In this document: positions 1 through 46,052 of the stretch, one piece after another
Layout of the letters: every line of letters begins with the position of its first letter
How positions within the stretch are numbered: position 1 is the stretch's first letter
Source: Thermodesulfobacteriales bacterium
Lineage (GTDB): Bacteria > Desulfobacterota > Thermodesulfobacteria > Thermodesulfobacteriales > Thermodesulfatatoraceae
Reading direction: 5' to 3'
Length of the DNA: 46,052 nucleotides
NCBI GenBank assembly: GCA_026986115.1
Contig: JALSPG010000053.1
Location: 1-46,052, forward strand
The notes under the pieces: model-generated
What the model saw: the letters and a program-made list of their open reading frames with translations, nothing else
What the model was told of the DNA's origin: nothing
The model's database searches: none
Translations under genes and position numbers: made by a program

Positions 1-32
1 AGGCCTTAAGAAAAGGTGTTTACAAAGTTTTC
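1..32 (+). repeat. Possible fragment of the palindromic element's right half (copy D)
   Basis: AGGCCTTAAGAAAAG (1-15) is identical to 3718-3732, followed by similar GTGTTTACAAAGTTT versus ATGTTTTGCAAAGGTC. Confidence 0.5.
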
Positions 33-74
33 CAGAAAATGTTTGGAAAGAATAGATTAGCGACTTGCAAAGTC

Positions 75-527
75 TCATTTAATTATTTCTTGGGCTTGGA
101 GATAGATTTTTAGAGCAAATTTGAGGAGATTTTCCCATATAAAATTGGTCTTGCTTATGATTTCTTTTAAGCTTTCTCCTGAAGGATTCTGTTTATTGAT
201 TTCTATTTTCCATTTTTGTTGTAAGATTTTGAGTTCTTTTTGAGTTTTAAGCATTTGTTTTTCAAGGCTTTTGACTAAACTTTCTAAGGAACTTTTTTCT
301 ATTTCAGAAAGGCCCAAATTTTCTGCTCGAGCTATATAAGAACGTAACTTTTTTAATATTTCTAATACTAATTCTCGTTGATCTAAATAAGTTATATCTC
401 TTTTATACCAAACTTTAAGTTTGAGATGCGAAGTTTTGTGAGGAAAATATCTAGACTTGGGATAATATCCATAGGAATTGTGGAAAATAAGAATAATTAA
501 TGCTGAAATTATGAGAGCTCTTTTCAT
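75..527 (-). CDS. Secreted/periplasmic helical hypothetical protein (weakly Spy/CpxP-like)
   Basis: ORF with N-terminal signal-like hydrophobic segment (MKRALIISALIILIFHNSYG) and a long charged helical region; 4-bp overlap with the next gene. Confidence 0.6.
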   Translation of the reverse strand: MKRALIISALIILIFHNSYGYYPKSRYFPHKTSHLKLKVWYKRDITYLDQRELVLEILKKLRSYIARAENLGLSEIEKSSLESLVKSLEKQMLKTQKELKILQQKWKIEINKQNPSGESLKEIISKTNFIWENLLKFALKIYLQAQEIIK

Positions 528-1219
528 TCTTTATCTACTCCTTTTAAAGCTACAAATCCCTCTGGGGTTAGAATGGGAACAACTTTATAAACGTTTTCTT
601 GGGCACAAAATGCGACATCTTCTTTGTATCCTAATTTAACGAGTTTTTTTGCGTGATGAGAGGTGAAAATTTCTTTAGAAACATCTTCTATAGAAGCAGC
701 ATATTTTCGGGCTATTATTGCGGCATCGTTTTGAGAGATATATTCTTCTAAAGAAAGAGCCACTTTTCCAGCAAAAAGAAAATCTTCTAAGGATAGTTCT
801 CCTTCCGTTCCCGCACATAAGATAACTACTTCTTCAAATCTTCGTGCAAAAGATACTATGGATTTGAGATTGAGAAAACTACCGACGCAAATTGCTTTCG
901 CCTTTTTTATAAAAGCAAGGGCTTTAGTTCCATTAGTGGTGGTGAGTACTACTTTAGCGTGTGCCATTTTGTAAGCTTCTCGTGGACTATTACCTAAGTC
1001 AAATCCTTCTGGCGGAATTCCTCCTCTTTCTCCAGCTATAAGGAACCCCTTTTCACGATAGAGGAGAGCTTCATCTACCGAAGCTAGAGGTTTGATTACT
1101 TGGGCATCTTCTGCTAGAGCAGCTACTATTGTGGAGGTAGCTCTTAAAATATCTACCAAAATTACGAGTCCTTCGGTTTCCAAAGGAGATGGAAGAGGAT
1201 AAACTTTAATAATTTTCAT
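524..1219 (-). CDS. comB: 2-phosphosulfolactate phosphatase (ComB) family protein
   Basis: Motifs VDILRATSTI, GERGGIPPEGFDLGNSP and TTTNGTKA are typical of the ComB family. Confidence 0.85.
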   Translation of the reverse strand: MKIIKVYPLPSPLETEGLVILVDILRATSTIVAALAEDAQVIKPLASVDEALLYREKGFLIAGERGGIPPEGFDLGNSPREAYKMAHAKVVLTTTNGTKALAFIKKAKAICVGSFLNLKSIVSFARRFEEVVILCAGTEGELSLEDFLFAGKVALSLEEYISQNDAAIIARKYAASIEDVSKEIFTSHHAKKLVKLGYKEDVAFCAQENVYKVVPILTPEGFVALKGVDKE

Positions 1220-2273
1220 TGAAAACCTCTTTTAATGCTTTACAAAAATAATCGTTCTCTTCTCTAGAACGTAAAGCAAAACGTAAGAAGTAAGGATTTA
1301 AACCGTAAATATTAGAAGCATCTCTGGTTAAGATATGATGCTGATATAGTAAAGCTTTCCAAAGAGAATGGACTTTGTGAGGAAATTTTAATAGGAAAAA
1401 ATGAGTTCTACTGGGAAAAATTTTTAAAGGCAAGTCTTTTAAAATTTTCAAAATTCTTTTTCTTTCATCTTTAACAAATTCTCTAACTTTTATAATATAA
1501 TCTTTCTGATCTAAAAGCCAATTCCCTGCTACTTGGGCTAATCTGTTAACATTCCAAGGCAAAAATAAACTCCAAAGAAATTCAGAAAGTTTTTGGCTTG
1601 CTATTGCAAAACCTAATCGCAATCCTGGAATACGATAAATCTTGGAAAAAGAACGGAGAATTATTGTATTCTCTGGAGGTTTTCCTAAGTCTAAAAGAGA
1701 AGCTCTTTCTTCTACAAAATCACTGTAAGATTCGTCTATGATGAAAAAGACATCGGGGAAATTAAAAATGATCTCTTGCAATTTTTGTGGAGGGATAAGA
1801 GCTCCTGTAGGGTTATTGGGGTTACAAATAAAGACTAAATCTTTCTTTTGCAATCTATTGGTAAGATCTTCAAGGGGAGGAGAAAACAAAGTTTCTTCCT
1901 CTGCTAGAATAAATATAGGTCTTATTCCTAATTGTTTGGCAGCATCAGCATAATCACTATAAGTAGGGCCCAAAATTATAACCCTCTTAGGGTTTAGGAT
2001 TTTTGGGATCCCAAAGATCCATTCGGTGGTGCCAGAAGAAGGGAGAATCTGGTCTTGATGAAGGCTGTAAATTTGGGCTAACTTTTCTCTTAAGGTAAAG
2101 CTATCAACCTCGGGAAGGTTTTCGATTTCGGCAAGATGAGCTTTTAGCAAATCATAAAGGCCTTGAGGTGGAGGAAGAGGAGAGACATTGCTGCTATGAT
2201 CTTTAATTTCTGAAGGGTTAAGACCTAATTTGCGGGCGAGATGATATATTTCTCCACCGTGCCCGCGAAGCAT
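1206..2273 (-). CDS. cobD: PLP-dependent aminotransferase, CobD/HisC-like (threonine-phosphate decarboxylase type)
   Basis: N-terminal HGGEIYHLARKLGL...DHSSNVSPL is CobD-like; PLP Lys in SFSKIYRIPGLRLGF; CNPNNPTG motif. Confidence 0.8.
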   Translation of the reverse strand: MLRGHGGEIYHLARKLGLNPSEIKDHSSNVSPLPPPQGLYDLLKAHLAEIENLPEVDSFTLREKLAQIYSLHQDQILPSSGTTEWIFGIPKILNPKRVIILGPTYSDYADAAKQLGIRPIFILAEEETLFSPPLEDLTNRLQKKDLVFICNPNNPTGALIPPQKLQEIIFNFPDVFFIIDESYSDFVEERASLLDLGKPPENTIILRSFSKIYRIPGLRLGFAIASQKLSEFLWSLFLPWNVNRLAQVAGNWLLDQKDYIIKVREFVKDERKRILKILKDLPLKIFPSRTHFFLLKFPHKVHSLWKALLYQHHILTRDASNIYGLNPYFLRFALRSREENDYFCKALKEVFNENY

Positions 2274-3095
2274 TTACCATTCTCCAGTTTTTAAATAATT
2301 TTCGATAGAAGCAGTAAGATCGTAAGGACCAGAAAGAGGATTCCCGAAAGCATCGCAAAGGGTCTTTTCTTTGAGTTTAATATTTTTCTCCGCAAAAGCC
2401 TTAATAGTATAAACAATAAGAGGTAACTCTCTTTTTACTCCTTCCTCTCTAATAAGTGCAAAAAGTGGCTCGTTTTCTCCTTCTTCTTGTATTATTGCTT
2501 GAAGTCCTTTTTGATTTTTTTTCTGAAGGAATTTTTCCCAAAGAGGATCAAATTTTTTCCCCCGGATAGGGAAACGACAAAAGGTTACTGCTGGCCCTCG
2601 ATCAAGTTCTGGAGTTACCAAATGCATCATCACTCCTGTTTCATCTGCCTCTTGTTCTAAAAGTTGCCAGATTACTTCTTGCCAGGTTCCTTGAGGACCT
2701 CCGGGAAGGGCAGGGTGCAAATTTATCATGGGGAGTTTTTCGCAAAGATCTGCAGAAACAACCCACATATATCCTGCTAATACTACTAGATCTGAAGGTT
2801 TGTCTTTTAAAAGTTCGTAAACAGCTTGGTGATATTTGCGGCGCCAAATTTCTCGCTCTTTAATCCGTAATTCTGGAGCAAATTTTTTGGCAGAAAGATA
2901 AAGGACAGGAATATTTAATTCGTTACAAAGATACAAAAACTTATCACTCTCGGGACTCTCTCCCGGCTCTCGAGATAAAAAGACGTATGTAATGTGGGCA
3001 GGGATAAAACCCTCTTTAATCCTTTCCCAAACGACCCTAAGTAAATCTCGGGCTGCTTTGTCTCTGCCTGTAGAAAACCAACCTAAAGAAAACAT
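2274..3095 (-). CDS. Formyltransferase-family protein (PurN-like N-terminal domain)
   Basis: NLHPALPGGPQG and VTPELDRGP resemble the N-H-D catalytic pattern of PurN/Fmt enzymes; start moved to an internal Met (MFSLGWFSTGRDKAA). Confidence 0.7.
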   Translation of the reverse strand: MFSLGWFSTGRDKAARDLLRVVWERIKEGFIPAHITYVFLSREPGESPESDKFLYLCNELNIPVLYLSAKKFAPELRIKEREIWRRKYHQAVYELLKDKPSDLVVLAGYMWVVSADLCEKLPMINLHPALPGGPQGTWQEVIWQLLEQEADETGVMMHLVTPELDRGPAVTFCRFPIRGKKFDPLWEKFLQKKNQKGLQAIIQEEGENEPLFALIREEGVKRELPLIVYTIKAFAEKNIKLKEKTLCDAFGNPLSGPYDLTASIENYLKTGEW

Positions 3096-3220
3096 AATTT
3101 CTATTTCTCCTTTCAATACATCATAAAAAGACCGTCCTTATTCAGCAACAAATTTTTTATTGCCATTTTTAAAAATTTTGGATAAAAAAGATCCAATTAG
3201 ACCTTAAATGAGGAAAAGTT

Positions 3221-3664
3221 ATGAAGATAAATCGTGCTACGGATTATGGAGTGCGATTAATGGTTTATTTAGCCACTGAAGGGGGGAAAACCGTCCCCAG
3301 AGCGGAGGTATCTTCTGCCATGGATATCCCTTCAGAATTTTTGGCCAAGATTGCCCAACACTTAGCTCGGGCAGGACTTTTAGAGATTAAACAAGGTCGA
3401 ATGGGGGGATATCGTCTCAAGCGTTCTCCAGAAGAAATAACACTTTTAGAGATTGTAGAAGCTTTGGAAGGAGAAATTTTTCTCAATATCTGTGTAGGAG
3501 ATCCTAAAGCTTGCCGATTTAGTTCTACATGTAAGGTACATCTTGTATGGAAAGCAGCAAGAGAGGGGTTGCGAGATTTATTAGGCAGTATTCGCCTAAC
3601 AAATCTTATTATTAAAGAAAGACCTTTGCAAAATAGCCAAGAGCGATGTTGCAAGTACAACTAG
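3221..3664 (+). CDS. Rrf2-family transcriptional regulator, probable Fe-S ligand cysteines
   Basis: MKINRATDYGVRLMVYLA and KQGRMGGYRLKR are Rrf2 hallmarks; C-x6-C-x5-C-x2-H cluster (CVGDPKACRFSSTCKVH). Confidence 0.92.
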   Translation: MKINRATDYGVRLMVYLATEGGKTVPRAEVSSAMDIPSEFLAKIAQHLARAGLLEIKQGRMGGYRLKRSPEEITLLEIVEALEGEIFLNICVGDPKACRFSSTCKVHLVWKAAREGLRDLLGSIRLTNLIIKERPLQNSQERCCKYN

Positions 3665-3750
3665 AGGGGGATCCGTTCCCATTTTTCGGAACGAAAAATG
3701 GGAACGGATCCTTGATTAGGCCTTAAGAAAAGATGTTTTGCAAAGGTCTC
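3619..3750 (+). mobile_element. MITE-like palindromic element, copy A
   Basis: AGACCTTTGCAAAA at 3620-3633 is the reverse complement of TTTTGCAAAGGTCT at 3736-3749; flanked by AAAGA (3614-3618 and 3751-3755); internal perfect 20-bp inverted repeat; related copies elsewhere in the window. Confidence 0.8.
3669..3711. repeat. Perfect 20-bp inverted repeat with 3-nt loop
   Basis: GGATCCGTTCCCATTTTTCG-GAA-CGAAAAATGGGAACGGATCC read directly. Confidence 0.97.
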
Positions 3751-3780
3751 AAAGAGTAAATCCAAGGAGGAGGTGGGTTG

Positions 3781-5130
3781 ATGTTTGATGTAGTTTTACT
3801 TTCACGACTCCAATTCGCAGTGGCCTCTATGTTTCATTTTCTTTTTGTCCCCTTGACTTTGGGGCTTTCTGTTTTGACAGCCATTTTCGAAACCCTCTAT
3901 GTAAAGACTGGAGACGAAGATTACAAGCGAGCAGCAAAGTTCTGGGGCAAACTTTTTCTTATTAATTTCGCTTTAGGGGTGGTTACTGGTATAACTCTCG
4001 AATTTCAGTTCGGTACGAACTGGTCTCGCTATTCCATGTATGTGGGTGATATTTTTGGTTCTTTACTTGCTATTGAAGCTACTTTAGCTTTCTTTTTGGA
4101 ATCTACTTTTATTGCAGTTTGGCATTTTGGTTGGGATCGCCTTTCACCAAAGCTTCATGCCCTTTCTATCTGGTTGGTAGCTATCGCTTCTAACGTTTCT
4201 GCACTGTGGATTCTTTTGGCCAATGGTTGGATGCAACATCCTGTCGGTTATACCATCAGGAACGGACGTGCAGAGCTTGAGAGTTTTCGGGCAGTGGTGA
4301 CTAATTCCTTTGGTTGGATGGAATTTATCCATACAGTTTCAGGGGCCTACATTTTGGCAGGATTTTTTGTTTTAGGGATTTCGGCTTGGCATCTTTTACG
4401 GAAAAACGAAACAGTTTTTTTTAAAAAATGTTTTCGGGTAGCAGCTACGTGGACTCTTATCTTTGCCCTTTTTGAGGTTTTTAACGGGCATCTGCATGGA
4501 AGTGAAGTTGCCAAAGCACAACCTACCAAGTTGGCGGCTATGGAATCTCTTTGGGAAACCAAAAATGGAGCCCCAATGTATCTCTTTATAGTGCCTGACG
4601 AAGAAAATGAACGTAACAAGATAGAACTTTTTCCTATACCAGGGATGCTTAGTCTCCTTGCTTACCACAATCCTTCTGCTACAGTGAAAGGACTCAAGGA
4701 ATGGTCTGAGGAAGAGCGCCCTCCTGTTACACCAACTTTTTGGTCTTTTAGATTGATGGTAGGACTTGGTTTTCTATTTGCAGCTCTAAGTATTTGGGTC
4801 TTTTTAAAACGTCACGAAATTGAAAAAAACCATTTTCTCCTCAGAATTTTGCCTTGGATGATTCCGTTACCTTATCTCGCTTGTGAATTAGGCTGGATAG
4901 TAGCGGAGGTGGGACGCCAGCCTTGGATAGTTTATGGTTTGATGGAAACCAGTGCTGCGGTTTCTCCCCTTTCTCCCGTTCAGGTGGGAATTTCTCTTGC
5001 GGCCTTTATTTTGGTATATACCCTTTTGGGACTGGTAGATTTTTATCTTCTTTTCAAATATGCTCGTAAAGGCCCCGAGAAAATATCTCTCGCTCCCGTA
5101 TCTGCGGCAGGTTCTCCTGCCACTAATTAA
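3781..5130 (+). CDS. cydA: Cytochrome bd quinol oxidase subunit I
   Basis: CydA architecture with KAQPTKLAAMESLWET Q-loop motif and GRQPW motif; AAGGAGGAGG RBS before ATG 3781. Confidence 0.97.
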   Translation: MFDVVLLSRLQFAVASMFHFLFVPLTLGLSVLTAIFETLYVKTGDEDYKRAAKFWGKLFLINFALGVVTGITLEFQFGTNWSRYSMYVGDIFGSLLAIEATLAFFLESTFIAVWHFGWDRLSPKLHALSIWLVAIASNVSALWILLANGWMQHPVGYTIRNGRAELESFRAVVTNSFGWMEFIHTVSGAYILAGFFVLGISAWHLLRKNETVFFKKCFRVAATWTLIFALFEVFNGHLHGSEVAKAQPTKLAAMESLWETKNGAPMYLFIVPDEENERNKIELFPIPGMLSLLAYHNPSATVKGLKEWSEEERPPVTPTFWSFRLMVGLGFLFAALSIWVFLKRHEIEKNHFLLRILPWMIPLPYLACELGWIVAEVGRQPWIVYGLMETSAAVSPLSPVQVGISLAAFILVYTLLGLVDFYLLFKYARKGPEKISLAPVSAAGSPATN

Positions 5131-5150
5131 GAGAGAAGGAGGGATTAAGA

Positions 5151-6188
5151 ATGGAACAAAATATTTTTCAGGTTATCTGGTTTATTCTCTGGGGAGTCCT
5201 TTGGGCCGTTTATTTTATGTTGGATGGTTTCGATTTTGGCCTGGGGATGCTTATGCCTTTTATTGCTAAAAATGATTCCGAAAGACGAATTATTTATAAT
5301 GCCGCAGGGCCATTTTGGGACGGAAATGAGGTTTGGCTTATTACCGCGGGAGGAGCTACTTTTGCAGCTTTTCCTAAGACTTACGCTATTATGTTTAGCG
5401 CTCTTTATACTCCTCTCCTTCTCATCCTCTTTGCTCTTATCCTCCGAGGAGTGGCATTTGAATTTCGAGGCAAAGAAGAAAGCCCTGTCTGGAAAATGGT
5501 TTGGGATATTTGTCTGGTGATAGGGAGCTTTCTTCCTGCTCTCCTTTTTGGAGTAGCTTTTGCTAATTTTTTCAAAGGTCTTCCTATAGATTGGCAAGGA
5601 ATTATGCATGGCAACACCTTAAGCCTTCTAAATCCTTACGGACTGCTTGGGGGCCTTCTTTTTGTGGTGATGTTTTTAGTCCACGGGGCTCTTTGGTTGG
5701 CGGTCAAAAGTAATGGTGTCCTTAAGTGGAGGGCTAAAGTTGTTGCCGAAAAATTTTGGGTCCTCGAGGTGTTATTGGCTTTGATATTTTTTATGGCTAC
5801 AGGTTTTCTTACAGACCTCTGGGCTAATTTCTTTCATTACAAGATCCTCTTGATTATTCCTGCTCTAGCGGTTTTAGGGCTTGTTGCCATACCGGGCTTT
5901 TTGGCTTCAGGTGCGTACTGGAAGGCTTGGTTTGCGTCTGCTCTTACCATTGTTTTCACTACTGCTTTCGGAGTTGCAGGGCTTTTTCCGAGACTAATTC
6001 CTTCTAGTTTAAATCCCTCTTGGAGCCTTACCATTTACAATTCCTCCTCAAGCCCTCTTACCCTTAAAATTATGACTGTGGTAGCCTTCATATTTGTTCC
6101 TGTGGTTATTCTTTATCAGGTTTGGACTTACAAGACCTTTTCTGAAAAGGTAAGACCTGAGTTTTTGGAAACTGAAGAAGCTTACTAA
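5151..6188 (+). CDS. cydB: Cytochrome bd quinol oxidase subunit II
   Basis: Multi-TM protein with FMLDGFDFGLGML and GNEVWLITAGGATFAAFP, directly downstream of cydA. Confidence 0.97.
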   Translation: MEQNIFQVIWFILWGVLWAVYFMLDGFDFGLGMLMPFIAKNDSERRIIYNAAGPFWDGNEVWLITAGGATFAAFPKTYAIMFSALYTPLLLILFALILRGVAFEFRGKEESPVWKMVWDICLVIGSFLPALLFGVAFANFFKGLPIDWQGIMHGNTLSLLNPYGLLGGLLFVVMFLVHGALWLAVKSNGVLKWRAKVVAEKFWVLEVLLALIFFMATGFLTDLWANFFHYKILLIIPALAVLGLVAIPGFLASGAYWKAWFASALTIVFTTAFGVAGLFPRLIPSSLNPSWSLTIYNSSSSPLTLKIMTVVAFIFVPVVILYQVWTYKTFSEKVRPEFLETEEAY

Positions 6189-6192
6189 AATT

Positions 6193-6212
6193 GGGGGGCC
6201 TAAGGGCTCCCC
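6193..6212. terminator. Possible shared terminator hairpin between convergent cydB and cobQ
   Basis: GGGGGGCC-TAAG-GGCTCCCC, 8-bp stem with one G-U; overlaps the cobQ stop codon; T-tracts are weak. Confidence 0.4.
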
Positions 6213-7633
6213 TCTAAAGCTTTTTCTACTTGGAGATAAAAATTCTTAAAAGCGGCAATTTTTGAAAAACTTTCCAGTTTCTTTTGAAGATAACTTCTGA
6301 AAGATACCTTGTGACGGGGAGGAAAATTGAAATACTTGCGGGCGTAATTTAGAAATTGGTTCCGAAAATCGTCGTTATAAAAAATTCCGTGAAGATAAGT
6401 ACCGAAAACATTTCCTTCGGCAAAAGAAGTTACTTCCTTCCCCTTCCAGAAGCTTCTTCCATAACGGATCTCGAAGCCTTTAATTTTTCCTTTAAAAAAG
6501 GGAAAATCGAAAACTGCTTCCCGTGAAGTAGCAATTTTTTGGGAATAGAAAATAGTTTCATGAGGTAAAAGCCCCAAAGCCTTCTCTTGGCCTTGGTTTT
6601 CGATCCCTTCATCCCGGATACTTTTTCCTAAAAGCTGGAACCCTCCACACAGGCCAAAGATAATTTTTTCTTTAGCAAGTTTACAAATGACCTCGAAAAG
6701 CCCGCGTTTTTTTAAATATGCCAAAGAAAACAGGGTATTTTTGCTCCCCGGGAGGAAAATAATATGGGCTTGGTAGAGGGCGCAAGGATTGTCGGTGAGG
6801 ATAATTTCTACGTCTTTTTCGGCCTTAAAAGGATCAAAATCTAAATAATTAGATAAATGAGGATAATAAACTACTGCTATTTTTAATCCTTGAGAGGAAA
6901 ATGTCCCTCGAGGTAGCCCTAAAGAGGCGCTGTCTTCCTCGAAAATACTTTCTGGCAAATAAGGTAGGAGTCCGAGACAAGGTTTGCGGGTCTTTTTTTC
7001 GAGTATTTTTTTTCCTTCTTTAAACAGTTCCTCTGCTCCCCGAAATTTATTTATTACAAAACCACAAGAATATTCTTTAAGCTCGGGTACTAATTCATAA
7101 GTTCCCCATATTTGGGCAAAAATTCCTCCTCTATCGATATCTCCTACTAGAAGAAAAGGGATACCATATCGTTTTATAATTTCGTAATTGACAAAGTCAT
7201 CTTGGAGAAGATTGAGCTCTGCCAAAGACCCTGCTCCTTCAATAATGACAAGATCATTTTGGGCAGAGATTTCTTCAAAGATCTCGAAGACTTTTTCTTT
7301 ATAATAAGCCTTAAAACGACGAAATTCTGCTGAGGGCAGGATGCCTTCGCTTTTTCCCAAAAAGATTATTTCAGAAGAAAGATTTCCCATGGGTTTAAGA
7401 AGAAGGGGATTCATGCGGACTGTAGGCTTACGCCCTGCAGCCCAAGCTTGAAAGACTTGGGCATGGGCCATCTCTCCTTCTTCTGTAGCGAAGGCGTTAA
7501 GAGACATATTCTGGGCCTTAAAGGGGAAAACTTTAAGGCCCTGTTTGGCAAAATGGTGGGCAAGAAGAGCGGTTAATAAACTCTTGCCCACCGAAGACAT
7601 AGTACCTAAGACGGCCAAAGTTTTGGCCATCAA
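6200..7633 (-). CDS. cobQ: Cobyric acid synthase
   Basis: LGTMSSVGKSLLTALLAHHFA, FKAQNMSLNAFATEEGEMAHAQ and GLCGGFQLLG motifs. Confidence 0.95.
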   Translation of the reverse strand: MMAKTLAVLGTMSSVGKSLLTALLAHHFAKQGLKVFPFKAQNMSLNAFATEEGEMAHAQVFQAWAAGRKPTVRMNPLLLKPMGNLSSEIIFLGKSEGILPSAEFRRFKAYYKEKVFEIFEEISAQNDLVIIEGAGSLAELNLLQDDFVNYEIIKRYGIPFLLVGDIDRGGIFAQIWGTYELVPELKEYSCGFVINKFRGAEELFKEGKKILEKKTRKPCLGLLPYLPESIFEEDSASLGLPRGTFSSQGLKIAVVYYPHLSNYLDFDPFKAEKDVEIILTDNPCALYQAHIIFLPGSKNTLFSLAYLKKRGLFEVICKLAKEKIIFGLCGGFQLLGKSIRDEGIENQGQEKALGLLPHETIFYSQKIATSREAVFDFPFFKGKIKGFEIRYGRSFWKGKEVTSFAEGNVFGTYLHGIFYNDDFRNQFLNYARKYFNFPPRHKVSFRSYLQKKLESFSKIAAFKNFYLQVEKALEGSP

Positions 7634-7635
7634 CG

Positions 7636-10171
<2,536 letters not shown>

Positions 10172-10197
<26 letters not shown>

Positions 10198-12064
10198 TTT
10201 CGGGAGAAAGTTGGAGGAGTTTTTCAAGTTCTTCTCCTTCAAGGGTTTCTTTGATGAGAAGGGTTTGGGCAAGAATTTCTAAACGTTTCCGGTGTTTGAC
10301 AAGTATTTCATAAGCCTTTTGATGGGCCTCTTCGATAATTTTTGCTACTTCCTGATCGATAAGACGAGCGGTTTCTTCACTTATATCTTCTCGATGCCTC
10401 AGTGCCGGTTCTATAAAAAGGGCCTCTCTTTTCCGAAAGGTCTGGGGGCCAAGTTTTTCACTCATTCCGTAATCCATCACCATGGCGCGGGCAATTTCTG
10501 TAGCCTGTTCCAAGTCATTTTGGGCTCCGGTAGAGACTTCTTGATAAATAGTTTCCTCTGCTGCTCGTCCACCAAGGAGGACCGCTAACTTATCCATAAG
10601 TTCCGAGCGTGTCATAAGATAGCGATCTTCAGTGGGAAGCTGTAGAGTATAACCCAAGGCTGCAACTCCTCGGGGCACAATTGAAATCCGATGTACCGGA
10701 TCGGCATGAGGAAGGGCCGCTGCCACTAAAGCGTGCCCTGCTTCATGGTAGGCCACCCTTTCCTTTTCGCGCCGGGAAATATAACGGCTCTTCTTTTTGA
10801 GTCCTGCTACAACTCTGTCTACCGCTTCCTCAAAATCTTCCATCTCTACCCAGGATTTCCCCTTCCGGGCTGCCAAAAGAGCGGCTTCATTTACGACATT
10901 GGCCAAATCTGCTCCTACCATGCCGGGCGTCCGGGCAGCAATTATTTTGAGATCTACATCAGGGGCAAGTTTTACTTGCCGCGTATGGACTTTTAAAATG
11001 GCTTCTCGGCCCTTAATATCAGGTCTGTCTACCACAATGTGTCTATCGAAGCGTCCGGGACGCAGGAGGGCAGGGTCGAGAATTTCAGGCCGATTGGTAG
11101 CAGCCATGATGATAACGCCTTTTTTGGAATCAAAACCATCCATTTCTGTAAGGAGCTGAGCTAGAGTCTGTTCCCTTTCATCTACTCCAGAAACAGGAGA
11201 AACTCCTCTTACCTTTCCTAGGGCGTCTATTTCATCAATAAAAATGATACAGGGAGCCTTTTCTTCCGCTTGTTTGAAAAGATCGCGTACCCTTGCTGCT
11301 CCCACACCTACAAAAAGTTCTACAAAAGACGAACCAGAAATCGATATAAATGGAACTCCTGCTTCTCCAGCAACGGCTTTAGCTAAAAGGGTTTTTCCTG
11401 TTCCCGGAGGGCCTACTAAAAGCACCCCCTTGGGGATTTTTCCTCCAAGAGCAGTGAATTTTTGGGGATTTTTTAAGAAATCGATAATCTGTTGAAGCTC
11501 TTCTACAGCTTCGTCAACCCCAGCTACATCTTTAAAGGTGACCTCTATTTCATCTTGTACATAAATGCGAGCCTTGCTCTTGGCTACCCCCATCAATCCT
11601 CCCTCAGGGGGGCCAAAACGTTTCATTAAGAGGATCCAAAGACCTAAAAAGAAAAGAAGGGGTAAAACCCAAGAAAGAAGTTCTTTGAGCCACGAAGCCT
11701 CTTTAGCCGCTTCGTAATGCAGCCCTTTTTCGTCCAAAAGTTTCATAAGTTCCGGATCATCAAGACGCAGGGTAAAAAAACGATTAGTGGAGAGCTTAAC
11801 TGGTTTTTGACGTAACCGGGCCAAGATTTCTGAAGCCCTAGGTTTTAATTCGCCTTCGATAAAGTTTTCACCGATAAGGAGGTCATCCACAAGCCCATCT
11901 TTAAGAAGGACCTTGAACTCGCTATAAGAAATATTGGTGCGCGGTGTAAAACGAGAAAGCTCTAAAAAAACGAAGAGGAGAATAATGAAAAATAACAAAT
12001 ACCAGCCGTAGCGAAAGGAAAAGTGTGGCCCAAACTTAAAAGTTTTTTTCTTTTTATCCTCCAA
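10172..12064 (-). CDS. ftsH: ATP-dependent zinc metalloprotease FtsH
   Basis: Walker [35 protein letters not shown]-like region and HEAGH protease motif. Confidence 0.98.
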
Positions 12065-12068
12065 GATG

Positions 12069-12884
12069 TTACCTTCGGGTTGCAGCTTTTAATTCTCTTA
12101 CAAAACGACTTACCTCTTTTACCAGGGTGGCAGGTTCTTCTTGATAGCGAGCAATAATCTTGACTATGGCACTTCCCACTACGATGGCATCTGTAAAAGG
12201 GGCAAGATTTGCTACCTGTTGGGGGGTGGAGATACCAAAACCTACCGCCACCGGTACCGGAGATAATTCACGGGCAAGATCTAATTTGAGAGCCAGATCT
12301 TCGGGGAGTTTTTCTCGGGCTCCAGTAATTCCGGTAACAGAGACATAATACAGGAAGCCTGTACAAGCTTCAGCTATTTTAGCCAATCTTTCGGGAGGAG
12401 TAGTGGGAGCAGCGAGCAGAATTGCCGCAAGTTTTCTTTTCCGGGCTTCTTTTAACCAAGGTTTAGCTTCTTCTAAAGGGAGATCCGGAATAATAGCCCC
12501 GTCAAGACCGGCTTCTTGGGCTTTAAGGGCAAAATTGGCCAGACCAAAGCGAAAAAAAGGATTTAAATATCCCATAATTACTACTGGGGTTTTAAATCCT
12601 TCGGAGCGAATTTTTTGGATCATCTCCAAAAATTGGGGCAGAGAAGGTTTGTTTTTTAAGGCCCTCTGGGCAGCTTCCTGGATAGTGGGACCATCGGCCA
12701 AAGGGTCAGAAAAGGGAAAACCAAGCTCGATAACATCGGCTCCCGCTTCTTCCAAGGCCCAAAGTAGCTCTTCCGTAACTTTGAGATCTGGGTCTGCCCC
12801 CTCGATAAAGGGAATGAGAGCTGCTTCACCCCTTTCTTGGGCCTTAACAATGGCTTTTTCTACTCCAGAAGCTCCTCTAAGCAT
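12069..12884 (-). CDS. trpA: Tryptophan synthase alpha subunit
   Basis: [42 protein letters not shown] and GFGIS. Confidence 0.97.
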
Positions 12885-14076
12885 GGGGTTTCCTTTTCAA
12901 ATATTGACAAACAGCAGCTACATCTTTGTCTCCCCGTCCCGAAAGGTTGATGACAACGATGCTGCCTTCAGGGAGTTGGGGTGCTATTTTCACGAGATAA
13001 GCTATAGCATGTGCGCTCTCTAACGCCGGAATAATGCCTTCGGTTTCAGAAAGTAAACGAAAGGCAGAAAGTGCCTCTTCGTCCTCTACCGCTACATATT
13101 CGGCTCGGCCAGTTTCTTTAAAAAAGGCGTGTTCCGGGCCCACACCTGGATAATCAAGCCCAGGAGCAATAGAATGTGCCCCTTTTATTTGTCCTACTTT
13201 GTCTTGTAAAAGATAGGTGAGCATTCCGTGGAGAATTCCGGGTTCTCCTACAGTAAGAGTGGCAGAGTGCTTATCTGAATCAAGTCCTGCTCCTGCTGCT
13301 TCTACTCCGATCATTTTTACCATTTGATCGTTAACGAAAGGAAAAAAGAAACCCATGGCGTTAGAGCCACCCCCTACACAGGCCAAAATGACATCAGGTA
13401 GTCTTCCTTCGGCGGCAAGAATTTGTCTTCTGGTTTCTTTGCCTATCACACTTTGGAAATCTCTTACCATCATAGGGTAAGGATGGGGCCCAACTACCGA
13501 ACCAATGACGTAGTAGGTGGTTTCTACGTTGGTAACCCAGTCTCTAATGGCTTCATTGATAGCATCTTTTAAAGTCTGGGTGCCAGAATAGACGGGAACC
13601 ACCTTGGCCCCCAGTAGTTCCATCCGAAAGACATTCATCTCTTGGCGTACCGTATCTTTTGCCCCCATGTAAACAGTACATTCTAAGCCCAAAAGAGCGG
13701 CTGCTGTAGCCGTAGCCACACCGTGTTGCCCCGCTCCTGTTTCCGCTATGATGCGTTTTTTTCCCATTTTTTTGGCCAGCAAAACCTGTCCTAGGGTATT
13801 GTTAATTTTGTGGGCTCCGGTATGGGTTAGATCTTCACGTTTGAGGTAAATCTTCAGATGCCCTCCTAGCTTTTGGGCCAACTTGCGGGCTGGGTAAAGA
13901 GGAGTAGGACGCCCCACATAGGTCTTGAGATAAAAATCAAGTTCTTTTTTGAAGTCTTTGTCTCGTTTGAAATGCCGATAGGCATCTTCTAGTTCGAAAA
14001 GGGCCGGCATAAGGGTTTCAGGAACATATCTGCCCCCGAAAGGGCCAAAATGACCACGCTTATCTGGCAGGGCCAA
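12877..14076 (-). CDS. trpB: Tryptophan synthase beta subunit
   Basis: [42 protein letters not shown] and [10 protein letters not shown]. Confidence 0.98.
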
Positions 14077-14100
14077 AACCGCCTCCTTTTTGCTTCAAAG

Positions 14101-14835
14101 TTACTGGGCTCCTTCTTCCTCGTCAAATGTTGTTTCTTCTTCACTTGTAATTTCGCGGAGAAATTCTTTTTCTACCAAAAGGATAACTAACTCTCCTACT
14201 TCTTGAAGTTTAGTTTCAAAAATTTCCAGACGGGCGACAAAAAAATTGTAAGACATACTTGCTGGAATCGCGGCAAAAAGCCCCAGGGCAGTTGCTATCA
14301 ATGCTTCGGCAATCCCTGGAGCTACTGTAGCTAAGGTGGCATTGCCTTTGAAGCCAATTTGTTGAAAGGCTGTCATAATCCCCCAGACCGTGCCAAAAAG
14401 GCCAATAAAAGGGGCACTGTTTCCTGCGATGGCCAAGAAAGAGAGGCCTTCTCGTAGGGGTAAAAGTTCTCGTTCGCGAGCGATAGCAAGATGCCGGTTT
14501 AAACGCTTGATAAACATTTCAAGCCAGAGGGCAAAAAGCTCTTTTTCTTCTGGGAGTGAACCTTCGGCTTTTAATCTTGCCACTTCTGCTAAAATAAAAC
14601 GGGCCACCTTCCAGGCTGCAGAATGCCTGTAACGGCGCATTTTGCTAGCCAAATCTCCCAAATTTGAGCTCTTTTCTGCAAGCTGGCAAAGTTCAGAAAG
14701 CCCTTGTCCGGCAATTTTAAACTGCCGCCATTTAAGAAAAATTACAGCCCAAGTAAGAACGGAAAAAAGAATTAGTAAGAGAAGGGTGAGTTTAGCTACC
14801 GGTCCAGCGGATAGCAAAAGGTGAAAGAGATTCAA
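14101..14835 (-). CDS. MotA/TolQ/ExbB proton-channel family protein
   Basis: GNSAPFIGLFGTVWGIMTAFQQIG and APGIAEALIATALGLFAAIPASMSYN. Confidence 0.93.
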   Translation of the reverse strand: MNLFHLLLSAGPVAKLTLLLLILFSVLTWAVIFLKWRQFKIAGQGLSELCQLAEKSSNLGDLASKMRRYRHSAAWKVARFILAEVARLKAEGSLPEEKELFALWLEMFIKRLNRHLAIARERELLPLREGLSFLAIAGNSAPFIGLFGTVWGIMTAFQQIGFKGNATLATVAPGIAEALIATALGLFAAIPASMSYNFFVARLEIFETKLQEVGELVILLVEKEFLREITSEEETTFDEEEGAQ

Positions 14836-15674
14836 GCCCTACCTCCTTCGAAGAAAGGTGGAGGAAACCCAGGTTCTATAAGCCTTTCTTTTTTCAGAAA
14901 CTCCAAAAAGGTTAAAACAGCCCTTTTACCTTCCTCGCCAAGATCGTAAGTGAATCGGTTTACAAAAGTTTTGATATGTTGGTGAATAGTTTCGGGGGCC
15001 ATTTCCTGGGCATATTTTTGGATGAATTCCCAAAGCGGGGAAATATCTCGCTGAGCAAAGGTGAGGCTTCTTTGAAGGTCCTCTAAAAAAAGTAATTTTA
15101 TCTCTTCTAAGAGATCTCGTCTTACGAAGATGCCTCCCAATGGTAAGGGAAGCCCGGTTTTTTTCTCCCACCATTCTCCCAGATCTACTAATTTATGGAG
15201 GCCATATTTTTGATAGACAAAGCGTCCTTCATGAATGAGAAGTCCGGCTTCGACTTCTCCCTTAAGGAGGGCTGGAATAATTTGATCGTAACGCAGAGGT
15301 TTTACTTTTCCCAAAGGGCTATAAAAGCGTAAAAGGCAATACGCAGTGGTGTGAAGACCGGGAATTGCTACACAAGCTTCAGAAAGGTCCAAGGAAGGCT
15401 TAAGAGAAACAACAAGGGGGCCACATCCGTAACCCAAGGCTGCTCCTATTGGTAGAAGCTCATAATAATTTATAACAAATGGGAGGACCCCGAAAGAGAG
15501 TTTTGAGACAGGAAGGATTCTCTTTTGTGCCCACAGGTTTAAGGTTTCTACATCTTCTAAGGTAAATTCATAGATCAGGTTTTGACTAACAAGCCCTTTT
15601 ATAAGGGCTCCGAAAATAAAAGTATCATTAGGGCAGGGAGAAAGGCCAATTTTTAAAGGTTCTCCTGGAGCCAT
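14832..15674 (-). CDS. mqnD: 1,4-dihydroxy-6-naphthoate synthase (menaquinone, futalosine pathway)
   Basis: IGLSPCPNDTFIFGAL N-terminus and GLLIHEGRFVYQKYGL; adjacent to an MqnB-like gene. Confidence 0.9.
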   Translation of the reverse strand: MAPGEPLKIGLSPCPNDTFIFGALIKGLVSQNLIYEFTLEDVETLNLWAQKRILPVSKLSFGVLPFVINYYELLPIGAALGYGCGPLVVSLKPSLDLSEACVAIPGLHTTAYCLLRFYSPLGKVKPLRYDQIIPALLKGEVEAGLLIHEGRFVYQKYGLHKLVDLGEWWEKKTGLPLPLGGIFVRRDLLEEIKLLFLEDLQRSLTFAQRDISPLWEFIQKYAQEMAPETIHQHIKTFVNRFTYDLGEEGKRAVLTFLEFLKKERLIEPGFPPPFFEGGRA

Positions 15675-16267
15675 TTAAGGGCTTCTCCAAGCCTTTCTAA
15701 GGCTTCTTCGATGTGCCAAGGGGCATAAGGATCTGCGATCAAATTACTCACCGTTCTCAATTCTAGCAAGGCGATGTTGCATTTCTGGGCTGCTATGGCT
15801 ACAGAGAAACCCTCCATATTTTCGATAAGGGCCCCACGGTGCTTGAGGGCTAAAATTTCTCCGCGTTTAGGGTCTTTCGTGGCGCAACAGACCGTAACAA
15901 AGGGGCCGCATTCTATGGGGAATTTTTCTTCTAGGCAAAGGGTAGCCTTTTCGAGCAGTGGATGGCGTAAGGAACACTCTTTTAATGCCGGTAGCGTTTC
16001 GGCGAAATCTCCTTGGATGAGATAATGGCAGATTCCCAGATCCCCAAAATATTCTACCGTGGCTAGAGCTAGATCTCCAATTTGGAGTCCACTGCCAGGA
16101 TAGGCACCACCGATTCCTGCGAGGATAATAGGCCCTGAAATCTCTTTGGAAAAAAGCCTAAAGGCACCAAGGGCGGCTTCCACCGGCCCCATACCTATGA
16201 CGTGGGGTTTAAGCCCCATTTTTTTGAGAGGCTGGGCTTCAAGTTCTGTAGGTACCAGTAAAAACAT
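15653..16267 (-). CDS. mqnB: Futalosine hydrolase
   Basis: Nucleosidase-family fold: GMGPVEAALGA, LAGIGGAYPGSGLQIGDLALA, ENMEGFSVA and ELRTVSN. Confidence 0.9.
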   Translation of the reverse strand: MFLLVPTELEAQPLKKMGLKPHVIGMGPVEAALGAFRLFSKEISGPIILAGIGGAYPGSGLQIGDLALATVEYFGDLGICHYLIQGDFAETLPALKECSLRHPLLEKATLCLEEKFPIECGPFVTVCCATKDPKRGEILALKHRGALIENMEGFSVAIAAQKCNIALLELRTVSNLIADPYAPWHIEEALERLGEALKWLQENL

Positions 16268-17637
16268 TATCCCTTCGCAATCATAGCCCGCATAAGATCA
16301 GCAGCGTTTTCAGTGTGTCCGGAAATATCACAGATGAATTCCGTGAGTTTGAGAAGATAATAAATAGAAAGGGGGTCGATCTTAAGGGCAAATATTTCCC
16401 GTTTGAGGTCTGTAGCTACCTCATCGCTTTCGTGTTCGCGTTGCCGAATAGTGCGGACTACTTGTTTGGCTTCTTCTCGGGCCTTGTTGTCGGCTGTGGA
16501 AAGGTAAGCACGAGATTTTTCGATAAGAGGGATTAAAAGTTGAGAAGTCTCAGCATTATGTTTGGCCAGCGAAAGCATTTCCTGGGCTATTTCTTCCCTC
16601 GGTTTTACCTGTCTGAAGGTTAGCCATTTAAGGATATCTTCGGTGGCGTCTGCTACAGCGTCTTGCTCTTTGAGATAAAGGAAAAGTTCGAATTTATCTA
16701 CGGGCATGATGATTCCCGGCGGTAAATGCCCGCGAATATTTTGTTTGATCCGATCGGCTTCCCGCTCGATACGGATTATTTCTTGAGAGATCTCCTGGCA
16801 GCGTTCATAGTCCTGTTCAAAATAAGCCTCCAGAGCACTAGGAAGGAGTTCTGTACAAGTAAGGACGTGGCGGGCGTGGTTTTCTAAACATTCGAAAAGC
16901 TCCCTCTTCGGACGCCTTGGGGGTTCGGCAGAGGGTTCTTCTTTTGCAACCTGTTTTAAGCGTTCTTCACAAATGTCTTGGTGCCTTACGATGCGACCTT
17001 CAACGAGATAAATTACCTCTTCAGCAATGTTGGTGGCCAGATCTGCCACCCTTTCTAAGTTTTGGGCCACGATAATGTAATCAATTCCTACCCGAATAAT
17101 ATGAGAGTTTTTTTCCATGCATTGGATGACTTTTTCAATGACGATTTTTTTGTAATTGTCTACTTTTTCATCTCGAAGACAAATTTCGCAGGCCTTTTCG
17201 GTATCGTGAGTCACAAAGGCATCGATAGCACCATCGAGCATGGCAAGAGCCTCGCGCGCCATATCTGTAAGGTCAACAGGGCAGGTAAAAATCTTGGCTT
17301 TGGCAAGATCCGGAACCCTTTCAGCAATATTAACCGCCTGGTCTCCCAGGCGCTCAAGATCTCTGATCATGCTCATGGCAGAGGTAATGAACCGTAAATC
17401 GCTGGCCAAAGGATGATGCAGGGCTAGAGTTTTAAGGCAAAAAAGGAGGATCTCGTTTTCGATAGTGTCGATTTTTTGGTCTTGGTCAATTACCAAATGG
17501 GCAAGTTCTTCGTCACGCTCTTCAAAGGCTTTTACCGCAGTGCGGACAGATTCCGAGACTAAGCGGCACATTTCTAAGAGATAGTGTTTAATTTCTTGGA
17601 GGTCTTTTTGGAGTAAAACGTTCATTCTTTCCTCCAC
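16267..17637 (-). CDS. phoU: PhoU domain protein with C-terminal PhoU_div/DUF47-like domain
   Basis: N-terminal half is a full PhoU (DQKIDTIENEI, DLERLGDQAVNIAE, NLERVADLATNIAE); C-terminal half has EREADRIKQNIRGHLPPGIIMPVDKFELFLYLKEQDAVADATEDIL, typical of DUF47. Confidence 0.9.
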   Translation of the reverse strand: MEERMNVLLQKDLQEIKHYLLEMCRLVSESVRTAVKAFEERDEELAHLVIDQDQKIDTIENEILLFCLKTLALHHPLASDLRFITSAMSMIRDLERLGDQAVNIAERVPDLAKAKIFTCPVDLTDMAREALAMLDGAIDAFVTHDTEKACEICLRDEKVDNYKKIVIEKVIQCMEKNSHIIRVGIDYIIVAQNLERVADLATNIAEEVIYLVEGRIVRHQDICEERLKQVAKEEPSAEPPRRPKRELFECLENHARHVLTCTELLPSALEAYFEQDYERCQEISQEIIRIEREADRIKQNIRGHLPPGIIMPVDKFELFLYLKEQDAVADATEDILKWLTFRQVKPREEIAQEMLSLAKHNAETSQLLIPLIEKSRAYLSTADNKAREEAKQVVRTIRQREHESDEVATDLKREIFALKIDPLSIYYLLKLTEFICDISGHTENAADLMRAMIAKG

Positions 17638-17640
17638 TTT

Positions 17641-18408
17641 TTAACTAAATTTACCAGTTAGATATTCTTCTGTCCGCGGGTCTTTAGGATTAGTAAAAAC
17701 TTCCGCGGTGGGGCCAAATTCGATCAGTTCTCCCAAATAAAAAAAGGCCGTGTAATCTGATATACGACCAGCTTGAGGCATATTATGAGTAACAATGATA
17801 ATAGTTACGGTTCTTTTAAGTTCTACGATGAGGTTTTCTATTTGAAGAGTGGCTTTAGGATCTAAGGCTGAAGTGGGCTCATCCATCAAGAGTACTTCTG
17901 GTTTTACAGCCAAGGCCCTTGCGATACATAATCTTTGTTGCTGACCACCTGAAAGAAAAGTTCCCCGTCGGTGGAGGACGTCCTTGACCTCGTCCCAAAG
18001 AGCCGCTTTTTTGAGGGCATCTTCTACAATACGGTTGGCCTCTTTTTTGGGGAGGCGGATACCTAAGAGCTTATAACCAGCAAGGACGTTTTCGTAGATA
18101 GTCATTGTAGGGAAGGGATTAGGACGCTGGAATACCATGCCTACTTTTCGCCTTACAACGATGGGATCCATCTTGAGGATATCCTGGTCTCGTAAATAGA
18201 TCTTACCGGTGATTTTGGCTCCGGGAGTAAGTTCATGAAGACGATTTAGGCAACGGATAAAGGTAGTCTTCCCACAACCGGAAGGCCCCATTACCGCGGT
18301 GACTTTTTTCTCTGGTATTTTAACTGTTACATGTTTGATGGCCATGAAATCTCCATAATAAGCGCAAAGGTCTTCGGTGCAGAAAATGTGATTTTTAATG
18401 AGGGTCAT
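17641..18408 (-). CDS. pstB: Phosphate ABC transporter ATP-binding protein
   Basis: [54 protein letters not shown] and [12 protein letters not shown]. Confidence 0.98.
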
Positions 18409-18409
18409 T

Positions 18410-19270
18410 TTATTTCTCCCCGGCGATTCTTCTGGCCAGAATCCGCGAAAGAATATTTAAGGCAAGAACCATAAATACCAGAACGATAGATGCTCCCCAG
18501 GCTTGTTGCCACCAATCTTCATAAGGGCTGGTGGCATAATTGAAAATAACTAGCGGTAAAGCATTCATGGGCTCAATAGGATTTAACGTCATAAACTGGT
18601 TACCAAAAGCGGTAAAAAGCAAAGGGGCTGTCTCTCCGGCGATCCTGGCTATTGCGATGAGGATTCCGGTAGTGACCCCTACCATCCCTGTAGGGAGAAC
18701 CACTTTAAGCACAGTACGCCAGTATGGAATTCCCAAAGCTAAAGAAGCTTCTCGTAAGATATCCGGTACAAGTTTTAAAACTTCTTCAGTGGTACGAACC
18801 ACCACCGGAATCATCATCAGAGCCAAGGCCACAGAGCCTGAAAGGGCGGAAAAATGTCCCATGGGCCTTACAACCCAAGCGTAGGCCACGATGCCGATTA
18901 CGATGGAAGGGACCCCTTGTAATACGTCTGCAGAAATCCGGACGGCATGTGCTAATTTCGATTCTTTTCCGTATTCCGAGAGATAAATACCAGCCATAAT
19001 AGAGATAGGAACGCCGATAAGGGTGGCTAGCCCCACGATAATAAGGGTTCCGCAAATGGCGTTGGCTATACCCCCACCGGGTTCTCCCGGAGGAGCGGGA
19101 AGATGGAGAAAAAAGTCAATACTCAAGCTCGAAAGGCCTTTATGAAGGAGCTGGAAGAGAATGAGAAAGAGGGGCAGAGTAGGTATGAGGGCCAAAAGGG
19201 TAATGATTCCCAGAATAATTTTGTTTTTTAAACGCCGCCAATTTTCACGTGCCGGATAAGAATTTTTCAT
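18410..19270 (-). CDS. pstA: Phosphate ABC transporter permease
   Basis: [36 protein letters not shown] and [33 protein letters not shown]. Confidence 0.96.
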
Positions 19271-20172
19271 TTTACTTTGGTTTTCACAATAAAGATGCGA
19301 GCCACAAGGTTTACGATCACGGTTATCACAAAAAGCAAGAGACCTATTTCCACCAAAGCTGCCAGGTGAAGGTCTTCGGTGGCTTCGGTAAATTCATTGG
19401 CAATGACGCTTGCCATGGTATTGGCAAGATCCCAAATACTTTGTGGCATGGCAGAACGGTTGCCAATCACCATTGTAACAGCCATAGTTTCTCCAAGGGC
19501 CCGACCAAGGGCAAGAACAATCCCTGCCAGAATGCCTGAGCGGGCGTAAGGAAGAACAACATGGCGGATAGTCTCCCACCGCGTGGCTCCAAGCCCATAG
19601 GCAGCTTCTTTTAGATCTTGGGGCACAAGAGAGATGACATCCCGGGCAACCGAAAGGGCATAGGGTAAAATCATAATGGCCAGCACCAAAGAGGCAGTAA
19701 AGAGCCCCAAACCATAAGGCGGAGCCCCTATCTTCATTTCGAAAGATCTCACCAATGGTACCAGGTAAAAAAGTGCCCAAAGACCATAAATTACCGAAGG
19801 AATACCTGCTAAAAGTTCAATAACGAAAGAAACCGGGTTAGCCACCTTGGCCGGTGCAAGCTCTCCTAAAAAAATGGCCCCCGCTAAGGCAAATGGGGTA
19901 GCAATGGCTAAAGACAGAAAGGAAGTGATAAGGGTGCCCACTAAAAAGGGTAAAGCACCAAATTCTAAAGTTACCGGGTCCCAAGTGGTGCGCCAGAGGA
20001 ATTTGAGGCCATAGGTTTTGATGGCAGGCCAAGATTCGTAAACTAAAGTAAAAAAGGCTGCTATTACCAGGATGATTACAAAGATTCCCGTCCCGGTGGC
20101 CAGTTTACGAAAGGCGATATCGTATTTAATTTGCCGATAGAGATTTTTGGGAAGTTCTTTGGGCGTTGGCAT
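19267..20172 (-). CDS. pstC: Phosphate ABC transporter permease
   Basis: LAGIPSVIYGLWALFYLVP, LAIMILPYALSVARDVISLVPQDLKEAAYGLGATRWETI; likely start at internal MPTPKELPK. Confidence 0.95.
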   Translation of the reverse strand: MPTPKELPKNLYRQIKYDIAFRKLATGTGIFVIILVIAAFFTLVYESWPAIKTYGLKFLWRTTWDPVTLEFGALPFLVGTLITSFLSLAIATPFALAGAIFLGELAPAKVANPVSFVIELLAGIPSVIYGLWALFYLVPLVRSFEMKIGAPPYGLGLFTASLVLAIMILPYALSVARDVISLVPQDLKEAAYGLGATRWETIRHVVLPYARSGILAGIVLALGRALGETMAVTMVIGNRSAMPQSIWDLANTMASVIANEFTEATEDLHLAALVEIGLLLFVITVIVNLVARIFIVKTKVK

Positions 20173-20184
20173 CACAAAGATTGT

Positions 20185-20219
20185 ATAAAATTTAAAGACA
20201 ACAGTTGTTACAATTTTAT
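20185..20219. promoter_or_regulatory. Imperfect dyad between divergent pstC and DUF362 genes
   Basis: ATAAAATT-taaag-ACAAC-A-GTTGT-tac-AATTTTAT; the core ACAACAGTTGT is symmetric. Confidence 0.4.
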
Positions 20220-20239
20220 GACAAAAAAGGGGATAAGAT

Positions 20240-21352
20240 ATGGCAAGCAAAGTGTATTTTGTAGATTTTCGGGTGGAAGAAAAAAAGAGCCTTTTGGATA
20301 AATTAGAAAAACTTTTAGCCCCTTTTGAAATCTCCCAAAAATTTCGAAAAAACGCCCTGGTAGCCATAAAGATCCACTTTGGAGAACTGGGGAATTTGGC
20401 CTATCTACGGCCCCAATGGGCTGCACGCTTGGTTAGGTTCTTAAAGAAGGCATCCCTTAAACCCTTTCTTACAGATACCAGCACCCTCTACAAGGGAAGT
20501 CGTTCTGATGCCGTAGTTCATTTAGAAACCGCCATTGCCAACGGATTTGATTTTGCCGTAGTAGGAGCCCCGCTCATCATTGCTGATGGCTTGCGGGGAA
20601 ATACGTACGAACGGCTTGAACTTGATCTTCCAGTACTTAAAGAATTTTATGTAGCCAAAGAAATCTACCGTGCCGATGGCCTTATAGCTCTTACCCATTT
20701 TAAAGGACATGAGCTTTCGGGTTTCGGAGGGGCTATCAAAAACGTTGGAATGGGAGGCGCAGCGCGCAAAGGCAAACTCCAGCAACATTCGACCATTGCT
20801 CCCAAGGTAAGCAAAAAACAATGTATCGGCTGTGGTACTTGTCGGGAGTATTGCCCGGTTGGGGCTCCAGAATGGGTGGAGGGGGCTAAGAAGAAGCGAA
20901 TGCGTATTAACGAGAAGAAATGTATCGGATGTGGAGAATGCATTGCCATCTGTCCTCAAGGAGCCATCAAAGTCCAGTGGAACGAGCAAGCTGTCCCATT
21001 TATGAAGAAGATGGCGGAATACGCTTACGCAGTCCTTTCCAACAAGAGAGGTCGGATGTTCTTTATTTCTTTTGTGCAAAATGTTTCTCCAGCCTGTGAT
21101 TGTTATCATTTCAATGATTACCCCATTGTGCGAGATATAGGGATCTTGGCCTCAGAAGATCCGGTAGCTATTGACCAAGCTGCAGTCGAATTAGTTAATG
21201 CCGAGCCTGCCTTGCCAGGGGCCAAAATTGCTGCAGGCCCAGGAGAAGATAAGTTTCGGGCTCTTTATCCTGAAATCGATTGGAGTGTACAACTCAAACA
21301 CGCCGAAGAAATAGGCCTCGGAAGCCGGGAATATGAACTTGTGCGCCTATGA
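20240..21352 (+). CDS. DUF362 / 4Fe-4S binding domain protein
   Basis: KIHFGELGNLAYLRPQ, FKGHELSGFGGAIKNVGMGGA, and two ferredoxin motifs CIGCGTCREYCP and CIGCGECIAICP. Confidence 0.93.
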   Translation: MASKVYFVDFRVEEKKSLLDKLEKLLAPFEISQKFRKNALVAIKIHFGELGNLAYLRPQWAARLVRFLKKASLKPFLTDTSTLYKGSRSDAVVHLETAIANGFDFAVVGAPLIIADGLRGNTYERLELDLPVLKEFYVAKEIYRADGLIALTHFKGHELSGFGGAIKNVGMGGAARKGKLQQHSTIAPKVSKKQCIGCGTCREYCPVGAPEWVEGAKKKRMRINEKKCIGCGECIAICPQGAIKVQWNEQAVPFMKKMAEYAYAVLSNKRGRMFFISFVQNVSPACDCYHFNDYPIVRDIGILASEDPVAIDQAAVELVNAEPALPGAKIAAGPGEDKFRALYPEIDWSVQLKHAEEIGLGSREYELVRL

Positions 21353-21819
21353 AACTTGCTGGCGATCGTACCGTGGGAAGGCTGGTAAAATGGCTCCGGA
21401 TTTTAGGCATCCCTTGCGACCTGATTGCTATCAAAAACAAAGACCAAATCCCAGAAGGAGTTTTTCTTCTTACCCGGGCTTCTTCTCTTGCTTCAGAGAA
21501 AAGCCTTGTACTTCCTTATGAGAAACCTGCTGACCAGCTCCGCTTTGTTCTCCAAGAATTTCCCTTTCTCTGGAAAGAACTGCGTCCTTTTAGTCTCTGT
21601 CTTCTCTGTAACAGAAGGCTTGAAAAAGTGCCCAAAGAAGAGGTCTTTGGCCTCGTTCCAGATCACGTTTACAAAACCCAAAAGAAATTTCGGCGTTGTC
21701 CAAGCTGTGGGCGCCTTTATTGGCCGGGAAGCCATCAGGTTCTTATGAAAAGGCGTTTGGAGGAGATCCTTGGAAGGTCTCTTACTGTCGATCAAGATGG
21801 GTCGGAAGGTAAATCTTAA
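21349..21819 (+). CDS. Mut7-C RNAse-domain protein
   Basis: GRLVKWLRILGIPCD, LLTRASSL, and CLLCNRR...CPSCGRLYWPGSH Zn-ribbon-like pattern. Confidence 0.88.
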   Translation: MKLAGDRTVGRLVKWLRILGIPCDLIAIKNKDQIPEGVFLLTRASSLASEKSLVLPYEKPADQLRFVLQEFPFLWKELRPFSLCLLCNRRLEKVPKEEVFGLVPDHVYKTQKKFRRCPSCGRLYWPGSHQVLMKRRLEEILGRSLTVDQDGSEGKS

Positions 21820-22870
21820 CAGTGGTTCCTTTTTCGGGAGCACTCTCAATAGAAATTTTTCCGCGGTGTTCTTCAATAATTTGTTTTACATAAGGAAGCC
21901 CTAACCCTGTTCGTTTTCCTTTCGTGGAATAAAAAGGTTTGAAGATGTAAGGCATAATTTCTTGGGGTATTCCCGGCCCTGTATCTTTGATTATCGCGTA
22001 ATTATATCCTTCTTTAAGGCCGGTTTTTACAGTGATAACATCTTCGGGCCCGCAGGCTTCGATAGCATTGCGCAATATATGCACGATGGCCACCTTGATG
22101 AGTTGGCCGTGGCCCCGGAAAAGAAGAGGTCCTTCAGAAAGATTAACGCGTAAGCGGATTTGTTTTTGTTCTGCTTCAGGTGAGACAAGACTTACAGCAG
22201 ATTTTACAATCTGATTGAGATCTTCGATCCGGAAGAATTCTACCTGTTTTTCCATTAAAGTTTCAAATTCTCTTACTAATTCTTCCAATTTTCGTACTTG
22301 TTCCAAAATTTTCCGAATTTTCTTTTCCATATCCCCGTCTTTAGGGCATTCTTTGGCGAGGCGCTTTATAAGGCCTCCGATTACCATCACCGGATTTCGG
22401 ATTTGGTGAGCGATACGGAGGGCAAGCTCCGTGGCAGTGCGTTCCGAGACGATCTGTTCCATATCCCGGTTGAGCTCCAAGATTTCTTTGCTCATATTTT
22501 CAAGCTTTTTTCTCTCTTCGTTAAGGCGCAGGCAAATATTTTCCACGTCTCGCATAAAAAGGGTAACTCCCACAATCATCATGAAAGACAAGGTATTGAG
22601 AGCCCCACAAAAAGGGGCCAATTGATGCCAGACAATATCTAATTTTAAAGCTATTAAAACATGCCTTAAAATATGGCCACCGGCCCGAAAGATAGCAAAA
22701 GCCATAAGAGTACCGGTAACCCAGCAGAGATAACTATAGCGAGGATTATTGGGATCAAGCCGGTGGGTTTTTAAGGCTTTAACAAAGGAAAGAACTCCAA
22801 AAAGGATCATCCCAACAGAACCTACCACATCGATAACACAAATAGACCATAAGGGAAGAAAAAAGCTCAT
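21782..22870 (-). CDS. Membrane sensor histidine kinase
   Basis: N-terminal TM segments, H-box ALRIAHQIRNPVMVIGGL, N-box HILRNAIEA, DTGPGIP and TGLGLPYVKQIIEEHRG. Confidence 0.93.
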   Translation of the reverse strand: MSFFLPLWSICVIDVVGSVGMILFGVLSFVKALKTHRLDPNNPRYSYLCWVTGTLMAFAIFRAGGHILRHVLIALKLDIVWHQLAPFCGALNTLSFMMIVGVTLFMRDVENICLRLNEERKKLENMSKEILELNRDMEQIVSERTATELALRIAHQIRNPVMVIGGLIKRLAKECPKDGDMEKKIRKILEQVRKLEELVREFETLMEKQVEFFRIEDLNQIVKSAVSLVSPEAEQKQIRLRVNLSEGPLLFRGHGQLIKVAIVHILRNAIEACGPEDVITVKTGLKEGYNYAIIKDTGPGIPQEIMPYIFKPFYSTKGKRTGLGLPYVKQIIEEHRGKISIESAPEKGTTVKIYLPTHLDRQ

Positions 22871-23328
22871 TTTTCACCCCGTAAGAGGGCTTCCATGCGG
22901 GAGATTCCCCGGTAAATAAAATAAAAAGCCGGAAGAGTAAAAATATTGTCATTTTTCAATACATAAAAGAGAAATTCCTTCCAGCTTTGGATAAGAATTT
23001 TTTTCTGGCAGAAATGGTAATCTCCTCCCTCTTTGGGGAAGAAGACCTCTGGAGAGATTTTGAGTGTAATTAAATGTCCCCAGAAGGCCCAGAGATTCCA
23101 GACAACCAAAAGGGCCGCAGCCAGTTGGAGATAGCGCCAATGGGGCCGCTTACTGAGGCTCATTTTTCGGATACGATATGCAAAGAGCGTCATTGCAAAA
23201 GCAAAAAAGAGATGTGCAATCTCATGGGCAACAAGACCTTCGGGATGAGGATGTACTTGTAAGGCCCAAAGTGGGGCCGGAAAGACCAAAGTGCTTCCAA
23301 AGATGCCAAAAAGCAGAAAAAACTTCAT
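22867..23328 (-). CDS. Membrane protein with N-terminal His-rich segment, unknown function
   Basis: Signal-like MKFFLLFGIFGSTLVFPAPLWA followed by HPHPEGLVAHEIAH and further TM segments. Confidence 0.75.
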   Translation of the reverse strand: MKFFLLFGIFGSTLVFPAPLWALQVHPHPEGLVAHEIAHLFFAFAMTLFAYRIRKMSLSKRPHWRYLQLAAALLVVWNLWAFWGHLITLKISPEVFFPKEGGDYHFCQKKILIQSWKEFLFYVLKNDNIFTLPAFYFIYRGISRMEALLRGEK

Positions 23329-23367
23329 CTCAGGACGATTATAGGGAAAAAGATTCCTTGAGAGCAA

Positions 23368-24210
23368 CTACTTATAGGGGTCTATTTTTAAAAGAGGGGC
23401 TTTTTCAGGCACTTTAAAGCGCGGAAAGACATAAATCCAAACCGAAGCTCTCAAGAAAAAGGGGTAAGTGAGCTCGCCGAGTTTGTAGTTTCCAGAAGGA
23501 ATACGGGCGGAAATGAGCCACCATCCGGCGTGAGGAAAGGCCACAGTAAAAATACCATTTTCATCAGTGAAAAAATTTTGGTACATCCGGCTGGCTTCAA
23601 CACGGCCAAAGGCGTTATGAGGTAAATCTTTTGTTTCGAGATAACAGCCATGATAGGCAACCGCCTGCACCAAGACCTGTGGTAAAGGCTTTCTTTGAAA
23701 GATAACTTTTCCTCTGAGGAGGGCTCCTTCTTCGAGGCCGTAAGGCTGGCTCAAAAAAACTATTTCTGCCGGGAGTAAGAGCTCTTTTTCCCAGGCCCTG
23801 CCAAAGGCCACATGGAGAGGAATCTTTACATATTCTTTCCATACTTCGTTTACCCTTGGAACCAGGGTGGGGTCGGTTTCTAAGACTAAAAAATGATCTC
23901 CTTCTATGGTCGGAAGATAATGGGCCACCCAGGCGTAGCGTTTTTGCCCTTTAGCGTAATCAAAGACCTTGGTACGCCTGAGGGCTACAGGTTCTTTCTT
24001 TTGGCTGGGAAGAATTACATAAGCTTTAGGAGCTTTAAGATCGTAAATAACACCTTGGAAGGGTTCGCTTCTGAAAAGGATCCAGAAGACCTCTTCACCT
24101 TTGAGGGCAAAACCTTGGCCTTTTTCCTGAATTGCGGTTAAAAAAAAGCCCCTTGCCGGGGTAAAAAAGACCGAAATTAAAAGAAAGATCAAAGGAAAGA
24201 CCCTTTTCAT
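23368..24210 (-). CDS. Secreted DUF4198-like protein
   Basis: Signal peptide, DUF4198-like beta-rich sequence including FTDENGIFTVAFPHAGWWLISAR. Confidence 0.75.
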   Translation of the reverse strand: MKRVFPLIFLLISVFFTPARGFFLTAIQEKGQGFALKGEEVFWILFRSEPFQGVIYDLKAPKAYVILPSQKKEPVALRRTKVFDYAKGQKRYAWVAHYLPTIEGDHFLVLETDPTLVPRVNEVWKEYVKIPLHVAFGRAWEKELLLPAEIVFLSQPYGLEEGALLRGKVIFQRKPLPQVLVQAVAYHGCYLETKDLPHNAFGRVEASRMYQNFFTDENGIFTVAFPHAGWWLISARIPSGNYKLGELTYPFFLRASVWIYVFPRFKVPEKAPLLKIDPYK

Positions 24211-24226
24211 GTTTAAAGTAGTCGGA

Positions 24227-25309
24227 TCAAAATCCGAACTCCTTTAGGATTAAATTGTGAAGGGCGGGTCTAAAAGCCTTTAATTTGTTGGGCTCTCTGT
24301 GAGGATGTACCCGATTAGTCAGAAAGACTACAATGAGATTTTTTGTAGGATCAAGCCAAAACGAAGTTCCGGTAAAGCCGAGGTGTCCCAAAGCTTGGCG
24401 AGAAAAGAGCTCTCCTGCGCTTGAGCCCTTCGGTGAAGGGCGGTCAAACCCTAAAGCCCAGGTTCCGCCAATCGGGCTTTGCCAATCCCAAAATTCTTGC
24501 AGCAAAGGTTTAGAAAGAAAGCCTACTTCTTCTCCCGAATAAGCTAGGAGTAAGACCAGAAGAAGTTCCATTACCCCTTCTGCCGTGCCAAAAAGGCCGG
24601 CATGGCCCGCTACCCCCCCCAACACCCAAGCATTTTCATCGTGAACCTCCCCTTTGAGAAGTTTTCCTCGCCAAGAACAGATTTCTGTAGCAGCTATTTG
24701 TTGGGCTGAAATCTTTTTTAAAGGACAATAAAGAAGTTTTAAAGGGGAAAGGCCTAGGAGTTTAAGAGTTTCTTCAAAATAGATTTCAAGGGATTTTTGG
24801 GTGGTTTTTTCAATTATACGTCCTAAGAGGAAAAACCCCAAATCACTATAGAGGTGTTTTTTCCCGGTCGGATAGACTAGGGGCTCTTTGAGGATCCAGG
24901 TTTCTAAAAGCTTTTGACGATCTTGTGGGGGGTAGGTGATAAGACTGGCAAAATAGGGTCGATGAGCCGGAAACCCTCCGGAATGTGATAGGAGTTCGTA
25001 AATCTTTACTTTTGCAAACCAGAAGGGCGTTAAGAAAAATTTTTCTAGAGTTTGGGAAAGAGAAATTCGGCCTTCTGCCAGAAGGCACATGAAACAGAGG
25101 GTGGTGGCCAAAGGTTTAGTGAGAGAAGCTAAATCGTAATAAGTATTAAAATTTGTTTTTTGGGGTCTGGGAAAGAATTCTTGCCATCCGAAGGCCTGAG
25201 AGAAAAGTTCCCCTTGGTACCAAACAAGCAATACTCCACCTGGAAATACCTTTTCCTCTACGCCCCGTTTGAGCATTTCTTTTACTTTTGGGGGTAAGGA
25301 TTTAGGCAT
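24227..25309 (-). CDS. Serine hydrolase, beta-lactamase (class C/PBP-like) family
   Basis: SxxK motif in YYDLASLTKPLATT, YSDLGFFLLG and HLGFTGTSFWLDP; likely start at MPKSLPPK. Confidence 0.92.
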   Translation of the reverse strand: MPKSLPPKVKEMLKRGVEEKVFPGGVLLVWYQGELFSQAFGWQEFFPRPQKTNFNTYYDLASLTKPLATTLCFMCLLAEGRISLSQTLEKFFLTPFWFAKVKIYELLSHSGGFPAHRPYFASLITYPPQDRQKLLETWILKEPLVYPTGKKHLYSDLGFFLLGRIIEKTTQKSLEIYFEETLKLLGLSPLKLLYCPLKKISAQQIAATEICSWRGKLLKGEVHDENAWVLGGVAGHAGLFGTAEGVMELLLVLLLAYSGEEVGFLSKPLLQEFWDWQSPIGGTWALGFDRPSPKGSSAGELFSRQALGHLGFTGTSFWLDPTKNLIVVFLTNRVHPHREPNKLKAFRPALHNLILKEFGF

Positions 25310-26198
25310 CAAGCTCTTTGCGACTTTTGATTTCGATTTGGGCGAGAATCTCTTCCAGTTCTTCGGGAGTAAAGAGATATTGTTCGCCACAGAAATCGCA
25401 GGTGATCTGGGCTGGTTCGGCTTTAGCGATGAGTTTTTTGATCTCTTCTGGCCCCAAGGCTACCAGGGCCCTTTCTACCCTTTCACGGGAACACCGGCAC
25501 CGGTAGGTGAGAGGTCTTTTCTCAAGAATTTCGATTTCACCCGGGCCAAAAATGCGTTCAAGAATTTCTTCTGGAGAAAGTCCTTCTCGCAGAAGAGTGG
25601 TTACAGGGGGAAGCTCACGAAGTATTTTTTCGGTAGCAGAGATGGCTTCGTCTGTAGCCTGCGGAAGAGTTTGGATTAGAAAGCCTCCAGAGGCCTTTAC
25701 CGAATTGTCGGTATCTACGAATACCCCCAACGCCACGGCAGAAGGGATTTGTTCTGAAACGGTAAGGTAATAGCTTACATCTTCGGCGATTTCACCGGAA
25801 ATCAATTTTACAGATCCCTGGTATGGTTCTTTAAGGCCAAGGTCTCGCGTTACAGAAATAAAACCCTCTCGCCCTACCGCTTGCCCCACAAGCAATTTCC
25901 CCTTTTGAGGAGTGAGGTGAATATGAGGACGCTGGACAAGACCACGTACGTTTCCTTCGGCATCAGCCTCCGCAAGTATTTCTCCTAAGGGTCCTCCGCC
26001 GTTTATTTGGATCATTACCCGACCAGTCTTGAGATCAAGTCCTAGAAGGGCAGCTGCTGTGAGTGCCCTCCCTAAAGCTGCAGTAGCAGTAGGGGTGGTG
26101 CCGTGTCGGCGGCGGGCTTCTTCTACGATGTCTTTAGTGTCTGCGGCGAAAACACGAAAAGCGCTGTCTTTGGTGATACCGCGTACAGCATAGCTCAT
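25302..26198 (-). CDS. hslO: Hsp33 redox-regulated chaperone
   Basis: Hsp33 fold sequence with CxC...CxxC (YRCRCSRE...ITCDFCGEQYLF). Confidence 0.96.
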   Translation of the reverse strand: MSYAVRGITKDSAFRVFAADTKDIVEEARRRHGTTPTATAALGRALTAAALLGLDLKTGRVMIQINGGGPLGEILAEADAEGNVRGLVQRPHIHLTPQKGKLLVGQAVGREGFISVTRDLGLKEPYQGSVKLISGEIAEDVSYYLTVSEQIPSAVALGVFVDTDNSVKASGGFLIQTLPQATDEAISATEKILRELPPVTTLLREGLSPEEILERIFGPGEIEILEKRPLTYRCRCSRERVERALVALGPEEIKKLIAKAEPAQITCDFCGEQYLFTPEELEEILAQIEIKSRKELDA

Positions 26199-27040
26199 TT
26201 AGAAACCTCCTTTAGGACTTTTTCAGTGAGTTCTGCAGAGCGTCTGGTGGCAGCTTCTACCGCTTCCATTACGCTTCCTGCAAAGGCCCTTTCTGCCAGA
26301 GCTTTAAGCCCACAAATAGTTGTTCCCCCAGGGGAAGTTACTATGCTTTTCAGTTCGTAGGGGTTTTTTCCGGTTTCGCGAAAGAGTTTGCCGGTGCCAA
26401 TGACAGTTTCTAAGGCCAACTTTTCGGCTACCGGTCTTGGAAGACCAACTTTTACGCCTCCGTCAACCAGGGCCTCCACAAAGGCTGCCACAAAGGCCGG
26501 GCCACTTCCAGAAAGACCAGTAACGGCATCAAAATACATTTCGGGAAGGAGGAGACATTCTCCAAAGGCCTTCAAGAATTCTTCAGCTAAAGCAAGGTCT
26601 TCCGGAGTAGTGTAACGTCCTCCGGTAAAGACCGAAATGCTTGCTAGCACGAGGGCCGCCGTGTTTGGCATTACCCGGATTATTCGGGTCTTTTCTGGCA
26701 AAAAGGCTTCAAGGAAGGCCAAGGGAATTCCGGCGGCAATAGAAAGCACCAGATGACGTGCCGGGTCAATAGCTAGAGATATTTCTTTCAAGACATCTTT
26801 CATTATTTGAGGCTTGACGGCCAAGATAACAAAATCACTTTCTTTGACGAGCCCGCAATTATCAAAGACAACACTTATGCCGGGAAATTCCCGGGCCAAA
26901 TATTCCTGACGACTTTCAAAAGGTTCTGAGACGAGGATTTTTTCGGGCGGAATGGTTTTACTTTTGAGTAATCCGCGGATAAGGGCTTCAGCCATTTGAC
27001 CGCCACCAATGAAACCAAGGTTTAAATCTCGAAGAGCCAT
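26195..27040 (-). CDS. proC: Pyrroline-5-carboxylate reductase
   Basis: LGFIGGGQMAEALIRGLL, VKPQ, RVMPNTAALV, TGLSGSGPAFV and SPGGTTICGL. Confidence 0.97.
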   Translation of the reverse strand: MALRDLNLGFIGGGQMAEALIRGLLKSKTIPPEKILVSEPFESRQEYLAREFPGISVVFDNCGLVKESDFVILAVKPQIMKDVLKEISLAIDPARHLVLSIAAGIPLAFLEAFLPEKTRIIRVMPNTAALVLASISVFTGGRYTTPEDLALAEEFLKAFGECLLLPEMYFDAVTGLSGSGPAFVAAFVEALVDGGVKVGLPRPVAEKLALETVIGTGKLFRETGKNPYELKSIVTSPGGTTICGLKALAERAFAGSVMEAVEAATRRSAELTEKVLKEVSK

Positions 27041-27119
27041 TGGGACCTCCTGTGCTTTATGTTATTGGTTGTGGCAAGTTTACAATGAAACTTTAGGCTA
27101 TATGTACAGGAGAGAAAAG

Positions 27120-28541
27120 ATGGCCAAAAAACCTTGGGGCGGACGTTTCAAGGCCGAGACCAACAAACTAGTAGAAGAATTTGGGGAATCGGTTTCCTTT
27201 GATAAAAAATTGGCCCTTTATGACATTCGCGGAAGCATCGCCCACGCCCGAATGCTTGGTAAAGTGGGCATTTTAACCCAAGAAGAGACGCGTCTTATTA
27301 TCCAGGGTCTTGAAGAAATAGCTCGCGAAATAAGAGAAGGCCGGTTTGTGTGGCGGAAGGAACTTGAAGATGTCCATATGAACATTGAAGCCGCTTTACG
27401 GGAAAAGATCGGCCCGGTAGCGGGAAAACTCCATACGGCCCGGAGCCGAAACGATCAAGTGGTTACTGATGTAAGACTCTTTTTGCGAGATGTTGCCGAT
27501 CAAGTAGTCGAAAGACTCAGATATTTAAGGAAGGTTTTGGTTAAAAAGGCTCGAGAGAACATGGCGGTGCTTATGCCGGGCTTTACCCATCTCCAACACG
27601 CCCAACCAGTGCTCTTCGCCCATCATTTGATGGCTTACTACGAGATGTTTCGCCGGGATACCCAGAGGTTTTGTGCGGTAAGAAGGGAAATAAATGTCTG
27701 TCCTCTGGGAAGTGCAGCCCTTGCCGGGACACCCTTTCCTATCGACCGGGAGATGGTTGCTCAAGAACTTGGTTTTGAGGCCATATCTCGGAACAGTATG
27801 GATGCTGTTTCCGACCGCGATTTTATTCTTTCTTTTCTTTCCGCAGCAGCTATAACCTTTGTCCATCTTTCGCGACTTATGGAAGAAATCATCCTTTGGA
27901 TGAGCCCTGAATTCAGTTTTATCGATTTGCCAGACGAACTCTGTACAGGAAGTTCGATTATGCCCCAGAAAAAGAATCCAGATGTAGCAGAACTTATCCG
28001 GGGAAAAACCGGGCGGGTTTTCGGGAATCTTCTTTCTCTTTTAACGGTGCTCAAAGGGCTTCCGCTCACTTACAATCGGGATCTTCAAGAAGACAAAGAA
28101 CCCCTTTTCGACACTTGTGAAACCCTTCTTTCAGCCCTTTCTTTGTCAACTTTGTTAATAGAAGGACTTCAGGTGAAGGCCGAGCGGATGCGGAAGGCTT
28201 GCGAAGAAGGGCATCTCACCGCCACAGATCTTGCCGATTATTTGGTGTTAAAAGGTATTCCTTTTCGGGATGCCCACCACCTTGTAGGCCAAATCGTGGC
28301 TTACTGTGAAGAGAAAGGTTGTAAACTCTGGGAGCTTTCCTTAGAAGAGCTCCGAAATTTTTCTCCAGAAATTGCTGAAGACGTCTTTGAATGGCTCACC
28401 TTGGAAGGTTCTGTCTCGCGGCGCAAGGTAAAAGGAGGTACTGCCCCGGAAAGGGTGCAGGAGGCCCTTTTAGAAGCGGAAAAGGAGCTTCTTTCCGAAG
28501 AAAGAGGAGGAGAGAATGATCAAAGCCATACGCGGATTTAA
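27120..28541 (+). CDS. argH: Argininosuccinate lyase
   Basis: KPWGGRFKAETN, HTARSRNDQV, GFTHLQHAQPV and GSSIMPQKKNPD. Confidence 0.98.
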   Translation: MAKKPWGGRFKAETNKLVEEFGESVSFDKKLALYDIRGSIAHARMLGKVGILTQEETRLIIQGLEEIAREIREGRFVWRKELEDVHMNIEAALREKIGPVAGKLHTARSRNDQVVTDVRLFLRDVADQVVERLRYLRKVLVKKARENMAVLMPGFTHLQHAQPVLFAHHLMAYYEMFRRDTQRFCAVRREINVCPLGSAALAGTPFPIDREMVAQELGFEAISRNSMDAVSDRDFILSFLSAAAITFVHLSRLMEEIILWMSPEFSFIDLPDELCTGSSIMPQKKNPDVAELIRGKTGRVFGNLLSLLTVLKGLPLTYNRDLQEDKEPLFDTCETLLSALSLSTLLIEGLQVKAERMRKACEEGHLTATDLADYLVLKGIPFRDAHHLVGQIVAYCEEKGCKLWELSLEELRNFSPEIAEDVFEWLTLEGSVSRRKVKGGTAPERVQEALLEAEKELLSEERGGENDQSHTRI

Positions 28542-29769
28542 AGATATTTTGCCTGGAGAGACGGAGAAGTGGGTCTATCTTGAAAATTTGGCCCGCAAAT
28601 TCTTCCTGAATTATGGTTTTCGGGAGATACGACTCCCTGTTTTGGAAAAGACGGAACTTTTTGCCCGCAGCATCGGAGAGACTACAGATATTGTAGAAAA
28701 AGAGATGTATACCTTTTTGGATCGTAGCCAGGAAAGTTTGACCCTTCGGCCTGAAGCCACAGCGGGAATTTGCCGGGCGGTAATTGAAAACGGCCTTTAT
28801 GCTCAGGCCAAAATTTTAAAGCTTTTTACCATCGGTCCCATGTTTCGTTACGAGAGGCCCCAAAAAGGCCGGCTCCGACAGTTTCACCAGTTAAATGCCG
28901 AAGTCTTTGGCAGCCAGGTTCCCGGAACAGATGCCGAAATCATTATTCTCGCTTGCGATATCCTTGAAGGAGGCGGTGCCAAAAAACTCAAGTTAGAAAT
29001 TAACTCTTTAGGTTGTCCCAAATGTCGTCCGGCTTTTAGGGATGCCCTTCAAAAATTTTTGAAGGGGCTTAAAGATAAACTTTGCGAAGATTGCCGACGC
29101 CGGGCTGAAAAGAACCCCTTAAGGGCCCTTGATTGTAAAAATGAAACCTGCCAAGCCCTTTATAACGAAGCTCCTCTCATCGAAGATTTTTGGTGTGAGG
29201 AGTGTCGGGAACATTTTTTACGTGTATTAAATGATCTTGAAATCGTCGGTCTTTCATACCAAAAAAATCCTCGGCTAGTTCGGGGGTTAGATTATTACGT
29301 TCGGACTACCTTTGAAATAAAAGCGCCAAATCTTGGGGCACAGGATACTGTGGCTGCTGGAGGGCGTTATGACGGCCTTCTTAAGGCCTTAGGAGGGCCA
29401 GATCTCCCTGGAGTAGGTTTTGCCATCGGCATGGAAAGATTCCTTTTGGTAGCAGACCTTCCAGAAGAGTTGGCAATAAAGATAGACCTTTTTGTGGCTG
29501 CTTTAGGCGAGCCAGCTCGTCAAAGGATACTCCCTTTAGTGCATAACCTTCGCAAATTGGGGCTGGCGGTGGATCTTGATCATGAAGGCCGCAGCCTTAA
29601 AGCCCAGCTCAAGCAAGCCAACCGTTTGAAGGCCCGCTATACCCTCATTGTTGGAGAAAACGAACTTTCCGAAAATAAAGCCCTCTTGCGGGATATGGAA
29701 AGTGGCGTCCAAGAAGAGATCCCGCTTCAGAGTCTTGAAGATTCTCTATTTAAACGCTTGAAGCGGTGA
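28516..29769 (+). CDS. hisS: Histidyl-tRNA synthetase
   Basis: AIRGFKDILPGE, LRPEATAGICRA, MFRYERPQKGRLRQFHQ and GLDYYVRTTFE. Confidence 0.97.
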   Translation: MIKAIRGFKDILPGETEKWVYLENLARKFFLNYGFREIRLPVLEKTELFARSIGETTDIVEKEMYTFLDRSQESLTLRPEATAGICRAVIENGLYAQAKILKLFTIGPMFRYERPQKGRLRQFHQLNAEVFGSQVPGTDAEIIILACDILEGGGAKKLKLEINSLGCPKCRPAFRDALQKFLKGLKDKLCEDCRRRAEKNPLRALDCKNETCQALYNEAPLIEDFWCEECREHFLRVLNDLEIVGLSYQKNPRLVRGLDYYVRTTFEIKAPNLGAQDTVAAGGRYDGLLKALGGPDLPGVGFAIGMERFLLVADLPEELAIKIDLFVAALGEPARQRILPLVHNLRKLGLAVDLDHEGRSLKAQLKQANRLKARYTLIVGENELSENKALLRDMESGVQEEIPLQSLEDSLFKRLKR

Positions 29770-30476
29770 ACCATTTTGGGGTTGGGCTCATTTTACTGAC
29801 AGCGGCTTTTATCCACGGGGTGGCAGGGTTTGCTTTTGCTCTTTTTGCTGTACCCCTCCTGATTTTCTTCTGGCCTTTACGGGAAGTGGTACCACTTATA
29901 GCCCTTTTGGGAGGCACGATAAACGGCCTTTTGCTATTGAGTCTAAGGAGACATTTTCACTGGAGACGGATTTTTTCTCTCTTGGTGGGTTCTATTCCCG
30001 GAGTTTTGGTAGGAGCTGTTTTCCTTACTAAAGCTCCAGAAAGGGAGCTAAGGATAATGTTAGCCGCCCTTTTAGTGGGCTATGGTCTTTGGGGCCTCTT
30101 AAACCCTTCTCCCCGGGTAAAACTAGGTGATAGATGGGGTTATTTTTTTGGTTTTTTGGCTGGGGCCTTGGGGGCGGCCCTGAATACCCCAGGGCCACCG
30201 GTGGTGATCTATGTTACCCTCAAAGGCTGGACAAAAGACGAGGTAAAAGGCGCTCTTCAGGGGTATTTTTTCCTTTTGGCCGCTTTAATTATTGGAGCCC
30301 ACGCCTTTCACGGTTTGATCACCTGGGAAGTCTTTAAAAGATATCTTTTTTGTGTTCCTCTTGTTGTAGGAGGCCTTTTTTTAGGTCATCGTTTTTATTA
30401 CCGATTATCTTTAAAGGTCTATTTGAGAGTATTATACGGCATTTTGATTTTGGCAGGATTCTTAGCCTGGCCTTAA
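29766..30476 (+). CDS. TauE/SafE family sulfite exporter/permease-like membrane protein
   Basis: Multi-TM TauE/SafE pattern with GFAFALFAVPLLIFFWP and repeat-like second half. Confidence 0.85.
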   Translation: MNHFGVGLILLTAAFIHGVAGFAFALFAVPLLIFFWPLREVVPLIALLGGTINGLLLLSLRRHFHWRRIFSLLVGSIPGVLVGAVFLTKAPERELRIMLAALLVGYGLWGLLNPSPRVKLGDRWGYFFGFLAGALGAALNTPGPPVVIYVTLKGWTKDEVKGALQGYFFLLAALIIGAHAFHGLITWEVFKRYLFCVPLVVGGLFLGHRFYYRLSLKVYLRVLYGILILAGFLAWP

Positions 30477-30481
30477 ACGAC

Positions 30482-30820
30482 ATGAAAGAAAAACGAAGAT
30501 CTCCGCGAGCAGAATATGTTTTTCGGGTGGATTATAGCACTCCAGAGGCCCTCTTTAACGAGTTTGCCGAAAATATCAGCGAGGGGGGCCTATTCATTAA
30601 AACTACCAAACCCTTGGAGATTGGCACTGAAATCACCATTGAATTCCTCCTTCCCCTTCTTGAAGAACCCATTAGGGTGAAAGGTCGCGTAGAATGGAAC
30701 ACCGAAATGCCCGGGGTGCGTAAATCTACTCCTGGCATGGGAGTGAGTTTTCAGGGCCTTTCTGCCGAAGATAAAGAAAAAATAAACCAAGTCGTAAGGG
30801 CCCTTAAAAACCCCCATTAG
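30482..30820 (+). CDS. PilZ-domain protein
   Basis: RRSPRAEYVFRVDY...NISEGGLFIKT...VKGRVEW...GMGVSFQGL is a PilZ-type pattern; RBS-less internal start chosen after TauE/SafE stop. Confidence 0.85.
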   Translation: MKEKRRSPRAEYVFRVDYSTPEALFNEFAENISEGGLFIKTTKPLEIGTEITIEFLLPLLEEPIRVKGRVEWNTEMPGVRKSTPGMGVSFQGLSAEDKEKINQVVRALKNPH

Positions 30821-30837
30821 TTTTGCCTCCTTCCAAT

Positions 30838-30866
30838 TTGACGCTTTTTCTTACCTGTGCTATGGG
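30838..30866 (+). promoter_or_regulatory. Candidate sigma70-type promoter for the F0 ATP synthase cluster
   Basis: TTGACG-17 nt-TATGGG about 30 bp upstream of 30897. Confidence 0.4.
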
Positions 30867-30896
30867 AAAGACTAATTTAGATTTTTTGCCAATTTT

Positions 30897-31160
30897 ATGA
30901 GAGAAAATTTACGTTATTTCTTCGTTATCCTTGGCGATTTTTTAACAGTGGGTTTAGCAGTAGGGGGTTCTGTGGCAGCTGGTATTCTTACTGGCTGGTT
31001 TATAGATGAGAAAATCTTCGACGGGCGCACCTCTCCTTGGTTTACCATTATTTGTGCCGCTTTTGGTATTGCAGGGGGGATTAAAAATATCTTTGTGATG
31101 ACCAGGAGAAGGTTGCGCAACGATAAAAAAGGCCAACAGGATGTTTCGGATCGAGACTAA
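30897..31160 (+). CDS. AtpZ/AtpI-like small membrane protein
   Basis: Two TM segments, GWFIDEKIFDGRTSPWFTIICAAFGIAGGIKNIF; upstream of atpI/atpB. Confidence 0.8.
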   Translation: MRENLRYFFVILGDFLTVGLAVGGSVAAGILTGWFIDEKIFDGRTSPWFTIICAAFGIAGGIKNIFVMTRRRLRNDKKGQQDVSDRD

Positions 31161-31563
31161 CGAACGCTTTTTGAAACGTTTTAAATACGGCTCTTTAGGG
31201 CTTCTGCTCCTTTTGGCTTTGGTCTTTTATTTGGCCACAGGTTGCTGGGCGGAAGGCTTGAGTGTATTAGTAGGGGGCGCTATTGCTTTTCTCAATTTCC
31301 ACTCCTTACATCGGGACGTAAAAGGAGTAGTACAGAGCGTAGCTCTCGGCCATCAAACAGCCCAACGTGCTACAAGAGTCTATCTTTTCAAATATTATCT
31401 CCGCTTAATTGCTACCGCGATTGTCCTCTATTTTGTGATAAAGGTCCAAATTATCAAACCTTTGCCACTTTTAGTGGGTATTTCCGTGATTTTGGTGAAT
31501 ATTTTGCTTTGCTTTTTCCGGGAAATAGGACGTAATTTCTGGCTAAAATTTAAGGAGGGTTAG
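31141..31563 (+). CDS. atpI: ATP synthase subunit I
   Basis: Four TM ATP synthase I-like protein between AtpZ-like gene and atpB. Confidence 0.78.
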   Translation: MFRIETNERFLKRFKYGSLGLLLLLALVFYLATGCWAEGLSVLVGGAIAFLNFHSLHRDVKGVVQSVALGHQTAQRATRVYLFKYYLRLIATAIVLYFVIKVQIIKPLPLLVGISVILVNILLCFFREIGRNFWLKFKEG

Positions 31564-31566
31564 GGT

Positions 31567-32319
31567 ATGGAACACCCGCTGTTATTTCTTTGTTATTTAC
31601 TCCAGTTATTTGGGATCCCTTCAGGGCCTCACTATTATGAGCATGCTAAACAATATGGAATTATGGCCTATATTTTTGCCCCCCACATGGTGCATAGCTA
31701 TTTTGTTTGTCTTCTTTTGATAGTGCTCATTAAGTTGGGGTTGAAAAGGCGAGAATTTATTCCGAGGGGCGGGCAAAACTTTTGGGAATTTGTAGTGGAA
31801 TCTACTTACGAATTCACTAAAGAGAATGTCCCCCACGGGGAACACGGTAAAATTAACCTTGTGCCTTATGTTTTCCCCCTCATTATGATGTTCACAGTTT
31901 ATATACTTTTTTCTAATTATTTGGGGCTTATTCCGGGGTTTATGTGTCCCACAGCCAATATTAACGTTACCCTGGGGCTTACCCTTATCACCATTGTTTA
32001 TTATCACTTCTTAGGGCTTAGGTTCCAAGGGTTTCGTTATTTTAAACAATTTCTTGGCCCTATTCCTTATCTTATTCCTCTTATTGCTCCAGCTGAAATT
32101 TTCGGGCACATAGGACGTATTATTTCTCTTTCCGTCCGACTCTTTGCCAACATGATGGCTAAAGAACTTTTGATTGGCATCTTGCTCTTTTTAGCCGGAC
32201 CCTTTTTGGCACCACTACCCATCTTGCTTTTAGGTGTGTTGGTGGCTTTTATCCAGATGCTCATTTTTATTACCCTTTCGCTGGCGTACTTTGCCGGTGC
32301 GGTTGAGGAGCATCATTAG
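31567..32319 (+). CDS. atpB: ATP synthase F0 subunit a
   Basis: SNYLGLIPGF, PAEIFGHIGRIISLSVRLFANMMAKELL and FIQMLIFITLSLAYFAGA. Confidence 0.96.
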   Translation: MEHPLLFLCYLLQLFGIPSGPHYYEHAKQYGIMAYIFAPHMVHSYFVCLLLIVLIKLGLKRREFIPRGGQNFWEFVVESTYEFTKENVPHGEHGKINLVPYVFPLIMMFTVYILFSNYLGLIPGFMCPTANINVTLGLTLITIVYYHFLGLRFQGFRYFKQFLGPIPYLIPLIAPAEIFGHIGRIISLSVRLFANMMAKELLIGILLFLAGPFLAPLPILLLGVLVAFIQMLIFITLSLAYFAGAVEEHH

Positions 32320-32389
32320 TAGAGACGGGGTGCGGAGAGACCCTTTGCATCCCTTGGTGGAAGATAAAAAATTTTGAAGGAGGGAGTAG

Positions 32390-32746
<357 letters not shown>

Positions 32747-32765
32747 TAGTTCTCTTTTTGTTATT

Positions 32766-32800
32766 AAAAGGCCGTGGGGGTCCTCCCTCACGGCCTTTTT
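32766..32800 (+). terminator. Rho-independent terminator downstream of atpE
   Basis: AAAAGGCCGTGGGGG-TCCT-CCCTCACGGCCTTTTT stem followed by T-rich sequence. Confidence 0.88.
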
Positions 32801-32889
32801 GATTTTGGCAGATTGTTCAGGAAAATTTCAGCTTTTATTCAAAAATTTTTGGTTGATTTTTTTTATTTTTGCTGACTAAAATTTTCACA

Positions 32890-33519
32890 ATGTCTGATTT
32901 TAAAATTCCCGGAATAACAGTTTATCGGCTTGCTCTTTATGTTCGTGCTTTAGAACGTTTTTTAGCCGAAGGCAAGGAACTTATCAGTTCAGAGGAATTG
33001 GCCCGCGAATGTGGGGTTAATTCGGCTCAGCTTCGCAAAGATCTTTCTTATTTTGGGCAATTTGGGGTTCGAGGAGTAGGGTATTCTGTCCCGGCCCTTC
33101 TCAAGCATATAAAACGAATCTTGGGTACAGATCGCGAATGGCCCATGGTACTTGCAGGGGTAGGGCATTTAGGAATGGCCCTTCTTAATTACGATCTCTT
33201 GGCCCAAAGAGGTTTTAGGTTTGTAGCTGCTTTTGACATTGACGAAAAGAAAATTGGCCGGGTTATCAATGATGTTTACGTATATGCTTTGGAACAATTC
33301 GGTTGGGTGGTAAAAGAGCATCCGGTACAAATAGGTGTTATAGCTACTCCAGCCTCGGCAGCCCAAGAGATAGCAGATCTTTTTATCGAGCATGGCATTA
33401 GGGGGATCCTTAATTTTGCCCCAGTACGTATCAAATATCCCAAAAATGTAGTTGTCGAGCACTCCGACTTGACCATCCTTTTCGACAAGTTGGCCTTTTA
33501 CACCCGCAGGCTAGACTAG
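32890..33519 (+). CDS. rex: Redox-sensing transcriptional repressor Rex
   Basis: LRKDLSYFGQFGVRGVGY, VLAGVGHLGMALLNY and FDIDEKKIG; likely start ATG 32890. Confidence 0.95.
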   Translation: MSDFKIPGITVYRLALYVRALERFLAEGKELISSEELARECGVNSAQLRKDLSYFGQFGVRGVGYSVPALLKHIKRILGTDREWPMVLAGVGHLGMALLNYDLLAQRGFRFVAAFDIDEKKIGRVINDVYVYALEQFGWVVKEHPVQIGVIATPASAAQEIADLFIEHGIRGILNFAPVRIKYPKNVVVEHSDLTILFDKLAFYTRRLD

Positions 33520-33569
33520 GCTCATTCTTCACCTTAAATTCCTAAAGCAAAGGTCTTTGAGGGCTAAAA

Positions 33570-34589
33570 ATGCCTCGTTTTGTGGATCAAGCCAAAATAT
33601 ATGTCAAAGCCGGGGATGGAGGCCCGGGGTGTGTGAGTTTTCGACGCGAGAAATATGTTCCCCGTGGAGGGCCTGACGGAGGTGACGGGGGTAAGGGGGG
33701 CGATGTAATTCTTGTAGCTTCAAGTCAGCTTCATACTCTCTACGATTTTCATCACCAGACCCATTTCCGGGCTGAAAACGGCCGGCCTGGAATGGGTAAA
33801 AAGATGAAAGGTCGTGATGGGAAAGATCTCATTCTTTATGTCCCTGTGGGAACAGTAGTCCGGGATGCCGAAACAGGTGAAATCCTTTACGATTTTACCC
33901 GTGATGGAGAGCATTTTGTAGTGGCGAGGGGAGGGCGTGGAGGGCGTGGGAATGCCCGCTTTGCCACCCCTACGCGTCAAGCCCCGCGTTTTGCCGAACC
34001 CGGTGAACCTGGAGAGGAGCGCTGGGTTATTCTCGAGTTGAAACTCATTGCCGATGTGGGTCTAGTAGGTCTTCCAAATGCCGGAAAGTCAACGCTTCTT
34101 TCTCGCATTACCGCGGCAAAACCCAAAATAGCAGATTATCCTTTCACTACTCTTACTCCCAATTTAGGAGTGGTGAAACTCTCTAGTGAAAGGACCTTTG
34201 TGGTGGCAGATATCCCGGGGCTTATTGAAGGAGCTCATAAAGGGGTGGGGCTGGGGCTTGATTTTTTGCGCCACGTTGAACGGACGCGGGTTTTACTTTA
34301 TGTTCTCGATGTTTCTAAAGATAAAGAATGTTTGAATGATTTTGAGCTCATAAGAAAAGAACTAGCCCATTATCATCCGGCTCTTTTGGAAAAACCTTCA
34401 GCTATTGCTTTGAACAAAATTGATCTCGTTCCAGAAAAAGAAAAGATAACCGCTATCAAAGCCGTTTTTGAAGAGAAAGGTTTTCCCGTGTATCCTATTT
34501 CGGCGGTTACAGGGGAAGGACTCAAAGAACTTTTAGAAGGCCTTTGGCGACTTCTTCAAAAGACGAGAATGACAGGGCCACTGAAATGA
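33570..34589 (+). CDS. obg: Obg/CgtA GTPase
   Basis: FVDQAKIYVKAGDGGPGCVSFRREKYVPRGGPDGGDGGKGGDV and GLPNAGKSTLLSRITAAKPKIADYPFTTL. Confidence 0.98.
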   Translation: MPRFVDQAKIYVKAGDGGPGCVSFRREKYVPRGGPDGGDGGKGGDVILVASSQLHTLYDFHHQTHFRAENGRPGMGKKMKGRDGKDLILYVPVGTVVRDAETGEILYDFTRDGEHFVVARGGRGGRGNARFATPTRQAPRFAEPGEPGEERWVILELKLIADVGLVGLPNAGKSTLLSRITAAKPKIADYPFTTLTPNLGVVKLSSERTFVVADIPGLIEGAHKGVGLGLDFLRHVERTRVLLYVLDVSKDKECLNDFELIRKELAHYHPALLEKPSAIALNKIDLVPEKEKITAIKAVFEEKGFPVYPISAVTGEGLKELLEGLWRLLQKTRMTGPLK

Positions 34590-35725
34590 GTCTTCGATGC
34601 GAATATCTAACAAAAGTGCGGCGCTTTGTTATCAAAGTCGGAAGCGCAGTTTTGACCACAGAGGAAGGTATTGCCAGAGAAGTGATTAATAATTTGGCCG
34701 CCGAAATTTCCCGTTTCAAACGCCAGGGCTACGAAATTTTATTAGTTTCTTCGGGAGCCATTGCTTGTGGGCGCAAAAAACTAGGCTTGCCTTTGCGCTC
34801 TTTTACCCTAACCGAAAAACAGGCACTTGCTGCCACCGGACAGGCCGAACTCATTCAAACTTATGAAGATTATTTTGCCCAATATCATGAACACTCTGCT
34901 CAGATACTCCTCACCAGGGCAGATTTGGAAGATCGACGTCGCTATCTTTTGGCCCGCAACACCATCCTTACACTTCTCAAATGGGGTGTAATCCCCATCA
35001 TTAATGAAAATGACACTGTTGCTGTGGAGGAGATCGAATTTGGTGATAATGATCTCTTGGCAGCTATGGTGGTGGGGCTTGCCGGGGCAGATCTTTTGAT
35101 TTGCCTTTCCGATATCGATGCCCTCTACGAAAAAGACCCTCGTGAAGACCCTGCGGCCAAGCCTATAAGGCTTGTGAAAGAAATAGATGCTACCGTTGAG
35201 GCCATGGCCGGTAAAAAACCGGGAAGACTTGGTCGAGGAGGTATGGTCTCTAAGATCCGGGCGGCCAAAATGGTAACCGCCTTGGGAGTCCCGATGATCA
35301 TTGCTCCTGGCAGAGAGCCTTTGATTTTAGAGCGCCTTTTTGCCGGGGAGGAAGTAGGTACCTTTTTTTTGCCTGCTCGTAAAATCTCGGCTCGCAAATT
35401 TTGGATCGCATACCACTCTAGGCCTGCAGGTCGTCTTGTCCTTGATGCCGGAGCAGTAGAAGCCATCTTAAAAAGAGGAAAAAGCCTCCTTCCAGCAGGT
35501 ATTAAAGAAGTTCAAGGACGCTTTGAAAGAGGAGCCTGTGTAGAATGTTTGGATGAGAGGGGCCGTCGGGTTGCTATTGGGCTTACTAATTATTCAGCAG
35601 ATGAATTGGCAAAGATTTTGGGATGTCACTCCCGCGAAATATGTAAGCGCTTAGGGGACATAAAACAAGAAGAAGTAATTCACCGGGATAATCTGGTTGT
35701 CGATTCCCTAGCCCTTGAAAGTTAA
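34586..35725 (+). CDS. proB: Glutamate 5-kinase with PUA domain
   Basis: VIKVGSAVLTT, LVSSGAIACG, INENDTVAVEEIEFGDND, GRGGMVSKIRAA and C-terminal PUA; start overlaps obg stop. Confidence 0.96.
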   Translation: MSLRCEYLTKVRRFVIKVGSAVLTTEEGIAREVINNLAAEISRFKRQGYEILLVSSGAIACGRKKLGLPLRSFTLTEKQALAATGQAELIQTYEDYFAQYHEHSAQILLTRADLEDRRRYLLARNTILTLLKWGVIPIINENDTVAVEEIEFGDNDLLAAMVVGLAGADLLICLSDIDALYEKDPREDPAAKPIRLVKEIDATVEAMAGKKPGRLGRGGMVSKIRAAKMVTALGVPMIIAPGREPLILERLFAGEEVGTFFLPARKISARKFWIAYHSRPAGRLVLDAGAVEAILKRGKSLLPAGIKEVQGRFERGACVECLDERGRRVAIGLTNYSADELAKILGCHSREICKRLGDIKQEEVIHRDNLVVDSLALES

Positions 35726-35801
35726 GGTAACGGGTCTTAAGCTTGAAAGAAAATCTAAAACCAGAACGGTTGTTTCTACTCTAGAGATGTCAGGTGAAAA
35801 A

Positions 35802-36101
35802 ATGGGAAAGGTTATCTCTATTAAAAATAAGAAAAAGATCCAAAAAGGGCGTCAGAGACGGCTGGAACAATTAAAAGACGAACTTTTGCGTCTGCACGGC
35901 ATAGATCTAGACCGTCTTTTGGCTAACGAACCAGTGCAGGGTCTTACAATGGAAGAATTCCAAGATCTTACAGAACAGCTTCTTGAAGTAGTGGAGGTTT
36001 TTTGTGAGGAACACCCACACGTAACGGTTCAAGATCTTCTTTATGCTCTGGAAAGTCTCAAGGAGATCATCAGGGAATCTGCCATCGAGCAGAAAGATTA
36101 G
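35802..36101 (+). CDS. Small hypothetical protein downstream of proB
   Basis: In-frame ORF with AGGTGA-like RBS before MGKVISIKNKKK; no family recognised. Confidence 0.6.
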   Translation: MGKVISIKNKKKIQKGRQRRLEQLKDELLRLHGIDLDRLLANEPVQGLTMEEFQDLTEQLLEVVEVFCEEHPHVTVQDLLYALESLKEIIRESAIEQKD

Positions 36102-37237
36102 TTTCTTTCTTCCCAAGCCTTTAAGTAGGGAATTAGACCTTTAAGGCTTTCTTCAAGAACCTTTTCTTCTGGAAGCATGGCATCTACTACGATGTATTTA
36201 AAATGTTTGAGAGATTCTTCATAAAGTTGTTCTACTTTTGCCAAAAATTCTTTGGTTTCATACGCTTCGGGTTTATAAAGAGGCCTTTTAGAAACCCTTT
36301 CCAAGGCTTCTTCTAAAGGTACTTTTAAGTAAAGAACCAGGTCCGGTACCGGAGCCCAGGTTTCGTTTTGGCGTTTGAGTTTTTCAAGTTCCAGATCACA
36401 GGCACCTTGATAGGCTAGGGTAGAAAGATAATAGCGATCGCAAAGGATAATTTGTTTTTCTTGAAGATTGGGGAGGAGGAAATTTTTGGCATGTTCCCTG
36501 CGATCTCGCAAAAAGAGTTCTGCCATAGCCTGAGGAGAAATTTTAGAGCCGGCAGTCAAATGTTCCCTGATCTTTTGCCCCCATTCACCATTAGTGGGTT
36601 CCTGTGTAAGAATGGTCTTGTAGCCTTCTTGGGAAAGAGTTTTAACAAGTTTTTTTAAAAGGGTGCTTTTTCCTGCACCATCAAGCCCTTCAACAGCAAT
36701 AAAAAGCCCGGGACGATAAAATTCTACAGCTACCCGTTCTACTAGATAGTCTCTGCTTTCTGGAGTAACTTCGGCAAAAATAGAATCTTTTCTTTCGAAG
36801 AGTTTTTCCACAAAAGGAAGAAGACCATAACCCACTGTAGCCAATACTGGAACCTGTGAATCGAGCACCTTTAAAACCGCTTCTTGGAAATTCTTGGAGA
36901 AGAGTTCCATCTTTCCGATTTCATCGATAACCATCATCTCGCCAGGGTTTACCTCTTGGATAGTAGGCACGGCTAGCTTTTCGAAAGATTCTACATAGAC
37001 TCGATATTTCCCTACTTGAGGATAACCCTTTCCTCTTTTGGCAAGCCAGGCCTCTTTTCCATCCAAGGTGATGATTTTGAACCCTACTCTTCGGCCACGT
37101 TCCCTAACTTCACGTGTGTAGAAACCCCGTTTGGGATAAGGGATTTTCTGGACTAATCGCTCTACAAGGGTGGTCTTTCCGCTGCCAGGCAAGCCGTGAA
37201 GTAAAATGTTTTTTCGCCCGTGCAGGGGTAGCAGCAT
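36098..37237 (-). CDS. tmk: Fusion: N-terminal THEP1-type NTPase + C-terminal thymidylate kinase
   Basis: Residues ~1-173: GLPGSGKTT, MMVIDEIGKMELFS (THEP1); residues ~176-379: FIAVEGLDGAGKST, TQEPT, LCDRYYLSTLAYQG (Tmk); single ORF. Confidence 0.92.
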   Translation of the reverse strand: MLLPLHGRKNILLHGLPGSGKTTLVERLVQKIPYPKRGFYTREVRERGRRVGFKIITLDGKEAWLAKRGKGYPQVGKYRVYVESFEKLAVPTIQEVNPGEMMVIDEIGKMELFSKNFQEAVLKVLDSQVPVLATVGYGLLPFVEKLFERKDSIFAEVTPESRDYLVERVAVEFYRPGLFIAVEGLDGAGKSTLLKKLVKTLSQEGYKTILTQEPTNGEWGQKIREHLTAGSKISPQAMAELFLRDRREHAKNFLLPNLQEKQIILCDRYYLSTLAYQGACDLELEKLKRQNETWAPVPDLVLYLKVPLEEALERVSKRPLYKPEAYETKEFLAKVEQLYEESLKHFKYIVVDAMLPEEKVLEESLKGLIPYLKAWEERN

Positions 37238-37278
37238 AATTTCCTCCTTACTGCTAAAGATAGAACATTTTTAGAACT

Positions 37279-37914
37279 TCACCAACTTTTGCCCCTCCTT
37301 TTCTTCAAAGGGCGTGGGGAAAGCATTACGTAAGTAGCTCCCATCCCACCGTCACATTGCCTGGCACTACAAAAACCCAAAATATACTTTCTAAAAGGTC
37401 CTTTCCGAAGCCATTCGTGAACCCTGCGTTTGAGAACCGGTTCATTTTTAGAAGAAAGTCCTCTGCCATGGATGATAAGGACGCAACGGTCTCCTCGCAA
37501 CACACATTCTTTGAAAAAAGTGTTAAGGGCCTCTTCGGCTTCGGGTACCCTCAAGCGATGGAGATTTAAGACGCGAGAGACAGAAATTTTGCCGGCGTGA
37601 AGGGCCTCAAAAAGCTCTTTTTGAAACCCCCTTACCAGTTCTTCTACGTATTCAGAGGTGTCTCGAACACGGATACGCCATAGTTCTTGTAAATCAATCT
37701 CTTCTTGGAGTTTTGGTCTGCTGTTCTTATAAACTAGTCGCCAATAAATCTTATCCCGGTCAAGAAGGCGTTTTACACCCCGCATTATTTCTTCAAAACA
37801 AATCTCTCCTTCTTTTGGGGTAAGAGGGCGCTCAGCAGGGAGCTCTTCCCTGGGAACTTTTTTCAAAATATCAAAAGGGCAATTAAACCCCTTATTGGAA
37901 GACATGAATTGCAT
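37279..37914 (-). CDS. Smr-domain protein
   Basis: VLNLHRLRVPEAEEALNTFF, LIIHGRGLSSKNEPVLKRRVHEWL and SARQCDGGMGATYVML. Confidence 0.93.
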   Translation of the reverse strand: MQFMSSNKGFNCPFDILKKVPREELPAERPLTPKEGEICFEEIMRGVKRLLDRDKIYWRLVYKNSRPKLQEEIDLQELWRIRVRDTSEYVEELVRGFQKELFEALHAGKISVSRVLNLHRLRVPEAEEALNTFFKECVLRGDRCVLIIHGRGLSSKNEPVLKRRVHEWLRKGPFRKYILGFCSARQCDGGMGATYVMLSPRPLKKRRGKSW

Positions 37915-37941
37915 GATAACTCCACTTTAGAGGAGCTCCAA

Positions 37942-39825
37942 CTAGGAACTTAAAAGGAAGTGTACCTTTTTGAGGAGTTCCGAGAAGGTGTAGGGTTTTG
38001 AGATAAAAGTTATACCTTTAAGTTTACCATTTGTCGGTACCGAACCCTCGGGATACCCTGAAGAGAGAATAATTTTGACGTCGGGATATTTTTCTTTGAC
38101 GCGTTTTACCAGCTCTTCTCCGTCCATTTTGGGCATTACCAAGTCGGAGATAATAAGGTCTACCTTTTGGTGTGAAAGAACTTCAAGGGCTTCAAGCCCA
38201 TTTTCTGCCTCCAATACTTCATGGCCCGCTTCTCGCAAAAGTTCTACAATGGGTTCGCGCACCAAGGCGTCATCTTCTACGACGAGAATAGTAGCCCCAC
38301 CGGAAGCTTGCAAAAGCTCTTCTTTTTGAACGGAGGTTTTCTTTTCCGAGGTGAGTTTTGTTAACGGCCAATATATTTTAAAAGTGGTCCCTCGCCCTCT
38401 TTCCGTATAGACAGAAATATAGCCTCCATACTGTTTGACCAAAGAATAGACAATGGCAAGGCCGAGGCCGGTTCCCTGACCTGCAGGTTTGGTAGTGAAG
38501 AAAGGTTCAAAAATGTGCGGAAGGATTTCTTTGGGAATTCCAGGCCCGCTATCCGAAATGGATAGCACTGCATACTCTCCAGGCCTCAACTCAGGAGGAT
38601 CTAGGTCTTTGCCTTCGATCTTTTTAGCCTCAATGGAAAGATGTAGTTTCCCCCCTTTAGGCATGGCATCTTTGGCATTAACGATAAGATTCATGATGAT
38701 TTGCTGGATATGGGTCTCGTCGGCAAAGATATAAACAGGTCTTTTTTTAATTTCTAAGGAAAATTCGATGTGCTCTCCGAGCAGACGCTGCCAGAAATTT
38801 TTCATCTCCACAAAAAAGTGTCCTAGCTCTACAATCTCATTTTTTTGAGGTCTGCGACCGCTAAAAGTTAAAAGTTTTTGGGTGATGTCTCCTGTTCTTT
38901 CCAGGACAAGATTAATATTTTTTAAAATTTGCCCTATCTTTTCAGGATTATGGCGATGCTTGTGAACAAGTTCCAAATAACTTCTAAGAGAAGTCAGTAA
39001 ATTGTTAAAATCGTGGGCCAAGCCACCAGCAAGCCGTCCTACCGCTTCCATCTTTTGGGCTTGGAGGAGTTGTTCCTGAAGGCGCCTTTCCTGAGTAATA
39101 TCGCGCGAAATGTTAAAAACAAATTTTTCGCCTTCATTAATTTCTACCCAAAAACAGGTACTTTGTAAGAGATGACATTCGCCATCTTTAGACCGCCACC
39201 AAAATTCAACAGCTTCTTTTTCTTCTCCCTGACACACTTCCTTACAACAATTCATAACTCTCTGCCTTTCCTCTTCAGGAAACAATTCGAAGACGTTTTT
39301 CCCTATTATTTCTCCAGCTTTATACTTGAGAGTTTTTTCAAATTCTTTGTTTACAAAAATTATTTCTCCACAACCAGGATCTATTCCAACAATAAGGAAG
39401 GGGGCTCGATTCCAGATAGTTTCTAGAAAGCGGCGGTGTCTTTCTGCAGTTTGCTGAGCCAATTTTTTTTCGTGAATATCTACAATCAAAGAAAACATCC
39501 CCAGGCGCCCATTGGGAAGATTTATGGGGCAATTTACCGTGCTGTACCAGCGGTTATCCTTGGGGCTTACCCGTTCTAAAGAAATATTCTTTTCTTTCTT
39601 TAAGACTTCTTTTTTGGGACATTCGGGGCATGGAGTCTTGCGATCATGGAAGACCTGGTAACAAATGTGACCAACAGGGTCAAAACCTATATGCTTGATA
39701 AGAGGTTCATTAGCAAAAAGGACAATATCATCAGGATCTATTACTGTAAGAAATCCTTGAAAAGAACCTAGAAAAACTTTTAAGAAGTCTCTTTCATTAA
39801 ATTTGAACTTTTTTCCAATTTCCAT
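37942..39825 (-). CDS. Hybrid sensor histidine kinase (two PAS domains, kinase, receiver)
   Basis: PAS-type N-terminal, H-box [37 protein letters not shown] and receiver [15 protein letters not shown]...[14 protein letters not shown]. Confidence 0.95.
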
Positions 39826-39942
39826 ATTTTTAAAAGTCCTGTTAACATTTTCATGATTTTTTTAATTTTTTTTCGGTGTAATATTTAATTAGCTTTAAAT
39901 AATTAATAATGTAAAATCTATTGGTTTTAAAAAATAATTTGG

Positions 39943-40044
39943 AAATCTTTGTAAAATTGTAGAGATCAGCATTGTAAGCCCAATGCTAGGATTCTTCCCT
40001 ATTTTTATTGAATCTGACAAGATATGCTTCTTAAGTTTAAGATG
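39943..40044 (+). repeat. Degenerate copy of the palindromic element (copy C)
   Basis: AATCTTTGTAAAATTG...CAGCATTGTAAGCCCAATGCTAGGATTCTTCCCTATTTTT aligns without gaps to the reverse complement of copy B (roughly three quarters identical by eye), followed by CTTAAG..AAGATG matching copy A's right half. Confidence 0.65.
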
Positions 40045-40080
40045 GGCAGATGATATAAAATGTGATAAAAGGTAAATGCT

Positions 40081-40101
40081 AAAAAGGGCCTTAAAAAGGC
40101 C
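40081..40101 (-). terminator. Possible terminator of dgt overlapping its stop codon
   Basis: On the minus strand GGCCTT-TTT-AAGGCC then CCTTTTT; only a 6-bp stem. Confidence 0.45.
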
Positions 40102-41125
40102 AGGGCCGCGGAATAAAGATTTTTTCAAAAAGGGCTAAGGCGTAGCGGTCTGTCATACCGGCAATAAAATCGCAAACTCTTTGGTGAAGGGGAATTTCTT
40201 TTGTGTAGATCTTTTCTTTATCCCAAGGAAGACCATGTTCCAGGAAATGATGATATAGTTCTCGGAGGAGTTTTTTGGCTTTGACGAATTCTTGATAGAC
40301 AACTGGGGATTCGTAAACCTTTGCAAAAAGGAATTCTCGTAGACGTTCCATGGCATACATAACATCTTCATCGAGGTGGAGTTTTCCGTCATCAACCGCT
40401 AGAGTTCGAAAAACCAGGCTGCGGACCATGGTATTGATTCGTTCTGAATGTCGGGCTCCGAGAATTTTTATACATTCTTCTGGAATATCGTTTTCTCTGA
40501 TTACTCCTCCTCGCAAGGCATCGTCGAGATCGTGATTAAGATAGGCGATTATGTCGGCTATCCGCACAAGCTGTCCTTCCAACGTGGCGGGAAGGTTTTC
40601 GGGGTTTTCCGGAAGAATAGGCCCCTTACCCTTAGAATGTTTCAAAATTCCATCTCGCACCTCCCAGGTAAGATTGAGCCCGCGGCCGTCTTTTTCAAGA
40701 AAGTCTACTACCCTGAGGCTTTGTTCGTAATGGCGAAAGCCTTCAGGATGAAGTTCGTTTAACACCGCTTCTCCGGCATGACCAAAAGGGGTGTGGCCTA
40801 GGTCATGCCCCAAGGCAATGGCCTCGGTTAGATCTTCGTTCAGGCGCAAGGCCCGGGCCATGGAGCGAGCAATTTGGGCTACCTCTAACGTATGAGTAAG
40901 TCTAGTGCGATAGTGGTCTCCCCCGGGAGACAAGAAGACCTGTGTTTTGTGTTTGAGGCGACGAAAGGCTTTGGAATGGATGATGCGGTCCCGGTCTCGT
41001 TGGAAAGCGGTGCGGATGTCGCATTCCGGTTCGGGATGCAAACGCCCTCGGCTTTTTGCCGCAAGGGTTGCGTAGGGAGAAAGTGTCCTTTCTTCAAGCT
41101 TTTCGAGTTCTTCTCGAATTTTCAT
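40091..41125 (-). CDS. dgt: Deoxyguanosinetriphosphate triphosphohydrolase-like HD protein
   Basis: [39 protein letters not shown] and [15 protein letters not shown]. Confidence 0.95.
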
Positions 41126-41139
41126 CGATTTGGAATAAA

Positions 41140-41234
41140 ACAGGATCCGTTCCTATTTTTTTTCGGGACGAAAAATAGGAACGGATCCTGTGATTGTGCT
41201 TACAACGCTGCTCTTAGCCATTTTGCAAAGGTCT
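41140..41234 (-). mobile_element. Palindromic element, copy B (one end + hairpin)
   Basis: Reverse complement AGACCTTTGCAAAATGGCTAAGAGCAGCGTTGTAAGCACAATCACAGGATCCGTTCCTATTTTT matches copy A's left half; perfect 20-bp stem 41141-41160/41171-41190. Confidence 0.8.
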
Positions 41235-42284
41235 CTACAAAATTAACATGGCGTCTCCGTAAGAGAAAAAACGATAGCGCCTTTTGATAGCTTCCGTATA
41301 GGCTCGCTTTATATTTTCAAGCCCGGCAAAGGCTGCTACCAAGATATAGAGACTCGATTTTGGAAGATGAAAGTTGGTAATCAGATGATCTACTACTTGG
41401 AACCGAAAACCAGGATAGATGTAAAGATCGCACCAAGCCGCAAGGGCTTTGACCTTTCCTTCTTGCTGCGCGGCAAACTCTAAAGCACGCAAAGTGGTAG
41501 TCCCTACAGCAAATACTGCTCGTCCTTCCTCTTTGGCCCGGTTTATTTCTTTGGCTACTTCTGGAGAAATTTCTACATACTCTTCATGCAATTGGTGTTT
41601 GCGAATATCTTTTGTCTTTACCGGGGCAAAGGTCCCATATCCTACATGAAGGGTTATAGCTAGAATTATTATTCCTTTTTTCTGGAGTTTTTTTAAAAGC
41701 TCTTCTGTAAAGTGAAAACCAGCGGTAGGAGCTGCCACGGAGCCTGGTTTTTGGGCATAAACTGTCTGATAACGAAAGAGATCTTCAATTTCCGGGGAGC
41801 GTTTAATGTAAGGCGGGAGGGGAACATGGCCTATCTCTTGAATAGTCTTCAAAAGGGATCCTGAAGATTCTAATAAGATTAGGGCCTTTCCCCCCTCTAA
41901 AATTTTGAGGATTTTTCCCCGCAATTTTCCCCCGAAGGAAAGTTCAAGACCTTCTCGGATCCTTTTTCCCCGGTAAAGAGCCGGTACTGGCTGGCCTTCT
42001 TGGGGCAGGCGCAAAAGAAGGATTTCTACCGTGCCTCCAGTGGGTTTCTGACCATAAAGACGTGCGGGAAATACCCGGCTGTCGTTTACCGCCAGAACAT
42101 CTCCTGGCCGGAAATACGCTTCAATAGCGCTAAATTTTTGGTGGTGAATGAGGCTGCCATCTTTCCGCTTGAGGACTAAGAGGCGGCTTTCTGTCCTTTC
42201 CCTAGAAGGATATTGAGCGATGAGTTCTGGTGGAAGTTCGTAATCATAGGTTTCGAGGTTATAAAGAGGCGGAATGTCACTCAT
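41235..42284 (-). CDS. queA: S-adenosylmethionine:tRNA ribosyltransferase-isomerase
   Basis: YELPPELIAQYPSRERTESRLLVL, DVLAVNDSRVFPARLYG, AAPTAGFHFTEELL and YTEAIKRRYRFFSYGDAMLI. Confidence 0.98.
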   Translation of the reverse strand: MSDIPPLYNLETYDYELPPELIAQYPSRERTESRLLVLKRKDGSLIHHQKFSAIEAYFRPGDVLAVNDSRVFPARLYGQKPTGGTVEILLLRLPQEGQPVPALYRGKRIREGLELSFGGKLRGKILKILEGGKALILLESSGSLLKTIQEIGHVPLPPYIKRSPEIEDLFRYQTVYAQKPGSVAAPTAGFHFTEELLKKLQKKGIIILAITLHVGYGTFAPVKTKDIRKHQLHEEYVEISPEVAKEINRAKEEGRAVFAVGTTTLRALEFAAQQEGKVKALAAWCDLYIYPGFRFQVVDHLITNFHLPKSSLYILVAAFAGLENIKRAYTEAIKRRYRFFSYGDAMLIL

Positions 42285-45018
42285 AAACTTCCAAAATCTT
42301 GGTCAACAATTTCCGGTTGGACTCAAAGACTTTTTCCAGTCGTTCAAGGATCCCTGGGCCTAAATATTCCTCGCAAATTTCAATTTCTTCGGGCTGGTAT
42401 TCTTTTTCCTCCCCGGGTTTATCCAAAAGAAGGATAAGCAATTGGTCAAGCCGTCGCAAGAAAAGGTAATTTTCTTCTAAAAGGGTGGCTTCGGAAGGTG
42501 AAAGGATGTTTTTTTGAGAAAGATTCCTCAAGGCCGAGAAAAAGTTTCCTTCCCAGGGAAGGGAGCCTAAATTTTTAAGCATTAACCATTGGAGGGCAAA
42601 TTCAAGATCTGCAAGCCCTCCGGGCCCAACTTTGAGGTTGAAAAGCCCCTTTGTAGAGCGTTCTTTTTCCATTTTAAGGCGCATCTGCCATATTTCTTTT
42701 GCTTCTTTAGGTCCTGGTGGCTGGCTGGCCAGGAGCCGGTGTAAGTTTTTAATTAAGCTTTTTCCCAAGGAAAGATCACCACTAAGGGGCCTTAAACGCA
42801 AGATTGCCATCTTCTCCCAAAGAGCCGCCTCTTCGCAATAATAGGCCAAAAATCCCTTTAGGCTTACTACAAGAGGGCCTTTACGGCCTTCTGGTCGGAG
42901 TCTGGTGTCAACCTCATAGCCCGGGCCTTCAGGTAAAGGCACACTCAGAAAATGGAGAAATTTCTGGGCAAGTTTTGTATGGGGTACCAGGTTTTCGTGA
43001 TTTTCTGCTACAAAAATCATATCGAGGTCTGAGCGATAACCAAGCTCTCGCCCTCCAAGTTTACCAAGCCCCAAAACGATCAAAGGAGTAGGAAGTGGAT
43101 TTTGGAGAGCAGCTAAGCGGAAAGTGCCCTCCACGATAAAATCTGCCAGAGAAGAGAGTTTGGCCAGGAGAGTTTTGAGGGGGAGTTTTCCTTTAAGGTC
43201 TAAATAGCCGAGACGGAAGACTTCTTCGTTTTTGATCATGCGTAACAAGGAAAGAGCCTCTTCTGTGTCTTTGCCCTTAAGTAGGGGAGCTAGGGGTGGA
43301 AGACCCTCTTTTCGAAAGAGGGCTTCTGCAGCCGCAGGAGCAACTTCTAAAAGATGGCTAAGAAAGCTGCTTTTGGCAAAAATTTCGAGGAGGGCATCGA
43401 TCTTTTCAGGTTGATGTTTGAGAGCGTAAAGAAAAGAAATTCGTCCTCCAAGGCGTTCCATGAAGGAAAGGAAACGAGCGAAGGTCTTTTCCGGAGAAGG
43501 AAGGTTTTTAAGTTTTAAGAGGGCCTTGGTAAAAATTTCCTTTAAAAGAGGTCTTCTCTTGGGGGCTAAAGGGCCTTTGGTCTCCAGAAGATTTTTAGCG
43601 TCTTCCAAAAGTCTTTCCGGTAACCCAAGCGTTTCGGAAATCTCGCCAGCATCCTTTTTCCTCTCCCAGTAGGCCAGAATTTCTTCTCTGGGGGCAGAGT
43701 TTTGGGGAGTTTGGGAGGCCTGAAAAAGGCCCTCAAAGATCCGATTTACTTTTTTACGAATGTGGCGAAGTTCTTCTTCGAAATTTTCAAGGGCTTTTTC
43801 ACCAGAAAAACCCACACTTCGGGCCAAGCGTAGAAGGGCGGTTTTTTCGGAGGGCAAAAAGTGAGTTTGACGGAAATGTACGGTTTGAAGACGGTGTTCC
43901 AGGCTTCGCAAAAAAATATAAGCTTTTTTAAGAAAACTGGCTTCTTCTTCAGGAAGGAGCCCTTTACGTTTAAGTTTTTGAATAGCCCAGAGGGTATTTC
44001 TCGTGCGGAGGCCAGGCTCCTTGCCACCGTAAATCATTTGGAGGGCCTGACAAAAAAATTCTATTTCGCGTATTCCGCCAGGGCCAATTTTTAAGTCTCT
44101 TTCTGCTCCCTTTTTGAGGGCTTCTTTGGCAAGGCGCCCCTTGAGATCCCGGAGGTGTTCGAGATAAGTGTAATCAAGAAACCGAGGATAAATGGCAGGA
44201 CGAAGGGCCTTTAAAAAGGCCTTTCCGAGGCGTAGGTTTCCGGCCACAGGGCGGGCCTTTACAAGGGCAAGTCTTTCAAAGGGATGAGACTGGAAAAAAT
44301 AGTAAGAAACCCCGGCCTTAAGGGAGTAAACTAGTTCTCCTTCTTTGCCGCCGGGCCGCAGGCGCAAATCGGTCCGGAAAAGCCTTTCGCCTTCTAGAAG
44401 AGTATCCATAAGACGCAAGATTTCCCGTGCCAAAGTTACAAAAGTTTCTTTTTGAGAGAAAGCCGCATGGTAAAAAAAGACGAGGTCAATATCAGAGCTA
44501 TAGTTGAGCTCTCTTCCGCCTAACTTTCCCATGCCGATGATGAGAAAATTTTCTCTTAGGGAAGAAGAAAATAGGTGTTCTGTAAGCCAGAAAAGGGTGG
44601 CTTGGAGAAAAAAATCTGCAAGTCTCGAGATAGCGTAAACCGTACGAGAAAAGGTTTCTCCTTCGAGATCTCTCACCAAAATTTTGAGAATTTCTTGCTG
44701 TTTAAGACGTCGCAACCACAGGGCAAAAGAGCGCCATTCTTTGAGAGAAAGCCCTTCTTGTTGGAATTGCCTTTCTAAAGTGATAGGCCCCCAGGGTTTG
44801 GGAAAGGGGTCCTTTAAGAAAAGTTTTAAGAGATCTTTGCGGCAAATTAGAAGATTGGTGGCATAAGGAGAAAAACCCAGTAAGAGATTCAGGCGCTTTT
44901 GGGCAGCTCTGTTTAAACGGTGCCAAGGAAAGCCCGGGTGGGCTTCCTTAAGGCGGGAAAGATTCTGTGAAGCCCAAACCGGGTCTGGAGGTTCGTGACA
45001 GGAAAATTTAACCGGCAC
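42277..45018 (-). CDS. glnE: Glutamine synthetase adenylyltransferase/deadenylase
   Basis: Two GlnE nucleotidyltransferase cores: GMGKLGGRELNYSSDIDLVFFY and GLGKLGGRELGYRSDLDMIFV. Confidence 0.96.
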   Translation of the reverse strand: MPVKFSCHEPPDPVWASQNLSRLKEAHPGFPWHRLNRAAQKRLNLLLGFSPYATNLLICRKDLLKLFLKDPFPKPWGPITLERQFQQEGLSLKEWRSFALWLRRLKQQEILKILVRDLEGETFSRTVYAISRLADFFLQATLFWLTEHLFSSSLRENFLIIGMGKLGGRELNYSSDIDLVFFYHAAFSQKETFVTLAREILRLMDTLLEGERLFRTDLRLRPGGKEGELVYSLKAGVSYYFFQSHPFERLALVKARPVAGNLRLGKAFLKALRPAIYPRFLDYTYLEHLRDLKGRLAKEALKKGAERDLKIGPGGIREIEFFCQALQMIYGGKEPGLRTRNTLWAIQKLKRKGLLPEEEASFLKKAYIFLRSLEHRLQTVHFRQTHFLPSEKTALLRLARSVGFSGEKALENFEEELRHIRKKVNRIFEGLFQASQTPQNSAPREEILAYWERKKDAGEISETLGLPERLLEDAKNLLETKGPLAPKRRPLLKEIFTKALLKLKNLPSPEKTFARFLSFMERLGGRISFLYALKHQPEKIDALLEIFAKSSFLSHLLEVAPAAAEALFRKEGLPPLAPLLKGKDTEEALSLLRMIKNEEVFRLGYLDLKGKLPLKTLLAKLSSLADFIVEGTFRLAALQNPLPTPLIVLGLGKLGGRELGYRSDLDMIFVAENHENLVPHTKLAQKFLHFLSVPLPEGPGYEVDTRLRPEGRKGPLVVSLKGFLAYYCEEAALWEKMAILRLRPLSGDLSLGKSLIKNLHRLLASQPPGPKEAKEIWQMRLKMEKERSTKGLFNLKVGPGGLADLEFALQWLMLKNLGSLPWEGNFFSALRNLSQKNILSPSEATLLEENYLFLRRLDQLLILLLDKPGEEKEYQPEEIEICEEYLGPGILERLEKVFESNRKLLTKILEVYE

Positions 45019-45841
45019 CGTAGCTGTGAAGCCCAGAAAGCAGGAAGTTTACCCCGAAGTAAGTAAAAAGTACGGAGACGAAACCAATGATAGAGAAAAA
45101 GGCGATTTTGGTGCCGCTCCATCCTCGCATCAGACGGGCGTGGATGGCTGTGGCGTACACAAACCAGGTAATTAGAGACCAAGTTTCTTTTGGGTCCCAG
45201 CTCCAATAAGATCCCCAGGCCTGTTCTGCCCAAACAGCCCCGGTAATAATTCCCACGGTAAGCCAGAAAAAGCCAAAAAGAATGGTTTTGTAAATGAGTT
45301 CGTCGAGGGCTTTAAGATCTGGCAAATGGGCCCAGATACCCTGATTGCTGGCGGCCTTTTTGCGCAGGAGATACATAAGCCCTAGGCCACAAGCAATCGC
45401 AAAGGCGGCATAGCCCAAAAAACAGGTAATCACGTGTACGGTGAGCCAGTTGCTCTGCAAAGCTGGAATAAGGGGCTGAATTTCTTGACTGGTGGAAAAA
45501 GAAGCGTAGGCCATGGCCAGGAAGGCAAAGGGAGTGGCAAAAACTCCTATGATGCGATTTTTGGTTTTATATTCTAGATAAAGATAAACTGCGATAGTGG
45601 TCCAGCCGAAAAAGATTAAAGATTCATAAAGGTTAGTGAGGGGGATACGACCATAACCCAGTTGGTAGGATTCCCACCAGCGCATAAAAAAACCGATAGT
45701 ATGTAAAAGGAGACCACTAGCGCAAGTGGCTGTAGCAACAGGACCTATTTTTTTCCACCGAAAGATCCAATGAAGGAGATAAAAAATCGATGCTGCAAGG
45801 TAAAGAAAAGTAGTTATGCTGAGAAGAAGAGAGCTCGTCAT
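45008..45841 (-). CDS. ccsB: Cytochrome c biogenesis protein CcsA/CcsB family
   Basis: Multi-TM protein with VWAEQAWGSYWSWDPKETWSLITWFVYA tryptophan-rich heme-handling motif. Confidence 0.93.
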   Translation of the reverse strand: MTSSLLLSITTFLYLAASIFYLLHWIFRWKKIGPVATATCASGLLLHTIGFFMRWWESYQLGYGRIPLTNLYESLIFFGWTTIAVYLYLEYKTKNRIIGVFATPFAFLAMAYASFSTSQEIQPLIPALQSNWLTVHVITCFLGYAAFAIACGLGLMYLLRKKAASNQGIWAHLPDLKALDELIYKTILFGFFWLTVGIITGAVWAEQAWGSYWSWDPKETWSLITWFVYATAIHARLMRGWSGTKIAFFSIIGFVSVLFTYFGVNFLLSGLHSYGAG

Positions 45842-45898
45842 ATGGCACCTCGTTTGTTAATTAAATTAAACTTAAGTTAGAATTAATCTAAAAAATTT

Positions 45899-46052
45899 AT
45901 GGTTGCAACCAAAACGGCATCTATTTTACTGGTCAACGATGAGCCCGTCCAGCGCTTTCGGATTGCTTCTGTCTTGCGTAAAGAAGGTTACCAGGTAAAA
46001 GAGGCCGAAAATGGCCTTGAAGCAGTTCGCATTATTAATACCGGCTTTTTGC
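45899..46052 (+). CDS. Response regulator receiver-domain protein (truncated at window end)
   Basis: Own translation from ATG 45899: [51 protein letters not shown]...; receiver-like N-terminus; not in supplied ORF track because it runs off the end. Confidence 0.75.
   Translation, partial: MVATKTASILLVNDEPVQRFRIASVLRKEGYQVKEAENGLEAVRIINTGFL

Follow-up and report, generated by a model that had tools for sequence, protein, structure and literature searches.

An IS5-type MITE as the probable source of the C-terminal tail of an Rrf2 regulator upstream of cydA

The window analysed here, a 46,052-nt stretch of a Thermodesulfobacteriales contig, carries an rrf2-family regulator gene followed by cydA, and the question raised by this locus is where the last residues of the regulator come from. 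An initial annotation had proposed that a MITE-like element flanked by AAAGA rewrote the Rrf2 C-terminus, and the coordinates and the reading it gave for this element are exact (Table 1). The last 14 rrf2 codons (3620-3661) and the TAG that closes the frame (3662-3664) come from the inserted element, which reads R-P-L-Q-N-S-Q-E-R-C-C-K-Y-N-stop in the rrf2 frame and gives the ORF the C-terminal end RPLQNSQERCCKYN. Excision in silico of the element together with one copy of AAAGA reproduces the in-frame stop that had been predicted, leaving a 133-aa ORF that ends in LIIKE-TAA and is followed by the cydA ribosome-binding site. Comparison of sequences makes it very probable that insertion of a MITE gave Rrf2 its new 14-residue tail.

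Table 1. Features of the rrf2-cydA junction (window coordinates) and tails of other genes capped by the same element family
Feature	Position	Strand	Details
rrf2-family regulator ORF	3221..3664	+	147 aa; Pfam Rrf2, E 2.3e-31, residues 3-130
Target-site duplication AAAGA, left copy	3614..3618	.	
IS5-type MITE	3619..3750	+	132 bp, against 131 bp as the norm for the family
Left terminal inverted repeat, AAGACCTTTGCAAAA	3619..3633	+	Family consensus GAGACCTTTGCAAAA
Central palindrome	3669..3711	.	20-bp arms and 3-nt loop; module also found outside the GAGACC-type TIR family
Right terminal inverted repeat	3736..3750	-	GAGACCTTTGCAAAA on the - strand
Target-site duplication AAAGA, right copy	3751..3755	.	
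Surviving pre-insertion sequence	3756..3780	+	Old stop TAA 3757-3759; cydA ribosome-binding site AAGGAGGAGG 3764-3773
cydA, cytochrome bd oxidase subunit I, 3' of rrf2	3781..5130	+	ATG at 3781; Cyt_bd_oxida_I, E 1.4e-181
RmlD			Tail ...KRPLQNILS
SulP-STAS permease			Tail ...KRSLQNSFS
Cytochrome b561-type protein			Tail RPLQNCRDQYCKHN...
HU-type protein			Tail ...KRPLQNIFS

The element has the structure of a MITE, being short, bounded by terminal inverted repeats (TIRs) and, at 132 bp, without room for a transposase gene. Its exact inverted arms (3620-3633 and 3736-3749) match at 14/14 positions, and the family terminus extends one base past them (GAGACC...GGTCTC), giving a TIR of 15 bp with 14/15 paired; the outermost left base of the window copy is A, not the G of the family. 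A perfect 5-bp duplication, AAAGA, surrounds the whole. The 20-bp arms of the central palindrome are also perfect, and as a DNA strand the element region folds at -38.7 kcal/mol compared with -13.1 in shuffles (z = -9).

Dispersed copies, as expected of a MITE, are present both in the genome itself and in its relatives. A DNA search of the 1.83-Mb genome returns 35 matches, around ten of them near-complete copies and the rest fragments or hairpin only, while ~10 of 60 genomes sampled contain matches and three relatives have dozens of copies. The 60 hairpin-bearing copies collected, among which a few entries repeat one copy with other boundaries or as overlaps, have a normal length of 131 bp and the terminus GAGACCTTTGCAAAA. 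Exact 5-bp duplications flank 12/36 copies, compared with 0.95% under a null in which the left flank of one copy was paired with the right flank of another, and duplications with at most one mismatch flank 23/36 (null 7.5%); some target duplications in the family are 6 bp long. This recurrence in the genome and its relatives rules out chance, and on the sequence evidence the AAAGA-flanked element is classed as a true insertion. Occupation of the rrf2-cydA site in one genome only might instead reflect a hairpin that was ancestral between the two genes and disappeared in other lineages; this is contradicted by the terminal repeats, the target duplication, the dispersal of the family and the existence of several relatives without the element, and the duplications found family-wide at unrelated sites already refute it, leaving it next to no probability.

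The ends of the element point to the IS5 family. In the complete genome of a relative (G003), elements of ~1160-1223 bp combine the GAGACCTTTGCAAAA TIR, which MITE and autonomous IS5-family element have in common, with an intact transposase that scores 244 bits against NF033581, the curated model for the IS5 family (cut-off 140), and has Pfam DUF772 and DDE_Tnp_1 matches. An intact homologue of this transposase, 79% identical, is found in another relative, where the TIRs are one or two mismatches off the consensus. The search for an autonomous partner in the genome that carries the window returned only decayed transposase fragments, most with stops, on three contigs of an assembly (137 contigs, ~97% complete) from which an intact copy could be missing. 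An autonomous partner in the same genome is not strictly required of a MITE.

Beyond these relatives, GAGACCTTTGCAAAA is listed as the TIR of ISNme1, an IS5-family element of Neisseria (PMC4596501, Table 2), and the GAGACCTTTGCAAAA / TTTTGCAAAGGTCTC ends of this element in Neisseria meningitidis are identical to the family consensus here. The proposed MITE of ISNme1 is ATR (PMC4596501); the host belongs to another phylum, the likeness rests on the TIR and not on the internal sequence of ATR, and the 43-bp palindrome is a feature of the family described here. Similarly, BrickBuilt and MITEPgRS of Porphyromonas gingivalis are MITEs with IS5-type GAGACC/GAGACT ends, BrickBuilt with duplications of variable length, although the passages of the same paper that concern them report internal tandem repeats and do not describe a central hairpin like that of the present family (PMC4596501). 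The element is accordingly classed as an IS5-type MITE because its terminus is common to intact IS5-family elements in relatives and to ISNme1.

Comparison with relatives bears on the state of the site before insertion. In six congeneric genomes rrf2 lies directly before cydA, with only a ribosome-binding site between them in 5/6, and the tail RPLQNSQERCCKYN is encoded by 0/6 of these orthologues. The rewriting of the C-terminus is thereby upheld, five junctions being free of inserts, and orthologues that lack the element yet retain the tail, for which a check had been proposed, are absent among the six congeners. The empty site predicted for the junction, ATTATTAAAGAGTAAATCCAAGGAGG, fared less uniformly in this comparison, which involves relatives at no more than 78% Rrf2 protein identity. 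The closest relative (G002, Rrf2 77-78% identical) aligns over the predicted join AAAGAGTAAATCCAAGGAGGAGG with one 2-nt gap and matches it at 19/23 bases, supporting the predicted sequence, but the exact LIIKE-TAA ending occurs in none of the orthologues. In G002 the TAA is out of frame through the 2-nt indel beside the site and Rrf2 is 141 aa long, within a range of 133-141 aa for the genus. In G003 (locus L039) the junction is occupied by a repeat of some 115-128 bp that is unrelated to the MITE and has kin elsewhere, chiefly in genome G007; the rrf2-cydA junction has thus received inserts twice.

The initial annotation had also called the insertion recent, which is not borne out. Against a consensus built from 46 copies, the copy in the window shows 86.4% identity, where the median copy shows 90.5%; since two relatives contribute most of these copies, part of the distance may be lineage divergence. 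In addition, the outermost TIR base has decayed and the search of the genome found no intact transposase. These comparisons place the insertion later than the divergence from the relatives sampled, and nothing closer in time is supported.

An IS5-family transposase acting in trans on GAGACCTTTGCAAAA ends would have put the element into the last rrf2 codons, duplicating AAAGA and shifting the native stop by 132+5 bp. The open 14-codon frame of the element capped rrf2 instead of destroying the gene, leaving intact both the conserved domain of Rrf2 and the ribosome-binding site of cydA. The change was most likely tolerated and near-neutral, which we take as the default reading since Rrf2 C-termini already vary in the genus. 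The two adjacent cysteines that the annotation had highlighted are present (Cys143 and Cys144) and element-derived, but the role implied for them in a regulator is unsupported: they lie beyond the domain, in which the native Cys91, Cys98 and Cys104 are intact. It is thus highly improbable that the added pair alters metal or redox sensing by Rrf2. Moreover, the one other gene entered by the element from the same end and in the same frame acquires the tail RPLQNCRDQYCKHNC..., so the cysteines follow the DNA of the element and not the host protein, and the tail residues arise simply from the frame in which the element is read.

In related heat-loving bacteria, at least four more genes of recognisable identity (RmlD, SulP-STAS, cytochrome b561-type and HU; Table 1) are capped by copies of the element, all past the conserved domains, and three further genes terminate exactly at a TIR boundary. 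All five capped genes use the AGA-CCT-TTG-CAA frame, encoding R-P/S-L-Q-N (R-S in one); the probability of one shared frame in five genes is ~0.01 under equal frame use, though from few cases. A non-coding mobile element has in this way extended a regulator gene without breaking it, with the same outcome repeated independently in four genes, and an R-P/S-L-Q-N tail serves as an annotation signature: such C-termini in these bacteria should not be taken for protein features. Gene capping by small elements has precedents. In Coxiella burnetii, in-frame insertion of QMITE2 at the 3' end of enhC adds 33 C-terminal residues to EnhC (PMC5896051), and the enterobacterial RU-1 likewise entered an amidase gene of E. 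carotovora in frame, providing new C-terminal residues (PMC2759123). QMITE2 and RU-1 belong to other element families, whereas the caps seen in the present family affect five genes, each time through one and the same frame; the capping of rrf2 is nonetheless a familiar kind of event.

The insertion may also be read as adaptive or regulatory, with the hairpin putatively attenuating, processing or insulating the transcript and uncoupling Rrf2 from cydAB expression. The hairpin lies directly after the new rrf2 stop, in a gene pair that adjoins across the genus, and folds strongly as RNA too (z = -5 for 3590-3810); the different repeat at this junction in one relative indicates that the spot accepts inserts repeatedly. 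However, neither strand has a T-run after the full hairpin, and only one terminator-like match was obtained (3666-3680), a stem of five pairs that competes with the 20-bp hairpin, against 1.1 such matches in shuffles; an intrinsic terminator at the element was rejected as no better than shuffles. The cydA ribosome-binding site is intact, and copies show no bias to gene 3' ends, adjoining 59 gene ends and 51 gene starts, roughly equal numbers as tolerated insertions would give. A regulatory role is therefore considered unlikely, and near-neutral tolerance is preferred.

The central hairpin is not confined to this family and is found between unrelated ends as well. Among 80 distinct occurrences, 57 are in the GAGACC family and 23 are outside it by the test used. 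Several of the latter (L010, L013, L029, L009, L271 and L078) sit between other inverted ends with a consensus near GGGAGCATTTTTTGTCGACA, and copies with such ends form a probable second MITE family. Elsewhere in the phylum the hairpin was matched in only 4/395 sampled genomes, and an Rfam search returned nothing above threshold, just chance hits of the miRNA type below it. Conservation of the stem is at the level of sequence; compensatory changes are not clear, and pair 12/32 is often C-A, so that the signal for RNA pairing is not strong. The simplest reading is that the hairpin spread as a MITE passenger. A tentative and rather doubtful idea is that MITE families with unrelated ends each gained the 43-bp palindrome separately, as a cassette open to exchange, and that it may have a function of its own (in processing of transcripts, binding of proteins or enhancement of transposition) which would now also act between rrf2 and cydAB. 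REP/RAYT systems have a short dispersed palindrome in common with this family, but the associated Y1 (TnpA-REP) transposase is absent here; such an origin was rejected, there being no Y1_Tnp (PF01797) match in the genome and no hairpin in the relative that has the most Y1 matches (22).

The MITEs themselves appear to receive other elements. In G003, the elements at three loci (L164, L165 and L166) are 1376-1544 bp long and have IS110-type transposase genes enclosed by MITE-type ends, which suggests that IS110 elements insert into the MITEs of this genome, much as QMITE2 in Coxiella draws insertions of IS1111. Elsewhere in the window, a second, truncated MITE copy lies at 41142-41235 on the - strand and comprises the hairpin and one arm with an intact terminus. 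The contig itself starts within a degenerate relative of the right arm of the element (1-80), and the assembly probably broke at a repeat copy.
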